From: Burkholderiales bacterium PBB6
GTDB lineage: Bacteria > Pseudomonadota > Gammaproteobacteria > Burkholderiales > Burkholderiaceae_C
NCBI GenBank assembly: GCA_002255925.1
Contig: NKIH01000005.1
Coordinates: forward strand, 186,001-250,000
Length of the DNA: 64,000 nt
Reading direction: 5' to 3'
Positions 1 to 64,000 of this stretch are shown here, piece by piece. Every line of letters begins with the position of its first letter. Position 1 is the stretch's first letter. Position numbers and translations under genes: made by a program. Under the pieces are notes generated by a model that was not told the DNA's origin, ran no database searches, and worked only from the letters and a program-made list of their open reading frames with translations.

Positions 1-151
1 CGTGGTCCAGCGCAATCGCGCGGGGGATCTCGTAGACCTCGGTCAGGCGATCGCCCACCCACACCTTCAGGCCCGCCTGGCCCAGCAGCGCAGCGGCGGT
101 GGCGCCAGCGGGGCCGAAGCCCACGATGGCCACATCAAATGCGGTCGACAT
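1..151 (-). CDS. FAD-dependent aromatic monooxygenase, N-terminal part (MhpA-like)
   Basis: Only the first 50 codons are in the window; the gene runs off the left edge. The N-terminus reads MSTAFDVAIVGFGPAGATA, a classic beta-alpha-beta dinucleotide-binding fold with GxGxxG (GFGPAG), followed by a stretch ending IPRAIALDH. This is typical of single-component flavin hydroxylases of the PheA/MhpA type, which add one oxygen to a phenolic ring using NAD(P)H. It starts 4 bp after the stop of the fumarylacetoacetate hydrolase-fold gene and is the last visible gene of a minus-strand aromatic operon. The family is seen; the exact substrate cannot be read from this fragment. Confidence 0.8.
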   Translation of the reverse strand, partial: MSTAFDVAIVGFGPAGATAAALLGQAGLKVWVGDRLTEVYEIPRAIALDH

Positions 152-155
152 CGAC

Positions 156-998
156 TCAGGCCTCGTTGCTGATCGGGTTGACCAAGGTGCCGATGCGTTC
201 GATCTCGACCTCGATGACATCGCCGGCCTTCATCCAGACCGGCGGTGTGCGGGCCTGGCCAACGCCGGCGGGTGTGCCCATGGCAATCACGTCGCCCGGC
301 TCCAGCGTCATGCATTCCGACAGCAGCGAGATGGTTTCGGCAACGCCCCAGATCATGTCGCTGGTCGTGGCGTGCTGCATCACCTGGCCGTTCAGGCGGC
401 TCTGGATGGTCAGGCCCGTGGCACCGGGGGCCAGCTCATCGGCCGTGACCAGCACCGGACCAAAACCACCGGTCGCATCGAAGTTCTTGCCGATGGTCCA
501 CTGCGGGGTGCGCTTCTGATAGTCACGTACCGACATGTCGTTGAAGCAGGTGTAGCCAAACACGTGCTTGAGCGCATCGGCCTGCGACACGTGGCGCGGC
601 ACCTTGGTGCCAATCACCAGCGCCAACTCGGCTTCGTAGTCGAACTTGGCCGAGACACGCGGCACCACGCCGGCCGCGCCGTGCGACAGCAAACTGCTCT
701 TGCCGCGGTAGAAGAACCACGGGTATTCCGGCTTCTCGCGACCACCTTCCTTGGCATGGTCGAAGTAGTTCAGCCCCAGGCAGATGATCTTGCCCGGCTC
801 GGGCACCAGCGGGGCCAGGGTCAGCTCGGCCAGCGGCACGCGCGGGGCGTCCGATGCCAGTGCGGCGCGGCCTGCGGCGAGCAAGTCGGTGCCCGCTTCA
901 AGGGCGCGGCGCAAGTCGCTGGTCACGGGCACGACAAGGGCGCCGTCAAGCACGCCCACATGGGGCTGGCCGTCTTTCAGGTAGGTGGTGAATCGCAT
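156..998 (-). CDS. Fumarylacetoacetate hydrolase family protein
   Basis: The 280-residue protein has the FAH fold: a short N-terminal domain (MRFTTYLKDGQ...) and a catalytic domain. Characteristic motifs are IICLGLNYFDHAKE, the metal-binding FDYEAELALVIG, FNDMSVRDYQKRTPQWTIGKNFD and the C-terminal EPGDVIAMGTPAGVG. Members hydrolyse acylpyruvates or isomerise and decarboxylate ring-cleavage products, using Mg2+ or Mn2+ held by acidic residues. It lies between an extradiol-type dioxygenase and a flavin monooxygenase, so it probably acts on the ring-cleavage product in this pathway. Fumarylpyruvate hydrolase and 2-hydroxyhepta-2,4-diene-1,7-dioate isomerase are both possible, and the sequence alone does not decide. 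Confidence 0.93.
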   Translation of the reverse strand: MRFTTYLKDGQPHVGVLDGALVVPVTSDLRRALEAGTDLLAAGRAALASDAPRVPLAELTLAPLVPEPGKIICLGLNYFDHAKEGGREKPEYPWFFYRGKSSLLSHGAAGVVPRVSAKFDYEAELALVIGTKVPRHVSQADALKHVFGYTCFNDMSVRDYQKRTPQWTIGKNFDATGGFGPVLVTADELAPGATGLTIQSRLNGQVMQHATTSDMIWGVAETISLLSECMTLEPGDVIAMGTPAGVGQARTPPVWMKAGDVIEVEIERIGTLVNPISNEA

Positions 999-1033
999 GT
1001 TGGTCTCCTGGGGGGTGTGTCTGTGTGTGTTGG

Positions 1034-1942
1034 TCAGCGGGCTGGCGCAAAGAAGACCGCCCGTTGGGCAGCCTTCAGTTCAGGCGTTGGCGGAATGGCA
1101 ATGCCCCACTGGTCGATGCGGCCGGGCGGCCAGGTCCAGTCGGTCGGGCTGCCGACTGGATAGCTATCGTCGATCTGCTCGACTTCCGCCGTGTACTCAA
1201 TGACGACGCCGAACGGATCGATGAAGTAGTTGAAGGCGTTGTCGCCCGGGCCATGACGGCCGGGGCCCCACTGGATGCCGTGACCGGCATCACGCATGCG
1301 ACCGCCGCCGCGCATCACGTCGTCCAGCGTGGGCACCACAAAGGCGATGTGGTTGAGCGCGTCGTTGTCGGTGTCACCGATCGCGAGCGAGTGGTGATCC
1401 GCGTTGCAGTTCATGAAGGCCATGATCCGGGTCCGGTCCGCCAGCACGAAGCCCAGCGCCTGCTCCAGAAACGTCCGGGTGAGCTCGACGGCGTGGCTGT
1501 TGAGCACGGCGTGCGCCAGGCGTTGCGGCCGGTCGGCCGGCGCGGGCTCATCAGGCGTGCGGCGGGCGTCGCCGTACACCACCTCGAACCGGCGCCCGTC
1601 GGCGTCACGAATCACCACACAGTGGCCACCCGCCGGGCCTGAGGCCGGTGTGCCGGCGGCCACTTCCACCACACCACCCGCCGCCAGCGTGGCCAACTCG
1701 ATCGCGCCAAGCGCCTCGGCCGTGCGGGCACGCAGGGTGATGTGCAGCAACTGCGGCGTGCCCGGGGCTTCGCTGAGTGCCAGCAAGTGATGGTCGGCGC
1801 CGCTGCCGCGCAGATACAGCACGCCGTCAGCACGGTCGGCCACCGTCAGGTGCCAGACCTGGGTGTAGAAGGTTTCCGCAGCGGCCAGGTCAGGGACGGT
1901 GAGGGCCACGCTGCGCAAGGCCTGAACAAGAGGTGATTTCAT
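1034..1942 (-). CDS. VOC-superfamily extradiol-type dioxygenase (two-domain)
   Basis: The 302-residue protein has two vicinal-oxygen-chelate modules (about residues 8-125 and 140-260). The second keeps a 2-His-1-carboxylate iron site: H144 in LAHAVLNS, H198 in ALNHIAF and E249 in VVIEYTAE. This spacing matches BphC-type type-I extradiol dioxygenases, which open catechols next to the diol. The preceding gene's stop overlaps the start (ATGA), so the two are translationally coupled. In the cluster the likely role is ring cleavage of a catechol made by a hydroxylase. The actual catechol is unknown. A non-catalytic VOC role is unlikely because all three ligands are present. Confidence 0.88.
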   Translation of the reverse strand: MKSPLVQALRSVALTVPDLAAAETFYTQVWHLTVADRADGVLYLRGSGADHHLLALSEAPGTPQLLHITLRARTAEALGAIELATLAAGGVVEVAAGTPASGPAGGHCVVIRDADGRRFEVVYGDARRTPDEPAPADRPQRLAHAVLNSHAVELTRTFLEQALGFVLADRTRIMAFMNCNADHHSLAIGDTDNDALNHIAFVVPTLDDVMRGGGRMRDAGHGIQWGPGRHGPGDNAFNYFIDPFGVVIEYTAEVEQIDDSYPVGSPTDWTWPPGRIDQWGIAIPPTPELKAAQRAVFFAPAR

Positions 1943-2997
1943 GGGTGCTCCGTGGCCAGTGCGCTGCCGGCGCGTGGGCCGAGGAAACGACGGGCGTTGT
2001 CAAAGGCGAGCGCGCGGCTCGTGTGCTCGTCCAGCCCGGCTTCGGCCAGACGCGCCAGCGGCGTGCGCTCGTGGAAATTGAAGGGGTAGTCGCTGCCGAC
2101 CATCAGCTGGCTGGCGCCAAAGGTGTGAACCAGGTGCTGCAAGGTGGGCGCATCGAACACCAGGGTGTCCACAAAGAGTTGCCGGGCCTGTTCACGCGGC
2201 GAGGCGGTGATGCTGTCGCGCAGCGCCGGAAACACCTGCCAGCCCTGCTGCAGCCGCGGCAGCAACATCGCCAGCGTGCCGCCGCCGTGGCTGAAGGCCA
2301 GACGCAGCCGGGGGCATGCCAGCATCAGGTTGCTGGTGATGACCGATGCCGCGGCCAGGCCGACATCGGTCGGGTAAGCCAGCACCTGCTGCAGCGGGGC
2401 GGGCCCCACCAGTCGGTCCATGCCGGCCGGTTTGAGCGCATGCACGAAGACCGGCACATCCAGGGCCTCACAGGCCTGGAAAAACGGCAGGAAGCGCGGC
2501 GCCCCGATCGGGACACCATTCACGTTGCTGCCGATCTCCACGCCCACCAGGCCCAACACGTTCATGGCGTGATGCAGCTCGTCGATGGCGGCGTCGATGT
2601 CTTGCAAAGGCACTGCCGCCAGGCCGAGCAAAGCCCCACCGCCCTCATGCACCATCACGGCCGTCTGCTCGTTCAAATAGCGCAGCAGCTGCCGGGCCGG
2701 GGCCAGCTCCAGCCAGTAGCTGAGCAATTCCGGCATCGGCGACAGCACCTGGTGCGTCAGTCCCATGGCGGGCAGATCGGCCAGCCGGTGCGGCACGCTC
2801 CAGCATTTTTCAGAGACGGTGCGGTATTGCTTGCCGTCGATCATCACGTGGCGATGACACAGCCCGCCCTGCGCGGCCGCCAAAACAGTAGACGGCCAGC
2901 CCGCGGGCGCGGCATCACCTAGCCACGCGGGGAAGTGCTCAGGCACCACGTGCGCATGCACGTCGATGCCACCACAGGTGCACTGCATCAGCGCCAT
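1939..2997 (-). CDS. ACMSD-like amidohydrolase (decarboxylase/hydratase type)
   Basis: From the chosen start (MALMQCTCGG) the protein is 352 residues. It has the metal-dependent amidohydrolase fold of the ACMSD family: HxH in GIDVHAHVVPEHF, the conserved VGVEIGSNVNG, FSHGGGTL and the final GSDYPFN with its metal-ligand Asp. Relatives decarboxylate aromatic or muconate acids (ACMSD, gamma-resorcylate and 5-carboxyvanillate decarboxylases) or hydrate dienoates. An upstream start at 3045 would overlap the GlcG-like gene by 43 bp, so the start at 2997, 6 bp after that gene, is preferred. It is probably a decarboxylase or hydratase step of the same aromatic pathway. Confidence 0.88.
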   Translation of the reverse strand: MALMQCTCGGIDVHAHVVPEHFPAWLGDAAPAGWPSTVLAAAQGGLCHRHVMIDGKQYRTVSEKCWSVPHRLADLPAMGLTHQVLSPMPELLSYWLELAPARQLLRYLNEQTAVMVHEGGGALLGLAAVPLQDIDAAIDELHHAMNVLGLVGVEIGSNVNGVPIGAPRFLPFFQACEALDVPVFVHALKPAGMDRLVGPAPLQQVLAYPTDVGLAAASVITSNLMLACPRLRLAFSHGGGTLAMLLPRLQQGWQVFPALRDSITASPREQARQLFVDTLVFDAPTLQHLVHTFGASQLMVGSDYPFNFHERTPLARLAEAGLDEHTSRALAFDNARRFLGPRAGSALATEHP

Positions 2998-3002
2998 GGC
3001 AC

Positions 3003-3428
3003 TCACGCAGCGATCAAACCGATGGCCCGCACACCCGCCTGGCAAATGGCTTCGTCTTCATCGCCTGTGCCGCCCGATGCACCCACGGCGCCCAGGATGT
3101 GCCCATCGGCAGACTTGATCAACACGGCCCCGGTCTGCGGCAGAAAGCGGCCGTCAGCCGTGGCCGCCAGCGTGGTGAAGAAGTTCGGATTGCCTTTGGC
3201 CCGCTCTGCCAGCACGCGGCTGTTGACCCCCATGCCCACCGACGCCCAGGCTTTGCCCGTGGCAATGTCGACGCGGAACATGCTGGCACCGTCTTCCCGC
3301 TGAGCCGCCTTCAAATGCCCCGCGTCGTCGAGCACCACCACGGCCATCGGCGCATGGCCGGCCACGCGGGCTGCGGCCAATGCGGCAGTCAGCAGTTCAT
3401 TGGCCTGAGCCAGGGTGAGAGAGGACAT
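3003..3428 (-). CDS. GlcG/HbpS-family small protein
   Basis: The 141-residue protein starts MSSLTLAQANELLTAALAAA and contains AVVVLDDAGHLKAAQREDGAS, SVGMGVNSRVLAERAKGNP and a C-terminal GAVGASGGTGDEDEAICQAG. These are the hallmarks of the GlcG/HbpS (formerly DUF336) family. Such proteins often sit in aromatic or glycolate catabolic operons and have been linked to haem or cobalamin binding, but no common enzymatic activity is established. It is the first gene of the minus-strand aromatic operon and faces the divergent LysR gene across a 114-bp promoter region. The start at 3428 is chosen because homology begins there. An in-frame start at 3482 adds an unconserved tail. Confidence 0.88.
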   Translation of the reverse strand: MSSLTLAQANELLTAALAAARVAGHAPMAVVVLDDAGHLKAAQREDGASMFRVDIATGKAWASVGMGVNSRVLAERAKGNPNFFTTLAATADGRFLPQTGAVLIKSADGHILGAVGASGGTGDEDEAICQAGVRAIGLIAA

Positions 3429-3521
3429 GCGCGAGGTCTCCGGGTTTGGCGCCGAAGGCCGGCGCTCTTTGATCTGGCGCAAAGTCTAGGGATTTGGACA
3501 TCATCCAGAAAGTAGATGCTG

Positions 3522-3538
3522 TGGATTCGTAGAATCCA
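3522..3538. promoter_or_regulatory. Palindrome in the LysR/GlcG divergent promoter
   Basis: TGGATTC-GTA-GAATCCA is a perfect inverted repeat with 7-bp arms, 4 bp before the LysR start codon and 93 bp upstream of the divergent operon. It contains the T-N11-A geometry expected of LysR operators. A weaker TGGA-N5-TCCA pair lies at 3495-3507. It is a candidate autoregulatory and effector-responsive operator. Confidence 0.5.
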
Positions 3539-3542
3539 TCTC

Positions 3543-4451
3543 ATGGATATGCGAAGCATCGACCTGAACCTGCTCGTGGCCTTCGATGCCATGTGTCAAC
3601 ACCAGAGCGTGACCCGCGCCGGTGAGGCCATCGGCCTGAGCCAGCCGGCGATGAGTGCGGCGGTGGCGCGGCTGCGGGCCTTGTTCAACGACCCCTTGTT
3701 CGTGAAGGTGGGCACAGTGATGCAGCCCACCGAACGCGCGCAGGCACTGGCCGAAGCCGTGCGCAGGGTGATGGTGACGGTGCAACAGGAAATCCTGCAA
3801 CCCAGCGGCTTCACGCCCGAGACGAGCGACCGCACGTTCACGGTGATCACCCCCGACATCGGTGAGATGCACTTCCTGCCGCTGCTGCTGGCCCACCTGG
3901 CCAAGGCGGCACCCGGCGTGCGCCTGAATGCCGTGTCACGCAACCGGGAAGCGGCCGGCGAAACCCTGGCGGGTGCCGATGCCGATCTGGCCCTGGGCTA
4001 CTTTCCGGACCTGAAGGGATCGGCGTTTTTCCAGCAGAAGCTCTTCGACAACAAGCATGTCTGCCTGCTCAGGCGCGACCACCCCCAGTTGCGCAAGGGC
4101 AGCCTGACGCTGAAGGCCTATCTGGCGCTCCAGCATGTGGTGGTGCATCCGGACGGACGTGAGCACGTGTTCGAGCGGCACCTGCAACAAACCGGACACA
4201 AGCGGGACGTGCGCCTGGAGCTGTCGCACTTCATGAGCCTGATGCCGATCATCGAGAGCACCGACCTGGTGGCCACGGTGCCCCGCGATCTGGCGGCCAT
4301 TTGCCAGCGCTACACCCAGGTGGAAATCGTCGCCTGCCCGATTGCTTGCCCGGTCATTCCGGTGCACCAGTTCTGGCACCGCCGCTCACACAAGGACGCG
4401 GCGAGCATCTGGCTGCGTGCCCAGGTGGCGCAGTTGTTCAAGGCTGGCTAA
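3543..4451 (+). CDS. LysR-family transcriptional regulator
   Basis: The 302-residue protein starts MDMRSIDLNLLVAFDAM. It has an N-terminal winged helix-turn-helix (VTRAGEAIGLSQPAMSAAVARLRALFNDPLFVK, about residues 20-55) and a periplasmic-binding-protein-like effector domain. The start at 3543 places the conserved DLNLL at residue 6, as in the NodD/LinR/NahR branch that responds to aromatic effectors. It is transcribed away from the five-gene aromatic operon, so it most likely activates that operon when the aromatic substrate or an intermediate is present. The inducer cannot be deduced. Confidence 0.93.
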   Translation: MDMRSIDLNLLVAFDAMCQHQSVTRAGEAIGLSQPAMSAAVARLRALFNDPLFVKVGTVMQPTERAQALAEAVRRVMVTVQQEILQPSGFTPETSDRTFTVITPDIGEMHFLPLLLAHLAKAAPGVRLNAVSRNREAAGETLAGADADLALGYFPDLKGSAFFQQKLFDNKHVCLLRRDHPQLRKGSLTLKAYLALQHVVVHPDGREHVFERHLQQTGHKRDVRLELSHFMSLMPIIESTDLVATVPRDLAAICQRYTQVEIVACPIACPVIPVHQFWHRRSHKDAASIWLRAQVAQLFKAG

Positions 4452-4940
4452 CACGAGCAGGGAGCGGCCCGATTCGCCGCTGAACAGCGTCACGTGCCAA
4501 TCCACTTGCCGTCTTGCCTGCGGAGCCAGCCACGCCCCCCTCTTGCCACCCGCCCCGAGCAGGATCCGTTGCGGCTTGACCGCGGGCGGAGATCAGGTTC
4601 GACGAACTTCCGGCAAAACCTGGAGAGTGGCCGAACACCGCCGGCCGATTGGCTTCTCGCAGGTTCACGGCTGTGAGACGTCGCTACTTCAGCCGCTTCA
4701 GGGATCAATCTACATTCGTTGGAGCGTCACATCAGGGCGCGCAGGTCAAACGAACTCCGTCAGCGCCGCGGTGGTGGTTCAAATTTTCTTCATGTGAACG
4801 CCAGCGAAAAAGCAGCTGAATTCGACGCAACTTTTAGCTGCAGATAAGAATAGTTATCGCAATATCTGCAAATGAGGGCGGCAACTTTGGGGCGCTCAAC
4901 CGCTAACTTGGTTGTCGAACAGGCGAGGCCCCGGGCCGGT
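4452..4940. other. Gene-poor intergenic stretch (489 bp)
   Basis: This lies between the convergent ends of the LysR gene and the MarR gene. Several short open frames exist on both strands, but none has a recognisable protein, a sensible ribosome site or consistent codon use. From about 4790 to 4900 the base composition becomes more AT-rich and holds an inverted repeat (4839-4870). No gene is called here. Confidence 0.6.
4839..4870. repeat. Inverted repeat TGCAGATA...TATCTGCA
   Basis: TGCAGATA (4839-4846) and TATCTGCA (4863-4870) are perfect 8-bp arms around a 16-bp spacer. It is downstream of both flanking genes, so it could be a transcript-end hairpin or a protein site. No U-tract follows, which weakens the terminator reading. 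Confidence 0.4.
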
Positions 4941-5495
4941 TCACGGCCTACGGGTTTTGGTGCTTGGCCGATCAGCCTCAAGGTACGCGACAGTAGCTGC
5001 GTCAACGGCAGGGAGATTTTCGTGCAGGCGGCGCAGCAGGCCAATCAGAGTTTCCCGCTCCTGCGCATCGAGCACTGACAGGAAAGCCGCTTCACGTGCG
5101 AGTGCGACTCCCATGATGCGGTCATGCAGAGATTTGCCCTCAGTCGTCAAGCGTGCGATACGCAGACGTCCATCCTCGGCATCCAAGTCCATGGTGATCA
5201 GGCCTTTGGTCTGCATGCTCTTAAAGCAGCGACTAACACTCGCCTTGTCCATACCGATCACTTTGGACACCTGCTGCGCACTGATCGCTCCCTCAATCGC
5301 CAGCAGGACCAAACATCGCCAAGTCTCGATCCCTGTGTCGAATGCTGCGAGATAGTGAGCGCTTGCGCCACGGCTCAGCTTATTGGCTATCCAGGTGAGA
5401 TAGGCCGGCACATAGCGGTTCAAATCCACCACGCCTGTCACGGGCAGATCGTCACCGGTAGATGGTGTATTGGCCTTGCGACGACGGGTACTCAC
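4941..5495 (-). CDS. MarR-family transcriptional regulator
   Basis: The 184-residue protein has a MarR winged helix (about residues 60-125: AFDTGIETWRCLVLLAIEGAISAQQVSKVIGMDKASVSRCFKSM, then the wing LDAEDGRLRIARLTTEGKSL). Dimerisation helices lie at both ends. The start codon is GTG at 5495. It is encoded in the same direction as, and 99 bp downstream of, the liv genes, and is the only regulator near the liv/van block. MarR proteins in such blocks usually repress uptake and oxidation genes until an aromatic acid binds. The repeated CAACTWGTTGAAAT motif at 10217-10299 is a candidate target. Confidence 0.92.
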   Translation of the reverse strand: MSTRRRKANTPSTGDDLPVTGVVDLNRYVPAYLTWIANKLSRGASAHYLAAFDTGIETWRCLVLLAIEGAISAQQVSKVIGMDKASVSRCFKSMQTKGLITMDLDAEDGRLRIARLTTEGKSLHDRIMGVALAREAAFLSVLDAQERETLIGLLRRLHENLPAVDAATVAYLEADRPSTKTRRP

Positions 5496-5594
5496 GCAGC
5501 CGACCCCAATAAAACTGGCTGGCCCACCCTTGTGTTACGGAGCTTAAATCTGGACATGGCGATGATTGTCTTGCACTTTGTTGATTCCGCCAGA

Positions 5595-6293
5595 TCAGTG
5601 GACGGCAAGACCTATGTGGCGGTCAAGTGCCGCGGGGTCCTCCTGTAGATGTTTCGCCGATGCCTCATGCACTGCGTGTCCCCGTGCGAGGACAACCGCG
5701 CGCTGGGCGTAACCAAGTACTTCCTGTACCTGCTGCTCGACGATCAGAACTGCGAGGCCACTCAACTGTGCAAAGGCACGCAGCAAGTCCTGTCGTATCA
5801 GTGGCGCCAAACCCTCCAATGGCTCGTCCAGCAGGAGCAATCTCGGCTGCCCTAAGAGCGCACGTGCCACGCTCAGCATTTGCTGCTCGCCACCAGACAG
5901 CTGTATCCCACCATTGCGCCTACGTTCAGCCAAACGCGGGAACAATGCATAGGCCTCGTCCAGTGCGCGCCGACTACGCCCCTTTGCGCCGGCGAGAAGG
6001 TTTTCCTCCACCGTTAGTGAAGGGAAGATGTCGCGCGTCTGCGGTACGTAGCCGAGACCCAACGAAGCACGCTTGTGTGGAGGAAGCCCGGCCAGGTCAT
6101 GCCCGTCGAAGACTATACGCCCGTGCCGCAGTTCATTCAGCCCCATAACGGTACGCAAGGTTGTGGTCTTACCCACTCCGTTGCGCCCCAGTAGGGCTAC
6201 GCGCTCCCCGCCGTCGACCTGCAAATTGAGATGGTTCAAAACAGTGGTCGGGCCGTAGCCGCTGTCGACCTCGCGAAGTTCCAGCAGAGGCAT
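5595..6293 (-). CDS. livF: Branched-chain amino acid-type ABC transporter ATPase (LivF)
   Basis: The 232-residue cytoplasmic ATPase has Walker A GRNGVGKTTTLRTVMG, signature LSGGEQQMLSVARALL and Walker B RLLLLDEPLEGLAP, with GYVPQTRDIFPSLTVEENL typical of LivF. It starts 2 bp after the stop of LivG and is the last gene of the LivKHMGF unit. The HAAT family carries branched-chain amino acids in model species. In Burkholderiales many members carry aromatic acids or other carboxylates, and the adjacent Rieske oxygenase genes favour an aromatic substrate here. Confidence 0.93.
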   Translation of the reverse strand: MPLLELREVDSGYGPTTVLNHLNLQVDGGERVALLGRNGVGKTTTLRTVMGLNELRHGRIVFDGHDLAGLPPHKRASLGLGYVPQTRDIFPSLTVEENLLAGAKGRSRRALDEAYALFPRLAERRRNGGIQLSGGEQQMLSVARALLGQPRLLLLDEPLEGLAPLIRQDLLRAFAQLSGLAVLIVEQQVQEVLGYAQRAVVLARGHAVHEASAKHLQEDPAALDRHIGLAVH

Positions 6294-6295
6294 GT

Positions 6296-7042
6296 TTATT
6301 CGTGTCCCAGGTAAGCGGCTCGCACTAAGGGGTGAGCGCGAATTTGGTCAGGGCTGTCTTCGGCAAGCACAGCCCCTTCAGCCAGCACCACGATTCGACG
6401 TGCATAGCGAAAGACGAGGTCCATGTCGTGTTCAATGATGAGCACAGCCAACGTGTCCGGTAGGGAGTCGAGTGCAGCCAATAGCTTGGGTCCCTCGCTT
6501 TGAGGCACGCCAGCCATTGGCTCATCCAGCAGCAAAACACGTGGCCGAAGAGCCAGCGCAAGCGCAATCTCCACCAGCCGTTGTTCACCGTAGGCGAGTT
6601 GTTCGGTAGGCCAAGCAGCCTGTTCTTGCAGGCCCAGCGTGGCAAGCAGTGAACACGCTTCGGCGGCTAACGTTGGGTAGTCGTCCAGGCTCCTCCAGCA
6701 GCGGCTGGCCAGCTGTTCGCGCTCAAAGAGCGCCATTGCGACCTGGTGCTGCACAGGCAGCGTCGGTGCCAAGGTTGTAATTTGGAAGGTACGCGCCAAG
6801 CCTTGCTTTACCCGCTCGGCTTGCGACCGCGCCGTAATGTCTTTGCCTGCCAGCAAGATGCGGCCGGAGCCGGGAGGCACCACGCCACTGATCTGGTGAA
6901 CGAGTGTGGTTTTTCCAGCGCCGTTGGGCCCAATCAAGGCCACGCGATCACCCGCATGCAGTTGCAGCGACACATCACGGGTTACATGCAAACCTCCATA
7001 GTGTTTGTTCAGCAATTCAACTTGGAGCAGGGGGAGGGTCAT
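6296..7042 (-). CDS. livG: Branched-chain amino acid-type ABC transporter ATPase (LivG)
   Basis: The 248-residue ATPase has Walker A GPNGAGKTTLVHQISG, Walker B RVLLLDEPMAGVPQSEG and the D-loop and H-loop VLIIEHDMDLVFRYA. The ABC signature is unusual: where LSYGEQR or LSGGQ is normal, it reads QLAYGEQRLVEIALALA, a known LivG variation. It overlaps the LivM stop by 4 bp (ATGA), so it is co-translated. It forms the heterodimeric ATPase with LivF. Confidence 0.93.
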   Translation of the reverse strand: MTLPLLQVELLNKHYGGLHVTRDVSLQLHAGDRVALIGPNGAGKTTLVHQISGVVPPGSGRILLAGKDITARSQAERVKQGLARTFQITTLAPTLPVQHQVAMALFEREQLASRCWRSLDDYPTLAAEACSLLATLGLQEQAAWPTEQLAYGEQRLVEIALALALRPRVLLLDEPMAGVPQSEGPKLLAALDSLPDTLAVLIIEHDMDLVFRYARRIVVLAEGAVLAEDSPDQIRAHPLVRAAYLGHE

Positions 7043-8010
7043 CGCGTGACTCCTGTGAACTTGAGTCGGCTACGTAGCCACGTCCACGCACGTTCAGGCG
7101 GCAGCAGTACCACCGCCATAAGTGCTGCGCCGACCACAAATAGCCAGTGGTAAGGGTTTATCGAAGCGGCAGTGTGGTGTAGCAATCCAAAGACCACCGA
7201 TCCGACGATAGCCCCCACAAGGCGTCCGGTGCCACCCAGAACAAGCATCACCAGCGTTTCAGCGGAAAGTGCAAAGGCCAAACTGTCTAACCCGACAACC
7301 GCGTTTGTTTGGGCCGACAACGCCCCAGCCACTCCAGCCAACGCTCCGGCGCCGGTGTAGAGGGCCAGCAATCGCCTAAATACGGGCGTGCCCAAGGCCG
7401 CCATCCGGGCGCGACTCTGGTGGATGCCCTGCAGGCTCAGACCGAACGGTGAGAAGAGCACCCTTCTGCACACGTAAAACGCAAACACCAATACCGTCAG
7501 TGCATATAACGCAGCCGTCCGTCCCTCCAGATCGAAGGAGAACTGGCCGAGTACAGGGCCGACAACGAAGCCACTCAGGCCATCGTCGCCGCCAGTCCAG
7601 TCGCGAGCACGCTGGGCCAAGCTGTAGACGATCTGAGCTACCGCCACGGTCAACATCAGGAGCGTGAACCCGTTATAGCGCAGCAGGAACGTTCCAGATA
7701 GGAGCGCCAATGCACCCCCGGCCAGTAGACCGACAAGCAAGCCTGCCAACGGGTCGGCCAAGCCGTTCATGGCGGCGATGCCAGCTGCATATGCTCCAGC
7801 GCCAAACAGCGCCGCGTGGCCGAGCGTTGCCAAGCCTGCCACTCCGACCACTAAGTCGAGCGAAAGCACCAGGAGCGCTGTTGTGCAAATTCGGGTTATC
7901 AGACCCAGTTGGTCTGGTGCTAACAAAACTGAGCACAGCCCCAGAGCTAGAACGGCAGCCGGAGCCCGCCAGGCCGATGGCGACTTGAGGGGATTCTCTG
8001 TCGTGTGCAT
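7039..8010 (-). CDS. livM: Branched-chain amino acid-type ABC permease (LivM)
   Basis: The 323-residue inner-membrane permease starts MHTTENPLKSP. It has about nine hydrophobic segments and the LivM landmarks VVGVAGLATLGHAALFGAGAYAAG and FGLSLQGIHQSRARMAALGTPVFRRLLALYTGAGALAGVAGAL, the EAA-like loop that contacts the ATPases. A longer frame to 8052 would overlap LivH by 38 bp. The start at 8010, 4 bp after LivH, is preferred. Confidence 0.9.
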   Translation of the reverse strand: MHTTENPLKSPSAWRAPAAVLALGLCSVLLAPDQLGLITRICTTALLVLSLDLVVGVAGLATLGHAALFGAGAYAAGIAAMNGLADPLAGLLVGLLAGGALALLSGTFLLRYNGFTLLMLTVAVAQIVYSLAQRARDWTGGDDGLSGFVVGPVLGQFSFDLEGRTAALYALTVLVFAFYVCRRVLFSPFGLSLQGIHQSRARMAALGTPVFRRLLALYTGAGALAGVAGALSAQTNAVVGLDSLAFALSAETLVMLVLGGTGRLVGAIVGSVVFGLLHHTAASINPYHWLFVVGAALMAVVLLPPERAWTWLRSRLKFTGVTR

Positions 8011-8014
8011 ATCT

Positions 8015-8875
8015 TCAGCTCCGTTGCAGCAAGCCGTTTGGCCGCCAAGCAAGCAACCCGGCCATAGTCACGAAGAATGCGAGGCTGCCCCAATCGGAGG
8101 CCAGATACTTGCTGGCCGTCTCGACTGTGCCGAGCAGTACAGCGGCAACTAAGCTACCCCCTATGCTGCCCATGCCCCCCACGGCCACGACAACGAGAAC
8201 TAGTACGAGGTACTTGAGTGCGTAATATGGCTCCAGGGGCATCAACTCCGCGCCCAAGATGCCACCGAGGCCGGCCAGCGCCGCCCCCACCGCGAAGGCA
8301 ACACACTGGACGCGCCGAATCGGTATTCCCAACGTTGCAGCAGCGTCGGGCTTGTCCACCGCAGCTCGCAACCAAATGCCAAAGCGGGTTCGAGCCATGG
8401 TGAGCACTGCCCCGAGTGCTACCAATAGGCCTGCACTGATAACCAGCAAGCGTTGTACTGGCAGCGTGCGAAAGCCCAGATCAACGCTCCCACTCAGTCG
8501 CTCGGGAAGCATGATCAGTTGCACTTGTGGACCGGCTATTGCGTTCGTGGTCGCGATCAGAAAGAAGCTCAGACCAATGGTGAAGAGCACTTGGCTGAGT
8601 TCGCTGCGTTTGTACAGATGCCGCAAGACAACGGCTTCCAGCATTGCCCCGACTAGTCCCGTAAGCAGGACTGCCAGCGGCATCGCCAACCAAAAGCTGA
8701 GGCCTGCCTCACGAGTCAGAAATGCACAGGCGTAGCCGCCGAGCATCGCCAGCGCGCCGTGGCTAAGGTTCACGAAACGCATCAGTCCTAGCGTTACAGA
8801 TAGGCCCACTGCGATGACAAACAGCACCATGCCGTATGCCAGCCCGTCGATGAGGATGTTGGCGAGCAACTGCAT
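8015..8875 (-). CDS. livH: Branched-chain amino acid-type ABC permease (LivH)
   Basis: The 286-residue permease starts MQLLANILIDGLAYGMVLFVIAVGLSVTLG and carries MRFVNLSHGALAMLGGYACAF, the standard LivH start region. The cytoplasmic coupling loop is AAVDKPDAAATLGIPIRRVQCVAFAVGAALAGLGGILGA. It pairs with LivM to form the membrane channel. It lies 38 bp downstream of the binding-protein gene in the same operon. Confidence 0.92.
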   Translation of the reverse strand: MQLLANILIDGLAYGMVLFVIAVGLSVTLGLMRFVNLSHGALAMLGGYACAFLTREAGLSFWLAMPLAVLLTGLVGAMLEAVVLRHLYKRSELSQVLFTIGLSFFLIATTNAIAGPQVQLIMLPERLSGSVDLGFRTLPVQRLLVISAGLLVALGAVLTMARTRFGIWLRAAVDKPDAAATLGIPIRRVQCVAFAVGAALAGLGGILGAELMPLEPYYALKYLVLVLVVVAVGGMGSIGGSLVAAVLLGTVETASKYLASDWGSLAFFVTMAGLLAWRPNGLLQRS

Positions 8876-8913
8876 GGTGTGTCAGCTCCGTTCGTTCAGT
8901 TGACGGGCAAACA

Positions 8914-10098
8914 TCACTTGTCGAGACCGTAGTCCGACTGAGGGCCGAAATTGCTGACCTCACGGTTCAAGAGTTGTCCGTTGATCTTCTCTACCTTCCG
9001 CAGGTAGACGTTCTGGACAATATGCCGAGTCTTTGGATCGATGCGCACGGGACCACGCGGACTTTCCCATTGCAGCGATCGTGCTGCCGCCAGGGCCTTG
9101 AGACCATCACGCTGACCGTTGGTCGCAGCGATCATTTGGTGGATTACGTACATGCCATCCCAAGCGCCAACGGACGCATAGTTGGCTACGGCCTGCGGGT
9201 TCTTTGCGGCAAGCGCCGCGGCAAACTTCTTGTTTGCTGCGCTGTCGTGATTGGCCGAATAGTGGAAGCTGGTCGTGAGGCCTAGGGCGGCGTCACCGAA
9301 CTTTTGAAGATCGAACTCATCCGTCTCAGCGGTCCCAAGGAACTTGACACCGGCCTTGGCCAAACCATTTTCGGTGAACGCCTTCACGAATCCAAGGTTG
9401 GGCGGACCGCCAGGCAAGAAGGTGTACACGGCCTGCGCGCCGCTGGCCTTGATACGCTGCATGAAGGGGGCGAAGTCAGTCGTGTTCATCGGCATGCGGA
9501 TGGTCTCGACGACCGTACCACCCTGCTTGACGAATTCCGACTTGAAGGCAGCCTCGCCGTCGATGCCTGGCCCATAGTCGGCGACTGCGGTAACGACCTT
9601 GCGGATATTGTTTTTGGCTGCCCATTGCGCCAAGGGCACCGTCACCTGCCATAGCGTGTAGCTGGTGCGCAGGAAGAACTCACTCTTGTCGGTGATCGAG
9701 GACGTCGCAGCATTGAAGATGACGGTCGGCGTTTGGCTTTGCTGAATCAGAGGAGCCACCGCCATCGCATTCGGCGTGAAAACGAACCCTCCCAGATAGT
9801 CAACCTTGTCCTTGACGATGAGTTCTTGGACCAAGGTCTTCGTTTGGGTCGGATTGGGGCCGCCTGTGTCGCGATAGATCAACTCAACGTTCTTGCCGGC
9901 CAATTGCCCCCCTTGGGCCGCGATGTAAGCCTCTGCGCCGGCCTTGAACAACGTGCCGTAGTGAGCGAAAGGCCCGCTGAAGGGGCCGACGATGCCCACT
10001 TTGACGGTCTGCGTCTGCGCCGATGAGGGCAGGCACGTTGCAAGCGCAGAAGCGCCAAGGCAAGCCACCATGAAGCGGCGAAGTTTGGAATCGAGCAC
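8914..10098 (-). CDS. ABC transporter substrate-binding protein (LivK-like, aromatic acid type)
   Basis: The 394-residue periplasmic protein has a signal peptide (basic MLDSKLRRF, hydrophobic core, cleavage near SSAQTQT) followed by VKVGIVGPFSGPFAHYG, the start of a type-1 periplasmic-binding fold. It is the first gene of the liv-type operon. Binding proteins of this group next to ring-hydroxylating oxygenases commonly bind aromatic acids. This is an inference from context. No ligand residue was assigned. Confidence 0.9.
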   Translation of the reverse strand: MLDSKLRRFMVACLGASALATCLPSSAQTQTVKVGIVGPFSGPFAHYGTLFKAGAEAYIAAQGGQLAGKNVELIYRDTGGPNPTQTKTLVQELIVKDKVDYLGGFVFTPNAMAVAPLIQQSQTPTVIFNAATSSITDKSEFFLRTSYTLWQVTVPLAQWAAKNNIRKVVTAVADYGPGIDGEAAFKSEFVKQGGTVVETIRMPMNTTDFAPFMQRIKASGAQAVYTFLPGGPPNLGFVKAFTENGLAKAGVKFLGTAETDEFDLQKFGDAALGLTTSFHYSANHDSAANKKFAAALAAKNPQAVANYASVGAWDGMYVIHQMIAATNGQRDGLKALAAARSLQWESPRGPVRIDPKTRHIVQNVYLRKVEKINGQLLNREVSNFGPQSDYGLDK

Positions 10099-10216
10099 GG
10101 CAATCTCCAGTTAAAGGCAATGAGCCGGGTGGGGGGACAAACCGTCCGCGATACGCCGACGGCGGCGACTTTGTCTTTGACGGGGGTCAATGGTCACACG
10201 CACTCCGTTGGCAAGC

Positions 10217-10299
10217 CAACTAGTTGAAATACCTATCTTCTTGACTGGCCCAGGGAGCGGGAAAACCCCGAACAAGTTGCAATCACAACTTGTTGAAAT
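10217..10299. promoter_or_regulatory. Repeated dyad motif CAACTWGTTGAAAT in a divergent promoter region
   Basis: In the 341-bp gap between the importer operon and the VanB-like gene, CAACTAGTTGAAAT (10217-10230) and CAACTTGTTGAAAT (10286-10299) form a direct repeat 69 bp apart. The first contains a perfect 10-bp palindrome. The second is also the right arm of AACAAGTTG-N6-CAACTTGTT (10271-10294), a perfect 9-bp inverted repeat. These look like paired operator sites able to control both directions, probably for the MarR regulator at 4941-5495. The rest of the gap (10099-10439) shows no gene. Confidence 0.55.
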
Positions 10300-10439
10300 G
10301 CCAACAATAATTCATCACCTCACCCCGCCGCCGCAGAAAGCGATTGCCGCATGTCTTCCCGCACCCCTCATTTGTTGCGCTGCAATGCCTCAGCCGCCCC
10401 TCCAAAACGCAATGCTGACAACCAAGTTGCTGGAGTCCG

Positions 10440-11396
10440 ATGATGAGCAATCTCTTGGTGCGAGTACACGCAAGGACCTTGCTGGCTGATGGCGTGCTCG
10501 GTTTCGAGTTTCGCGCGCAGGACGGTCAATCCTTGCCGCCCTTCACCGCAGGTGCACACGTTGATGTCTGGGCGTCTGAGCGTCTGGTGCGCCAATACTC
10601 GCTGTGCAACGACCCTGCCGAAACCGACCGATATCAGATCGCTGTGCAGCGCTCAGCGGTCTCACGCGGCGGCTCGATCGCCATGCACGAAAAAATTCAA
10701 ACAGGTGCGCTCCTGAGAATCAGCGCGCCGCGGAACCTATTCGAGTTACAGCCAGCACAGCACAGTCTCCTTGTGGCGGGCGGGATTGGCGTCACTCCGC
10801 TGCTGGCAATGGCTCACAGCCTGCATCGGCTCGGCGTCTCCTTCGAGCTCCACTACGCAGGACGCGAACGACGACGCATGGCATTTGTAGACCTGCTGCA
10901 AGCTAGCGAGTTCGCTGAACGTGTGCGTGTCTACTCGGACGAAAGCGGTGCTCGCCTTGATGCGGAAGCATTGCTGGCCACACAACCTCGAGGTACACAC
11001 CTCTACGTCTGTGGACCAGCCGGCTTTATGGACATGTTGCTGGACACCGCGCGACGACTGAACTGGCCAGAGCGACAACTCCACCGCGAGTTCTTCGCCG
11101 GCACAACGCCAACCATCAACCCGGACGACGAGGGCTTCGAGATCCAAATTGCCAGCAGTGGCTTGCGCTGTCGCGTCGAGCCTGGCCAACGCGTCATTGA
11201 CGTCCTTGCAACACATGGGGTGGAGGTACCTGTGTCATGCGAATCGGGCGTCTGCGGCACCTGTCTGACAACGGTCCTGGAAGGCGAGCCCGACCACCGC
11301 GACAGCTACTTGACCGACGAGGAAAAGCGCGACAGCAGGCAATTCACACCCTGTTGCTCGCGAGCTCGCAGTCCCGTACTGGTGCTTGACCTCTGA
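10440..11396 (+). CDS. Phthalate-dioxygenase-type reductase (VanB-like)
   Basis: The 318-residue electron-transfer protein has three domains in order: a flavin-binding barrel (RQYSLCNDPAETDRYQIAVQR, residues about 55-75), an NAD-binding domain (LLVAGGIGVTPLLAMAHSL) and a C-terminal plant-type 2Fe-2S domain with C267, C272, C275 and C305 (CESGVCGTC...C). This flavin-NAD-ferredoxin order is that of PDR/VanB reductases, which pass electrons from NADH to a Rieske oxygenase. The oxygenase gene follows 47 bp downstream. Two adjacent ATG codons (10440 and 10443) can start it. It is divergent from the importer operon. Confidence 0.92.
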   Translation: MMSNLLVRVHARTLLADGVLGFEFRAQDGQSLPPFTAGAHVDVWASERLVRQYSLCNDPAETDRYQIAVQRSAVSRGGSIAMHEKIQTGALLRISAPRNLFELQPAQHSLLVAGGIGVTPLLAMAHSLHRLGVSFELHYAGRERRRMAFVDLLQASEFAERVRVYSDESGARLDAEALLATQPRGTHLYVCGPAGFMDMLLDTARRLNWPERQLHREFFAGTTPTINPDDEGFEIQIASSGLRCRVEPGQRVIDVLATHGVEVPVSCESGVCGTCLTTVLEGEPDHRDSYLTDEEKRDSRQFTPCCSRARSPVLVLDL

Positions 11397-11443
11397 ACGC
11401 GCCACCACCATCCGCCCCCGCAACTCGACGAAAGGCAATTTCA

Positions 11444-12541
11444 ATGAGCTCAACCGTGATCCCGCAGGCACAGCCCAATACGGCGGCACTTGCCACAAAC
11501 TCCAAACATTTCCCACTCGACCAGTGGTATGTCGCAGGCTTCTCCACCGACGTTCAGGACGCTCCGGTCGGACGTACGTTTTTGAACCACAAGGTGGTGC
11601 TCTTCCGCACAGGTGACGGACAAATCGCCGCCTTGGAGGATCGCTGCTGTCACCGCGCATTGCCACTATCCTGCGGCACCGTTGAAGGACGAGGCGTGCG
11701 GTGCGGATACCACGGGATGCTTTACGGTTCCAACGGCGAATGCCTTGAAATTCCTGGCCAGGACCGCGTACCCGCCAAGGCCAAAGTCAAGTCTTATCAC
11801 GTGCGCGAACAGGATCGAATCATCTGGATCTGGATGCCGCGCACAGACGGTGCAGAACCAACGATGCAGCCGCCACATTACCCCCATCACGACGATCCGC
11901 GCTACAAATTCGGCACAGGCAGCTATCACTACCAGGCGCCCTGGCAGCTGATCCACGACAACCTGCTGGACCTAAGCCACTTGGGCTACGTTCACTTGAA
12001 AACCATTGGTGGCAACGCAAGGTTGCACATGAACGCACCGATGTCCGTCAGTGTTGAAGGCGACATGGTCAAAGTTGTCCGATCAATGCCTGGCTCGACG
12101 CCCCCACCTACCTACAAGGCCGCATGGCCGTTCACTGATCTATGCGACCGGTGGCAAGAAATTGAATTCCACTTGACGCACTTGCGCATCTGGACCGGTG
12201 CAGTTGAACCGGGCACTGACGCAATTGATGACCCACTGCGGGGCGGCTTTCACATGCGAGGCTTCCATGGCATCACCCCAGAAACGGAGAATACCTGTCA
12301 CTACTTTTGGAGCATGTCGAGCAACAAACACCCCGAAATGCCAGAAAACATCGAGGCTGTGATCGAGCAAACGGCGTTCACCTTCGATGAAGATCGTGGG
12401 GTCATTGAGCAGCAGCACGCGAACATGAAGGCGTTTGGCGAAGCCGCCGAGTGGGTTGACATTCACGTGGATGCAGGCGCAAATCGCGCTCGCCGCATTG
12501 TCAACAAACTCCTGAGCCAACAGCAGCAGGAGCCGACTTGA
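11444..12541 (+). CDS. Rieske aromatic oxygenase, VanA-like (O-demethylase/ring hydroxylase)
   Basis: The 365-residue oxygenase has the Rieske centre C68-x-H70...C87-x2-H90 (CCHRALPLS and CGYHG) and a mononuclear iron site D176-x2-H179-x4-H184 in NLLDLSHLGYVH, with N173 nearby. This arrangement is the phthalate dioxygenase/vanillate demethylase class, which works with the reductase encoded just upstream. Substrates in the class include vanillate, phthalates and other methoxy- or carboxy-aromatics. The sequence does not settle which. The companion importer suggests an externally supplied aromatic acid. Confidence 0.92.
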   Translation: MSSTVIPQAQPNTAALATNSKHFPLDQWYVAGFSTDVQDAPVGRTFLNHKVVLFRTGDGQIAALEDRCCHRALPLSCGTVEGRGVRCGYHGMLYGSNGECLEIPGQDRVPAKAKVKSYHVREQDRIIWIWMPRTDGAEPTMQPPHYPHHDDPRYKFGTGSYHYQAPWQLIHDNLLDLSHLGYVHLKTIGGNARLHMNAPMSVSVEGDMVKVVRSMPGSTPPPTYKAAWPFTDLCDRWQEIEFHLTHLRIWTGAVEPGTDAIDDPLRGGFHMRGFHGITPETENTCHYFWSMSSNKHPEMPENIEAVIEQTAFTFDEDRGVIEQQHANMKAFGEAAEWVDIHVDAGANRARRIVNKLLSQQQQEPT

Positions 12542-12730
12542 ACTGCACAGCAACAATGCGAAAAGCCGGCCATCCTTGCAACGCGTAGTCACTAACTACC
12601 TCACACGCCCCAAGAGACGGGCACCGGGTGGCAAGGCCTGACTGACTACTGCCGGCGCTCGATCGAGCTCGGCGTCCACGCCGTTCACCTGAGCCGTAAG
12701 TGGCTCACACCTAAAGTACGGCGAATGGTG

Positions 12731-13026
12731 GTAAGCGTCCGGCAAACCCATCTTGAACGCTGAGGCCGTGCCAGCCAGGATGGTGTCCACCAAACAAGAT
12801 AGCTGGACACCATGCCAGACGCCAAGCCGGACAAGCGCCGGCGCCACGACCCGGAACTGAAGCGGCAAGTCCTTGCCGAATGCGCTGCACCTGGCGCCTC
12901 AGTGGCCTCAGTGGCCTCAGTGGCCTCAGTGGCCATGAGCCATGGCCTGAACGCCAACCTCGTTCACAAGTGGAGGCGATCCGAGAGGACGGGTGGCGAC
13001 ACAGCACTCGCTGGTGCGTTCGTACC
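12731..13026 (+). mobile_element. IS66-family element remnant 1 (left end)
   Basis: GTAAGCGTCCGGC at 12731, an IS66-type terminal sequence, is followed by a leader containing AGGATGGTGTCCAC and then a tnpA start at 12812. The element stops abruptly at 13026 where a second copy of the same terminus begins. No right end was found. About 190 bp between the oxygenase gene and 12731 hold nothing recognisable. Confidence 0.7.
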
Positions 13027-13030
13027 GTAA
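12812..13030 (+). pseudogene. Truncated IS66 TnpA (orfA)
   Basis: The frame reads MPDAKPDKRRRHDPELKRQV, then ASVASVASVASVAMSHGLNANLVHKWRR and ends GAFVP. This is the helix-turn-helix part of IS66 TnpA (typical pattern GASVARVALAHGINANLVHKWRR). TnpA normally continues past FVP. Here the terminal inverted repeat of the next element supplies the stop codon, so the gene was cut by that insertion. Codons for A-S-V are expanded (see the 9-bp repeat). Non-functional. Confidence 0.75.
12896..12931 (+). repeat. Four tandem copies of 9-bp GCCTCAGTG inside tnpA
   Basis: GCCTCAGTG is repeated four times without error and encodes A-S-V each time. Relatives normally have a single AS/IARV-type segment here. 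It is an in-frame slippage expansion in a dead transposase gene. Confidence 0.85.
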
Positions 13031-13290
13031 GCGTCCGGCCAAGTCATCTTGAATCATGCCGGAGGGGCGGCAAGGATGGTGTCCACGTAACTTAGGTGGA
13101 CACGATGACAAGCGAGAAGAGGGATAGCCGGCGGCGGTACAGCGCGAAGATGAAGGTGCAGGTGGCAGACAGCCAGGAGAGGACATGGTGCGCCGTCTCG
13201 CCGAACCAGACAATGGCCAGAGCCACCTCGATCAGCCTTCCAGGATGTGGAACCCAGCCGACGGACTTTGCTCGGCCACGATGAGCTGCA
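13027..13290 (+). mobile_element. IS66-family element remnant 2, inserted in remnant 1
   Basis: GTAAGCGTCCGGC recurs at 13027, again followed by a leader with AGGATGGTGTCCAC and a tnpA-like start at 13105. The parallel layout with remnant 1 shows that two related but not identical IS66 elements lie head to tail, the second having landed in the first. The downstream limit is uncertain because similarity fades after about 13165 and no right end is visible. Confidence 0.6.
13105..13284 (+). pseudogene. Decayed IS66 TnpA
   Basis: The start MTSEKRDSRRRYSAKMKVQV resembles the first 20 residues of IS66 TnpA. After QVADSQ the reading becomes unrelated and the expected HGxNANLVHKW motif is missing, so the gene has a frameshift or deletion. 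Only the first 60 bp are recognisable. Confidence 0.5.
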
Positions 13291-13344
13291 TTTGTTGGCG
13301 TCGCCTCAATTGGCGCCTCCACCACAAAAACCTGTTTACTGATG

Positions 13345-13373
13345 TTGCAAACAGCACTGTTTACGCATACAGT
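13345..13373 (+). promoter_or_regulatory. Sigma-70 promoter with embedded LexA (SOS) box
   Basis: TTGCAA (13345-13350) and TACAGT (13368-13373) are spaced by 17 bp. The 16-bp LexA-type box CTGTTTACGCATACAG (13357-13372) fills the space between them, so bound LexA would block RNA polymerase. CTGT-N8-ACAG is the consensus in E. coli and many betaproteobacteria. Just upstream, AAACAG-CA-CTGTTT (13349-13362) and an outlying CTGTTT at 13332 add symmetry. It points at the 27-codon gene starting at 13397. Confidence 0.72.
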
Positions 13374-13396
13374 ATTTCTCAAACAGGAGGTTCGAC

Positions 13397-13480
13397 ATGA
13401 CCACGAGATATCGCCAGCTCTATCGCCCCGCTCCCGATCGCACGCCTTCGTGGCTGCGCAGCCTGTGGCTTTGGTTCTGA
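13397..13480 (+). CDS. SOS-controlled 27-residue protein, function unknown
   Basis: A perfect Shine-Dalgarno AGGAGG (13385-13390) is 6 bp before ATG. The product starts MTTRYRQLYRPAPDR and ends with a tryptophan-rich tail (SWLRSLWLWF). Charge is strongly positive in the first half (six Arg in all) and the last ten residues are hydrophobic and aromatic, as in short membrane-associated peptides. A 5-bp hairpin (GAGCC-TGCG-GGCTC, 13479-13492) overlaps the stop. With the LexA box upstream, it should be made on DNA damage. Known SOS-induced micro-proteins such as TisB or Caulobacter SidA act on membranes or division, but no homology to them is claimed. Confidence 0.65.
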   Translation: MTTRYRQLYRPAPDRTPSWLRSLWLWF

Positions 13481-13524
13481 GCCTGCGGGCTCCGCGTCAG
13501 GTCTGAGGCGTCAGGTCTGTAGCG

Positions 13525-13875
13525 TCACCACTGCCTGAACACCACGCACACCGTGGTGGCGTCCAGCACGGCAAACTCTTTGGCGCCCCAGGGGCGCAGC
13601 TGCACACGGTTGACGTTGGGGTGCAGCATCTCCGGCGCACGGGCGCTGACTTCCGCGTACATCGCCTCGATGTCGTCGGTTTCGATGGCCAGCTCGGGCC
13701 GGTCGAGGGCGGCCAGCTCGGCGTTCTCCATCAGGTACACCTTCACGCCGTCACGGCCCAGCACCGTGATGGTGGGGTCGGTGTGCAGCACCTGAAAACC
13801 GAGGCAGCGCACGAACAGGTCGAGGCCGTCACGGATGTCGGCGTAGAAGACCTTGGGGATGAGGTTCAGCAGCAT
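13525..13875 (-). CDS. Single-domain VOC-superfamily protein
   Basis: The 116-residue protein starts MLLNLIPKVFYADIRDGLDLFVRCLGFQVLHTD and ends VLDATTVCVVFRQW. The beta-alpha-beta-beta-beta pattern is that of glyoxalase, bleomycin-resistance or dioxygenase folds, which dimerise to make one metal site. Conserved features include the GF-V centre and the final WGAKEFAVLD, where other members have DPDGN. The function is not predictable. It is downstream of the sugar ABC operon, 52 bp after its last gene, and may be read through from it. An in-frame extension upstream is not conserved and is not included. Confidence 0.8.
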   Translation of the reverse strand: MLLNLIPKVFYADIRDGLDLFVRCLGFQVLHTDPTITVLGRDGVKVYLMENAELAALDRPELAIETDDIEAMYAEVSARAPEMLHPNVNRVQLRPWGAKEFAVLDATTVCVVFRQW

Positions 13876-13927
13876 GGGGCGGCGCCTTGGCAGGTGTTGC
13901 AGACGCCGCGTTTTAACACCGCGGCCG

Positions 13928-15001
13928 TCAAGCCACCAGGCTGCCGTGCTGGTCGAAGCACAGGGGTGCTGCGGCCCCGGTAGGCAGCAGGTGCACCGTC
14001 TGCCCGGCCTGGCAATGGGCGTGGCCGCTGCCCACCTTGGCGTGCAGCAAACCTTCCACGCCGTCCACCCGCAGGTACAGCACGCTGGCGTCACCCAGGT
14101 GCTCAGCCATCACCACCTGGGCCGTCACGGCGCCCGAGGCTTCGTGCAATGAATTGGCCAGCTGCAGGTTCTCGGGCCGCACGCCGGCCTGCGTCACGTG
14201 CGCAGGGGCATTCGCGGCCAGCGCACGCCACAGCGCCATGTGCGCCTCAGCCGCGCCTTGTGCGGCCGGGCGCGACACAAGGTTGATGCGCGGCGCACCG
14301 AGAAAGCCGGCCACGAACTCATTGGCCGGCCGGTTGTACAGGTCCAGCGGCGCCCCCACCTGCTCGATGCGGCCCTGGTTGAACACGGCGATGCGGTCGC
14401 CGAGCGTCATCGCTTCGACCTGGTCGTGGGTGACGTAGATCATCGTCGTGCCCAGCTCTTCATGCAGCCGGGCCAGCTCGATGCGCATGTTCACCCGCAG
14501 CGCGGCATCGAGATTGGACAGCGGCTCGTCGAACAGGAAGACCTTGGGCTTGCGGACGATGGCGCGGCCGATAGCCACGCGCTGTCGTTGCCCGCCGGAC
14601 AAGTCTTTCGGCAAGCGCTCCAGCAGGCTGGTGATGCGCAGCGTGTCGGCGGCCCGCTTCACCTGCGCTTCACGCTCGGCGCGGCCCACGCCGGCCATCT
14701 TCAGCGCAAAGCCCATGTTCTCCGCCACTGTCATGTGCGGGTAGAGCGCATAGCTCTGGAAGACCATCGCGGCACCGCGGTCGGCCGGGCGCATCTCGTT
14801 GGCGCGCTGGCCGTCGATGCGCAGCTCGCCCTCGGTGATGCTCTCCAGGCCGGCGATCATGCGCAGCGTGGTCGATTTGCCGCAACCCGAAGGCCCGACA
14901 AACACCATGAACTCACCGTCGCGCACATCGAGGTTGATGCCCTTGATGATCTCGAGCGCGTCGTAACGCTTGCGAATGCCGTGAAGGCTCACCTGTCCCA
15001 T
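13928..15001 (-). CDS. Sugar ABC transporter ATPase (UgpC/MsmK type)
   Basis: The 357-residue protein starts [20 protein letters not shown]. It has Walker [13 protein letters not shown], signature [19 protein letters not shown], Walker [16 protein letters not shown] and switch histidine [11 protein letters not shown], followed by a C-terminal regulatory OB-like domain (about 240-350) found in CUT1 sugar transporters. It starts 1 bp from the stop of the beta-glucosidase gene. The residues before 15001 in the longer frame overlap that gene and are discarded. It energises the permease pair encoded upstream. Confidence 0.93.
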
Positions 15002-15002
15002 G

Positions 15003-16388
15003 TCACGCTCCGGTGACGCTGCCCGCACTGGGCAACGTGGTTGCTGAAGAATCGGCCTTCTGGCGATGGAGGAATTCGCGGTACCAGCGCGCGCTGTCCT
15101 TGAGCGTGCGGGCCTGCGTTTCGTAGTCGACATGCACGATGCCGAAGCGCTTCTCGTAGCCCGAGGCCCACTCGAAGTTGTCCATCAGGCTCCAGACCAT
15201 GTAGCCGCCCATGCGCACACCTTGCCGCATGGCCTCGGCCACGGCCGCGATGTGCCGGGCGATGTAGTCGGTGCGCTGGCGGTCGTGCACGCGGCCGTCG
15301 ACCAGGCTGTCCTTGAAGGCGCCGCCGTTTTCAGTCACGAACAGCGGCGGCACCGGGTAGTCGCGCTGCAGGCGCATCAGCAATTCGGTCAGGCCTTCGG
15401 GGTAGATCTCCCAGCCCATGTCGGTGATCTCGCGGCCACTGCGGCTGACGTCCCACGGGCCGTCGGCGCTCACCACGGCGCGCGAGTAGTAATTGACGCC
15501 GAGGAAGTCCATGCGGCTGGCGATGGCGTTCATGTCGCCCGCTTCCACGCGCGGCGCATCGGCGCCCAGCGCCTCCAGCACATCGGCCGGGTAGCTGGCG
15601 TTGAAGATGGGGTCGAGGAACCAGCGGGTCAGGCGGCCGTCTTCCAGCCGTGCCTTGGCCAGGTCAGCCGGCGCTGCCGTGGCCGCATGCATGGGCGACA
15701 GGTTCAGCACGATGCCCAGCTGCGCCTTCACCGACTGCGCGCGCAAGGCCTGAATGGCAAGGCCGTGGCTGAGCAGCAGATGGTGCGAGGCCTGCATGGC
15801 CGTGGCGCGGTTCTTCACGCCCGGCGCAAAGATGCCGGTTTCATGGCCCAGCACCGACATCACCCAAGGCTCATTGTGGGTGGTGATCGAGGCCACGCGG
15901 TCGCCCAGGCAATCCGCCAGGCCCTGGGCGTACTCGACAAAGCGGTGCACGGTGTCGCGGTTGGCCCAGCCCCCGTTGGCCTGCAGCTCATCAGGCAGGT
16001 CCCAGTGGTTCAGGGTGACGTAGGGCTTCAGGCCACGCGCCAGCAGGCCGTCCACCAGGCGCTCATAGAAGCCGAGGCCGCGCGGGTTCCAGGCGCCGCT
16101 GCCGCCGGGGCGCACCCGCGGCCACGACACTGAAAACCGGTAGGCATCGACGCCCAGATCGGCGATCAGGTCGAGGTCGGATTCCCAGCGGTGGTAGTGG
16201 TCGCAGGCGATGCGGCCGTCACTCGCATCGGCGATGGCGCCGGGCTGCTGGCAGAAGGTGTCCCAGATCGACGGGCCTTTGCCATCAACGTCGGCCGCGC
16301 CTTCGATCTGGAAAGCGCTCGTGGCCACCCCCCACACGAATTCGGGTGGGAACTGAAGGGTGGGATCGGTGGGCGTGGGGGTGGTCAT
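15003..16388 (-). CDS. GH1 beta-glucosidase
   Basis: The 461-residue cytoplasmic enzyme carries [19 protein letters not shown] near the start, the acid/base Glu173 in TTHNEPWV and the nucleophile Glu353 in LFVTENGG, with [22 protein letters not shown] at the end. All are family-1 glycosidase signatures. There is no signal peptide, so it cleaves beta-glucosides after import by the ABC transporter of the same operon. Length is normal for BglA/BglB-type enzymes. Cellobiose and aryl-beta-glucosides are the usual substrates. Confidence 0.96.
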
Positions 16389-16427
16389 GGCGGGCTCAAC
16401 TGCAGAAATGGAGCGGGATGGCGAGGG

Positions 16428-17255
16428 TCACTTCACCGCACCGGCGGTGAGGCCGGCGATGAGTTGACGAGAGGTCAGGGCGAACAGCAGCAACAGCGGC
16501 ACGGTGGCGATGGCGGAGCCCGCCATCAGCGCGCCCCATTCGGTGTCCACGGGGCTTTGCAGGCTGCGCAGGGCCAGCGGCAGCGTGTACATCTCGGGCG
16601 AGCGCATCACGATCAGCGGCCCGATGAAGTTGTTCCACGAAGCGATGAAGGTGATCAGGCCCAGCGTGCCCAGTGCCGGCCGCAGCAGCGGCAGCACGAT
16701 GCGCAGGTAGATGCTGAACTCGCCGGCGCCGTCGAGGCGTGCCGCTTCGACCAAGTCGCGCGGCACCGAGGTGGCGACAAACTGGCGCATCAGGAAAATG
16801 CCGAAGGCACTGGCCGCGCCAGGCAGGTACAGCGCCCGGGGTTGGTCGATCCAGCCCAGCAGGTCCATGATCATGAAGGTCGGGATCATGTTCATGAATG
16901 AGGGCAGCAACATGGTGGCCATCACCAAGCCGAACAAGGCCTTCTTGTAGCGGAACTCGAACAGCGCAAAGGCATAGCCGGCCATCGAGCAGAACAACAG
17001 CGTGAGCGCGGTGGAAGCCAGCGCCACATACAGGCTCCAGCCCAGGTTGCGCCAGAACGGCACGCGGCTGGTGAGGATCTCGATGTTCAGCATCAGGTCA
17101 CCACCGAAGAACAACGGCGGCGGCAGCTTGAAGATGTCTTCCCGCGAGTGCGTGGCGAACACGAACATGACGTAGAACGGGGCCAGCATCAACAAGGCAC
17201 CCAGCCCCACCATCAGGTAGGCGGCCCAGGGGCGCATGGCGGCGGTTTTCTGCAT
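16428..17255 (-). CDS. Sugar ABC transporter permease (MalG-like)
   Basis: The 275-residue protein starts MQKTAAMRPWAAYLMVGLGALLML. It has six predicted membrane spans and the EAA coupling loop DLVEAARLDGAGEFSIYLRIVLPLLRPALGTLGLITFIASWNNFIGPL. This is the second CUT1 permease of the operon. The start lies 26 bp after the first permease gene. The longer open frame upstream has no membrane character and is not used. Confidence 0.93.
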   Translation of the reverse strand: MQKTAAMRPWAAYLMVGLGALLMLAPFYVMFVFATHSREDIFKLPPPLFFGGDLMLNIEILTSRVPFWRNLGWSLYVALASTALTLLFCSMAGYAFALFEFRYKKALFGLVMATMLLPSFMNMIPTFMIMDLLGWIDQPRALYLPGAASAFGIFLMRQFVATSVPRDLVEAARLDGAGEFSIYLRIVLPLLRPALGTLGLITFIASWNNFIGPLIVMRSPEMYTLPLALRSLQSPVDTEWGALMAGSAIATVPLLLLFALTSRQLIAGLTAGAVK

Positions 17256-17281
17256 GGTGTTTCCTTCTGTGTCCGCTGCGT

Positions 17282-18223
17282 TCACTGGCCCGAGGACCGG
17301 GGCTGGAAGGCTCGGTTGGTGAGCCAGGTGAGCAGCACCACCACCACGAACAGCAGCCACGACATCGCGCTGGCGGCGCCGAAGTCATTGAAGTCAAAGG
17401 CCATGCGGTAGAGGTACATGGCGGTCGTCATGCCGGCCTGGTCAGAGCCGCCCCGCCCGTTCGGCGTGAGGATGAAGGGCTCTTCGAACAGTTGCAGGCC
17501 GCCGATCACGCTGAGGGTGACGCCGAAGAAGATCATCGGACGCAGGCTGGGCAGGGTGATGAAGAAAAACTGCTGCAACTTGCCGGCGCCGTCCATGGTG
17601 GCGGCCTCGTACAAATCTGCGGGAATGGTCTGCAGCGCCGCCAGGTAGAGCACCACGTTGAAGCCCACATAGCGCCAGAACACGATGGTGGCTACCGCCG
17701 GCTTGATGTTGCTGGCGTTGCCGATCCAGTCGATGGGCTCGGTGGGCAGCCAGGCGCCCAGCACCGGCACCTTGGCCAGGGCCTGCAGGCCGAGGTTCAA
17801 CAAGCCGTAGTCGGTGGAAAACAGCGAGCTGAACATGATGGCGATGGCCACCGTGGACGTGATGTAGGGCAGGAAGTACGCGCCGATCACCCAGTTGCGG
17901 CTGCGCTTGAACGCCGTGTGGATGAACACCGCCAGCGGAATGGCCACCAGGTGCTGCGGCACACCCGACGCCACGGCCAGCCATCCGGTATTGCGCAGCG
18001 ACTTCCAGAACCAGTCATCACTCAGCGCAAAGAGGAAGTTGTCGAAGCCGACGAACTGCATCGCGCCGAGGCCATTGGTGGGCTCCCAGCTCTGGAAGGC
18101 CAGGTAGAGCGAAAACATCAACGGGAACAGGCCGAACACGGCAAACAGCACCAGGAACGGGCTGATGAACACATACGGCGCCCAGCGGGGTGACAGGCGC
18201 AATGCGGTGGGCAGCTTGGGCAT
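17282..18223 (-). CDS. Sugar ABC transporter permease (MalF-like)
   Basis: The 313-residue protein starts MPKLPTALRLSPRWAPYVFISPFLVLFAVFGLFPLMFS, a standard CUT1 permease N-terminus. The coupling loop is DLYEAATMDGAGKLQQFFFITLPSLRPMIFFGVTLSVIGGLQLFEEPF. It forms the channel with the MalG-like protein. The first 118 residues of the longer frame are read from the 3' end of the binding-protein gene and are discarded. Confidence 0.93.
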   Translation of the reverse strand: MPKLPTALRLSPRWAPYVFISPFLVLFAVFGLFPLMFSLYLAFQSWEPTNGLGAMQFVGFDNFLFALSDDWFWKSLRNTGWLAVASGVPQHLVAIPLAVFIHTAFKRSRNWVIGAYFLPYITSTVAIAIMFSSLFSTDYGLLNLGLQALAKVPVLGAWLPTEPIDWIGNASNIKPAVATIVFWRYVGFNVVLYLAALQTIPADLYEAATMDGAGKLQQFFFITLPSLRPMIFFGVTLSVIGGLQLFEEPFILTPNGRGGSDQAGMTTAMYLYRMAFDFNDFGAASAMSWLLFVVVVLLTWLTNRAFQPRSSGQ

Positions 18224-18287
18224 GGAAGGGTGTCTCGTTCGGGGTCGACGAATGGCGGGGCGCTCAGCGGGGCGATCGGTGGCGCGA

Positions 18288-19625
18288 TCAGCGGCGCGCG
18301 CGCTGGGCCAGCAGGCGTTGGGCATCGGCCAGGGCCTGGGCAATCGGCTTGTTCTGGTCGAGCACCTTGTCGAGCTCGGTGTTGATGACCTCTTCCGCGA
18401 AGGCGTCTTGCTTGTGCACCGCAGCCGCGTTGATTCGGCGAGTGGCGTCGCGCCAGACCAGGCGGGCAGGCTGCTGGCCGAGGAAGGCGATGGGTTGCTC
18501 GAAGAACGGGTCGGTGTGCGCGTCCAGCAGCGCCGGGAAGGCGTCGTGGGCCTTGAAGGCCGCCAGTTGCCGCTCACGGCTGAGTGTGAGCAGCTCGATC
18601 AACTCCCAGGCCAGCGCCTTGTTGGGCGCGGGTGATGCTTTGGCGATGGCGAAGAAGGTGCCGCCATAGGCCACGAAGGTGTTTTCAGGCAGCTGCGCGG
18701 CGCGCCACTTGCCGGCGGTTTGCGGGGCCAGCCAGTGGTTCAGATGGCCAGCCAGCCAGGCGCCTGACAACTGCGTGGCCAGCGTGCCGCGGCGGAAGCC
18801 TTCCGACCAGTCGTTCGACCAGGTGGTGACCTTCGCGTCCAGCTTGTTCTGGCGCACGGTGCGGGCCAGCTCGAAGGCCCGCACGAAGCGCGGTGAGTTC
18901 ACCAGCACGTTCGAATCCTGGTCGAAATACAGGCCCTCGCCGGGCTTCAGCCCGCTGCGGATGAGCACGTCCTTGATGTCCCGTGCGTGCGAGACCAGGT
19001 AGGCGCCGGTACGCGCTTTCAGCTGCACGCCAGCGGCCACATAGCTGTCCCACGAGCCGGTCAGGTCGGCTTCAGTCAGCCCGGCCTTGGCGAGGATGTC
19101 GGCGCGGTACAGCAGGCTGCCGGGGCCGATGTCGGCCGGCACCGCCACCACCCTGCCCGCGCGGCCCAGCGCCTGCTGGTAGGCGTAGGGTACGAAGCGG
19201 TCGCGCACGCGCTCGATGTTGAACGGCGGCTGCCGCAGGTCTTCCAGCCCGCCGCCCATGGCGAAGCGGCCGACATAACCCACCTCGAGCGCCATCACGT
19301 CCGGCAGGTGCGAGCCGGTGGAAAGTGCCGTCGTCATCGCCGTGTGGTGATCGGCGAACTGCCGGCTCACCACTTTCACCGCCACGTCCGGGTGGCGGCG
19401 CTGCCATTCCGGCAGGGCTTCCTTGATGACTTCATCGATCGCCGGGTAGGCGGCCACCAGCAAGGTGCGAGGGGCCGCCGCCGTGCCGGCCGATTGAGCC
19501 AGGCCGGGTGACGCCAGCAGACACAGCAAGACCCCGGCGATCAGGGCCACGCCCATGCCGGTGCTGGCCGCGCTGCGCCAGCGGGCGAGCAGGCGGCGGG
19601 CGCCGGGGGCTGTTGAATGCCGCAT
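18288..19625 (-). CDS. Extracellular sugar-binding protein (family 1)
   Basis: The 445-residue lipid-free periplasmic protein has an arginine-rich N-region, a hydrophobic core (GMGVALIAGVLLCLLAS) and likely cleavage after GLAQSA. The mature part shows the family-1 solute-binding pattern (AAYPAIDEVIKEALPEWQRRHPDVAVKVV; ALSTGSHLPDVMALEVGYVGRF; AWELIELLTLS). It is the first gene after the LacI operator, so it leads the beta-glucoside importer operon. The ligand is inferred from the GH1 gene in the operon. Confidence 0.92.
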   Translation of the reverse strand: MRHSTAPGARRLLARWRSAASTGMGVALIAGVLLCLLASPGLAQSAGTAAAPRTLLVAAYPAIDEVIKEALPEWQRRHPDVAVKVVSRQFADHHTAMTTALSTGSHLPDVMALEVGYVGRFAMGGGLEDLRQPPFNIERVRDRFVPYAYQQALGRAGRVVAVPADIGPGSLLYRADILAKAGLTEADLTGSWDSYVAAGVQLKARTGAYLVSHARDIKDVLIRSGLKPGEGLYFDQDSNVLVNSPRFVRAFELARTVRQNKLDAKVTTWSNDWSEGFRRGTLATQLSGAWLAGHLNHWLAPQTAGKWRAAQLPENTFVAYGGTFFAIAKASPAPNKALAWELIELLTLSRERQLAAFKAHDAFPALLDAHTDPFFEQPIAFLGQQPARLVWRDATRRINAAAVHKQDAFAEEVINTELDKVLDQNKPIAQALADAQRLLAQRARR

Positions 19626-19783
19626 GGAAGTCTCCGTCTGGTGCGGGGCCTGTTTCGCTGCAAGCGGCCAGGCCCGTCATGGTCGAGGAACCACCGTGCG
19701 GTGCGGCCGATGGCCTGCCCGCACGGTCTGCGCTCACGCGGTGGCATCAGGCAGCGGGGACATTGACCACGGCCGGCACCAAG

Positions 19784-19801
19784 TTTGAAAGCGCTTTCAA
19801 A
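19784..19801. promoter_or_regulatory. LacI-family operator upstream of the sugar operon
   Basis: TTTGAAAGCGCTTTCAAA is a perfect 18-bp palindrome with the central CG step of LacI/GalR operators. It lies 159 bp upstream of the binding-protein start and 62 bp after the LacI stop. It probably overlaps or flanks the operon promoter and is relieved by a sugar inducer. Confidence 0.85.
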
Positions 19802-19844
19802 CTATAAGCGGCGCGACGAGCCAGTGTCAAATCAGGGAAAGTGC

Positions 19845-20906
19845 TCAGCCGCGCAGGCGGCGGCTTGATTCGCGGGCGACCAGGCGCGGCACCGGCATCT
19901 GCACATCCGGCTTCTGACCTGCCAGCAACTGCAGCATGGCGGCGGCGGCCAGGCGGCCCTGCTCATAGGCGGGCTGCTGCACGGTGCTCAAGGGCGGTAT
20001 GGCATAGACCGAGCTGGGCAGGTCATCGAAGCCCACCACCGACACATCTTCAGGCACCCGCAAGGAGCGGCGGTACAGCGCGAGGGACGCACCCACCGCC
20101 ATCTGGTCATTCGCGGCAAAGATCGCCGTGAAGGATTGCTGGCTGGCCAGCAGGCGCTCAACCGCCAGCACACCACTCACCTCGTTGTAGTCGCCCGGCA
20201 CCACCAGCGCCGCATCAAACGCGATGCCGGCGGCTTCCAGCGCCTGCTTGTAGCCCTGCAAACGCTCGATCGAATCCGGGTGCTCGGGGTCACCCGAGAT
20301 GAAGGCGATGCGCTTGTGGCCGAGGTCGGTCAAATGCTGCGTCGCCAGCCGGGCACCCTCGACGTTGTCGAAGTTCAGCGAGAACAACCCCGGCGCCTTC
20401 AGCGTGCGGCCCGTCACCACCAGCGGCAGCTGGCGGGCGATCTGCTTGAGCGCCTGGTCGGGCAGGCGGCCGGTCAGCACGATGATGCCGTCGACCCGGC
20501 GTGAACGCAGCATGTCGATGCAACGCGCTTCCAGCGTGGCGTTCCAGTGGCCACTCACGAACAGCGGGCTGTAGCCGACGGCGTCGAGTTCGTCTTCAAT
20601 GCCGCGCAGCGCCGCGCCATAAAACGGGCTGTCGATGGCCTGGGTGACCACCCCGATGCTCAGGGTTCGGCCACCGGCCAGGCCGCGCGCCATGGGGTTG
20701 GGCACGAAGCCCAGACGCTCGATGGCGGTGTCCACGGCCTGCTTCTTGGCGGCGCTCACCACGGCCGTGCCGTTGAGGATGCGCGACACCGTGCTCAGCG
20801 ACACACCAGCCGCCTCGGCCACCATCTCGATGGTCACCGGCCCACCGCTGGCCTTCTGGCTGGCACGGGTGCGGGTACGGGGCGGGCTGGGCGGAGAGGT
20901 GCTCAT
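19845..20906 (-). CDS. LacI-family transcriptional regulator of the sugar operon
   Basis: The 353-residue protein (start MSTSPPSPP) has the LacI helix-turn-helix [47 protein letters not shown] and a sugar-binding effector domain ending [22 protein letters not shown]. It is transcribed just ahead of the transport operon, in the same direction. Its own promoter region holds a second, imperfect operator (20944-20961), which implies autoregulation. The 23 residues before the chosen start are read from this operator region and are not protein-like. Confidence 0.94.
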
Positions 20907-20943
20907 GGCAGGCAAGCGTTGAAACTGCGCCCGAGTGTACGTT

Positions 20944-20961
20944 TTGGCAAGCGCTTTCAAA
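20944..20961. promoter_or_regulatory. Imperfect LacI-type operator at the lacI-like gene
   Basis: TTGGCAAGCGCTTTCAAA shares the AAGCGCTTTCAAA half and the central palindrome of the operator at 19784-19801. It sits 38 bp upstream of the regulator start and 38 bp upstream of the divergent VF530 gene, so it may affect both. Confidence 0.65.
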
Positions 20962-20998
20962 GCCCGTTTTGGCACTGCAGGCCCTGCGACAATCCCGC

Positions 20999-21259
20999 AT
21001 GCCTGAAACGCCCCCCTCCCCCGAACAGCCGCGCAACCCGCTGCATGGCCTGACGCTCGAAGCCATCGTCACCGCCCTGGCGGAAGGCTATGGCTGGCAT
21101 GAGCTGGGCCACCTGATTCCCATCCGCTGCTTCCAGGACAACCCGAGCGTGAAGTCCAGCCTCACCTTCCTGCGCAAGACCCCCTGGGCCCGCGAGAAGG
21201 TGGAAAGCCTCTACCTCTTCATGCTGCGCGAACAACGCCGCGACACCCGCCGACCATGA
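20999..21259 (+). CDS. VF530-family small DNA-binding protein
   Basis: The 86-residue protein starts [21 protein letters not shown] and contains [45 protein letters not shown]. This is the conserved core of the VF530/DUF2132 family, a small helical fold reported to resemble DNA-binding proteins. Length is typical. Its stop overlaps the next gene's start by 4 bp. The cellular role is not established. Confidence 0.88.
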
Positions 21260-22137
21260 AACTCAATGCCTACGGCCGCAGCGGCCTGACCGTGTCGCAA
21301 CTGGGCCTGGGGGCTGGCCAGATCGGCGACGCCGCGCTCGACGAGGCCCATGTCGCCAAGCTGCTCAACACGGCGCTCGACCTCGGCATCACGCTGATCG
21401 ACACCGCCCGGGGCTACGGCCTGAGCGAAGAGCGCATCGGCCGACACCTGGCCCATCGCCGCGCTGAATTTGTGCTGTCTACCAAGGTTGGCTACGGCAT
21501 CGATGGCTATGCAGACTGGACCGGCGCGGTGATTCATGCCGGCATCGACGCCGCATTGATGCGCCTGCAGACCGACGTGATCGACATCGTTCACCTGCAC
21601 TCGTGCAGCCTGGACGTGCTGCGCGCCGGCGAGGTGGTGGAGGCGCTGATGCGCGCCCGCGAGGCCGGCAAGATCCGCGTGGCCGCCTACGCCGGTGAAA
21701 ACGACCCGCTGGGCTGGGCGCTGGCGCATGGCGGCTTTGGTGGCGTGGAGTGCTCGGTCAGCCTGTTCGACCAGCGCACGCTGCAGCACTGGCTGCCCGC
21801 TGCCGTTGAACGCGGCCAAGGCGTGATCGCCAAGCGGGCGCTGGGCAACGCGCCGTGGCGCCATGCTGAGCGGCCCACCGGCCAGTACGTCGAGGCCTAC
21901 TGGGACCGCATGCAGGTGCTGGCCTACGACACCACCGGCCTGCCCTGGGATGAATTCGCCCTGCGCTTCAGCGCCTGGCAGCCCGAGGTGAGCGCGGCCA
22001 TCACCGGCACCACCAGCGTGGAGAACCTGCGCCGCAATGTGGACGCCGTGAACCGCGGCCCGTTGCCTGAAGCAGTGGTGACGCACTTGCGCGCACGCTT
22101 CGCCGAGGTCGGCAGCCAGTGGCAGGGCGAGCTGTGA
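21256..22137 (+). CDS. Aldo/keto reductase
   Basis: The 293-residue NADPH-type oxidoreductase has the AKR barrel. The start is [25 protein letters not shown], then [25 protein letters not shown] (catalytic Asp and Tyr), Lys in [11 protein letters not shown] and His in [10 protein letters not shown]. Members reduce or oxidise sugars and aldehydes. It overlaps the VF530 gene by 4 bp and is coupled to the next oxidoreductase, so the three may be co-expressed, perhaps in sugar conversion next to the glucoside operon. Confidence 0.92.
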
Positions 22138-23171
22138 ACACGGCGCTGCAAGCAGACGCGGAATTCCGCTGGGGCGTGGTTGGCCCGGGCAAGATCGCCC
22201 AGCGCTTCGCGGAAGCCGTAAGCCGCCTGCCCAACACCCGCCTGCAGGCACTGCATGCCCGCAACCCCGAGCGGGCGCACGCCTTTGCGCAGCGCTGGCA
22301 AGCGGCGGGTGCGCCGGCCATCCACATCGCGCCCAGCCTGGAAGCCTTGCTGGCCGACCCCGACGTGGACGCGGTCTACATCGCCACGCCGCACAGTGAA
22401 CACCGCGACGCCGTCGAGGCTGCCCTGCTGGCAGGCAAACCAGTGCTGTGCGAAAAGCCGCTGGTGACCAACCGCGCCCAGGCTCATCACCTGAGCCAGC
22501 TGGCCCATGAGCGCAACACCTTTCTGATGGAGGCACTGTGGACCCGCTTTCTGCCGGCCTACCAGCAACTGGGTGAATGGCTGGCCAGCGGCGCCATCGG
22601 CACGGTGCAGGCGATGCAGTCGAGCTTCTGCTTCAGGGCAGACTTTGACCCGAGCTCGCGCATCTTCAATTCGGCGCTGGCGGGCGGTGCGCTGCTCGAC
22701 ATCGGTATCTACAACCTGGCCATGACGCGCTGGGTGCGCCAGCAGGCCACCGGCCTGAGCGACGAGCCTGTGCAGATCGATGTACAGGGGCGGCTCGCGC
22801 CCACGGGCGTCGATGCGCGGGTGCTCGGCGCCCTGCACTTCACTGACGGCTTCAGCTCGCAGTTCGTCTGCGCCGTGGACGGCAGCGCCTCGAATGCGCT
22901 GGAGATTCACGGCAGCCACGGCTGGATGCGCATCCCGAGCAACTTCTGGGAAGGCACCCGCGTGGAGCTGTACCGCACCGGCGAAAGCCCCGTGCTGCTG
23001 GACACACCGTTCCACATCAACGGCTTCGAGGGCGAGATCGTGGAAGCCAGGCGCTGCATCCGAGCCGGTCTGGTGGAAAGCCCGCAGATGACCCACGCCG
23101 ACACCTTGTGCGTGCTGGGCTGGATGGACACGCTGCGCGCGCGCCTGGGCGTGGTGTACCCGTTTGACTGA
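22134..23171 (+). CDS. Gfo/Idh/MocA-family oxidoreductase
   Basis: The 345-residue protein begins at GTG ([25 protein letters not shown]), overlapping the previous stop by 4 bp. A GTG at 22119 is the alternative. It shows the Rossmann motif GVVGPGKIA, the conserved EKP in GKPVLCEKPLVTN and LWTRFLPAYQQL of the catalytic domain. Family members are NAD(P)-dependent sugar dehydrogenases. The GTGA overlap indicates tight co-translation with the aldo/keto reductase. Confidence 0.92.
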   Translation: MNTALQADAEFRWGVVGPGKIAQRFAEAVSRLPNTRLQALHARNPERAHAFAQRWQAAGAPAIHIAPSLEALLADPDVDAVYIATPHSEHRDAVEAALLAGKPVLCEKPLVTNRAQAHHLSQLAHERNTFLMEALWTRFLPAYQQLGEWLASGAIGTVQAMQSSFCFRADFDPSSRIFNSALAGGALLDIGIYNLAMTRWVRQQATGLSDEPVQIDVQGRLAPTGVDARVLGALHFTDGFSSQFVCAVDGSASNALEIHGSHGWMRIPSNFWEGTRVELYRTGESPVLLDTPFHINGFEGEIVEARRCIRAGLVESPQMTHADTLCVLGWMDTLRARLGVVYPFD

Positions 23172-23182
23172 CCGTTGATTGC

Positions 23183-24592
23183 ATGACGACTTCTCCCGAC
23201 CCTCGCGCTCAAAGCACTGAAACCACCAACACACCCACCGGCGCCCAACCCCGGCGCCAGCTGGGCGTGTGGCATGCCGTGTCGGTGTGCGTGGGCATGG
23301 TGGTGGGCGCCGGCATCTTCAAGACCTCGCCCATGGTGGCCGCCAGCTTGGGCAGTGACACCGCGCTGTACCTCGCCTGGGCCATCGGCGGCGTGCTCAG
23401 CTTCATGGGCGCCCTGTGTTTTGCCGAACTGGCCTCGGCCTTTCCCAGCCCGGGCGGTGATTACCACTTCCTGCGCCTGGCCTACGGCCGATGGCTAGGC
23501 CTGCTGTTTGCGTGGTCACGCTTCGCGGTCATCCACACCGGCTCGATGGCCTTGCTGGCCTTCGTGTTTGGTGATTACCTCGGCCAGCTCATTCCGCTCG
23601 GGCCTTACGGCAGCGCGGTGTTTGCAGCGACGGCCATCAGCGTGCTGGTGGTGCTGAACCTGCGAGGCGTGCAGATCGGCTTGGGCACCCAGATCGGCCT
23701 GATGGTGCTGGTGATCGGCGGCATGCTGGCCGTGGGCCTGGCGGGCGGCTGGCTGGTCTGGCAGGGCACAGCCCCGGCCACGGCGTTGGTGGCGGCACCG
23801 GGCAGCGCCGGCCACGATGCTTTTGGCGTGGCGATGGTGTTTGTCTTCCTGGCCTACGGCGGCTGGAGTGACGCGGCCACGCTGTCGGCGGAAATGCGGG
23901 ACGAGCGCCGGGGCATCGTGCATGCGCTGATGCTGGGCCTGGCCTTGGTGGCCAGCATGTACCTGCTGGCCAACTGGGCCTATCTGCAAGGCCTGGGGCT
24001 GGAAGGCCTGGCGCGCAGCGACGCGCCCGCGGCCGATTTGATGCGTCGCGCGTTTGGCCCGGCCGGTGAAATCGCCATTGTGGGCGTGGTGGCGATCACC
24101 TCCATCACCGTGATGAACGCGACCTTGATCGCCGGGGCGCGCACCACCTTTGCCGCTGCCCGTGACTTGCCGCGACGCACGGCCTTGGGCGACTGGGACA
24201 TGTCGCGCGGCGTGCCTGCCGGCGCGGTGATGGCGATAGGCGGCGTCGCCCTGCTTTTGGTGGGCTTTGGCACGTTGACGCGTGGTGGATTTGCCACGAT
24301 GGTGGACTACCTGTCGCCGGTGTACTGGTTCTTTCTCATGCTGTCTGGCGCCGCCGTGATCGTTCTTCGGAAAAAATTCCCGGATGCGCCCCGTCCTTTC
24401 CGCGTGCCGCTGTTCCCGCTGCTGCCGCTGCTGTTCGTGGGCTGCAGTGCCTACCTGCTGCACGCCAGCGTGGTGTACGTGAAGGCGGGGGCCGTGGCCG
24501 GGCTGGCAGTGCTGGTGCTTGGCGGCCTTGTGCTGTGGCCACTGAGCCGCGAGCGTGCCGGCCCGCGCAGTCCGAAGGGGCCGCAGCGCTGA
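23183..24592 (+). CDS. APC-family amino acid permease
   Basis: The 469-residue inner-membrane protein has about 12 hydrophobic segments. After a polar N-terminus, QLGVWHAVSVCVGMVVGAGIF is the first helix with the GxGxF substrate motif of the LAT/AAT group. GALCFAELASAFPSPGGDYHFL follows, as expected. It probably exchanges or imports an amino acid or amine by proton coupling. It starts 11 bp after the oxidoreductase gene and may belong to that transcript. Confidence 0.92.
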   Translation: MTTSPDPRAQSTETTNTPTGAQPRRQLGVWHAVSVCVGMVVGAGIFKTSPMVAASLGSDTALYLAWAIGGVLSFMGALCFAELASAFPSPGGDYHFLRLAYGRWLGLLFAWSRFAVIHTGSMALLAFVFGDYLGQLIPLGPYGSAVFAATAISVLVVLNLRGVQIGLGTQIGLMVLVIGGMLAVGLAGGWLVWQGTAPATALVAAPGSAGHDAFGVAMVFVFLAYGGWSDAATLSAEMRDERRGIVHALMLGLALVASMYLLANWAYLQGLGLEGLARSDAPAADLMRRAFGPAGEIAIVGVVAITSITVMNATLIAGARTTFAAARDLPRRTALGDWDMSRGVPAGAVMAIGGVALLLVGFGTLTRGGFATMVDYLSPVYWFFLMLSGAAVIVLRKKFPDAPRPFRVPLFPLLPLLFVGCSAYLLHASVVYVKAGAVAGLAVLVLGGLVLWPLSRERAGPRSPKGPQR

Positions 24593-24685
24593 TCCATGCC
24601 ATGGCGGGCCTCGGAAGAAGCCCCCCTTTTTTGACCTGCTTCTGTTTCATCTGCTTTCTTGTCTTTACTTGTTGACGCACTTCCC

Positions 24686-27181
24686 ATGACTTCCGCAAAC
24701 CGCACGTTCACCCTCACGCCGCTGGCCACCACCCTCGCCTTGGCCTTCACCTGGAGCGCGTCCGTTGCCCAGGCTCAAACCTCGGCCACCGCCCCCGAAG
24801 CCAGCGCCACTGCAACCGCAACCGCCAGCCAGGCCGTGACCGTGGTTGGCACCCGGGCCAAGGGCCGCACGGTGTTCGACAGCGCCGTGCCGGTTGACCG
24901 CTACAGCGCACGCGACATTGAACAAGCCGTGGCCGCCACGGGTGAAGTGGGCAGCGCGCTGCAGCTGCTGTCGCCGTCGATCAACCAGCCGCGTGTCTCG
25001 GCCAGCGGTGCCGCCGACAGCGTGCGCGTGGTGCAGCTGCGCGGCCTGGCCCCGGACCAGGTGCTGGTGCTCGTGAACGGCAAGCGCCGCCACACGAATG
25101 CGGTGCTCGACCTGGAAGGCATCTTCCAGGGCAGCCTGCCGGTCGACCTAAACACCCTGCCCGCCAGTGCCATCGAGCGCATCGAAGTGCTGCGTGACGG
25201 CGCCGGTGCCCAGTACGGCAGCGACGCCATTGCCGGCGTCATCAACATCGTGCTCAAGGGTGGCGGCACGGGCGGCTCGGCTTCCATCAACGTGGGCGCC
25301 AACCACACCCGCTTTGCACCCACCGGCCGCACCTTGACCGACGGCCAGAGCGTGCAGGTGGCCGCCGACCAGGGCATCACCCTGGCCAACGGCGGCACGG
25401 TGCGATTTGGTGCCGAAGCCCTGCGCAAGGCCGGCACCAACCGCGCCGGTGCCAGCGACGCGGGCTGGACCAGCTGGAACAGCACGGCCGCTGACCTGGC
25501 CCTCGACGGCCAGGTGCTGTTCAAGTCGGGCGATCCGGCCCAGCGTTCCGCCAACCTGTTCTACACGGCCGAATTCCCGCTGGACGACGTGTTCAGCGGC
25601 TACTCGTTCGCCACGCTGCAGCGTCGCAACACCGAAGGCGCCGCGTTTTTCCGCTACCCCGGTGATCCGAACAACGTCGAAGCGGTGTACCCGAACGGCT
25701 ACCGCCCCGTCACCGAAGGCGTGGTCACCGACACTGCCTGGGTGGGCGGCGTGCGCTTCCTGATGGGCGAATGGGACGCTGACGCCAGCCTGCGTCTGGC
25801 CCGCAACCGCTTCGATTACGGCGTCAGCAACTCGATCAATGCCTCGCTGGGCGCCGCCAGCCCGACCGAGTTCCATCTGGCCAATTTCCGCTCCAGCCAG
25901 ATCAGCATGAATCTGGACGCCAGTAACGCCACCAAGCTGCCGGGCACTGACCTGCCGCTGAACCTGGCGGCCGGCACCGAATTCCTGCAGGAGTTCTACC
26001 GCAGTGAAGCGGGCGACAGTGCCTCGTGGGCCGCGGGCAGCATCACCAGCGCGCCCCCAGGCGCCCAGGCCGGCCCGGGCCTGCGCCCGGTGGACGCCGT
26101 GCGCCTGTCGCGTGACGTGCTGTCGGCTTACCTCGATGCCGAGCTCGACCTGACCCCGGCGCTGCGCGTCGGCGCTGCCGTGCGTCATGCCAACTACAGC
26201 GACGCCGGCAATGCCACCACCGGCAAGCTGTCGACCCGGTTCTCGGTGACGCCTGACTGGCTGCTGCGCGGCTCGGTGTCGACCAACTTCCGCGCGCCGG
26301 CACTGGCCCAGACCGGCTTCCGTTTCGCCACGCTGAACTTCAACGCCACCGGCACCGGCCTGCAGAACAACGCCCTGCTGCCAGCACGTGACCCGCTGGC
26401 CGCCGCGTTCGGCGCCACGCCGCTGAAGCCTGAAACCTCGCGCCAGTTGTCGCTGGGCACCGCCTGGCGCAACAACAGCGGCAGCAGCCTGAGCGTCGAC
26501 GCCTACCGCATCGAGGTGGACGACCGCATCGTGCGCACCAGCGACCTGCAAAGTGACGCCGTCAGCGCCTACCTGGCTGCGCGTCGTCGCGGCAACATCC
26601 AGAGCGTGGCCTTCCTGACGAACGCGGTCGACACCACCACCGAAGGCGTGGATGTGACCGTGGGCCAGGCCACCAAGCTGATGGGCGGCAACCTGCAACT
26701 CAATGCAGCCCTGAACCTGACCCGCACCACCATCGACCAGGTGCGCAACCAGCCGGCCGCGCTGGCCGCCATCGACCCGACGCTGAACCTGCTGGGCAGC
26801 GACGCGCTGCTGCGCATCACCCGCGGCACGCCGAAGCAGAAGCTGGTATTGACCGCCGAATGGCAGGGTGAAGCCTGGGCCTGGAGCGTGCGCGCCACGC
26901 ATTACGGCGAGGTGTGGGCCTACTCGTTCGACGACCAGGCCGCGCAGATCGACGGCGCACCGGCCCAGAAGCTGGGCGACACCTGGGTGGTGGACACCGA
27001 GGTGAGCCGCAAGATGGGCTCGGGCTGGACGGTGGCCGTGGGCGCCAACAACCTGTTCAACCGCTACCCGACGCGCACGCTGAACGGCAGCACGTACGGC
27101 GGCGCCTTCCCTTACAACTTCACCGACCCGACCGGCTTGAACGGCGCCTATTGGTACGCCCGCGCCAACCTGCGCTGGTAA
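24686..27181 (+). CDS. TonB-dependent outer-membrane receptor
   Basis: The 831-residue protein (start MTSANRTFTLTPL) has a signal peptide ending near VAQAQ, a plug domain (VTVVGTRAKGRTVFDSAVPVDRY...GAQYGSDAIAGVINIVL) and a beta-barrel ending in the aromatic W of ANLRW needed for BAM insertion. A TonB-box-like stretch near SQAVTVVGT follows the signal peptide. Large members of this type take up siderophores, cobalamin or oligosaccharides. No ligand can be assigned. It is not next to other iron or cobalamin genes, although a cobalamin operon lies elsewhere in this window. Confidence 0.93.
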   Translation: MTSANRTFTLTPLATTLALAFTWSASVAQAQTSATAPEASATATATASQAVTVVGTRAKGRTVFDSAVPVDRYSARDIEQAVAATGEVGSALQLLSPSINQPRVSASGAADSVRVVQLRGLAPDQVLVLVNGKRRHTNAVLDLEGIFQGSLPVDLNTLPASAIERIEVLRDGAGAQYGSDAIAGVINIVLKGGGTGGSASINVGANHTRFAPTGRTLTDGQSVQVAADQGITLANGGTVRFGAEALRKAGTNRAGASDAGWTSWNSTAADLALDGQVLFKSGDPAQRSANLFYTAEFPLDDVFSGYSFATLQRRNTEGAAFFRYPGDPNNVEAVYPNGYRPVTEGVVTDTAWVGGVRFLMGEWDADASLRLARNRFDYGVSNSINASLGAASPTEFHLANFRSSQISMNLDASNATKLPGTDLPLNLAAGTEFLQEFYRSEAGDSASWAAGSITSAPPGAQAGPGLRPVDAVRLSRDVLSAYLDAELDLTPALRVGAAVRHANYSDAGNATTGKLSTRFSVTPDWLLRGSVSTNFRAPALAQTGFRFATLNFNATGTGLQNNALLPARDPLAAAFGATPLKPETSRQLSLGTAWRNNSGSSLSVDAYRIEVDDRIVRTSDLQSDAVSAYLAARRRGNIQSVAFLTNAVDTTTEGVDVTVGQATKLMGGNLQLNAALNLTRTTIDQVRNQPAALAAIDPTLNLLGSDALLRITRGTPKQKLVLTAEWQGEAWAWSVRATHYGEVWAYSFDDQAAQIDGAPAQKLGDTWVVDTEVSRKMGSGWTVAVGANNLFNRYPTRTLNGSTYGGAFPYNFTDPTGLNGAYWYARANLRW

Positions 27182-27250
27182 TCTGATGTGGGAACCTCGG
27201 GGCAGCGTGGCTGCTCTGAGGTTGAAGCCTGTATCAAGAAGGATTTGCGC

Positions 27251-27913
27251 ATGTCCACCCTGCTCCTGCTGGGCGCCACCGGCCAGGTGGGCCACCAGCT
27301 GCTGAACGCGGCACTGGCCCATCCCGCCGTCACCCAGGTGGTGGCGCCCACGCGTCGGCCCTTGGCTGCGCACCCCAAACTGCTGAACCCGAAGGTCGAC
27401 TTTTCCGACCTGCCCGAGCGGGCCGCCTGGTGGACCGCCGATGCGGCGTGCAGCGCGCTGGGCACCACCTTGCGCCAGGCCGGCTCGGCAGAAGCCTTCG
27501 AGGCCATCGACCGCGGGCATGTGCTGGCCGCAGCGCGGCTGACGCGTGCCGCCGGCACCCCCTGCTTCGTCAACAACTCATCGATGGGTGCCAACCCGCG
27601 TGCCCGCGGCTTGTACCTGCGCGTCAAGGGCCTGCTGGAACAGGATCTGGACGGGCTCGGTTTTTTATCGGTCTGCCATGTTCGCCCCTCGCTGCTGGAC
27701 GGCGGCCCACGGCCAGACAGCCGCCCCGGCGAGCGCGCCGGCCTGTGGCTGGCGCATACCCTGGCACCGCTGATTCCAGCGCGCTACCAGGCCATCAAGA
27801 CCGAGGCGGTGGCACAGGCCATGTTGCAGGCTGCGCTGGCGGCACGGCCGGGTGTGCAGGTGATTGAATCTGATGCCTTGCAGCTGTTGCCGCAGGCCAC
27901 TCAGATGGCTTGA
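27251..27913 (+). CDS. NAD(P)-binding atypical short-chain dehydrogenase
   Basis: The 220-residue protein starts MSTLLLLGATGQVGHQLLNAAL, an extended GATGxxG Rossmann motif. It has the FVNNSSMGANPRARGLYLRVKG region seen in HTATIP2/NmrA-like proteins with a YxxxK-like YLRVK. This group is often annotated as oxidoreductase or nucleoside-diphosphate-sugar epimerase without a defined substrate. It begins 69 bp after the TonB receptor. Residues before 27251 in the longer frame are not conserved. Confidence 0.85.
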   Translation: MSTLLLLGATGQVGHQLLNAALAHPAVTQVVAPTRRPLAAHPKLLNPKVDFSDLPERAAWWTADAACSALGTTLRQAGSAEAFEAIDRGHVLAAARLTRAAGTPCFVNNSSMGANPRARGLYLRVKGLLEQDLDGLGFLSVCHVRPSLLDGGPRPDSRPGERAGLWLAHTLAPLIPARYQAIKTEAVAQAMLQAALAARPGVQVIESDALQLLPQATQMA

Positions 27914-27916
27914 GGC

Positions 27917-28528
27917 TCAGGCGCTGAGCCTGAACACCAGCAGCAGGTTGTTGGCCGGCATGGCCACCCGCTGCTCCAGCACCAAGCCCGCCTGCGCGGC
28001 CACCCGAGTGATATCGGCCAAGTCACGCAGGCCCCAGCCTGCATCACGCGCCCGCAGGTCGGCATCAAAGGCCAGATTGCCCGGCGAGGTGGGCACCATC
28101 GCTTCGACGTAAGGACCGTAGGTCACGAGGCAGCCGCCCGGCACCAGGTGCCGCGCTGCGCCCTGCATCAGCCCGGCGCAGCAGGCCCACGGCGCGATGT
28201 GCAGCATGTTGATGGCCAGCACGGCGTCGCAGTCGGCCTGCGGTAGCGGCCATTCCGCAGCCAGCACATCCAGCACTACCGGCTGCTGCACATTCGCCAG
28301 ATGCGCCGTACGGGCCTCGATGGCGCCAAAACCTTCAGCCTGCCAATCGCTGGGCTGCCACTGCCAGCCGGGTTCGGCCTGTGCAAAGGCGGCCGCATGC
28401 TGGCCGGTGCCGCTCGCCACTTCCAGCACCCGGGCCTGCGTGGGCAGCACCTGGCGCAGCACCGCCAGGATGGGGGCCGTGTTGCGCTCGGCCGCGGCAC
28501 TGAAGGGCAAGGGCTGCGGCAGTGTCAT
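27917..28528 (-). CDS. DUF938-family SAM-dependent methyltransferase
   Basis: The 203-residue protein has NTAPILAVLRQVLPTQARVLEVASGTGQHAAAFAQAEPGWQWQPSDW, the DUF938 (METTL26-like) start with a class-I methyltransferase SAM loop, and LAINMLHIAPWACCAGLMQGAARHLVPGGCLVTYGPY. Substrates of the family are not established. Its start overlaps the preceding gene by 4 bp, so it ends a minus-strand operon that begins with the PhnD-like binding protein. Confidence 0.9.
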   Translation of the reverse strand: MTLPQPLPFSAAAERNTAPILAVLRQVLPTQARVLEVASGTGQHAAAFAQAEPGWQWQPSDWQAEGFGAIEARTAHLANVQQPVVLDVLAAEWPLPQADCDAVLAINMLHIAPWACCAGLMQGAARHLVPGGCLVTYGPYVEAMVPTSPGNLAFDADLRARDAGWGLRDLADITRVAAQAGLVLEQRVAMPANNLLLVFRLSA

Positions 28529-28902
28529 GCGTCGATCGATTCCAGGGCTTCGATGATCAGGCTGCGACGGCGCACACCCTGCGCGCGGGTTTGCACACGC
28601 ACGCGCAGCGGCTCACCCGCGGGTACCTCGCGGCGGCAGTGGTAGTCCAGGCTGTCAGTCTGGCCGGGGTTGCTGCTGGCAATGTCGCGCGACCATTCGC
28701 GGCGGCCGTCGAGCTCCACGCTCAGGCCGTGGCTGGCACGGCTGGTTGAAGTGGCACCGTCGAGCTCGGGCACCCGCACCTCCATGCGCACATCCAGATC
28801 AAAGATGCGGTCGTGGTGCAGCACGGCGGGAATGGTCAGCACGGCCACGTCGGCCTCGCCGGCATCCACGGCCCAGCGTTCGGGTCGCTTGGCCGTGCTC
28901 AT
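28525..28902 (-). CDS. Hypothetical protein in the transporter operon
   Basis: The 125-residue protein starts MSTAKRPERWAVDAGEADVAV. It alternates beta-rich stretches (LTIPAVLHHDRIFDLDVRMEVRVPEL) with charged residues, has no signal peptide and no membrane span. It looks soluble and beta-rich. No family was recognised. It overlaps its neighbours by 4 bp on both sides, which strongly supports it being a real, co-translated gene. Confidence 0.75.
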   Translation of the reverse strand: MSTAKRPERWAVDAGEADVAVLTIPAVLHHDRIFDLDVRMEVRVPELDGATSTSRASHGLSVELDGRREWSRDIASSNPGQTDSLDYHCRREVPAGEPLRVRVQTRAQGVRRRSLIIEALESIDA

Positions 28903-29252
28903 GCGTCAGGTGGGCGCCTGCCGCCGCCCTGCCCCAGCCGCGCTGCGTGATCGGGCGAGGGCGGCACTTCGCGCACTTCCACGTCCACCACATCGGCGGC
29001 ATCGGCGGAGGACTTGCGGGCGCCGCGCTGTGCCCAGGGCGGCATGCCGGCACCGGCGCGCTGCCACTGGAACCGAACTGGCGATGGCCGCCTGCCTCGC
29101 AGCAAGGACCAGATCACGGCGATCAGACTGATCACGAGGCCGAACAGCAGCACGCCGAGCACCAGCGCGAGGCCCAGGGCGCCCAGCACCAGGCGCCAAA
29201 GGGTGCGAGAGAGCCCCACCAGCAGACGATCCAATTTTTCAAGCAAAGACAT
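28899..29252 (-). CDS. Hypothetical membrane protein in the transporter operon
   Basis: The 117-residue protein starts MSLLEKLDRLLVGLSRTLWRL, then has one long or two short hydrophobic spans (LVLGALGLALVLGVLLFGLVISLIAVIWSLL, about residues 21-51) and a polar, Arg- and Pro-rich tail. It is 30 bp downstream of the second permease and overlaps the next gene by 4 bp. It could be an accessory membrane protein of the importer, but no family was recognised. Confidence 0.75.
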   Translation of the reverse strand: MSLLEKLDRLLVGLSRTLWRLVLGALGLALVLGVLLFGLVISLIAVIWSLLRGRRPSPVRFQWQRAGAGMPPWAQRGARKSSADAADVVDVEVREVPPSPDHAARLGQGGGRRPPDA

Positions 29253-29282
29253 GCCGCGATTGTGGCGCGAATGCGCAAGCCC

Positions 29283-30050
29283 TCAGCGTGTCAGGGCTCG
29301 GCGCGCCAGGTTGCTCAGCAGGTCGACCAGACCCACCAGCGCCACCATCGCGGCGAGGATGGTGGCCGTCTTGCCCATGTGGAACAGGCCCATGTGGAAC
29401 GCCAGCATCTGGCCCAGGCCGCCCGCGCCCACCACGCCCATCACGGCGGCTGCGCGGATGTTGTTCTCCCAGCGGTAGAGCGTGTAGCTCAGACACTGCG
29501 GCAAGACCTGGGGCACGGTGGCGTAGAGAAACACCAGCGAAGGCCGAACGCCTTGGGTGCGCAGCGCCTCAGCCGGGCCGGCCGGGGCGTTTTCCATGGT
29601 TTCGGCAAACAGGCGGCCCAGCACCCCCGCGGTGTGAAACCCGAGCGCCAGGGTGCCGGCAAACGGCCCCATGCCGGCACTGATCAGCATCAGCGAGGCC
29701 CACACCAGCTCAGGCACCGAGCGCAGGAAGTTCAGCAGCCAGCGAACCGGTGTGCGCAGCGGCGCCCAATCACCGGCATGGCGGCGCGCTGCTGGCCAAG
29801 CCAGGGCGAGGCCCAGCACCACCGCCAGCAAGGTGCCCAGGGCCGACATGGCCAGGGTTTCGAGCGTGGCCAGGCCCACCTTCATCAAGAACGCAGGCTG
29901 GGTGTCGGGCGGGAAAAACTCGGCCACGAAGCGGCCCATGGCCTGCATGGCCGACAGCGACAGAAACTGAGACCACTGCAGATCGAGCGACGCGAAGCTC
30001 GCCACGATCAGGCCCAGCACCGCCACCATGAACACGCTCAGGCGGCTCAT
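29283..30050 (-). CDS. phnE: PhnE-like ABC transporter permease 2
   Basis: The 255-residue inner-membrane protein has about six spans and the PhnE loop AEALRTQGVRPSLVFLYATVPQVLPQCLSYTLYRWENNIRAAAVMGVVGAGGLGQML, the conserved coupling segment of phosphonate-type permeases. It overlaps the first permease gene by 4 bp. Two different PhnE-like permeases and one ATPase form the importer. The selD gene next door argues for selenium oxyanion rather than phosphonate transport. Confidence 0.9.
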   Translation of the reverse strand: MSRLSVFMVAVLGLIVASFASLDLQWSQFLSLSAMQAMGRFVAEFFPPDTQPAFLMKVGLATLETLAMSALGTLLAVVLGLALAWPAARRHAGDWAPLRTPVRWLLNFLRSVPELVWASLMLISAGMGPFAGTLALGFHTAGVLGRLFAETMENAPAGPAEALRTQGVRPSLVFLYATVPQVLPQCLSYTLYRWENNIRAAAVMGVVGAGGLGQMLAFHMGLFHMGKTATILAAMVALVGLVDLLSNLARRALTR

Positions 30051-30895
30051 GCCAGCGTCTCCCGCAGCCAGGCGCTGGCGCGGTCGGCCAGGGCCACCAG
30101 CACCACGAACACCAGCAGGATGGTCAGCACATCACCCCCTGCGAACATCTTCATTGCGCTGTCGAGTTGCTGGCCCAGGCCCCCTGCCCCTACAAAACCC
30201 AGCACCACCGACGAGCGCACCGCGCATTCCCAGCGGTACACGGTGTACGAGACCAGCTCGGCGGCGTTTTGCGGCAGCAGCGCATACAGCAGTGCCTGCA
30301 ACCGGCTGCTGCCGTTGCGCAGCAGGGACTCGGCGGGCTGGGTGTCGCCGCTTTCAAGAATCTCGCCGTAAACCTTGCCGAGCATGCCGCCGTAGGTCAA
30401 GGCGATGGCCAGCACACCGGCCGTCGGCCCCAGGCCCACCACGCGCACGAACACCAGCGCCCACACCAGCTCGGGCACGCTGCGCAGCACCACCAGCAGG
30501 CCGCGCACGCCCTGACGCAGCAGCCACGCCCCACCGGCCATGCGTCCCGACAGCGCCGACACCGACAGCACGCGGGTCGATACCAGCGTCAGCGGCACGG
30601 CCAGCAGCCAGCCCAGGGTGATGCCCGCCGTGGCCATCGCCACGGTGCGCCAGGTTTCCCGGGCCAGCTCCCAGAGGAACGGGGTGTCGAGGCGGGGCGG
30701 CCAGGTGCTGGCGAGGAAGTTGGCCGTCACGGCCCAGCTGCGGGCATCCCACAGTTGCCACGGGCGGAACTCGGTCAGCACCAGCGCCGGCCAGAGCAGG
30801 ACCACCATGAACAGCGCCACGCCCACACGGCCGAGCCAGGCGGGGTCTTTCAGCGCTGGCTGGCTCAGGGATTGAGCCTGGGCGCTCAGCGGCAT
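30047..30895 (-). CDS. phnE: PhnE-like ABC transporter permease 1
   Basis: The 282-residue protein has the same fold and loop as its partner (QPAESLLRNGSSRLQALLYALLPQNAAELVSYTVYRWECAVRSSVVLGFVGAGGLGQQL). The start overlaps the ATPase stop by 10 bp and the end overlaps permease 2 by 4 bp. The two permeases have diverged enough to suggest a heterodimeric channel. Confidence 0.9.
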   Translation of the reverse strand: MPLSAQAQSLSQPALKDPAWLGRVGVALFMVVLLWPALVLTEFRPWQLWDARSWAVTANFLASTWPPRLDTPFLWELARETWRTVAMATAGITLGWLLAVPLTLVSTRVLSVSALSGRMAGGAWLLRQGVRGLLVVLRSVPELVWALVFVRVVGLGPTAGVLAIALTYGGMLGKVYGEILESGDTQPAESLLRNGSSRLQALLYALLPQNAAELVSYTVYRWECAVRSSVVLGFVGAGGLGQQLDSAMKMFAGGDVLTILLVFVVLVALADRASAWLRETLA

Positions 30896-31725
30896 GTCAT
30901 GGCCACCACGGCAGGCGGCGCTGGCGTGGCCGGCTCATCGGCTGAGGCCGCGGTGCCCGGATGAAGCTCGTCTTCATGCTGGGCATAAAGGGCAGCCAGC
31001 ATGTCAGGCGTGACGTTGGTTGCGGGCGCATCAAACATCACCCGGCCATCGCGCAAGCCGACGATGCGCGGAAAGCAGCTCAGCGCCAGATCCACCTGGT
31101 GCAGCGACGCCACCAGCGTGCAGCCGCGTTCGCGGGCGGCCAGTTGTAGGGCGTCCAGCACCTGCCGGGCGCGGGTGGGGTCGAGGGCCGACAGCGGCTC
31201 ATCCACCAACCACAGCCGGGCCGGCGAGACCAGCGCGCGGGCCAGGCCCACGCGCTGCCGCTCACCACCCGAGAGGCGGTCGACACGGTGGAACAGCTTG
31301 TCGGCCACGCCAAACCGGGCGAGCGCGCCCTGCGCCTCTGGCAGGGCCGCGGGCTTGATCCACTGGCGCACGGAGGCCCACCAGGTCATGCCCGGCAAGC
31401 GCCCGGCCAGCACCGTGGTGACCACGCGTTGGCGTGGCGGCAGCGGCGGCGTCTGCGGCGCCAGGAACAGGCTGGCGCGCAGCCGGTGCAAGGCCCGGCG
31501 CGAGAGGCGCCACGGCCCCACCTCAGACACCTGGAAGTGCCCGGCAACCGGCGGCAGGCAGCAGGCCAGCACCTGCAGCAGCGTGGTCTTGCCCGCGCCC
31601 GACGGGCCGATGATGGCGAGTTGTTCACCCGCGGCCACGCGCAGGCTCACCGGCCCGAGGGCCGGGGGGAGCTGGCTGGATGCGGCCGGGTGCCGCGCGG
31701 CGACCTCTTCGAGCAACAGGTTCAC
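30886..31725 (-). CDS. phnC: PhnC-like ABC transporter ATPase
   Basis: The 279-residue ATPase has Walker A GPSGAGKTTLLQVLA, signature LSGGERQRVGLARALVSP, Walker B RLWLVDEPLSALDP and the switch LVASLHQVDLAL of PhnC. GTG at 31725 is chosen as the start, giving VNLLLEEVAARHP. A longer frame to 31818 would overlap the binding-protein gene by 68 bp. The gene ends with a 10-bp overlap with permease 1. Confidence 0.9.
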   Translation of the reverse strand: MNLLLEEVAARHPAASSQLPPALGPVSLRVAAGEQLAIIGPSGAGKTTLLQVLACCLPPVAGHFQVSEVGPWRLSRRALHRLRASLFLAPQTPPLPPRQRVVTTVLAGRLPGMTWWASVRQWIKPAALPEAQGALARFGVADKLFHRVDRLSGGERQRVGLARALVSPARLWLVDEPLSALDPTRARQVLDALQLAARERGCTLVASLHQVDLALSCFPRIVGLRDGRVMFDAPATNVTPDMLAALYAQHEDELHPGTAASADEPATPAPPAVVAMTCR

Positions 31726-31750
31726 GGTACGCGACGCCTCGGCCAGTGCA

Positions 31751-32617
31751 TTACAGCAGGCCAGCGCTGCGGGCGGCAGCTTCGATGCCCTTGTAGTTGT
31801 CGACCTTGGTCGGCACAAAACGGGTGGCGCGCTGCAGCTCGAGAATTTCCTTGCCTTCAGCGGTGTCGCGGCTCAACGCCAGGAAGGCCTGGGTGATCTT
31901 GTCGCGCAGCGCCTGGGGCATGTCGGCATGCACCGTCCAGTTGTAGTCGAAGTAGGCGGGCGTGGTGTAGAAGGCGCGCACCTTGGTGGTGTCGACCTTC
32001 TTGTCGGCCACGAACTTGTCCCACACGGAGATGTTCAGCGCACCGGCCTGCACCTTGCCGGACACCACGGCGGCGATGGTTGCGTCATGGGCGCCGCTGT
32101 AGGCCACGCGGTGGAAGTCCTTGTCCGGATCGACCTTGGCTTGCAGCAGGAAACTGCGCGGCATCAGGTGGCCGGAGGTGGAGCTTTGCGAGCCGAAGCT
32201 CACGTCCTTGCCCTTCAGGTCGGCCAGGCTCTGGATGGCGGGATCGGCGGTGATGAAGACCGAGCGGAATTTTTCGTCTTCTTCACGCTGCACCAGCGGG
32301 ATGACCTTGCCACCGGAGCGTACCGAGGCCTGCACGAAGGTGAAGCCACCGAACCAGGCCATGTCGACCTTCTTGTTCACCAGGGCCTCCACCGAAGCGG
32401 CGTAGTCGGTGACGGGGGTGTATTCCACCTTCACGCCGAGCTTGGTTTCCAGGTACTTCACCAGCGGCGCAGCCTTGCGGGCCAGCTCGGTCGGCGCCTC
32501 GTCCGGAATGGCGGTGACGCGCAGCACCTGCTGGGCCTGGGCAGCCAAGCCGGACAGGGCCAGCACGGCAGCAGTGATGAGGGCGGGCAGATGGCGGCGT
32601 TGGGTGGTCAGGTGCAT
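31751..32617 (-). CDS. PhnD-like binding protein, probable selenate/selenite importer component
   Basis: The 288-residue periplasmic protein has a signal peptide cleaved near AAQAQQ, then VLRVTAIPDEAPTELARKAAPLVKYLETKLG, the PhnD-family start, and VNKKVDMAWFGGFTFVQASVRSGGK, GSQSSTSGHLMPRSFLLQAKVDPDKDFHRVAYSGAHDATIAAVVSGKV. This subfamily is known as the putative selenate ABC transporter binding protein and is characteristically found beside selD. Here selD is the divergent neighbour, 132 bp away. A phosphonate role is possible but there are no phn lyase genes. Ligand specificity remains inferred. Confidence 0.85.
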   Translation of the reverse strand: MHLTTQRRHLPALITAAVLALSGLAAQAQQVLRVTAIPDEAPTELARKAAPLVKYLETKLGVKVEYTPVTDYAASVEALVNKKVDMAWFGGFTFVQASVRSGGKVIPLVQREEDEKFRSVFITADPAIQSLADLKGKDVSFGSQSSTSGHLMPRSFLLQAKVDPDKDFHRVAYSGAHDATIAAVVSGKVQAGALNISVWDKFVADKKVDTTKVRAFYTTPAYFDYNWTVHADMPQALRDKITQAFLALSRDTAEGKEILELQRATRFVPTKVDNYKGIEAAARSAGLL

Positions 32618-32749
32618 GGGGTGGGTACCAGGGAGTGAAGCCGTGATTATCGGGGCGCATCGAGGCGCGGCCGCGTGCAGGCGCTATGCTGATTGATGAA
32701 TGCCCACGCATCATCGGCTGTGGGCGCCGGAACCAACCTCCTTGTCGAC

Positions 32750-33850
32750 ATGACCGCCCTGCCCGCTTCCACACCGTCCACCGCCCTGCCCCACACGCCC
32801 GCGGGCGAACCCCGTCTGACGTCGTTGTCACACGGCGGCGGCTGCGGCTGCAAGATCGCACCAGGGGTGCTGAGCGAAATCCTCAAGGGCACGGCCGCCA
32901 TGCCGCTGCCGCCGGAATTGCTGGTGGGCATCGAGACCGCCGACGACGCCGCCGTGTACCGGCTCAACGACGAGCAGGCGTTGATCGCGACGACCGACTT
33001 TTTCATGCCGATCGTCGACGACCCGTTCGACTTCGGCCGCATTGCGGCCACCAATGCCATCAGCGATGTGTATGCGATGGGCGGCCGTCCCATCATGGCG
33101 CTCGCCCTGGTGGGCATGCCGATCAATGTGCTGTCGACCACCACCATCGGGCGTGTGCTGGAGGGCGGCGCCAGTGTCTGCCGGCAGGCCGGCATTCCAG
33201 TGGCTGGCGGCCACACGATCGACTCGGTGGAAGCCATCTACGGTCTGGTGGCGCTGGGCTTGGTGCACCCGGACCGCATCAAGCGCAATGCCGATGCTCG
33301 TCCCGGCGATGTGCTGGTGCTCGGCAAGCCGGTTGGGGTGGGCGTGATGTCAGCGGCCCTGAAGAAGGGCCTGCTGGATGCCGCGGGCTACGGCCTGATG
33401 ATCGACACCACGACGCGGCTCAACACCCCGGGCCCGGACCTGGCGGCCCTGGAGGGTGTGCATGCACTGACGGATGTGACCGGCTTCGGCCTGGCTGGGC
33501 ACGCGCTGGAGCTGGCCCGGGGGGCGCGCTGCGACGTGGCGATTGATTGGCGCGCCGTTCCACTGCTGGACGGCGTTCAAGCCTTGGCTGAGCAAGGCCT
33601 GATCACGGGCGCGTCCGGGCGCAACTGGGCCGGCTACGGCACACAGGTGACGTTGCCCGGCGATTTCAGCGAGGTGGACCGCGCCCTGCTCACCGACCCG
33701 CAAACCAGTGGTGGTTTGCTGGTGTCGTGCGATGCAGCGTCGGTGGATGCCGTGCTGGCGGTGTTCCAGCGGCACGGCTTCGGCAACGCGGCGGTCGTGG
33801 GCGAAGTGCTCGCCTGCCAGGACGCTGCGCCGCGCCTGCGCGTGGTCTGA
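32750..33850 (+). CDS. selD: Selenide, water dikinase
   Basis: The 366-residue enzyme makes selenophosphate from selenide and ATP for selenoprotein or selenouridine-tRNA synthesis. The catalytic segment is [19 protein letters not shown], equivalent to the E. coli C17-x-C19-K20 region, here with C32 and K35. There is no in-frame UGA, so this is the cysteine form. [35 protein letters not shown] and the C-terminal [11 protein letters not shown] follow. An ATG at 32696 gives 18 more residues and is an alternative start. It is divergent from the PhnCDE-like importer, so uptake and activation of selenium are paired. No selA, selB or selU is visible. Confidence 0.95.
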   Translation: [366 protein letters not shown]

Positions 33851-33888
33851 GCGTGGCTCGAGGCTGCCGCAGCGGCCTCAAGTCGACA

Positions 33889-34146
33889 TCAGAAGCGGCG
33901 GGGAGCCGGACCGGCCGGACCGCGACGCTCGATGTGACGGAAGGTGATGCGACCCTTCGTCAGATCGTAGGGCGACAGCTCCAGCGACACCGCATCACCC
34001 GCGAGGATGCGGATGTGGTGCTTCTTCATCTTGCCCGACGTGTAGGCGACGAGCTGGTGACCGTTTTCCAGCGTGACGCGGAAACGCGAGTCAGGCAGGA
34101 CTTCGTCGACCTTGCCGTTCATTTCAATCAGTTCTTCCTTGGCCAT
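33889..34146 (-). CDS. infA: Translation initiation factor IF-1
   Basis: The 85-residue OB-fold protein starts [51 protein letters not shown] and has the IF-1 core [18 protein letters not shown]. It is longer than the 72-residue E. coli form, with a basic [12 protein letters not shown] tail typical of the extra betaproteobacterial copy. The standard copy usually sits in the ribosomal-protein operon near rpsM. This one is next to selD and faces away from it. Confidence 0.95.
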
Positions 34147-34181
34147 GTGTGCTCCGGTGCGAATGTGGATATTGGGGTGGG

Positions 34182-34412
34182 TCAGTGGGCAGCGTCAATC
34201 CAACGCAGCCCTTCTTGTGTCGCATAGCGATCAGCCGCGGCGGCCGAACGGAACGATGGCGTGAAGCGCATCACCCGGTCGGTGGTGTTGGTGCCGCGAC
34301 CCGAACGGATCGACACGCCAGCGCTGAAGCAGCCATCGGGCAGCGACCGCGTCAGCGGGGAAACTTGATACTTGCCCACTTGCATGTGGGTTATTTTCTT
34401 CTTCTGGTTCAT
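34182..34412 (-). CDS. Conserved hypothetical protein, betaproteobacterial type
   Basis: The 76-residue protein starts [22 protein letters not shown] and contains [47 protein letters not shown]. The pattern [22 protein letters not shown] is recalled as a conserved small-protein motif in this bacterial group, with no assigned function. A GAGAG ribosome site precedes the ATG at 34412. An internal ATG at 34385 lacks one. It sits upstream of infA, 35 bp apart, in the same direction and may share its transcript. Confidence 0.75.
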
Positions 34413-34471
34413 TTTCTCTCAAGGGCGGCGTTGCCTTTTAGCTGAAACGCTCACCCGCAATCTCTGGTTCG

Positions 34472-35176
34472 TCAGTGCCGTCGGTAACTCAACAGGCGGC
34501 CGCGATAGGCGGCCCGCTCGTCGGTGGCGGCGTCCTGCAGGATGCTTTCCTGCAGCGCATAGCCCATGTCACTCATGTGCCTGTGAAACGGCGCACGGTT
34601 GCCACGGTTCGGGTCGACGATCAGCACCTCGCCCACCGGGGTGGCATGACGTTCGATGTAGTGCGCCAGCACCCCACCCTCGTCACGCTCATAAAGCACG
34701 TCGCTGCCGATGATGAGGTCAAAGCGACCGTGCACCTTCGGGCCCGGCAACGGCGTTTCGCCGGGCAATGGATCGGGGTCTTCACTGCGCAGCCAGTCAC
34801 CATGGCAATACGGCAGTTCGATCAGATCATTCAGCAACAGGTTGTCTCGCAGGAACAGGCCCGCCAGCGGATGGCAATCGCTGGCAGTCACGTCACTGCC
34901 CCGCCGATGGCACACCAGGCTCGCCAGGGCGAGGCCGCAGCCGATTTCCAGGATGCGTTCTCCGTCCACCATTTCACGCCGGGCCATGGCATCGGCCAGC
35001 TGCAGGCCGGATGGCCACACCTGGCCAAACAGCGGCCAGAAAGCTGACGAGATGCCCAACGCCTCGGCATGGCCAAGTGGGTCGGAGAATTGCTGGTTGT
35101 TCAGCAGAGACTGTATGTTCAGGGCGTTGGCACCCTGAAAATTGATGTGCTCACTCTTGAGCAGATAACCGGGCAT
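34472..35176 (-). CDS. Class-I SAM-dependent methyltransferase (lysine-methyltransferase type)
   Basis: The 234-residue protein starts MPGYLLKSEHINFQGANALNIQSLLNNQQFSDP and has FGQVWPSGLQLADAM, GERILEIGCGLALASLVCHRRGSDVTASDCHPLA and FDLIIGSDVLYERDEGGVLAHYI. The order (WxSGxxLA, EIGCGxGL, SDVLY) is that of the METTL-type protein lysine methyltransferases. The target is unknown. The 53 residues before 35176 in the longer frame are unrelated sequence. Confidence 0.88.
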   Translation of the reverse strand: MPGYLLKSEHINFQGANALNIQSLLNNQQFSDPLGHAEALGISSAFWPLFGQVWPSGLQLADAMARREMVDGERILEIGCGLALASLVCHRRGSDVTASDCHPLAGLFLRDNLLLNDLIELPYCHGDWLRSEDPDPLPGETPLPGPKVHGRFDLIIGSDVLYERDEGGVLAHYIERHATPVGEVLIVDPNRGNRAPFHRHMSDMGYALQESILQDAATDERAAYRGRLLSYRRH

Positions 35177-35450
35177 GGCCGGGATTCCTCGCGTCCGGAC
35201 TGCGTGCTGACACGAAAGCCCCATGATTCGGCGCTGTGCTGCGCGGCGATGTTCAAGGGGCAACGGCCGCCCTTGGTGAGAACAAGGGCCAGCGCGACCA
35301 AAAGGCCAACACGCGAGGCAGAACGAGAACGCCACTCATCGTTTGGCCCCGAAGACCCCGGCACGTGAACGCAGGGTGTGGGCCAGCTGCTGTCAGCGGC
35401 GCAAGGCGGATTGTATCTGATGCCGGGAATCTCCACACGGACGTTGGAAA

Positions 35451-35619
35451 AGCCTGTGGAGAACTGGTGCGCGCGGGCTGCAAGTGCCTGATTTCAAAGG
35501 GTGTTTTACAGGCTGCCGCAAAACAGGGCAGGGCGAATGGCGCGGCCCTCGAAAGCTCCACACCAGCGCTGGACAAGCTTGTGGACAACACGGGGGGCAG
35601 TGCGGCAAGTGCCTGATTC
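35451..35619 (+). repeat. Two-part direct repeat downstream of the rep gene
   Basis: AGCCTGTGGAGAAC (35451-35464) and GCAAGTGCCTGATT (35480-35493) recur as AGCTTGTGGACAAC (35576-35589) and GCAAGTGCCTGATT (35605-35618), with exactly the same 29-bp offset and 125 bp between copies. TGTGGAGAA and TGTGGACAA are each one or two bases from a DnaA box (TGTGGATAA). The region 35177-35648 otherwise shows no gene. It lies at the 3' side of the initiator gene and may be part of the origin, or an old duplication. Confidence 0.55.
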
Positions 35620-35648
35620 ACATGGGATTTTGTTCCTGTGCCTCGGAA

Positions 35649-37202
35649 TCAGGCAGCGTCGCCAAGCTCTGCTGCAATGTCGAGCAGTTGCTCCGGCGTC
35701 GGCTTGTCCCACTGATCGCCCAGCGTGCCTTGGGCGTAGTAGCGCACCATCTCCTGCATCACGATCGGGTGCGTCCAGCCACTGGTCTGCAAGCGCTTGC
35801 GGATCGACGGGTGCATCTGGCGTGCCTCCATGTCGAGCAGCAGGTCGTCACTGAGGGCCTGCTGCACCTCGGGCGAGAGGCGGTGGATGTCGGCCACCAC
35901 CTGGTCACGCCTGCGGCGAATCCACTCCTCGGCCCAGCGGGTCTGCCGCCGGCTCTGGATTTCGCGGCTTTCCGGGCTGCGCGGGTCGGCCTTGGCTTCG
36001 CGCTCGGCCACGCGGGCATTGGCGCGCTCGAGCTCACCGGGCATCAGGCTGCGCAGGTAGCGGTACGGATCACGCAGCGGGGCAGGGAAGGCGGATGCCG
36101 CGCGGGTTGCCAGCAGCTGCAGGCCGGACTTCAGGGCGTCCACACCAAACTCCGCCTGCAACTCCTCGGCCTTGTCGGCGTCGATACCCAGGCGCTGCGC
36201 CTCGACCACCTGGCTGAGATCAACCGCCTCGGGGGCTTGGGCCAGAGCCAGCGACGACTGCTTCTTCGGGCGGATGAGGAACTGGATTTCCGCGATGAAG
36301 CGGCCTTCCTTGTGCTCGACCAGCTCGATGTCCAGGTCGGTAATGGCACTGACCTCGGCGATGGCCGGCTTCAGCGTGTCGCGCTTGAAGATGCGGTACT
36401 CCAGCTTGGCGGTGCGCTCGGTTTCCGGCTGACCGCTCAGCACCGGGCGCCACCAGCGCCAATGCTGCCGCGCCGTGCGGCCAACGTCCTTGTAGCGGGT
36501 ACAGATTTCGTAGAGGGCGATGCCGGCGTGCGAACGCAACTGGCTGATCACCTCCAGCTTCAGGCGCGCGAACACCGTGGGCTCAAGCAGCTCCTGCTTC
36601 AAATTCACGGCGTACGACCACTCGACCCAGACTTGCCCGCGCTCCTTGGTGAGCTTCGCATGGGCCAGCAGGCCGGACACGTTCCAGGCCGCACCTTCAC
36701 CGGTGGTGGGCGATTGCCACTCCACCGTGGTGGAAACCATGGCGCGCAGGTGCTTCTTGATCAGGGCATGGTCGTTGGAGTCGAAGTCGACCCCGCGCAC
36801 GACACGCTCCAGCGGGGCACGGAACACCTCGCGCTCAAGCCCTTGCTCCTGCGCCTCGTAGAGCAGCACGTTGTAGCTCTTGCGCCCGAGCGAGGTGATG
36901 CGGGCCGATTTCGGCACGATCGCCAGCGTGTTCACCGGCTTGCGCAGAGGCTGGGAGACTTCGAGCGGCTCAGCCCAGGAAGAAGGCGCCGCTTGAGGTG
37001 CAAGTGGTGTTGCACGTGGGCGAGTCACTCTCTTGGCGCGCTTGACAGGCACCGGGGCGGCCTCAACAGGGCCCTCAGGTGCATCGACAAGATCACTTGA
37101 GAGCTCAAGTGCAGCGGAATCGGCAGTTTCAGGGCGCAGGTCGGCCCTCAAGTCGATTTCAGCGGCATGAAAGGGCGAGGGCAGGGTGGGGCGACGAGCC
37201 AT
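35649..37202 (-). CDS. Plasmid-type replication initiator (Rep_3 superfamily)
   Basis: The 517-residue protein starts MARRPTLPSPFHAAEIDLRA. It has an Ala/Pro-rich N-terminus with a basic VPVKRAKRVTRPRATP patch. The paired winged-helix initiator region follows (VPKSARITSLGRKSYNVLLYEAQEQG; VEWSYAVNLKQELLEPTVFARLKLEVISQLRSHAGIALYEICTRYKDVGRT; RIFKRDTLKPAIAEVSAITDLDIELVEHKEGRFIAEIQFLI), and then a long charged C-terminal extension. Initiators of this type melt an iteron origin and load the helicase. The iteron field lies directly upstream, and parAB follow divergently. It is longer than small-plasmid Rep proteins (about 300 residues), as in chromid initiators. Confidence 0.88.
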   Translation of the reverse strand: MARRPTLPSPFHAAEIDLRADLRPETADSAALELSSDLVDAPEGPVEAAPVPVKRAKRVTRPRATPLAPQAAPSSWAEPLEVSQPLRKPVNTLAIVPKSARITSLGRKSYNVLLYEAQEQGLEREVFRAPLERVVRGVDFDSNDHALIKKHLRAMVSTTVEWQSPTTGEGAAWNVSGLLAHAKLTKERGQVWVEWSYAVNLKQELLEPTVFARLKLEVISQLRSHAGIALYEICTRYKDVGRTARQHWRWWRPVLSGQPETERTAKLEYRIFKRDTLKPAIAEVSAITDLDIELVEHKEGRFIAEIQFLIRPKKQSSLALAQAPEAVDLSQVVEAQRLGIDADKAEELQAEFGVDALKSGLQLLATRAASAFPAPLRDPYRYLRSLMPGELERANARVAEREAKADPRSPESREIQSRRQTRWAEEWIRRRRDQVVADIHRLSPEVQQALSDDLLLDMEARQMHPSIRKRLQTSGWTHPIVMQEMVRYYAQGTLGDQWDKPTPEQLLDIAAELGDAA

Positions 37203-37281
37203 GGGCGGATCGTACCTGATGCGTGAGGAGCGCATTCACATGACGAATACGGGGGTGTAGCCCGTGAAAGGGAACAGTGAT

Positions 37282-37862
37282 TCAGGTGAGTCGGCCGATG
37301 AATCACGCATTGCCCGCAAATTCGTCAAGCGAGGGCATTGTGTCAAGGCCGGCGCGAGGATTCCTGAAAACTCTCACTTGAGCAGCCTGCGGGGAGGCCA
37401 AGGGGCTGTCGCTTGGGGCCAACGGGGTGATGGCCACTCGCCCGAAAACTCTCACCTCAAGCCCTTCGAATGCCGGAAAGTGGTCGCAAGGCCTGGATCC
37501 CGAAAAGTCTCCAGGTTGTTGCATTGAAGTCCGCAGCCCTCAACTTTGAGTCGCCGGAAGTTTCCTGAAAAGTCTCACATGAACACCTGCAGGGCCGCTG
37601 GGAGTTCAAGAAGACACTGAATTGCTCAGAACAACGCCAACACGACAGCGGGTCGCGTCGGGCTTTGTGAGGGGCAGGCAAAGCGCCCCCGAAAATCCTC
37701 ACCTGAGCGTGCCCACAATCAACGGATCAGGCACCGAGGCGCGATTCGGCCATGGCCCCGTATCCCTGCACCCTCGTTCCTGTAAAAGCTCCGCGGCATC
37801 CCGCCAATCTGCATCGAACATCCTGAAAAGCCGCCAAGCCGTCCTGTATCCACTCACCTGGA
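37282..37862 (+). repeat. Iteron field of the secondary replicon origin
   Basis: Eight related units share the pattern CCTGAAAACTCTCACCTGAG: 37363-37383, 37441-37461, 37499-37518, 37564-37584, 37688-37708, 37779-37792, 37822-37840 and 37843-37862. The first five are well conserved. The last three are degenerate. An inverted half-unit, TCAGGTGAG (37282-37290), lies nearest the rep start, as expected for a rep autoregulation site. No tidy DnaA box was found. This is the probable origin of the replicon. Confidence 0.8.
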
Positions 37863-37866
37863 ATGC

Positions 37867-37945
37867 CCTAAGTGTTTGATTTATAACGACAAATTGGCAC
37901 CTAAACGTATTGAAGGCTTTTGATGTATTGAATTGATTAAACCCG
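37867..37945. other. AT-rich stretch next to the iterons (possible unwinding element)
   Basis: After the last iteron the base composition shifts sharply to A/T (e.g. GTTTGATTTATAACGACAAA and TTGAATTGATTAAA), unlike the rest of this GC-rich window. Its position fits a duplex-unwinding region between iterons and parA. The gap 37203-38104 contains the iterons, this stretch and parS-like site 1, and no gene is supported. Confidence 0.5.
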
Positions 37946-38051
37946 TGGGTTCCTTCCCGGAAAAGAACACCTCGAGATCACAATGCGCCTAGCTGGTGAA
38001 GTCGCGGAGGAATTCTTTCCAACGCTCGGTTCTGTTGACACAATAGAGGGT

Positions 38052-38066
38052 GTTGAACGGTTCAAC
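38052..38066. promoter_or_regulatory. parS-like site 1 (GTTGAACGGTTCAAC)
   Basis: This near-perfect palindrome (7-bp arms around a central G) lies 38 bp upstream of the parA start. It is the first of five copies within 4.7 kb. Its place in the par promoter region fits partition-site and autorepression roles. Confidence 0.7.
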
Positions 38067-38104
38067 GTCAAGTTGGCGTTGACTGCCGAACCAGGAGATT
38101 CACG

Positions 38105-39382
38105 TTGGACAGACTATCCGTCAAAGCGCCCAAATCCATATCGCTCGCAGACATTGCTGAGCAAGCGGAACGGGCTGTGGCCATGATGGGCCAGATTCGC
38201 GCCGCCATGTTGGCGCCCACCGCACGCAAAGTACCGCCGCTTTTCAACCTCAGCCAGCTCGCTGCGCTGTGCGGCATTGAAAAGGGCTCTCTCAGCCATC
38301 GTCTTGGCAAAGGGGATTTGCCTGTTGGACGACTCAACGAGGCGGGAAGCCGCCGCGAGTTCAACCTGGAAGAAGCGCGAATCTGGATCCGTGAATACCG
38401 CAAGGAATACCTGCGGCCAGCGGGCGCCGAAGCGGTCACGATCAGCATTGGCAACTTCAAGGGTGGCGTCAGCAAAACCACGACGGCTGTGACGCTGGCG
38501 CAAGGCCTGTCTTTGCTGGGGCACCGCGTGCTGGTCATCGACACTGACCCGCAGGGTTCCCTCACTACCTTATTCGGCATCTTGCCGGACACGGAGGTCG
38601 ATGAAGAGGACACCATCTTGCCGCTGGCGATGGGCACCGAGACGTCGATCCGTTATGCGATTCGACCGTCGTACTGGAACGGCATTGACCTGGTTGCGGC
38701 TGCGCCTGTGCTGTTCGGCGCAGAGTTCGCCTTGCCCGCCCGCCAAACTCAGGAGCCGGGCTTCGAGTTCTGGCGTGTGCTGGATCTGGGCATCGACGAC
38801 GTGCGCGATGAGTACGACGTGATCGTGATCGATACACCGCCGGCCTTGTCGTACACGACCATCAATGCCTTCATGGCGTCGAACGGCATCATCATGCCGC
38901 TGCCGCCCAATGCGCTCGACTTTGCGTCGGCGTCGCAGTTCTGGAGTTTGTTCTCCGACCTGACCGCCGAGCTGCTGACCAAGCGCGGCTTGACCAAGGA
39001 CTTCGACTTCATCCATGTGCTGCTGGCTCGGGTGGACAGCACCGATGCCGCCAGCAACATCGTGCGCCAGTGGATTGGCCAGACCTACGCCGAGAAGGTC
39101 TTGCCGGTTGAAATTCCGAAGACAGCAGTGACGGGTGTCACGGCTGCCGAATTCGGCACCGTGTACGACGTCGCTCGCTACGACGGCTCTGCCCGTACGT
39201 TCAAGCGCGCCCGCGATGCCTACGACTCTTTCGTCGGGCACATTGAGGGTTCGATCCGTGCGGTCTGGTCGAAACAAGTGGACGCCCTGGCGGCGTCGCG
39301 GGCGCCGGTGTTGAACGGTTCAACGCCGGCGGGGGAGGGCGCCCAAGGCGGCGCAAATCCGAGGACGGGAGCTAAGCGATGA
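38105..39382 (+). CDS. parA: ParA-family partition ATPase (type Ia, with N-terminal HTH)
   Basis: The 425-residue protein starts at TTG (38105) after the ribosome site CAGGAGA. An N-terminal winged-helix region (about 45-100: FNLSQLAALCGIEKGSLSHRLGKGDLP) precedes the ATPase domain with the deviant Walker A KGGVSKTTT (119-127), IDTDPQGSLT and VIDTPPALSYT. This is the architecture of P1-type ParA, which also binds the par promoter. Near the C-terminus the parS motif encodes L403-NGST. It overlaps parB by 4 bp (ATGA). It most likely moves ParB-bound DNA during replicon segregation. Confidence 0.93.
   Translation: MDRLSVKAPKSISLADIAEQAERAVAMMGQIRAAMLAPTARKVPPLFNLSQLAALCGIEKGSLSHRLGKGDLPVGRLNEAGSRREFNLEEARIWIREYRKEYLRPAGAEAVTISIGNFKGGVSKTTTAVTLAQGLSLLGHRVLVIDTDPQGSLTTLFGILPDTEVDEEDTILPLAMGTETSIRYAIRPSYWNGIDLVAAAPVLFGAEFALPARQTQEPGFEFWRVLDLGIDDVRDEYDVIVIDTPPALSYTTINAFMASNGIIMPLPPNALDFASASQFWSLFSDLTAELLTKRGLTKDFDFIHVLLARVDSTDAASNIVRQWIGQTYAEKVLPVEIPKTAVTGVTAAEFGTVYDVARYDGSARTFKRARDAYDSFVGHIEGSIRAVWSKQVDALAASRAPVLNGSTPAGEGAQGGANPRTGAKR
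39310..39324. promoter_or_regulatory. parS-like site 2, inside parA
   Basis: GTTGAACGGTTCAAC within the parA 3' end, read in frame as (V)LNGST. A 27-bp block starting at 39308 is identical to the block at 39748 in parB, which suggests copying of a small cassette. Confidence 0.7.
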
Positions 39383-40419
39383 GCAAAAAGTTGGCTGCCA
39401 AGGCCGGGTTGATCATGGGCCTGCCTTTGCCGGTGGCGGGTGCAACGCCTGCGCCTGCTGTTCGCCCCGATGTAGACGCAAACGCGGGTCGGCCGAAAAC
39501 CGCGCCGGGTTCGATGCTGCAGTTCATGTCGAGCCAATCCGCCGCCATCAAGGAGGCGGATGACCTTCGTGAGCGCCTCAAGGATTTCGACGGTGCGGCG
39601 CCCGTGCGCCTGCTTGATCCGAAGCTGATCCGTCCTTCGCGGTGGGCCAACCGCCACGAAGACTCGTTCAGCAGCCCGGAGTTTGATGAGCTGAAGAACG
39701 AGATCGACAGCGCCGGCGGCAACGTGCAACCGATCCGGGTTCGGCCTGTGTTGAACGGTTCAACGCCGGCGGGGCAGGGCGGGGCGATGTACGAGGTGGT
39801 GTTCGGCCACCGCCGGCACCGCGCGTGTCTGGACCTCGGCATTGAGGTGCGCACGCTGATCGAAGATGCCTCTGACCAGGAGCTGTTCGAGGCGATGGAG
39901 CGCGAGAACCGCGGCCGCAAGAACCTGAGTGCCTGGGAACAGGGCTGCATGTACCGCAAGGCGTTGGACGAGGGCCTGTACCCCTCGCTGCGCAAGCTGG
40001 CTGAGGGCGTCAAGGTGGACGTTTCTCTGGTGTCCAAGAGCGTGGCGCTGGCCCGTCTTCCTGACGCGGTGGTGGCGGCTTTCCCTTCGCCGCTGGACAT
40101 CCAGTTCCGCTGGGCGCAGCCGCTGGGTGAGGCCTTGCAGAAGGATCCGGACGGCACGTTGAGCCGGGCTCGAGGCCTGAAGGATCAAGCCGCGGTGATG
40201 TCCGCAGCGCAAGTGTTCGAGGCCTTGGTCAACCCGAAACAGTCGGCGTTGAACGGTTCAACGTCACGGGTGACGACGTTGGGGAAGAGTGCCAAGAAGG
40301 GCGCCACCGTGACGGCAGATGCCAAGGGCGGTGTGCAGATCAAATTCGCGCCGGGCGTGGTTCTAGAAGCTCGCCGGCAAGACTTGATCAAGCTCATCGA
40401 GGGCTTCCTCGCGCTCTGA
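39379..40419 (+). CDS. parB: ParB-family partition protein
   Basis: The 346-residue protein has a variable N-terminus, the ParB core (LIRPSRWANRHEDSFSSPEFDELKNEIDSAGGNVQPIRVRP, then YEVVFGHRRHRACLDLG and the phosphoryl-transfer motif region MERENRGRKNLSAWEQGCMYRKAL), and a helix-turn-helix (YPSLRKLAEGVKVDVSLVSKSVALARLPDAVVAAF) and dimer end. Between IRVRP and YEVVFGHRR an extra loop VLNGSTPAGQGGAM is encoded by parS-like site 3, and site 4 encodes LNGST at 291-295. ParB normally binds parS, here probably the GTTGAACGGTTCAAC motif that its own gene carries. Confidence 0.93.
   Translation: MSKKLAAKAGLIMGLPLPVAGATPAPAVRPDVDANAGRPKTAPGSMLQFMSSQSAAIKEADDLRERLKDFDGAAPVRLLDPKLIRPSRWANRHEDSFSSPEFDELKNEIDSAGGNVQPIRVRPVLNGSTPAGQGGAMYEVVFGHRRHRACLDLGIEVRTLIEDASDQELFEAMERENRGRKNLSAWEQGCMYRKALDEGLYPSLRKLAEGVKVDVSLVSKSVALARLPDAVVAAFPSPLDIQFRWAQPLGEALQKDPDGTLSRARGLKDQAAVMSAAQVFEALVNPKQSALNGSTSRVTTLGKSAKKGATVTADAKGGVQIKFAPGVVLEARRQDLIKLIEGFLAL
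39750..39764. promoter_or_regulatory. parS-like site 3, inside parB
   Basis: GTTGAACGGTTCAAC read in frame as LNGST (residues 125-129) in a loop between two conserved ParB motifs. The flanking 27-bp block is shared with site 2. Confidence 0.7.
40248..40262. promoter_or_regulatory. parS-like site 4, inside parB
   Basis: GTTGAACGGTTCAAC in frame as LNGST (residues 291-295) near the ParB C-terminal linker. Flanks differ from sites 2 and 3, so only the 15-mer is shared. Confidence 0.7.
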
Positions 40420-40446
40420 GCTGACGACAGCGAGTTCAAAAAAACG

Positions 40447-40480
40447 AAGGGGGAGGGCGCTGAGCCTTCCCCCTTTTTTT
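40447..40480 (+). terminator. Rho-independent terminator after parB
   Basis: AAGGGGGAGGGC...GCCTTCCCCCTT form a 12-bp stem with one G-T pair and a 5-nt loop, followed by seven to eight T. A run of A on the other side lets it also act for the convergent recombinase gene. It is the strongest terminator in the window. Confidence 0.9.
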
Positions 40481-40539
40481 CGTTCTGAAGGCTGTCACTG
40501 CGCGATTGGCGCATCGCGCTGCAGCCCAAAACTGCCGAG

Positions 40540-42606
40540 TCAATCGCCCTGGCCCCGCCCCGTTGGAGGGCTTTCGAGGCTCGGATCGACCACGCCAAAC
40601 ACCTGATCCATCTCGGCCTGCAGACGTTCCAATTGCGCCTTCGCGTAGCGCATGGTGGTGCGTGGGTCGGCATGGCCGAGCTGACGCTGAACGACTTCGA
40701 GCGGGGCTTTCCGCTCCAGTGCACGGGTGCCAAACGTGTGCCGCAACCAGTGCGGCGAGGCACGCAGGGCATCCTCCAGATCGGCCTTGTCGAGGGCGCT
40801 GGCCAGCAAGGCTTGCCGCATCCAGCGCTTCATCGTCTGGTACAGCGCCTGGTAGCCGATGGACTCGGTTGGCTCCTGGGTGCTGGCCAGCAAGGGCAGG
40901 GCGGTGTCGGCTTGCCCGAGTGCCGGCAGGCCGCGTGCCTGCAGGTAGGTGGCCAAGGCTTGCTCGGCCTGGCCGGGCACCGCGATGACGCGGTTGCGTG
41001 AGCCCTTGCCCTGAACCTGCAGCGCCAGCCGACCCTTGTGGCGGCGGAAATGCCCGAGTCGTGCGTTCAGCAACTCGGCCGCACGCAGGCCGGTGGCTTC
41101 CACGAAGGTGAGCAGAAAGCGGATGCGGGCCAGCGATGCGGTGTTCGGCTGGCGCGCCAGAAAGTCGTGAATGGCGCTCCACACTTCCGGCGTGAAAGCG
41201 CGTGAGTCGAGCTCATTGCGCGTTGCATCGTCGCCGGTCCGGCGGTTCACCAGCATCCACGGATTGCGCAGCGACAGCCAGCCCACGTCCACCATCCACG
41301 CGAAAAAGCTGCCCAGCACCACCACGGCCTGCCGACGGCTGGCCAGGCTCAGAGGCCCGCGAAAGGGCGCCCAGCCCTGCGCGAGCACATGCGCACGTTG
41401 GCGCGAGGACCACGTCGGCGGCACATGTTCAAGGAAGGCCATGTAGGCCAGGCAGTCCTCCACCTGCGTATCGCGAAAGCCTTTGCCGCGCTCCTGGTTC
41501 AGCCAGATGAGCATGCGGCGGGCCTCGCGGCGGTAGCTCGTGGCGGTGGGCAGTGCGCCGGCGCGGGCCGCAACCCACGCCTCGATGATTTCGACATCGT
41601 CGCGCGCGCTGGTCATCAGCGGTTGGCTGATGGCCGAGTTTTGGTCTGTGGCGGTGCTGTTGGCCAGTGCTGAAAAATGAGGCAAAACCTCAAAATCGCC
41701 GGAAAGGGCCTTCAAAGGCCCGTCAGGCGATTTTTCGACCTCACCTTGCCAACCCCCTTGGCTAGCGCCTGATCGGCCGTCTGGCGCGGTTCTGGCGCCT
41801 CTGTTTTCAGGGGGCTGCGGGGCCGGAAAGTGGCCTTGCGGACGCGCAAGCGCTGGCGCCGGAGGGTAGGGCAGGGGTGAGCTGCCCTGCCCGCCTGGCA
41901 GGGCAGGGTGGCCGTCTGCGATTGACGCGCTCGGCAACAAAAAGCGTGCGGCCGCGGCCGGGGCTTGCGCGGGCAGCAGCGTGTGGAGGTAGCTGCAGAT
42001 CCGCTGGGCCTTGGTCTGGCCGATGGCTGGCAAGCCGCGCCACCAGTGGCCACCGGCGGCGATGCGATCCAGCAAATCACTCAGCAGCAGCAGGCCGGCG
42101 TCTTGAAGCCGTTGGGCCGTGACGGGGTCGAACCATCCGTTGATCGGGTCGGTGGGCTGCGGTGTTTCCGCGGCGGCTTGCTCCAGTGCCTTGAGCAGCG
42201 CGAGCTGGCGTTCGCGCAGGCGCTGCCGGCGCTCGGCGCGGCGGTCGGCCGGATAGGCCTCTGCGTACATCTCCTGGACTTCGGCTTCGCCCCAGTCGTC
42301 CAGATCGCGCTCAGCGATGAAGTCGTCCAGGGATGGGCGTGGCCCGGTGCTGGTCAGGCGGATGTTCAGGCCAACGAGACGCCAGGCGCGGTCGCCTCGT
42401 CGGCGAGCCAGGTTGCGCAGCTCATCGACCACCGCGCGGTGTGCGGTGATGGCCTGGTGGCCGTGGTCGATGCCGAGATAACGCTCAGCAGACTCCAGCA
42501 ACGGCAAGCCTTCGGCCACGGCACGGAGGTGCGCGAAGTGGTGAACGCCGATCCGGCGCGCGCCGGCCATGCGGTAAGTGCTTGATTTTGCTGTGATCAG
42601 CGGCAT
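40540..42606 (-). CDS. Large tyrosine recombinase with N-terminal HhH-type domain
   Basis: The 688-residue protein starts MPLITAKSSTYRMAGARRIGVHHFAHLRAV. An N-terminal region (about 1-300, DUF3701-like) includes a helix-hairpin-helix stretch RGLPAIGQTKAQRICSYL. A low-complexity linker follows, then the core-binding and catalytic domains. The active-site residues are present: Arg in ATGLRAAELLNAR, His and Arg in SPHWLRHTFGTRAL, His in QLGHADPRTTMRYAK and the Tyr therein. It is convergent with parB across a shared terminator. Roles could be dimer resolution of the replicon or integration. The 28-bp dyad at 42644-42671 upstream is a candidate target or operator. Confidence 0.88.
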   Translation of the reverse strand: MPLITAKSSTYRMAGARRIGVHHFAHLRAVAEGLPLLESAERYLGIDHGHQAITAHRAVVDELRNLARRRGDRAWRLVGLNIRLTSTGPRPSLDDFIAERDLDDWGEAEVQEMYAEAYPADRRAERRQRLRERQLALLKALEQAAAETPQPTDPINGWFDPVTAQRLQDAGLLLLSDLLDRIAAGGHWWRGLPAIGQTKAQRICSYLHTLLPAQAPAAAARFLLPSASIADGHPALPGGQGSSPLPYPPAPALARPQGHFPAPQPPENRGARTAPDGRSGASQGGWQGEVEKSPDGPLKALSGDFEVLPHFSALANSTATDQNSAISQPLMTSARDDVEIIEAWVAARAGALPTATSYRREARRMLIWLNQERGKGFRDTQVEDCLAYMAFLEHVPPTWSSRQRAHVLAQGWAPFRGPLSLASRRQAVVVLGSFFAWMVDVGWLSLRNPWMLVNRRTGDDATRNELDSRAFTPEVWSAIHDFLARQPNTASLARIRFLLTFVEATGLRAAELLNARLGHFRRHKGRLALQVQGKGSRNRVIAVPGQAEQALATYLQARGLPALGQADTALPLLASTQEPTESIGYQALYQTMKRWMRQALLASALDKADLEDALRASPHWLRHTFGTRALERKAPLEVVQRQLGHADPRTTMRYAKAQLERLQAEMDQVFGVVDPSLESPPTGRGQGD

Positions 42607-42643
42607 GTCGAACTTCAGTCTGTGTTTTGACGCGCAAATTTGA

Positions 42644-42671
42644 TTATTAGATTATTACACTTATCTAATAA
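42644..42671. repeat. 28-bp AT-rich dyad (possible recombination or operator site)
   Basis: TTATTAGAT (42644-42652) and ATCTAATAA (42663-42671) are perfect 9-bp arms around a 10-bp AT-rich spacer, 38 bp upstream of the recombinase start. Total length 28 bp equals that of dif sites, though no sequence similarity to known dif is claimed. Confidence 0.55.
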
Positions 42672-42766
42672 ATAAAGCAGACCGGGCAGGGCAGTGGGGT
42701 CAGTTTTGGGCGCGGCGCCACCGGTGGTGGCCGCCAAAGTGCCGAGTTCAAGCCCGGCTGGCGGGC

Positions 42767-42781
42767 ATTGAACGGTTCAAC
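42767..42781. promoter_or_regulatory. parS-like site 5 (ATTGAACGGTTCAAC)
   Basis: Identical to the other four sites except for the first base (A for G). It lies between the large recombinase and the AraC-type regulator, 4.7 kb from site 1, just after the AraC-type stop codon region on the other strand. Confidence 0.65.
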
Positions 42782-42792
42782 AGGCGCGGGCC

Positions 42793-43809
42793 TCAGCCGA
42801 GCGGCGCTTGCTTGCGCCAGCGGCCCGGTGTCTGGCCGGTCCAGCGCGAAAACGCCCTGGTGAAAGCGGCCTGGTCGGCATAACCCAGTCGAATCGCGAC
42901 TTCTGCTGTGCTGAGCGTTGGATCACGCAGCCAGATCAAGGCTTGGGCGCATCTGCTTCGGTCGAGTTCGGTCTGAAACTGCGCTCCGCCCTTGGCCAGC
43001 TGACGCTGCAGGGTTCGCACGGAGCAGCCCATGCGCGTGGCGGCCTCACCCAGGGTCCCTTCGCCAGACTTCACCATGTCGGTGAGCGCGTCCTTCAACT
43101 TCGCCATCCAAGGATCACGTGGCGGCAGTCGCACGAGCTGACTTTGCGCCTGCCCTTCCAGCAGTTTCAGCAGTACCGGGTCTGGCTGCCGGAGTGGCAT
43201 GTCCAGCACGGCCGCAGCGAGGTGAACCTCGGTTTGGTGCGCGCCGAACTGAACGTCGCAGCCGAAAAACGAGGTGTACGGGGCGGTGTCTGCTGGCTGA
43301 GGGTTGATGAAACTCACTTTTGTCGCCGAGACGGTGGCGTCTCCGGTGATGCCGCGCACGGTGCTCATCAGGATCGCCAAGGCGCACTCGTCAACCAGTT
43401 GCCCGGGGCGTCCGTGCTCGTCTCCCCAGCGGAGTTCAACGCCATGTTGGTTGGTGCTCACCTTGACCGGGTTCACGTCATAAGACAGGCGCTCGAACTC
43501 TTGCCAGCGCATCAGCGCTTCGCCGACGGTGCTGCAGCTCAAGGCCACATAGCCCATCAAGCCCAGATCCTGGATGTTGACCAACTCGCCCACTCGCAGG
43601 CCGAAGGCCGGAATGCCCGCGGCGGTTTGGCCGGCCGCAAGGCAAGCGGCCCACTGCCGAACTGGAAGCTGCGGCTGTCCCGCATCCACCTGGGCCGGCG
43701 TTGCGTCCGGCTGCGGATCTCCGCCGGGCAGACTGCCGGCGCTGAGCCCGTGACGAACGAGGCAGCGTTCCAGCAACTGGAGGTAGCTCAGCGGGACGTG
43801 ACCTTGCAT
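42793..43809 (-). CDS. AraC-family regulator (OruR/ArgR-like)
   Basis: The 338-residue protein (start MQGHVPLSYLQLLERCLVRHG) has an N-terminal arabinose-binding-like domain region (LGLMGYVALSCSTVGEALMRWQEFERLSYDVNP) and a C-terminal double helix-turn-helix (GTLGEAATRMGCSVRTLQRQLAKGG; TVAIRLGYADQAAFTRAFSRWTGQTPGRWR). This class often regulates catabolic or fatty-acid genes. The divergent sterol-desaturase-like gene starts 106 bp away and is the likely target. TTG at 43824 is an alternative start. Confidence 0.9.
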   Translation of the reverse strand: MQGHVPLSYLQLLERCLVRHGLSAGSLPGGDPQPDATPAQVDAGQPQLPVRQWAACLAAGQTAAGIPAFGLRVGELVNIQDLGLMGYVALSCSTVGEALMRWQEFERLSYDVNPVKVSTNQHGVELRWGDEHGRPGQLVDECALAILMSTVRGITGDATVSATKVSFINPQPADTAPYTSFFGCDVQFGAHQTEVHLAAAVLDMPLRQPDPVLLKLLEGQAQSQLVRLPPRDPWMAKLKDALTDMVKSGEGTLGEAATRMGCSVRTLQRQLAKGGAQFQTELDRSRCAQALIWLRDPTLSTAEVAIRLGYADQAAFTRAFSRWTGQTPGRWRKQAPLG

Positions 43810-43915
43810 GGCGTGAATTATCAAATTCGAGGCATGCCTGCATCAATCGTGAATGTCCCTTGGTCCTTAAGATGGTTTGCGCTCAATAGAAGCACAACAA
43901 CAGACGGAGACAAAC

Positions 43916-44857
43916 ATGCACGACTGGATTGCCGCATTCACCGGGCTGCTGCCAGCCTGGCTGGCGGCCAACCTTGAATGGAAACAGGTGGTGCTGATTG
44001 CCATGACGCCCATCTTCCTGCTGGCCTTCGGCGCGGAGTGGCGGGTCATGGCTCAGCGAGGTCGTGCCCAGAGTTTCAGCTTGCCCGACATCATGGCAAA
44101 CCTGAACCTTGGCCTCGCCTACCAGGTGTTCGAGTTGATCGCCTACACCCTGGTCACGGCCAGCCTGGTGGGTTGGTTCTGGCAGCACCGTTTGTTCGAC
44201 ATGCCGATCACCGTCTGGACGGTGCCGCTGCTCTTCGTCTTCATGGAGTTCTGCTACTACTGGTTCCACCGGGCCAGCCACCGCATCCGCTGGTTCTGGG
44301 CAGCCCATGTGGTGCATCACTCGGAAGAGCGCATGAACATGACGACGGCCATGCGGCAGAGCCTGCTCTACTCAGTCACCGGGTGGTGGCTGTTTTTCAT
44401 GCCGATGGTGCTGCTGGGTGTGCCGCCGGAGGTGGTCTTCGTGCTCTACGCCTGCGACCTCACCTGGCAGTTTTTCATCCACACCGAAAGCATCGGAAAA
44501 CTGCCGGCCTGGATGGAGTACTGGTTGAACACGCCGTCGAACCACCGCGTGCACCACGCCCGGAATCCGGAGTACATCGACCGCAACTACGGCGGTGTGC
44601 TGATCATCTTTGATCGCTGGTTTGGCACCTACGCCGAAGAATCAGCGCCGGTCGATTACGGCATCGTTCGCCAGGTGCGCAGCCGCAACCTGCTGGTCTT
44701 GAACTTTCACGAGTTCATCGACATGTGGCGTGACGTGGCCAGGCCCGGTCCGATATGGCTTCGGCTGCAGCATCTCTGGCGCGCGCCCGAGTGGGTGCGC
44801 CCAGATCCGTCGACCGATGTGGCGCCGGCTTCGCGAGCAAAAAGCCAGACTCGCTGA
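43916..44857 (+). CDS. Sterol desaturase/fatty acid hydroxylase family membrane protein
   Basis: The 313-residue protein starts MHDWIAAFTGLLPAWLAANLEWKQ. It has several membrane spans and the histidine clusters that bind a di-iron centre: HRASH (HX3H), HVVHHSEE (HX2HH) and NHRVHHARN (HX2HH). These hydroxylate or desaturate lipids in the inner membrane. The substrate may be a fatty acid or hopanoid-like lipid. It is divergent from the AraC-type gene. A longer frame from 43877 adds a poorly conserved tail. Confidence 0.92.
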   Translation: MHDWIAAFTGLLPAWLAANLEWKQVVLIAMTPIFLLAFGAEWRVMAQRGRAQSFSLPDIMANLNLGLAYQVFELIAYTLVTASLVGWFWQHRLFDMPITVWTVPLLFVFMEFCYYWFHRASHRIRWFWAAHVVHHSEERMNMTTAMRQSLLYSVTGWWLFFMPMVLLGVPPEVVFVLYACDLTWQFFIHTESIGKLPAWMEYWLNTPSNHRVHHARNPEYIDRNYGGVLIIFDRWFGTYAEESAPVDYGIVRQVRSRNLLVLNFHEFIDMWRDVARPGPIWLRLQHLWRAPEWVRPDPSTDVAPASRAKSQTR

Positions 44858-45184
44858 TCAGGCGGGGGCTGGCGGATTGGCCAAACCGTCTGCCGGCCAG
44901 TTCAGCAATTCGGCCAGGCGGCGGGCGACCCACACGCCTTCGTCGGGCGTCAGGCCGGAGCCTTCCTGGCTGAGTCCGAGCACGATGCGTTGCAAGACGT
45001 CGTCTTCGGTCAGGCCATCATCGTGCAGCAGTGCCTGGGCGCTGGCCTGCAAATGGTTGGCGAGGTCTTCGCACAAATCGTAGCGCTGGCGAACTTCGGC
45101 CGCAGGTTTGAGCAAGCGTTGCCGGGCGCCCGTCCAGATGGCAAGAAAACTGTCGGGCAATGGGGTCAGCTGATCATCAAACAT
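44858..45184 (-). CDS. Hypothetical protein
   Basis: The 108-residue protein starts MFDDQLTPLPDSFLAIWTGARQRLLKPAAEV and is mostly helical with acidic and hydrophobic patches (RQRYDLCEDLANHLQASAQALLHDDGLTEDDVLQRIVLGL). The stop abuts the sterol-desaturase stop. No family was recognised. Consistent GC3-rich codon use and its size favour a real gene. Confidence 0.65.
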   Translation of the reverse strand: MFDDQLTPLPDSFLAIWTGARQRLLKPAAEVRQRYDLCEDLANHLQASAQALLHDDGLTEDDVLQRIVLGLSQEGSGLTPDEGVWVARRLAELLNWPADGLANPPAPA

Positions 45185-45256
45185 CGGGGTACTGCATTTG
45201 GGGTGGTTCGGGCGGCAAGGCCTCCCGACAAATCTGGCTGACTGGGGTTTGAGCGT

Positions 45257-46237
45257 TCAGACCGGCACCGGGCCGTTGCCGCTGTCGAGCTGCCGCTTGA
45301 TGGCATCGATCGAGAACGCAGTGCGCAGACCCAGCCACTTCATCAAGGTTGCATTGTCGATGCCTTGATCGATCTGGCGCACCGCATAGGTATTTCGCAG
45401 GGTCTGCGGGCCGAGCTGGTCTTGCGCCATGCCCGCCGCTTCCATCGCCGGGCGGATGATTTCGTACAACTCGGACGTGCTGATGGCATGGGGCATGGGC
45501 TCGCCGCCATCCACCTCCACGGTTGGTGATCGCTTGCGTGCGACAAACAAGACATTCCCGCCAACGTGCAGCTGGGCGCGTGTCTGTGACCAGGCTTCCA
45601 GAATGGGCTGACTCCAGCCTGGCAGCGGCAGTTGTCGGCTGGTCACCGGTGAAGGTGTGCGGATGTGCAGCATCGGATGCTTGCCGCTTGTCACCAGGTC
45701 GTTGGTGGTCAGTCGCAATGACTCTTCCACCGTGATGCCGCAGGCCAGATAGATACAGCGCAAAGCTGCGTCGCGTTGGTCACACCAGCCCGGGCGCGGC
45801 TGTTGATTGACCCACTGGATGTAGCTTTGCGATTGCTCGACGCTCAGGAACCGCGGCGCATTTCGCACCGTGCCGCCCTGCTTCAAGCGTTGTTGAACGG
45901 CTTCGATGGGTGACGCGGCCATCAGCCCGGCTTGGGCCAGATGGTTGAACAGCATGGTGAGCGTGCCGATGTAGCGTCGCACCGTGCCGGCGGATGCCGG
46001 CTGACCACCCCGGCCGCGGAGACTTTTCAGGAAAGCTTCGACGTCAGCCGGACGGGCATCAACCAGATGTCGCTCTCTTTCCTCGTAAAGCCAATCTGCG
46101 GCGGTGCCGATCATCGCGCTGTATTGGGCGACGGAATGCGGGGCGTAACTGACCTGGCTGTCGGTGGTCAGCCACCTGCGAGCGGCTTCGCGAGGGTCGA
46201 GGGACCACAGCAGTTGTGGCGTGGAATCTTGAGACAT
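45257..46237 (-). CDS. Tyrosine-recombinase-fold protein, probably catalytically inactive
   Basis: The 326-residue protein (start MSQDSTPQLLWSLDPREAARRWL) has a SAM-like N-terminal domain and a C-terminal catalytic-fold domain, but the usual residues are altered. The Arg of the first box is replaced (LACGITVEESLRL, where others have GLRxxEL). HxLR has become QTLRNTYAV. LGH is LGLRTAFS. No Tyr follows at the usual place before the end. If right, it binds DNA without cutting it. Four GGCGTATATCC-like motifs lie in its promoter. Frame extension upstream to 46327 is read from these repeats and is not used. Confidence 0.78.
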   Translation of the reverse strand: MSQDSTPQLLWSLDPREAARRWLTTDSQVSYAPHSVAQYSAMIGTAADWLYEERERHLVDARPADVEAFLKSLRGRGGQPASAGTVRRYIGTLTMLFNHLAQAGLMAASPIEAVQQRLKQGGTVRNAPRFLSVEQSQSYIQWVNQQPRPGWCDQRDAALRCIYLACGITVEESLRLTTNDLVTSGKHPMLHIRTPSPVTSRQLPLPGWSQPILEAWSQTRAQLHVGGNVLFVARKRSPTVEVDGGEPMPHAISTSELYEIIRPAMEAAGMAQDQLGPQTLRNTYAVRQIDQGIDNATLMKWLGLRTAFSIDAIKRQLDSGNGPVPV

Positions 46238-46370
46238 ACGCCAATATACCGGATATACGCCGTTCCGCTTTTTTTCAAGAAGAACGTTGTGCCAGACGCC
46301 ATAGAACAATATGGCGTATATCCACACAAATTAGTACTATCCATACCAGGCAACTCCTTGGCGTATATCC
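46233..46370. repeat. Four GGCGTATATCC motifs at the inactive-recombinase promoter
   Basis: On the minus strand, GGCGTATATCC (46251-46261) and GGCGTATGTC (46233-46242) are direct repeats 19 bp apart. On the plus strand, GGCGTATATCC occurs at 46313-46323 and 46360-46370. The first pair overlaps the start codon of the recombinase-fold gene. The minus-strand and plus-strand copies are inverted with respect to each other, so they could be operators or arm-type binding sites. Confidence 0.75.
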
Positions 46371-46409
46371 ATAACTACGGAGGCAGAAGATCTGCCGCCA
46401 CCTCAGCGC

Positions 46410-47159
46410 TCAAAACCTCAACTCGAACCGCAGGTCCTGCCAGCTGAGCACCACCGAACGGATGCGAATCGCCTCCACCTCCACCCCGGGCATCGGCGAC
46501 TCGCCTTCGCGCCATACCTGGTCATTGACGATCACCATGCGACTACTCGCCTGCTCCGAATACATACCGCCACTGACCAGCAATTTCGGCATGTGAACGC
46601 GACGACTGGCAGGAATCTGATCGAACGGAATGACCTTCGCGGGTGCTGCCATGCCCGGCGGCATGAACTCCGCCTCCATGCGCATGTTGCTGCCACGCGC
46701 ACCGCCCTCTGCCACAGCCACCTTCTTCACAGGCGGCGTCTCAACATCAACCGCCTTGGCAGGCTTGGGCAGTGCAGAAACCGACAACGGTGGTTCAGCA
46801 GGCGCGGCAACAGCCACGGCAGATGCCAAAGCGACATCGGGTAGCGCAGCCGCAACCTGAACACGAGGCGAAACATCAGCACTACTCGCCGACACCGCTG
46901 ACGCAGCAACCAAGCCATCAGCGGCGACAGGTACAGCCGTCTTGTTGATCGCATCGCGCGACTGGTTCATCTGCCAGACAAACAGCCCCACCGCGCACAG
47001 GGCCGCGATGCCACCCACAGCCGCCCCCACCCGTGCAAGCGGAAAGGCCCGCGCAGGCGCCATGCCAGTCAACGCGGCGGTCGGGGTGTGAACCCCTGGA
47101 ACCTGGCCACGAGCGCGCTCTTCCTCGGCCCGCTTCAACGCATCAAGAATGAAAGACAT
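46410..47159 (-). CDS. gspB: General secretion pathway protein B (GspB)
   Basis: The 249-residue protein starts MSFILDALKRAEEERARGQVPGVHTP, the conserved cytoplasmic motif of GspB/ExeB. It has one membrane span (VGGIAALCAVGLFVWQM, about 48-66), an Ala/Val-rich periplasmic linker and the C-terminal GspB domain (PKLLVSGGMYSEQASSRMVIVNDQVWREG...VEAIRIRSVVLSWQDLRFELRF). It is translated right after gspA, 3 bp apart. GspA and GspB help assemble the type II secretion secretin through peptidoglycan. No other gsp genes are visible here. Confidence 0.92.
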   Translation of the reverse strand: MSFILDALKRAEEERARGQVPGVHTPTAALTGMAPARAFPLARVGAAVGGIAALCAVGLFVWQMNQSRDAINKTAVPVAADGLVAASAVSASSADVSPRVQVAAALPDVALASAVAVAAPAEPPLSVSALPKPAKAVDVETPPVKKVAVAEGGARGSNMRMEAEFMPPGMAAPAKVIPFDQIPASRRVHMPKLLVSGGMYSEQASSRMVIVNDQVWREGESPMPGVEVEAIRIRSVVLSWQDLRFELRF

Positions 47160-47162
47160 CGG

Positions 47163-48959
47163 TCACTTTCCCCGCTGCAAACGCGGCTCCGCCAGGCCCG
47201 TGGCCCGGTGCAGAAGCATGAAACTGGTCGGGCCGCCCACGCCGTCCGGCGTCAGGCCCTGGCGCACCTGGAACGCGGACAGGCGAAGCATCAAGGCGTC
47301 ATCCACCTCTGTGACGGGCTTTGCCGCAACCCGCCCTTCCACCTGTGCCAGCAGCCTCGACAAACTCACCACGGCATCGCCCTGGCTGCCCTTGGTCAAC
47401 AGCCCCTGATAGCCCGCAGGTTGGCGCCAGATCGTGACCAGATCACCACGCCAAACGCTGGACAACGCAGCGACCGACATCGACACCTCGCCACTCTGAA
47501 AGCGCATCGTTGCGGTGTCGTCGTTCAAGCCAGTCAACAAGGCCCAGCCCTGTTTGCCCTGAAGGGTCAGTTGCATCGCCACCGGACGATCCAGTTGCCT
47601 GATCAGACCCAGGTTGGTCTTTGCACGGAAGCATCCCAACTGCTGTCTGGTCAGCTGCGAACAGGCATCGCCACCCGCATTCAAGCGGCCATCCCACATT
47701 GGCGCCAAGGCCCGCCAGGCGGCGGCCTCCTCCGCCCAGAGAACCAGACCAGGAGGTACCGCATCACTGGCAGACGCGTTGCTGATGGCGCCGTCAGCCT
47801 TGGCCGCGGTCGAGGCGGAAGCTGCGGCCTCTGCCGACGATGCCGCAGCCACCGAAACAGGCGCAGCAGCAACCAGCGGCGCCACCTTCGCAGCCTCAAT
47901 GGGCGCACTCGCCACCAGCCCATCCTGGCCCGGCACCGCAACAGTCGTCGGAGCCTTCGGCACCGCTGGCGATGCCCCCCCCGGCGCAGCCGCGACCGCT
48001 GGCGCCGCAGGCTGCCGGTCCCACCACTGAATCGCGCCTCGCAACCCAGCCATCAACGCCACGGCACCCACGGTAGCGCCCAGCCACATCCAGCCAGAAG
48101 ACCACGCCACGGAGGGCGCCGCCGGTGTGCGGTCGGCCGCTTCACCAAACACTTCGGTGGCCGCCTGGTTCAACAGCCGAACGTTGACCTGCTTCTGCGC
48201 GGCCGCATAGGCGCCCAGCAATGCGCGGTCACACAACAGATTGATCCGGCGCGGCACCCCGCGGGTCAGCACATGGACCCGCTGGGCCACCGCAGCGCTG
48301 AACGGTGAAGGACCAACCCCGCCGGCCACCTGCCAGCGGTGCTGGATGTAGTGCACCGTTTCCGCAGCCGTCAGCGCAGACAGATGAAAACGGGCAATCA
48401 CCCGCTGGGCCAGCTGTTCCATCGACCGCTGGCCCAGCATCGTGCGCAGCTCAGGCTGCCCGATCAGGATGATCTGCAGAAGCTTGCGCTCGGTCGTCTC
48501 GAGGTTGGTCAGCAATCGCAACTGCTCCAGCACATCGAGCGACAGGTTCTGCGCCTCGTCAATGATCAGCAGGCAATGCTCACCGGCCGCATGCCTGGCC
48601 AGCAGGTAGCCGTTGAGCGCATCCACGTGGTCCTTGATGCTCGCCGCACCGGCTTCACGCGGCACCACAGCAACGCCGAACTCCTGATTGACGGAAGCCA
48701 GCAACTCTCCCACCGTCAACTTGGGGTTGAAGATGTAGGCCACGTGGCAATGCGGTGGCATCTGCTCCAGAAAACAGCGGCAGACGGTGGTCTTGCCAGC
48801 GCCGATCTCACCGGTCAGCAGCACGAAACCGCCGCCGCCATCCACGCCGTACAGCAGGTGGGCCAGGGCCTCGCGGTGGCGGTCGCTCATGTAGAGATAC
48901 CGCGGGTCGGGAGCAATCGAGAACGGCGCCTGACTCAGGCCGAAATAGTCCGCATACAT
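47163..48959 (-). CDS. gspA: General secretion pathway AAA ATPase (GspA/ExeA)
   Basis: The 598-residue inner-membrane protein has MYADYFGLSQAPFSIAPDPRYLYMSDRHREALAHLLYG, Walker A TGEIGAGKTTVCR, Walker B CLLIIDEAQNLS and the AAA lid. A membrane span (WLGATVGAVALMAG, near 280), an Ala/Pro-rich linker and a C-terminal peptidoglycan-binding domain (LLTKGSQGDAVVSLSRLLAQVE...FQVRQGLTPDGVGGPTSFMLLHRATG) follow. The pair GspA-GspB remodels peptidoglycan to let the secretin through. The next 156 bp upstream hold no gene. Confidence 0.93.
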   Translation of the reverse strand: MYADYFGLSQAPFSIAPDPRYLYMSDRHREALAHLLYGVDGGGGFVLLTGEIGAGKTTVCRCFLEQMPPHCHVAYIFNPKLTVGELLASVNQEFGVAVVPREAGAASIKDHVDALNGYLLARHAAGEHCLLIIDEAQNLSLDVLEQLRLLTNLETTERKLLQIILIGQPELRTMLGQRSMEQLAQRVIARFHLSALTAAETVHYIQHRWQVAGGVGPSPFSAAVAQRVHVLTRGVPRRINLLCDRALLGAYAAAQKQVNVRLLNQAATEVFGEAADRTPAAPSVAWSSGWMWLGATVGAVALMAGLRGAIQWWDRQPAAPAVAAAPGGASPAVPKAPTTVAVPGQDGLVASAPIEAAKVAPLVAAAPVSVAAASSAEAAASASTAAKADGAISNASASDAVPPGLVLWAEEAAAWRALAPMWDGRLNAGGDACSQLTRQQLGCFRAKTNLGLIRQLDRPVAMQLTLQGKQGWALLTGLNDDTATMRFQSGEVSMSVAALSSVWRGDLVTIWRQPAGYQGLLTKGSQGDAVVSLSRLLAQVEGRVAAKPVTEVDDALMLRLSAFQVRQGLTPDGVGGPTSFMLLHRATGLAEPRLQRGK

Positions 48960-49115
48960 GGGCGCGGAGCATACCTGCGAACGGTGCGCTCATCGCCCAA
49001 CGCTGCACTCTGGCCATCCCGCCCTGCGCTTCGTCGCCCGCTTGGTGCAAGCCGGCGGCGCAAGGCCCACAGTGCACCCACGCCGAACATCACGGCAACA
49101 CCTCAGGAGCCCACC

Positions 49116-49313
49116 ATGTCCTTCGTCTGCTTCACCCTGGCCTGGATCGTCCTGTGGGTGTTCTGCTGGCCGCTCGCGCTGACGGCGCTGATCCTGCTGC
49201 CGTTCATCTGGCTGCTCAGCTTGCCGTTCAGGCTGGTGGGCATCGTGGTTGACGCGGTGTTCAGCCTGATCAAGGCCATCCTGATGCTGCCCGCCCGACT
49301 GCTGCGCGGCTGA
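49116..49313 (+). CDS. Small double-span membrane protein
   Basis: The 65-residue protein starts MSFVCFTLAWIVLWVFCWPL after an AGGAG ribosome site and is almost entirely hydrophobic (LALTALILLPFIWLLSLPFRLVGIVVDAVFSLIKAILMLPARLLRG), with two spans and a short basic end. Its function is unknown. Small membrane proteins of this form are common in betaproteobacteria. It lies in the same direction as nothing nearby and is best read as a single-gene unit. Confidence 0.68.
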   Translation: MSFVCFTLAWIVLWVFCWPLALTALILLPFIWLLSLPFRLVGIVVDAVFSLIKAILMLPARLLRG

Positions 49314-49362
49314 CGCCCGGCCGATGCCGAGCCAGCTCAGGCGCTCCCGCGCCGCGGCAGTG

Positions 49363-50220
49363 TCAGTGGCCGGCCGCGGCCTGCTGCGCCATCACTGTTC
49401 CCATGCGCAGCGCGCCGCCAGGTTGCCAGGCCGGGTTGAAAGCCAACGGCCCCTTCGGGAACAGCATGACCACGGTCGAGCCCAGCAGGAAGCGGCCCAT
49501 CTCGTCGCCTTGTTTCAGCGTCACTTCACCGGGCTGGTAGCGCCACTCCCGCAGCACACCCGGCCGCGGCGGGTTCACCTGGCCGTGCCACACCGTGGCC
49601 ATGCTGCCCACGATGGTGGCGCCCACCAGCACCAGCACCATCGGCCCGTGCGCCGTGTCGAACACGCACACCACACGCTCGTTGCGCGCAAACAGGCCCG
49701 GCACGCCGCGTGCGGTCGTCGGGTTCACCGAGAACAAGTCACCCGGCACATGGATCATGCGGGTCAGGCTGCCAGCGCAGGGCATGTGGATGCGGTGATA
49801 GTCGCGCGGGCTCAGGTAGAGCGTCGCGAAATGGCCATCCTGAAACTGCGCGGCCAGGCTGCTGTCGCCGCCCACCAGCGCCGTCGTGCTGTAGCTGTGG
49901 CCCTTGGCCTGAAACACCTGGTCGCCAGCGATCGCGCCGAACTGGCTGATGGCGCCGTCCACCGGGCACACCCAGTCAGCCGCAGCCATCGGGCGCGCGC
50001 CAGGCTTCAAGGCCCGGGTGAAGAAATCGTTGAAGCTGGCGTAAGCCGCCACATCGGGCTGCGCCGCTTCCTGCATGTCCACGCCATAACGTGCCACGAA
50101 CTTGGTGATCGCCCAGGTCGTCAAGGCGCCCGACTTGGACGAGGCAAAGGCCCCGGCCAGCGCGGTCAGCGCTTGCTTGGGCATCAGATATTGGGGCAAC
50201 ACGGCCAGACGGTCAGACAC
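49363..50220 (-). CDS. psd: Phosphatidylserine decarboxylase proenzyme
   Basis: The 285-residue inner-membrane-associated enzyme starts at GTG (VSDRLAVLPQYLMPKQALTALAGAFA) and contains FNDFFTRALKPGARP, VCPVDGAISQFG, YLSPRDYHRIHMPCAG and the self-cleavage site GST at about residue 248 (LLGSTVVML). Serine 248 becomes the pyruvoyl cofactor. It makes phosphatidylethanolamine. The longer frame to 50517 is read from the neighbouring gene's antisense strand. Confidence 0.95.
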   Translation of the reverse strand: MSDRLAVLPQYLMPKQALTALAGAFASSKSGALTTWAITKFVARYGVDMQEAAQPDVAAYASFNDFFTRALKPGARPMAAADWVCPVDGAISQFGAIAGDQVFQAKGHSYSTTALVGGDSSLAAQFQDGHFATLYLSPRDYHRIHMPCAGSLTRMIHVPGDLFSVNPTTARGVPGLFARNERVVCVFDTAHGPMVLVLVGATIVGSMATVWHGQVNPPRPGVLREWRYQPGEVTLKQGDEMGRFLLGSTVVMLFPKGPLAFNPAWQPGGALRMGTVMAQQAAAGH

Positions 50221-50329
50221 GGCAGCAGGTCCTGATTGGGGCAAACAACCGGTCAGTGTAGCCGCCGTGCCGTGAAAGAATATGAGCCAACCTCCCCAAC
50301 GCCCGCAGACCGCCGTACGAAACGCCACC

Positions 50330-52741
50330 ATGAAAAGAGCCGTGAAGATCGTCCTGGGCCTGCTGGCCGTCACCCTGACTGCGGCCGTCGCCGGCGGTGC
50401 CTGGTGGGTGCACAGCAAAGCGCCGGTGCGCGAAGGCCACTTGCAGCTGCAAGGTCTGTCAGCGGCCGTCGACGTGCGCTGGGACGAGCGTGGCGTGCCG
50501 CACCTGAAGGCCGCCAACGACGATGACCTGTACCGTGCGCTCGGCTACCTGCATGCGCAGGACCGTCTGTTCCAGATGGAGATGCTGCGCAGGCTGTCGC
50601 GCGGCGAACTGGCGGAGGTGCTCGGCCCCAAGTTGCTGCCCACCGACCGCCTGTTCCGCACCCTGGGCATTCGCCAACGTGCTGATGCCGTGGCCGCTGG
50701 CATGGACGTGAATTCACCCAGCGCCAAGGCGCTGCTGGCCTACCTGGACGGCGTGAACCAGTATCAAGACACCCGCCCCGCGCCGATGGAGTTCCAGATC
50801 CTGGGCATCCAGAAGCGCCCGTTCAAACCGGAAGACACCCTGAGTGTGGCCGGCTACCTGGCCTATTCCTTCGCCGTGGCCTTCCGCACCGAGCCAGTGC
50901 TGACGCGCGTGCGCGACGACCTCGGCGCGCCTTACCTCGACGTCTTCGACCTCGACTATCACCCCGACGGCGTGCTGGGCAGCCCCTCGGCCACCCAAGC
51001 GCTGAACGACGCCACCCACACCATGCTGGCCCAGTTGGCGCAAGTCAGCGCCGAGGCCTTGCCCTTGGCCGGGCTGCCGCAGTTCGAAGGCAGCAATGCC
51101 TGGGCGGTGTCGGGCCGCTTGACTGAAAGTGGCAAGCCGCTGCTGGCCGGTGACCCGCACATCAGCTTCGCCACGCCGGCGGTCTGGTGGGAAGCCCACC
51201 TGCAATCGCCGGGCTTCGAGCTGTATGGTCACTTCCAGGCCTTGAACCCCAGTGCCTTGCTCGGCCACAACCAGCAATTCGCCTGGAGCCTGACGATGTT
51301 CCAGAACGACGACGTCGACCTGATCGCCGAGAAGACCGATGCCGGCCACCCTGACCAGGTGCTGATCAAGGGCACCTGGCACCGCATGGCGACGCGCGAA
51401 GAGGTGATCCAGGTGAAAGGCGCCGAGCCTGTGCGCCTGACCCTGCGCAGCACACCCCACGGCCCCATCATCAATGAAGCATTGGGCACTGCGGCTGGTC
51501 AGACGCCCATCGCCCTCTGGTGGGCCTTCCTCGAAACGCCCAACCCGGTGTTGCAGGCCTTTCATGAGCTCAACCGCGCCGACACGCTGGAGAAGGCCCG
51601 CACGGCCTCGAGCCACATTCACGCACCCGGCTTGAACATCGTCTGGGCGAATGCCAAGGGCGACATCGGCTGGTGGGCCGCTGCCCTGATTCCTGAACGA
51701 CCGGCCGGCGTGAACCCCGCCTTCATCCTTGATGGCAGCACCGCGCAAGCCGACAAGCTGGGCTTCCGCCCATTCGCCGACAACCCGCAGGAAGAAAACC
51801 CGCAGCGCGGCTACATCATCTCGGCCAACCACCAGCCCGCCACCGGCCAGCCCGTGGCCGGCTACTACAACCTGCCCGACCGGGCCCGCCGCCTGAACCA
51901 GCAACTCGCCGACAGCAACCGGCGCTGGAACACCACCAACAGCCGCGCACTGCAGCTCGATGACGGCACGGCGTATCACAGCCGCGTGCTGGCCAGCGTG
52001 GTGCCGGTGCTGAAACCGCAACTTGCGGCATCGCCCGAAGAATCCGCATTGCTCGACAAGCTGGCCGCCTGGGACGGCCGCTACGGCGTGAGCGCCACCG
52101 AGCCCGCGCTCTTCGCACAGTTGCTGTACGAGATCACCAAGGAAGCCATGGCCGACGAGCTGGGCACCGACAACTTCGCGCTGCTGCTGCGCACCCGCTC
52201 GCTGGACGACGCACTGCCGCGGCTGGTCAGCGACGCTGCCTCGCCGTGGTGGGACAAGCGCGGCACGCCCGCCAAGGAAGACCGCGCCGCCGGCCTGCTG
52301 GCGGCATGGAAGGCCACCCTCGCCCACCTGCGCACGCTGTATGGCCAAGACCCGGCCCAATGGACCTGGGGCCAGACCCACCAGGTCACCCACGCGCACC
52401 CACTGGGCCAGCAGAAGCCGCTCGACCGCATCTTCAACGTCGGCCCGTTCCCGGCACCGGGTGGCCGCGAAACGCCGAACAACTACAGCTACACGACCGG
52501 CCCGGCGCCGTGGTCCACCGTGTATGGCCCGTCCACCCGTCGCCTGATCGACCTGGCCGCTCCGGGCCAGAGCGTGGGCATCAACCCGGTCGGACAGAGC
52601 GGGGTGTGGGGCGACAAGCACTATGCCGATCAAGCGCCGCTGCACATGCGGGGCGACTACCAGCGCCAGTACCTCGATGAGGCCGATGTGGCGACCGCGA
52701 CGCAATCCACCCTGGTGTTCCAGCCGGCAGCGGCGCGCTGA
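50330..52741 (+). CDS. Penicillin acylase family hydrolase
   Basis: The 803-residue protein starts MKRAVKIVLGLLAVTLTAAVAGGAWWV, a membrane anchor or signal, then DVRWDERGVPHLKAANDDDLYRALGYLHAQDRLFQMEMLRRLSRGELAEVLG of the alpha subunit. The autoprocessing nucleophile is Ser255 in FEGSNAWAVSG. The usual family motifs LLGHNQQFAWSLTMFQNDDVDL and YHSRVLASVV follow. These Ntn-hydrolases cleave amides such as penicillins, N-acyl-homoserine lactones or acyl-amino acids in the periplasm. An ATG at 50282 gives 16 extra residues. Confidence 0.93.
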   Translation: MKRAVKIVLGLLAVTLTAAVAGGAWWVHSKAPVREGHLQLQGLSAAVDVRWDERGVPHLKAANDDDLYRALGYLHAQDRLFQMEMLRRLSRGELAEVLGPKLLPTDRLFRTLGIRQRADAVAAGMDVNSPSAKALLAYLDGVNQYQDTRPAPMEFQILGIQKRPFKPEDTLSVAGYLAYSFAVAFRTEPVLTRVRDDLGAPYLDVFDLDYHPDGVLGSPSATQALNDATHTMLAQLAQVSAEALPLAGLPQFEGSNAWAVSGRLTESGKPLLAGDPHISFATPAVWWEAHLQSPGFELYGHFQALNPSALLGHNQQFAWSLTMFQNDDVDLIAEKTDAGHPDQVLIKGTWHRMATREEVIQVKGAEPVRLTLRSTPHGPIINEALGTAAGQTPIALWWAFLETPNPVLQAFHELNRADTLEKARTASSHIHAPGLNIVWANAKGDIGWWAAALIPERPAGVNPAFILDGSTAQADKLGFRPFADNPQEENPQRGYIISANHQPATGQPVAGYYNLPDRARRLNQQLADSNRRWNTTNSRALQLDDGTAYHSRVLASVVPVLKPQLAASPEESALLDKLAAWDGRYGVSATEPALFAQLLYEITKEAMADELGTDNFALLLRTRSLDDALPRLVSDAASPWWDKRGTPAKEDRAAGLLAAWKATLAHLRTLYGQDPAQWTWGQTHQVTHAHPLGQQKPLDRIFNVGPFPAPGGRETPNNYSYTTGPAPWSTVYGPSTRRLIDLAAPGQSVGINPVGQSGVWGDKHYADQAPLHMRGDYQRQYLDEADVATATQSTLVFQPAAAR

Positions 52742-52777
52742 ACTACAACAGTACGGCAGCAGCCCCCAAGAACGAAG

Positions 52778-52800
52778 CCCGCCTCGCCCCCCGAGGCGGG
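52778..52800. terminator. Strong hairpin after the penicillin-acylase gene
   Basis: CCCGCCTCG-CCCCC-CGAGGCGGG has 9-bp arms and a 5-nt loop, 37 bp after the acylase stop. There is no T-run, so it is a possible terminator or RNA-stability element rather than a classic rho-independent terminator. Confidence 0.45.
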
Positions 52801-52892
52801 CGGTAGCTGGCGATACTGCGCGCCATGTTGTACCTGCTGTATCCACTGTTCCGGGGCGTCTCGCCCACACCGCGGCCGTTTGCCGGCCGCCC

Positions 52893-54062
52893 ATGAAGAT
52901 CTTCGTGCTCCACGCGCGTCACCTTGACGTGGCAGCCTGGCAAATCCAATACGCGCTCGGCCGGCGCCCCGACCTCACCCCCTACGGTTATCACCACGCG
53001 GCTGATGAGCACCACCAACTGGTGCACTCCAGGCGCAGCGGCCCGGCATGGCTGCGGCTGCTGGTAGACGGCCTCAGCCGTGCGTTGACCGGCCTCGATT
53101 TCTTTCATGTGCTGTGCAACCTGCCGCGCATCCTGAGAGAGCGTCCGGACATCATCTGGACCCACACGGAATACGAATGGATGCCCTGGCTGCAACTCAG
53201 CCGGTGGTTGCGCCTGCGCCGCATTCCCGTGATTGCCCAGTCGGTGTGGCTGGCTGACCGCTGGCCGACCTTGAACGAGCGCCAGCGCCAACGCGTGACT
53301 AGCCTGGCCGCCGACGCTGCCGCCTGCACCTTTCTCTCGCCGCTGAACGCCGCCTGGGCGCGCAGCGTCAACCTCAATCCGAAGGTGTGCTGGGTGCCCT
53401 TCGGCATCAGCACCGAGAGTTTCCAGCCCATCCCAAACAGCACTGAGCCCCCCCCGGCGGCCCCAACCAATGAGGCCGATGCACCGGCCATCCGGGTCTT
53501 GTCGGTCGGCTCGGACCGGCACCGCGACTGGGCCACGCTCGGCCAGGCCCTCGGCGGCAACAGCCGCTTCGAGCTGCGCGTGGCCAGCGACCAGGCCCTG
53601 GTGGACCTGAAAGCCCAAGGCGCCACGGTGGCAAAGGTCGATCTGGCGATGCTGCGACAGTGGTACGCCTGGGCCGATGTGGTGGCCGTGTCACTCGCAC
53701 CGAACTGGCATGCCTCCGGCCTCACCACCGTGCTGGAGGCCTGTGCGATGGGCAAGCCCGTGGTCGTCACCGACACCGGCGGCCTGCGGGACTGCCTCGG
53801 GGCCGGCGCGCTCACCCTCGTGCCACCGAACGATGCCGCGGCGCTGCGTGACGCCGTCCTGCACCTGCATCAACACCCGGACGCCGCCGCGCTGCAGGTG
53901 GGTGTGGCCCGGGCGCGCGTGGCGCACCAGCAGCTCACCAGCCGAGGCTATGCACGGCGGCATCTGGCCTTGTCGAAACAACTGCTTGACCCGCTCAGGG
54001 TGCATGCCGACACCCGGCCCGCATCAACGACACTGGGCCACACCGCCCACACCGATTTCTGA
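52893..54062 (+). CDS. Family-4-type glycosyltransferase
   Basis: The 389-residue protein starts MKIFVLHARHLDVAAWQIQYAL. The C-terminal half has the GT-B features VLSVGSDRHRDWATLGQAL, WADVVAVSLAPNWHASGLTTVLEACAMGKPVVVTDTGGLRDCL (sugar-nucleotide binding and a conserved ExxAxGxPV-like segment). The N-terminal half shows WTHTEYEWMPWLQLSRW. Donor and acceptor sugars are unknown. It precedes a GNAT gene by 7 bp, so they may be co-transcribed. A longer frame starting at 52623 overlaps the acylase gene and is rejected. Confidence 0.88.
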   Translation: MKIFVLHARHLDVAAWQIQYALGRRPDLTPYGYHHAADEHHQLVHSRRSGPAWLRLLVDGLSRALTGLDFFHVLCNLPRILRERPDIIWTHTEYEWMPWLQLSRWLRLRRIPVIAQSVWLADRWPTLNERQRQRVTSLAADAAACTFLSPLNAAWARSVNLNPKVCWVPFGISTESFQPIPNSTEPPPAAPTNEADAPAIRVLSVGSDRHRDWATLGQALGGNSRFELRVASDQALVDLKAQGATVAKVDLAMLRQWYAWADVVAVSLAPNWHASGLTTVLEACAMGKPVVVTDTGGLRDCLGAGALTLVPPNDAAALRDAVLHLHQHPDAAALQVGVARARVAHQQLTSRGYARRHLALSKQLLDPLRVHADTRPASTTLGHTAHTDF

Positions 54063-54069
54063 GATCGCC

Positions 54070-54651
54070 ATGCTCAACGACCTGCCCTCCGCGCTGCATC
54101 AAGCCACCAGCCTGACGCACGACGGTGTGCTGCTCCGGCCATTCGAAGATAGTGACGCCGAGGCCTTTGCCGAAGCCGCGCGAACCTCGGTCGACACGGT
54201 GGGCGCCTGGATGCCGTGGTGCGCGCCTGACTACACCGCCAACGACGCCGTGTTCTGGTTCGGCCTGTGCCGGCAGGGCTTGGTCAGTGGCACCGCCCAC
54301 GACCTGGGTGTGTTTGATGCCCGCACCGGCGAGTTGCTGGGCGGCGCCGGCCTCAACCAGATCAACAGCCTGCACCGCATGGCCAACCTCGGCTACTGGG
54401 TGCGCAGCTCGAAGCAGCGCCTGGGCGTGGCACGCCGCTGCGTGGCGGCGTTGACGGCGCACGGGTTTCACACCCTGGGCTTGCAGCGCATCGAAATCGT
54501 GGTGGCGGTGGGCAACACCGCCAGCGCAGCCGTGGCCAGGCAGGCCGGTGCGCAGTGGGAATGCACGGCGCGCAACCGGCTCTGGCTGCATGGCGGGCCG
54601 GTTGCGGCCGACGTGTTTTCTCTCGTGCCGCCGATCAGGCCGGCAGCATGA
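54070..54651 (+). CDS. GNAT-family N-acetyltransferase (RimJ/RimL-like)
   Basis: The 193-residue protein starts MLNDLPSALHQATSLTHDGVLLRPFEDSDAEAF. It has the acetyl-CoA-binding RVRSSKQRLGVARRCVAALTAHGFHTLGLQRIEIVVAVGNTASAAVARQAGAQWE, including the RSSKQRLG variant of Q/RxxGxG/A and the final Asn-rich motif. RimJ/RimL-like enzymes acetylate protein N-termini or small amines. It follows the glycosyltransferase closely and ends at a shared terminator. Confidence 0.9.
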   Translation: MLNDLPSALHQATSLTHDGVLLRPFEDSDAEAFAEAARTSVDTVGAWMPWCAPDYTANDAVFWFGLCRQGLVSGTAHDLGVFDARTGELLGGAGLNQINSLHRMANLGYWVRSSKQRLGVARRCVAALTAHGFHTLGLQRIEIVVAVGNTASAAVARQAGAQWECTARNRLWLHGGPVAADVFSLVPPIRPAA

Positions 54652-54654
54652 AAA

Positions 54655-54686
54655 AAGGGCGAGACGCCTGATCAGCGCTCGCCCTT
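54655..54686. terminator. Bidirectional terminator between GNAT and protease genes
   Basis: AAGGGCGAG (54655-54663) and CTCGCCCTT (54678-54686) form a 9-bp stem with a 14-nt loop that can pair further. A-rich sequence precedes it. It lies between two convergent genes. Confidence 0.6.
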
Positions 54687-54740
54687 CGATTTCAGCTTCT
54701 CAAACGACCATCAGCGAGTGGCCGAGGGCCTTCGAGCTGC

Positions 54741-55616
54741 TTACTTGCCTTGACGATATTGCAGGTGCAGCGAGTCCATGCGCGCCACCTGGCCAGCAGT
54801 GAACGAGTTCATGCAGCTGTCGTCGGTGTAGTCCATGAAGTTGGTGATGGGGTCGAGGCCTGCCTTGGTGGTGCAGGAATCACGGCCCACCGGGCAACCG
54901 TAAGCGGCTGACTTCTCGGCCGGGGTGTCAGACACCGAGTCACCCGCGTTGGTGCAGGCGCCCTGGAAGGTGTGATACAGGCCGAGCCAATGGCCCACTT
55001 CGTGGGTGCCGGTGTCGCCTTCGTTGTACGGGGCCGACGAGCCGCCGGGCACGCTGGAGTTCAGCAGCACGACGCCATCCAGCTTCGGGCTGGCGGTGTA
55101 GTCCGACGGGAAAGTGGCCCAGCCCAGCAGGCCGCCGCCAGGGGCAGCGCTGTACAGGTTCAGGGCGCTGGCCGTGCCCTTGCGCAGGGCGGTCTTGGCA
55201 GCCGTTTCAGCCGACGAGCCCGGCGCCATCGTGTACCAGGTGGCGTTGGTCGTGCGGTCCACCGTTTGCAGCGCGAAGCGGAACGGCGTGCTGGCGTAGG
55301 CCGAGTTCAGCACCGCGATCTGGTCGTTGATCATGGCGGTGGTGATGTCGCCGTTGGCAACGCCCGTGCCCTTGTTGATCACGTGGAAGTACACCGGAAT
55401 CGTCACGGTGCCAGCAGCGCGCTCAGCCTCCTGGCCCTTCATGCGACGGCCTTCGACGAAGGCGACCCGCTTGGCTTCGATCTTGTCGCGGGCTGCCTTT
55501 TCAGGGGCCACGGTGTAGCAGCGGTGGCTCAATACGTCGTCCTTGGCGGCATACGACGTTGCGGTGACCAGGCTCAGGGCGGCAAATGCCAGGGTGGTCA
55601 GGGCCAACTTCTTCAT
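54741..55616 (-). CDS. Secreted M43-family zinc metalloprotease
   Basis: The 291-residue protein has a signal peptide ([24 protein letters not shown]) and the extended zinc motif H205[10 protein letters not shown]215, with Met-turn [11 protein letters not shown]. The insertion of cysteine pairs ([22 protein letters not shown]) and [12 protein letters not shown] at the domain start match M43B (pappalysin/cytophagalysin) proteases. It is probably exported and cleaves proteins outside the cell. The T2SS genes gspA and gspB lie nearby but not adjacent. No propeptide beyond about residue 70 was identified. Confidence 0.93.
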
Positions 55617-55679
55617 GTTCAGGAACTCCTCGATCGTGTGTTTGTAAACAGAGGTATCTGACAGTGGGTGGGATCAAAA

Positions 55680-55702
55680 CCCCGCTCTTTTTGAGAGCAG
55701 GG
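55680..55702 (-). terminator. Probable terminator of the cobalamin operon
   Basis: On the minus strand, CCTGCTCT-CAAAA-AGAGCGGGG is followed by TTTTG. The stem has one bulged or mismatched base. It is 151 bp after the cobQ stop and 64 bp before the protease start. Confidence 0.55.
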
Positions 55703-55852
55703 TCACTCTACCCCCCACTTCACGACAGCCCACTAGGGGCTTCACTTGTGTCGTGAATGTGACAAACAGCACGAATCGTTCCAGATCTCCCCGTCATTGG
55801 TAACGATCTTCAAACACACCAGAAACCCCGGCATGCCGCACAGCCCAAATCC

Positions 55853-57355
55853 CTAGGCGGTGCGCTTGTGCAGCCCGGCCGCGGCCCACAGTGCGGGCAG
55901 GTCCATGTGGGCTTCGAGCGTATCGGCCAAGCGCTCCAGGCTCGCTTCACGCAAGGCAGCAAGGTCCACCGACTGGGCATGCCGCAGGCCGGCCCAGCGC
56001 AACAGTGCGGACTGCGCGGCTGGCTGGTCAAACAGGCCGTGCAGGTAGGTGCCCGCCACTTGCCCGTCCTCACTCACCGCACCATCCGGGAGCTCACCGC
56101 CCCCGGCTTGGTGCAGCAGCACGGCCGGCGTACCCAGCGCGGGCCCGGTGCTCACGCCCATGTGGATCTCGTAGCCACTCACCGCTGCATCCGGTGCACC
56201 GGCGAGCAGGCCCACGCCCAGCCGGCCCTGCACCTCACGCAGTTGCTTGTGCGGCTCCAGCGTGGTTTGCATTTCCAGCCAGCCGAGGCCCGCCATGCTG
56301 CCGCCGTCTTCCAGGCCGTGCGGGTCGTGCAGCGCCGTGCCCAGCATCTGGAAGCCGCCGCAGATGCCCAGCACCTTGCCGCCGTAACGCAGGTGGCGTT
56401 GCAGCGCCTTGTCATGGCCCTGCTCCCGCAGCCAGCGCAGGTCGGCCTGCACGTTCTTGCTGCCCGGCAGGATCACCAGATCAGCCTCAGGCAAGGGCTG
56501 ACCCGGGCCGACGTATTGCAGGTCGACCTGCGGGTGCGCGCGCAGCGCGTCGAAGTCGGTGTGGTTGCTGATGCGCGGCAGCACCGGCACCACCACACGC
56601 AGGCGCTTGTCCACGTCATGCGGCAGGGGCTGCCAGGCGGCAATCGCGTCCTCGGCATCCAGATGCAGGCCGTGCAGGTAGGGCACCACGCCGAAGGTGG
56701 GTTTGGCGGTGCGGCTGGTCAGCCAGTCCACGCCGGGCATCAGCAGCGACACATCGCCGCGGAAGCGGTTGATGATGAAGCCGCGCACCAGCGCCTGCTC
56801 TTCCGGTGCCAGGCAATCCAGCGTGCCGGTCAGGTGGGCGAACACGCCGCCGCGGTCGATGTCGGCCACCACCACCACGGGCACCTGGTTGGGCAGGGCA
56901 AAACCCATGTTGGCGATGTCGCGGTCACGCAGATTGATTTCAGCGGGGCTGCCGGCGCCCTCCACCAGCACCACGTCGAACTCGCTGCGCAGGTGGTGCC
57001 AACTCTCTTGCACCGCCTCGAAGGCCACACGCTTGTAGTCATGGAACGCCCGCGCATCCATCTGATGGCGCGCCTGGCCGTGGATGATGATCTGAGCGCC
57101 GGTGTCGGAGCTGGGCTTGATCAGCACCGGGTTCATGTGCACCGTGGGCGCTACGCCAGCAGCCAGCGCCTGGAGCGCCTGGGCCCGGCCAATCTCGCCG
57201 CCGTCGGCCGTCACGGCGCTGTTCAGGGCCATGTTCTGCGGCTTGAACGGCGCCACCTTCACGCCCCGCCGTGCCAGCACGCGGCACAAGCCAGCCACCA
57301 GCGTGGTCTTGCCGGCGTCTGAGGTGGTGCCCTGCACCATCAAGGCGCCCTTCAT
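55853..57355 (-). CDS. cobQ: Cobyric acid synthase
   Basis: The 500-residue amidotransferase starts [31 protein letters not shown], an ATP-binding P-loop. It ends with a type-1 glutamine amidotransferase domain with Cys in [13 protein letters not shown] and the catalytic His near [10 protein letters not shown]. It amidates four carboxyls of adenosylcobyrinic acid a,c-diamide. The start overlaps the upstream stop (ATGA). It is the last gene of the visible operon. Confidence 0.95.
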
Positions 57356-58164
57356 GCTGCGCGCTCCGGTCGCTTGTGCCACTCGGCAATCAGGGCACGC
57401 AATTGCGGCAAGCCGCGGGTCACCAAAGTCGGGCCTGGCGCGAGGATGTCGGCGGACTTGATCTCACGCACGAAGCCGTCCCGCACCGCCGGCACCACTT
57501 CCCAGCCCGGACGGGCCGTGACCTGATCGGGCACGAAGCGGCGGCCACACCAGCTGCCAACGATGATGTCGGGCGCCCGCGCCACCACGTCCATCGGGTC
57601 GGCGACGATGCGTTGTTTGGCGCCGTGGTGAGCCGCCAGCTCCGGGAAAGCATCCTCGCCGCCCGCCAGCGCTACCAGCTCACTCACCCAACCCACACCG
57701 CTGATGAGCGGATCGTTCCACTCTTCGAACCAGATGCGGGGGCGACGGGTACCCCCGGGCAGTTCCATCAAGAACGGCGACGGCGCCATGGCGGCACTCA
57801 GCTGTGCGATCAGTTGCTCACCCGCCTCCACCCGGTCCACCAGCGCTGCCAGCGTCTGCACCATGCGCAGCATGCCGGCCAGCGTGCGGTGGTTGAAGAC
57901 ATGCACCTCCAGTCCGGCCCGCACCAGTTGCGCGGCCAGGTCAGCCTGCATGTCGGAAAAGGCCACCACCAGATCGGGCTGCACCGCCAGGATGCGCTCC
58001 AGCTGCGCGGTCGAATAGCCGCTGATCTTCGGCTTGTCGCGCCGCGCCTCCGGCGGGTAGACCGTGAAGCCCGAAATGCCGCACACCTGGTCGGCGGCGC
58101 CCAGCAGATACAAGGTCTCGACCGCCTCGGTCGAGAGACAGGCAATGCGCTGGTAGCCGCTCAT
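57352..58164 (-). CDS. BtuF-like cobalamin-binding protein without signal peptide
   Basis: The 270-residue protein starts [43 protein letters not shown]. It has the substrate-binding fold ([69 protein letters not shown]), but no signal sequence, unlike the neighbouring BtuF. It overlaps both flanking genes by 4 bp. It is probably a cytoplasmic corrinoid-binding protein, or the true start is missed. Upstream codons inside btuF do not encode a signal peptide. Confidence 0.8.
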
Positions 58165-59093
58165 GGCGCTGGCAGCTTCACGGGCTGGCCCGCACGCACC
58201 TGCTCAAACCCCTCGCACATGCGCTTGGCACCCAGCAGGATGCGCGGCGTGTGGCGGCTGATGTGGTCGGACGGGATGGTGACCACCGCCTGCTTGGCGA
58301 TCGGCTCGAAGTGCTTGAAGGCGCGCCAGTGGCCCACGCTGTCGTCAACCTGGCCGTCCAGCGTGCTGGTGGCCAGCACCTGCGGCTGCGCCGCGATCAC
58401 CGCCTCGGCGCTCACCGTGGGCACGTAGGTGGGGTGGCTGCCAAACACGTTGACGCCGCCACACAGGCGCACCACGTCGCTGATCAGATGCTTGTCGTTC
58501 ACCGTCATCAGCGGCTTGTGCCAGATTTGATAGAACACCCGCAGCGGCGGACGCTGGCGGTAGCGCTGCTCCAGCGCTGCCAGATCTCGGGCGTAGGCAT
58601 CGGCCGCTGCGTCTGCCGCCGGCTGGGTGCCGGCCAGCACGCCGAGGCGCCGGATGCTGTCGCCGATCTGCGGCAGGCTGCGCGGCTCGCTGTGGAAGAT
58701 CGGCAGTTTCAAGGCCTTGAGCCGGTCGATCTGCCCGGCCGAGCTGCCGTGCATCCAGACCACGATCAGGTCGGGCTTGAGGGCGGCAATGCGCTCCAGA
58801 TCAAGCCCGTGCGAATCACCCACCACCGGCAGCGCTCGCGCGGCAGCGGGGTAATCGCCATAACGCACATTGGCCACCACCTTGTCACCGGCACCGGCCG
58901 CAAACAGCAGCTCGGTGGTGTGCGGCGCCAGGCTGACGATGCGCATGGCCGGGCCGGCCAAGCTCACCGTTCGGCCGTCGTCGTCCAGCGCCGACACAGG
59001 CGCGGCGTGGGCGGGCATGGCGCATGCAAACAATGCCAAGGCGGCAACGGCCAGGCCTGCATTCAAGTTCATCTTGCTCTTCAACATCGTCAA
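58161..59093 (-). CDS. btuF: Periplasmic vitamin B12-binding protein (BtuF)
   Basis: The 310-residue protein has a signal peptide (MTMLKSKMNLNAGLAVAALALFACAMPAHA) and the class-III binding fold: TVSLAGPAMRIVSLAPHTTELLFAAGAGDKVVANVRYGDYPAAARALPVVGDSHGLDLERIAALKPDLIVVWMHG. BtuF delivers B12 to BtuCD. No BtuC or BtuD gene is visible. It overlaps cobU and the second BtuF-like gene by 4 bp. MNLNAG at 59072 is an alternative start. Confidence 0.88.
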   Translation of the reverse strand: MTMLKSKMNLNAGLAVAALALFACAMPAHAAPVSALDDDGRTVSLAGPAMRIVSLAPHTTELLFAAGAGDKVVANVRYGDYPAAARALPVVGDSHGLDLERIAALKPDLIVVWMHGSSAGQIDRLKALKLPIFHSEPRSLPQIGDSIRRLGVLAGTQPAADAAADAYARDLAALEQRYRQRPPLRVFYQIWHKPLMTVNDKHLISDVVRLCGGVNVFGSHPTYVPTVSAEAVIAAQPQVLATSTLDGQVDDSVGHWRAFKHFEPIAKQAVVTIPSDHISRHTPRILLGAKRMCEGFEQVRAGQPVKLPAP

Positions 59094-59644
59094 CCCTTCA
59101 TCGGCAGCACGCAGCCGGCCATCACGAACTGCACCTGCGTGCTCAAGGCCGCCAAGGCTTGGTGCAGGCGGCCGTTTTCATCCACGAACAAGCGGTTCAA
59201 GGCGCCCATCGGCACGATGCCGTGGCCGACCTCGTTGCCAATCAGCACCACATCGGCCTGCAGCGCGGGCAGCGCAGCCAGCAGCGCGGCGCGCTGCTCG
59301 TGCCAAGCCGGCCCGGGCTGCAAGGCGCGCACGGTGTTCAGGTCCACATCAGGCGGCACATCGGCCAGCAGCAGGTTGCTGAGCCACAGCGTCAGGCAAT
59401 CCACCACCAGCATGCGGCCCGGCCCATCGGCCTCTTGCAGGGCGGCGGCCAATTCGCGCGGGGCCTCCACGGTGCGCCAATGCGCCGGACGCTGGCGCTG
59501 GTGGGCGGCAATGCGTGCGGTCATTTCTTCATCCCAGGCCTGCGCCGTGGCCACCACCGTCACGGCGTGGCCGCTGTCAGCCGCCAGGCGTTCAGCCAGC
59601 GCGCTCTTGCCACTGCGGGCGCCGCCAATCAGCAAGGTGATCAC
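59090..59644 (-). CDS. cobU: Adenosylcobinamide kinase/guanylyltransferase
   Basis: The 184-residue bifunctional enzyme starts at GTG (VITLLIGGARSGKSALAERLA), its P-loop, and has VVATAQAWDEEMTARIAAHQRQRPAHWRTVEAP, LVVDCLTLWLSNLL and VLIGNEVGHGIVPMGALNRLFVDENGRLHQAL. It phosphorylates adenosylcobinamide and adds GMP. The GTG start overlaps the cbiA stop by 4 bp (GTGA). An earlier frame start has no homology. Confidence 0.95.
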   Translation of the reverse strand: MITLLIGGARSGKSALAERLAADSGHAVTVVATAQAWDEEMTARIAAHQRQRPAHWRTVEAPRELAAALQEADGPGRMLVVDCLTLWLSNLLLADVPPDVDLNTVRALQPGPAWHEQRAALLAALPALQADVVLIGNEVGHGIVPMGALNRLFVDENGRLHQALAALSTQVQFVMAGCVLPMKG

Positions 59645-60993
59645 GGTGCCGCCCCCAGCAAGGCGGCGGTGTGCAACGGCGACGATGGGAAATAGGCGTG
59701 GAAGTAGCTGGCCACGCCCTGCCCGGTCGGGCCGAAGCGCCACCATGGCTCACCGGCCGAGCCATCCAGCCGCTGGCATTGCCCGGTGGGCTGCAGCGGC
59801 GTGCTCATGGTCGAGAAATGAAAGGTGTGGCCGCGCATGGCCGGGTGCAAAGCCTCGGGCTGCGCAACTGGCTGCATGGTCTGCACGCCCAGCGCGGCCA
59901 GACGTGTCTGCATGCGCACCTCGCCCGCCAGCACACCGGCCATGGCGTGGCGTTGCCCAGTCACCAAGGTCAGGCCATCGGCCAGCGCCATCATGCCGCC
60001 GCACTCGGCCAGCACCGGGCGGCCTTCAGCCACCCAGGCCTGCACCGAAGCGCGCCACTGCCCGGCGGCGGCCAGTTGCTCAGCGAAGAGTTCCGGATAA
60101 CCGCCGGGCAGCCACAGCGCGTGGGCAGATGCCGGCACCGGCTCATCGTTCAGCGGGGAGAAAAACTCAATGCTCGCGCCCATGGCTTCGAGGCACGCCA
60201 GATTGGCCGGGTAGATGAAGCGGAAGGCGGCGTCACGGGCCACGGCAATGCAGCGGCCGGCCAGGGTCGCTGGCGGCGCAGGCCACACGGCATCGTCACT
60301 GGCTACGGGCGGCTGCCAGGCCGGCAGGGCCAGCAGCCGGTCGATGCAGTCGCTGTTGGGCGGCGTCTGCATGGCCTGGGCCAGCGCCTGCAGGGCCTCG
60401 TCCACCTGCGCCACGGCCTCGCTCGACAAACCCAGGTGCCGCTCAGGCAGCGTGGCCGCCACCCGGGGCACAGCGGCCAGCAACGGGCAGCCCGGCGGCA
60501 GACTCTCCAGCAACATCGCGGCATGGCCGGCGCTGGCCACGCGGTTGGCCACGGCGCCCAGCACCGTCACCGGCTCACCACGCGCAGCGCCATAACTGGC
60601 CAGGCCATGCACCACCGCGCCGAAGGTTTGCGCCATCGATCCGGCATCCACCAGCACCACCACCGGCACACCCAATGCGCGGGCCAGGCTGGCAGAGCTC
60701 GGTGGGCCGTCGTACAGGCCCATGGCGCCTTCAATCAACACCAGGTCGGCCTGCGCTGCGGCCTGCACCACGCGGTGGCGTGATTCCGCCAAGCCCACCA
60801 TGCGGTCGTCGAGGTTGAAGACCGGGCCACCGCTGGCGCGCTCCAGCACCATCGGGTCGATGAAATCCGGCCCGAGCTTGAACACCACCACACGACGGCC
60901 GCGGGCCCGTACCGCCAAGGCCAGCGCCGCCGTGACGCTCGTCTTGCCCTGGCCCGACGCGAGGCCGGACAACATCACCACCACCGCACTCAT
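59641..60993 (-). CDS. cbiA: Cobyrinate a,c-diamide synthase
   Basis: The 450-residue glutamine-dependent enzyme starts MSAVVVMLSGLASGQGKTSVTAALALAVRARG, with P-loop and PDFIDPMVLERASG. The glutamine amidotransferase half carries ALWLPGGYPELFAEQL and PVLAECGGMMALADGL with the catalytic Cys. It amidates the a and c carboxyls of cobyrinic acid or, in the aerobic route, hydrogenobyrinic acid. It overlaps cobC by 4 bp. Which of the CbiA or CobB routes is used cannot be told without the ring-forming genes. Confidence 0.94.
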   Translation of the reverse strand: MSAVVVMLSGLASGQGKTSVTAALALAVRARGRRVVVFKLGPDFIDPMVLERASGGPVFNLDDRMVGLAESRHRVVQAAAQADLVLIEGAMGLYDGPPSSASLARALGVPVVVLVDAGSMAQTFGAVVHGLASYGAARGEPVTVLGAVANRVASAGHAAMLLESLPPGCPLLAAVPRVAATLPERHLGLSSEAVAQVDEALQALAQAMQTPPNSDCIDRLLALPAWQPPVASDDAVWPAPPATLAGRCIAVARDAAFRFIYPANLACLEAMGASIEFFSPLNDEPVPASAHALWLPGGYPELFAEQLAAAGQWRASVQAWVAEGRPVLAECGGMMALADGLTLVTGQRHAMAGVLAGEVRMQTRLAALGVQTMQPVAQPEALHPAMRGHTFHFSTMSTPLQPTGQCQRLDGSAGEPWWRFGPTGQGVASYFHAYFPSSPLHTAALLGAAP

Positions 60994-61610
60994 GCTTGCT
61001 CCGCTGTACTCATCAACTGCCACGAATGATCCGGGGCCGTGCGCAGGTGCAGACATCCACCCATGGGCAACTCCACCTCCGGCCATTGCGACATCGGCAA
61101 ACCCATGCCCCGTGCTGCCGCCACGCGCATCGGGCCTGCATGGCAGACCACCACCGCGCAGCCGCCAGCGGCGGCCTGCTCGTCCATCGCGGCAGCCACA
61201 CGCGCACAGAGTGCGGCGTAGGTTTCACCGCCGGGTGGTGCGAGGCGGTAAAAGTCTGCCGCCCACGGGTCACTTTGAGCGCGGGGAATGTCTTCCCACG
61301 GGCGCCCTTCCCACTCACCGAAATTCAACTCCATCCAGCGTGCGTCAGCCTGCGCAGCCAGTGCCCAGGTGGCGCCCAGCGCATCGGCCAGCACGGCCGC
61401 ACGGCGCAGCGGGCTGCACAGCAGGCGATCAGGCGCCACACGCTGCCCGTCGGGCAAACCGGGCAGCACGTGAGCCAGCACCTGCGCAACGCCGGCCTGC
61501 ACCTGCTCGAACGAGGGCTCGGCGGGCTGCTGCAGTGGCACGTCCAGCTGCCCGTAGCAGGTACCCGCAGGCAGGGCCACCCGCGTGTGGCGCACCAGAA
61601 TCAAATCCAT
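60990..61610 (-). CDS. cobC: Histidine phosphatase, alpha-ribazole phosphatase type
   Basis: The 206-residue protein starts MDLILVRHTRVALPAGTCYGQLDVPL, the RHG(T) phosphohistidine motif in its CobC variant. It has LLCSPLRRAAVLADAL, ARWMELNFGEWEGRPWEDIP and the second catalytic His in VVVCHAGPMRVA. It removes phosphate from alpha-ribazole-5'-phosphate, or from adenosylcobalamin-5'-phosphate, late in assembly. It overlaps cobS by 10 bp and cbiA by 4 bp. Confidence 0.9.
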   Translation of the reverse strand: MDLILVRHTRVALPAGTCYGQLDVPLQQPAEPSFEQVQAGVAQVLAHVLPGLPDGQRVAPDRLLCSPLRRAAVLADALGATWALAAQADARWMELNFGEWEGRPWEDIPRAQSDPWAADFYRLAPPGGETYAALCARVAAAMDEQAAAGGCAVVVCHAGPMRVAAARGMGLPMSQWPEVELPMGGCLHLRTAPDHSWQLMSTAEQA

Positions 61611-62389
61611 GACGGCCCTTTGAACTCGGCGACCGCCACCAGCAGCACCACCACCTCGGCCGATTGCTGGGTCGCGCCCAGCGCGTCGCCTACATAACCG
61701 CCGATGCGGCGCTTGAAGAACCGCCCGGCCAGCCAGGCCGTCGCCAACACCGCTGGGGGCGCCCACCAGAGCTGGCCGCCCACCCACCACACGGGCACTG
61801 CAGCCACCAGCGTGGCAGCCAGCATCGGCCCGCGGGCGATGCCCTGGGCGATGGGCTTGGATTTGCTGCTGTCGTCGTCCCGCAAATAAGGCAAAGTCGC
61901 CATCACGCACAGCGCTGCCCAGCGGCTGAGGGTGTGGCTGGCGATGATCACGCCCAGCAGCACCACGGCCCCTTGCGGCGCCAGCGCCAGCAACAGCTGG
62001 AACTTCAAGGCCAGCATCAGCACCACACCCACGGTGGCGTAGCTGCCCACGCGGGAGTCCTTCATGATGGCCATCACGCGCTCTGGCGTGTAGCCGCCGC
62101 CGAAGCCGTCGCAGCTGTCCGCGAAGCCGTCTTCGTGGAAGGCGCCGGTCAACATCACGCCAGCGGCCATGGCCAGCAGCACCGCCACGGCCGCCGGCCA
62201 CGCCTGCATGGCGGCCAGCAAGACCCCAGCAGACACACCGCCCACCAACCAGCCCACCGTCGGGAAATGCCGGGCGGACCGGTTCAGTTGATCGGGCGAC
62301 CAACCCACCCACATCGGCACCGGCACCCGCGTGAAGAACTGCAGCGCCGTGAAGAACAGGCGAAGCTCTTCCTTCAACGGCGCGATCAT
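61601..62389 (-). CDS. cobS: Adenosylcobinamide-GDP ribazoletransferase
   Basis: The 262-residue membrane enzyme starts MIAPLKEELRLFFTALQFFTRVPVPMWVGWSPDQLNRSARHFPTVGWLVG. It has several spans and the conserved acidic site AGVMLTGAFHEDGFADSCDGFGGGYTPERVMAIMKDSRVGSYA. It joins adenosylcobinamide-GDP to alpha-ribazole to give cobalamin. It overlaps the aminotransferase-like gene upstream by 4 bp. Confidence 0.96.
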   Translation of the reverse strand: MIAPLKEELRLFFTALQFFTRVPVPMWVGWSPDQLNRSARHFPTVGWLVGGVSAGVLLAAMQAWPAAVAVLLAMAAGVMLTGAFHEDGFADSCDGFGGGYTPERVMAIMKDSRVGSYATVGVVLMLALKFQLLLALAPQGAVVLLGVIIASHTLSRWAALCVMATLPYLRDDDSSKSKPIAQGIARGPMLAATLVAAVPVWWVGGQLWWAPPAVLATAWLAGRFFKRRIGGYVGDALGATQQSAEVVVLLVAVAEFKGPSWI

Positions 62390-63552
62390 GCCGGCCGCTC
62401 CTGGCGGTGGCTGCGCTGGCCGCCCACCTGCGCCCAGGCAGCGAACAAGGCGTCTTGTGCCGCCGGCGGCTGCGTCGATAACCTCAGCCAGCCGGGCATG
62501 CCGAAGGAGCGCGCATCACGCAGCTTGATGCCGGCATCGCGCAGCAATTCGAGCCGACGCGGCACGTCGGCCACGGGCACTGGTGGGCGTGCCAGCCAGA
62601 ACGGCGTCACCGTGTCGAGTTGCAGCCAACCCAACTCGTCCAGCCGCAAGCGCTGGCGCACTTGCCAGAGCCGCAGCTGCTGGCGCGCCTGCACCATCCA
62701 GCCCTGGGTTTCAGGCAGAAGCCAGGCCTGCAGCATGCTCACGCCTTCGGCCGACATCACCCAGCTCGGGGCCAGCGCGGTCACCGCCCCCAGCACTGCC
62801 GCGGGTGCGCTGCGCGGCGCCAGCAACATACCGGCGCGAATGCCAGTCAGGCCCAGGGCCTTGTTGGGGGTCATCAGTTGCCAGCATTGCTCGGCCACCG
62901 GGGCCGGCACCGGGTCACTGCCCAGCAGGCGCAAAGGCTCATAGGCGCGGTCCAGCGCCAGCCAGGCGCCTTGCGTCTGCGCCAGGTCGGCCACGGCCTG
63001 CCATTCTTCAGCAGGCCAGCTGGCGCCGGTCGGGTTGTTGGGCTCGTTCAGCCAGACCAGCGCCGTGGCGCCGTCGCTGCGCAAGCCTTTCAACAAAGCC
63101 TGGGCGCTGGCATAACCACGTACCGGCAGGCCCAGCGCCTGCGCAGCAGCACGGTAGTCGCCATAGCCCGGCTCGGGCACCCACACCTGCCGGCGGCCCC
63201 GTTGCGCAGCGGCCAGGCTGAGACGGCGGATGGCCTCGCTGCTGCCCGCCGTGGTCAGCACCCGGCCGACCGCCATGGCGGCGCCGTCGCTGCCACGGTC
63301 AGCGGCCGCAGCCCAGGCCGTGCACAGGGCGGTGTACGAAGGGTCGGGGTATTGATGCCGCTGTGCCTTGGCCACCGCCTGCAGCACCGCGGGCGGTGCC
63401 TGCAAAGGGTTCGCATTCGTCGAGAAATCGAACTCGATCGGGCGGCCGTTGTCGGGGCCACCATGAATTGCAACGGGCGCCGCAGCGCTGGCGCCTGCAG
63501 AGGCAGCCACCTGCAAGATCCCTGACGACTGACGTTTCCATCCCAGGCGCAT
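62386..63552 (-). CDS. cobD: Threonine-phosphate decarboxylase (CobD/CobC-type)
   Basis: The 388-residue PLP enzyme of aminotransferase fold I starts MRLGWKRQSSGILQVAASAG. It has IHGGPDNGRPIEFDFSTNANPL, LTTAGSSEAIRRLSLAA, VPEPGYGDYRAAAQ, LVWLNEPNNPTGASW and, around the PLP lysine, LMTPNKALGLTGIRAGMLLAP (LTPNK-ALG). It makes (R)-1-amino-2-propanol O-2-phosphate for the nucleotide loop. Its ATG shares one base with the cbiB stop (TGATG). ATG at 63570 is a possible earlier start. Confidence 0.93.
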   Translation of the reverse strand: MRLGWKRQSSGILQVAASAGASAAAPVAIHGGPDNGRPIEFDFSTNANPLQAPPAVLQAVAKAQRHQYPDPSYTALCTAWAAAADRGSDGAAMAVGRVLTTAGSSEAIRRLSLAAAQRGRRQVWVPEPGYGDYRAAAQALGLPVRGYASAQALLKGLRSDGATALVWLNEPNNPTGASWPAEEWQAVADLAQTQGAWLALDRAYEPLRLLGSDPVPAPVAEQCWQLMTPNKALGLTGIRAGMLLAPRSAPAAVLGAVTALAPSWVMSAEGVSMLQAWLLPETQGWMVQARQQLRLWQVRQRLRLDELGWLQLDTVTPFWLARPPVPVADVPRRLELLRDAGIKLRDARSFGMPGWLRLSTQPPAAQDALFAAWAQVGGQRSHRQERPA

Positions 63553-64000
63553 CACGCAGCCCCTTTGCATAAAGCACTGACCCAAGGCGTGCACGCAGGC
63601 ACACCCCGGGGCCATGAAAACATGAGCGAGGTTGACCAAGCGGGCCAACAGGCAAGCCATGACACCAGCGCTGCTGCCAACCCCATGCTGGCCACACCCA
63701 CGCGACGCACCAGCGCAGCGCAGATCAGCAGCGCAGCCTGCACATCGTGCGACTGCGGCGCACGCCCATCCTCGTTCAATAAATACACACCCGGCTTGGC
63801 CAGGCGCACACCCAGCAGCAGCGCCATCGCGCCCATCGGCCATCCGCCGTTGGGCGAAGGCGTCTGCCGGGCCAACGCGGGCAGCGCCCGCCACACGCCA
63901 CGCGGCGCCAACGGCCAGCACAACATCACCACCGCCGTGAGCCGCGCCGGCAGCCACGACAACACATCATCCGCCCGTGCCGCCCACTGGCCCATCCAGC
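63552..64000 (-). CDS. cbiB: Adenosylcobinamide-phosphate synthase, C-terminal part (CbiB)
   Basis: Only the last 149 codons are in the window; the gene enters from the right edge. The visible part has ADDVLSWLPARLTAVVMLCWPLAP and TPSPNGGWPMGAMALLLGVRLAKPGVYLLNEDGRAP, the conserved CbiB/CobD membrane-protein sequence, then several hydrophobic segments to the stop. It attaches aminopropanol phosphate to adenosylcobyric acid. The likely operon promoter, and any cobalamin riboswitch, lie to the right of the window. Confidence 0.92.
   Translation of the reverse strand, partial: WMGQWAARADDVLSWLPARLTAVVMLCWPLAPRGVWRALPALARQTPSPNGGWPMGAMALLLGVRLAKPGVYLLNEDGRAPQSHDVQAALLICAALVRRVGVASMGLAAALVSWLACWPAWSTSLMFSWPRGVPACTPWVSALCKGAA

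What the first reader, a model, noticed from the sequence alone, without database searches (positions are those of the whole stretch)
38052..42781. Five identical parS-like sites, three of them in frame inside parA and parB
GTTGAACGGTTCAAC occurs at 38052, 39310, 39750, 40248 and (with one base changed) 42767. In parA and parB the site is translated in the same frame as LNGST, and a 27-bp block around sites 2 and 3 is identical. In ParB one copy encodes an apparent extra loop between two conserved core motifs. So the segregation genes seem to carry their own centromere sites as coding insertions, spread as small cassettes. The 15-mer differs from the canonical chromosomal parS (TGTTTCACGTGAAACA).
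Basis: partly seen in the sequence, partly recalled or inferred. Interest (0 to 1): 0.8.

Follow-up and report, generated by a model that had tools for sequence, protein, structure and literature searches.

The report
Centromere sites hidden inside partition genes
On what is probably a secondary replicon of an Ideonella-type bacterium, copies of the short DNA signal that the DNA-sorting protein most probably grips lie inside the protein-coding parts of the sorting genes themselves; related replicons keep them in the same floppy protein segments even when the signal's sequence has changed together with the protein.

Summary
GTTGAACGGTTCAAC occurs exactly four times in the 4.41-Mb genome, all at this parAB locus, plus a single-mismatch copy at 42767; three copies are in frame in parA and parB. 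It is very probably the parS of this ParB. Nine relatives' genomes hold the site only at their par locus. ParB's recognition helix is the stretch of either protein that best tracks site sequence; residue 217 matches base 5 of the half-site (Asn-T 9/9, Asp-G 5/5, others-A 31/32; in later loci Asn-T 10/10, others-A 1/3). Coding location is a family trait: 39 of 58 aligned loci carry at least one coding site, in the ParA tail or in ParB's N-terminus, a hairpin loop, the HTH-to-C-terminal linker or the C-end, in all three frames and with different site sequences. In seven relatives every site found is coding. The 'insertion cassettes' are only partly borne out: loops and tails are longer with a site, but some siteless relatives keep long loops, and flanks are not copied within genomes (sites 2 and 3 here may be an exception). 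A new variant of ParABS: single intragenic parS sites were known. ParB binding is untested.

The parts
35649..37235 (-). Rep_3-family replication initiator, divergent from parAB
   Evidence: Pfam Rep3_N/Rep3_C above cut-off; a replication initiation protein lies beside parAB on the Ideonella dechloratans 709-kb replicon
37362..37834 (.). six 14-nt direct repeats (iteron-like), putative origin region
   Evidence: repeat search; function inferred
38052..38066 (.). parS-like site 1, upstream of parA (non-coding)
   Evidence: six relatives have a site 127-139 bp upstream of parA
38105..39382 (+). parA (TTG start): Walker-type ATPase, helical N-terminal region, low-confidence C-terminal tail
39310..39324 (.). 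parS-like site 2, in frame in the ParA C-terminal tail (VLNGST, residues 402-407)
   Evidence: residues 398-425 have pLDDT below 50 in a model of low overall confidence
39379..40419 (+). parB (overlaps parA by 4 nt): ParB_N plus SopB-type HTH
39750..39764 (.). parS-like site 3, in frame in ParB hairpin loop 1 (VLNGST, residues 124-129)
   Evidence: between strands 119-123 and 138-142
40027..40029 (+). codon of ParB residue 217 (Leu), third residue of the recognition helix, co-varying with base 5 of the half-site
40248..40262 (.). parS-like site 4, in frame in the ParB linker between HTH and C-terminal domain (ALNGST, residues 290-295)
   Evidence: between helix 286-289 and strand 297-301, pLDDT about 60
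40446..40476 (+). terminator-like hairpin after parB
   Evidence: 9 such hairpins in the region, 5.5 expected in shuffles
40540..42606 (-). tyrosine recombinase with DUF3701
   Evidence: Pfam; integrases lie near parB on several relatives' plasmids
42767..42781 (.). one-mismatch parS-like site 5, between the recombinase and an AraC-like gene (named by eye, no family search)
   Evidence: downstream sites are common in relatives (63 of 157 called sites)

Best explanation
This is a type I ParABS partition module of a probable secondary replicon whose centromere is a 15-bp odd palindrome (GTTGAACSGTTCAAC, about 21 bp with flanks) repeated at the par locus. ParB is inferred to bind each site through its HTH recognition helix, load there (as a CTP-dependent clamp, inferred from conserved motifs) and build the partition complex that ParA moves. 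Because parA and parB overlap and leave no gap, copies are kept inside the genes where the protein tolerates many peptides: the ParA tail, and in ParB the N-terminus, a hairpin loop and the linker before the C-terminal domain. Where ParB has another specificity, the sites inside its own gene differ to match. Shown by sequence: restriction to the locus, DNA-level constraint, recurrent positions in three frames, co-variation with the recognition helix. Inferred: ParB binding, clamp loading, partition, any feedback on par transcription.
For: Whole genomes: of 22 genomes that I chose (17 with a ParB relative, 5 without one), 10 (own included) have GTTGAACSGTTCAAC, every match at the par locus, and 12 have none; of these 12, 7 have ParB relatives of other site classes and 5 have no relative; the reversed control is 0 in all. 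GTTGGACNGTCCAAC is found only in the 2 of 10 genomes with that ParB class, again only at par. DNA-level constraint: 39 of 40 LN[GR]ST peptides in these ParA/ParB use the codons TTG AAC GGT/CGT TCA (about 0.0018 expected each from codon use); 53 coding sites are in frames 2 (46) and 0 (7); frame 1 occurs in other classes. Position: 24 of 24 ParA sites lie in the tail and 38 of 39 mapped ParB sites in four segments (the exception, L021, is an unrelated GC-rich palindrome); two more called ParB sites, in L034 and L096, were not mapped. 39 of 58 aligned loci (window and L073 included) have at least one coding site, with at least 8 (loop 1) and 9 (linker 2) gains/losses on the tree. Reader: ParB 213-224 is the best co-varying window of both proteins (partial rho 0.44; 0 of 1000 permutations; best ParA window 0.29); residue 217 versus base 5 in 46 thinned loci: N-T 9/9, D-G 5/5, other-A 31/32, at least 10 and 11 changes on the tree; later loci: N-T 10/10, six of them one genus. 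Fold: Noc, KorB, Spo0J, SopB.
Against: No binding, loading or stability experiment. 19 of 58 loci have no called coding site (some of these have asymmetric ones that the caller misses), and 63 of 157 called sites lie downstream of parB, so a coding position is common, not required. In the later set the 'other residue-A' part held in only 1 of 3 called loci, one Asn217 locus (L098) gave no site call, and no Asp217 locus was sampled. L073 (Met217) has C at base 5; its half-site was assigned by hand. L094 carries the GTTGAAC site with a different helix. Independent pairs on supported branches are few (4), so relatedness is not fully excluded. The site caller also calls something in 41 of 1220 shuffles.
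Confidence: 0.86

Rival explanations
1. The palindrome is mainly a transcriptional operator (ParA or ParB autoregulation) and the intragenic copies act as roadblocks or decoys rather than as the centromere.
For: Site 1 is 53 bp upstream of parA; 7 of the 24 GTTGAAC-class loci have an upstream site. A paper proposes that a parS within parA affects its expression in M. bovis BCG (PMC2346475, passages).
Against: 17 of the 24 GTTGAAC-class loci have no upstream site called within 400-600 bp (some loci are cut near parA); arrays of up to eight sites lie downstream of parB (L039); ParA windows co-vary with the site less than the ParB helix.
Confidence: 0.1
2. LNGST is a conserved peptide with a protein function and the DNA identity is a by-product.
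For: The same pentapeptide recurs in ParA and ParB.
Against: Codons fixed against codon use; the same site is read VEPFN/VERFN in the ParA tail, and other site classes give VGQSN and other peptides at the same positions; identical sites occur in non-coding DNA; the central base varies, changing G to R or S.
Confidence: 0.02
3. Small mobile cassettes carrying the site inserted repeatedly into the genes.
For: 27-bp identity of sites 2 and 3; longer loops and tails in site bearers.
Against: No shared flanks beyond an extended palindromic consensus; within-genome similarity about equals between-genome; 8 of 40 siteless ParBs keep loops of 13-17 aa.
Confidence: 0.06

Closest known systems
RepABC replicons of Alphaproteobacteria (RepA/RepB and parS)
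   Same: ParA's and ParB's best NCBIfam hits are RepA and RepB; GTT...AAC palindromes; sites at the 5' end of repB and within other ORFs are reported (PMC9040568, sections 7 and 8 and passages)
   Different: Sub-threshold scores; the initiator is Rep_3 and divergent; site is 15 bp and odd, not 16-bp GTTNNCNGCNGNNAAC; sites recur in linkers of ParA and ParB
Bsr partition systems of Burkholderiales secondary replicons (PMC5450999: abstract, part 1 of 5 of the text and passages)
   Same: Type I Par on secondary replicons of Burkholderiales, replicon-specific palindromic parS
   Different: Bsr parS are 16-bp palindromes with a central CG; here 15-bp with one unpaired central base; intragenic sites were not in what I saw
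Polaromonas plasmid Par modules (PMC6015842, passages)
   Same: Plasmids pE3SP1, pE10SP1 and pE5SP1 named there carry relatives of this ParB (one search lists the strains; pE5SP1 is L110)
   Different: Their putative parS sites are listed in a supplementary table that I could not read, so sites of some relatives may already be in print; no statement on intragenic sites in the passages seen
Chromosomal ParABS with intragenic parS (M. bovis BCG parA, PMC2346475 passages; B. subtilis spo0J, recalled)
   Same: A parS inside a par gene
   Different: Single sites of the 16-bp chromosomal sequence; no recurrent linker positions or site switching in what I saw
ParB/Noc specificity switching (PMC7383237, passages)
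   Same: A few HTH-region residues set site specificity
   Different: There an engineered ParB-to-Noc change; here natural co-variation of one recognition-helix residue with one base across a plasmid ParB family

Membership tests
Type I ParABS (HTH-bearing ParA class) | ParA with deviant Walker A motif and an N-terminal extension | tested here: met
   KGGVSKTTT motif; AAA_31; RepA/SopA-like hits along the length, below their cut-offs; helices in the N-terminal region
Type I ParABS (HTH-bearing ParA class) | ParB with ParB_N and HTH centromere-binding domain | tested here: met
   Pfam ParB_N and SoPB_HTH above cut-off; TIGR00180 above cut-off; fold matches to Noc, KorB, Spo0J, SopB
Type I ParABS (HTH-bearing ParA class) | Repeated cis sites confined to the replicon's par region | tested here: met
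Type I ParABS (HTH-bearing ParA class) | ParB binds the sites and they give partition | not testable with these tools
   co-variation only
RepABC | RepA/RepB equivalog scores | tested here: not met
   227 versus 348 and 96 versus 201 bits
RepABC | repC in the same operon | tested here: not met
   the initiator is Rep_3 and divergent; the gene after parB is a recombinase on the other strand
Bsr | 16-bp parS with central CG | tested here: not met
   15-bp odd palindrome
Bsr | ParB phylogeny within Bsr | not tested
   Bsr reference ParBs were not aligned
Chromosomal ParABS | TGTTTCACGTGAAACA parS, Spo0J-type ParB | tested here: not met
   different site; a separate gene with a much stronger ParB_N match lies on C24

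The most novel reading that the evidence does not exclude
A centromere embedded in the genes of its own readers: in this ParABS family the disordered segments of ParA and ParB are used as storage for parS, in some replicons for every copy found, so that a change of ParB specificity needs, and shows, matching changes in sites within the same reading frame; a single recognition-helix residue (217) largely sets base 5 of the site.
Probability: 0.7. Interest if true: 0.72.

Novelty: new variant of a known kind. Interest (0 to 1): 0.62.

Why it matters
It offers a natural series of centromere-reader pairs with readable specificity (residue 217 and base 5), which makes the question of how centromere and binding protein change together directly testable. 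It shows protein linkers under DNA-level selection, which affects how length differences in ParA/ParB are read. It also means that parS searches limited to intergenic DNA would miss every site found in seven of the loci examined here.

Tried and rejected
Cassette spread: flank comparison gave no general signal. Loop length as insertion: significant without tree control, borderline in the close clade, too few independent pairs. The first motif search (GTT...AAC only) left many relatives without a site; a de novo palindrome search called one in 56 of 61 loci (shuffled control 41 of 1220), so earlier loop 1 and linker 2 counts, which missed other classes, were redone. (gap and overlap counts) still uses GTT...AAC classes only. 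L021's call is a spurious GC-rich palindrome and was dropped; seven loci with truncated or odd ParA were listed for exclusion; near-identical ParBs (85% or more) were thinned to 42 and 46 rows. Three loci (L034, L035, L096) were left out of the 61 to give 58 aligned. Viral contigs, metagenomes and the phage collection were not searched.

Paper searches (all ten used): the 15-mer is in none of the held papers. Precedents came; searches gave nothing more that I used, and one search gave the Polaromonas paper, whose parS table is in a supplement that I could not read. Passot 2012 is not held. That linker-embedded, reader-tracking parS is undescribed rests on these searches only.
Full report
What is there. 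The window is G000:C26:186001-250000 of a 4.41-Mb genome in 34 contigs. The 709-kb Ideonella dechloratans replicon carries rep, parA, parB and infA within about 13 kb, which suggests a secondary replicon here too (inference; the contig is 407 kb). The locus is: Rep_3 initiator (35649-37235, minus), iteron-like repeats, parA (38105-39382), parB (39379-40419, 4-nt overlap), a terminator-like hairpin (40446) and a tyrosine recombinase with DUF3701.

GTTGAACGGTTCAAC is at 38052, 39310, 39750 and 40248, with a one-mismatch copy at 42767; 0.04 matches were expected against 10 strand-wise matches at up to 2 mismatches. The exact site is nowhere else in the genome; with up to 2 mismatches two further places appear, on C24 and C4, while the reversed control finds 6.

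Relatives. ParB relatives were found in 77 of 200 genomes of the family at E 0.001 and 14 of 16 of the genus at E 1e-30, own genome included in both, in 15 named loci of genome contigs and in 1364 plasmid records, of which I fetched 12 for the first analysis and 8 later. After removing duplicates there were 61 loci, window included; 58 were aligned. The GTTGAAC site occurs in 24 of them. Of 22 chosen whole genomes, 10 (own included) have a match, all at the par locus; 12 have none, 7 with ParB relatives of other site classes and 5 with no relative.

DNA, not peptide. In the ParA tail the site is read LNGST/LNRST in 18 loci and VEPFN/VERFN in 4, i.e. in two frames. 39 of 40 LN[GR]ST peptides use TTG AAC GGT/CGT TCA; codon use predicts about 0.0018 per occurrence. 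The 40th (L043) is a one-base decayed site. Relatives with other sites carry them in the same places: GTTGGAC in loop 1 in frame 0 (L045, L046), GTTTGAC in loop 1 (L095, Cupriavidus), an asymmetric GTTGCAT/GTTGCAC site in loop 1 and linker 2 (L073), GTTGTAC in linker 2 in frames 2 and 0 (L047, L069, L067), and GTGGAAC in frame 1 in linker 2 and the N-terminus (L061, L065) or linker 2 alone (L024).

Where in the protein. In the AlphaFold model of ParB (mean pLDDT 82, 46 rows) site 3 encodes residues 124-129, between strands 119-123 and 138-142, and site 4 encodes 290-295, between helix 286-289 and strand 297-301, where confidence dips to about 60. The ParA tail 398-425 is below 50 in a model of low overall confidence (mean 63, 25 rows). 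Over all loci, 24 of 24 ParA sites are in the tail and 38 of 39 mapped ParB sites in four segments (N-terminus 5, loop 1 17, linker 2 15, C-end 1); the one outside is the spurious L021 call, and two called sites (L034, L096) were not mapped. Coding sites occur in 39 of 58 loci; minimum gains/losses are 4 (tail), 3 (N-terminus), 8 (loop 1) and 9 (linker 2). In seven GTTGAAC loci (L015, L040, L041, L075, L076, L080, L083) every site, even at 2 mismatches, is coding within the 3.5-19 kb examined; for three of them (G094, G195, G011) the whole genome holds no other exact site.

Which protein reads it. Among 12-residue windows of ParA and ParB in 42 thinned loci, ParB 213-224, the recognition helix, tracks site differences best after control for overall ParB distance (partial rho 0.44, 0 of 1000 permutations; best ParA window 0.29). 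Residue 217 matches base 5 of the half-site in 46 thinned loci: Asn-T 9/9, Asp-G 5/5, Leu/Gln/Ala/Met/Trp/Gly-A 31/32. Base 5 changes at least 11 times and the residue class at least 10 times on a tree built without the HTH; independent pairs on supported branches are only 4 and agree in nearly every pairing. In 18 further loci, 14 gave a site call: the 10 with Asn217 all have T at base 5 (six are one genus), of three with another residue only one has A, and one was not covered at residue 217; a further Asn217 locus gave no call. So the Asn-T rule held up on new data, the default-A rule did not outside the family, and Asp-G was not tested again.

Insertions and cassettes. Loop 1 is longer with a site (18 loci, mean 16.9) than without (40 loci, mean 10.9), yet 8 siteless ParBs have 13-17 residues, and in the 27 closest loci the difference is borderline (p=0.05, kinship not corrected). 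Site flanks share a consensus (T before the site in 73 of 86, A after it in 73 of 86, mostly GG and CC beyond), which explains much of the 27-bp identity; beyond it, sites within a genome are no more alike than between genomes, the window's sites 2 and 3 being the most alike pair.

Mechanism. ParB keeps the GHRRHR and ENRGRKNLS stretches where Spo0J/Noc-type ParBs have their CTP motifs (sequence, alignments; CTP role from established knowledge) and folds like Noc, KorB, Spo0J and SopB. I infer clamp loading at each site and partition by ParA. Overlap of parA and parB leaves no gap: 27 of 29 loci with GTT...AAC sites and abutting genes have a coding site, while the three with gaps over 60 bp all have sites in the gap, two of them also in parB.

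Known background. repABC parS sites occur at the 5' end of repB and in other ORFs (PMC9040568), a parS lies in M. bovis BCG parA (PMC2346475), Bsr parS are 16 bp (PMC5450999), and few HTH-region residues set ParB/Noc specificity (PMC7383237); I read the passages and sections named. Putative parS sites of Polaromonas plasmids, three of which carry relatives of this ParB, are tabulated in a supplement of PMC6015842 that I could not read.

Noticed in passing
33889-34146 (-): An infA-like (IF-1) gene, named by eye, sits near the rep/par module; the Ideonella dechloratans 709-kb replicon has an annotated infA about 8 kb from parB.
   Followed up: partly
40540-42606 and 45257-46327 (-): Two tyrosine recombinases close to parB; integrases lie near parB on several relatives' plasmids, perhaps resolving replicon dimers.
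   Followed up: no
L063, L062, L021, L094, L025 (ParB linker 2): Five relatives have asymmetric linker sites whose halves differ only at base 3 (for example GTGGAAC with GTTCTAC), suggesting that base 3 is loose in this subclade; the site caller misses these.
   Followed up: partly
L027, L031, L032, L034, L068, L107: Relatives with a different palindrome, GGAAACC or GGCAACC, lying mostly between parA and parB and in some in the ParB N-terminus; those aligned have Trp at residue 217.
   Followed up: no
50282-52741 (+): Penicillin-amidase-family acylase in the same window.
   Followed up: no
G052 and G168: Single genomes with ten and nine ParB-like matches of this family, which would need sites that do not cross-react; a natural test of mutual compatibility.
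   Followed up: no
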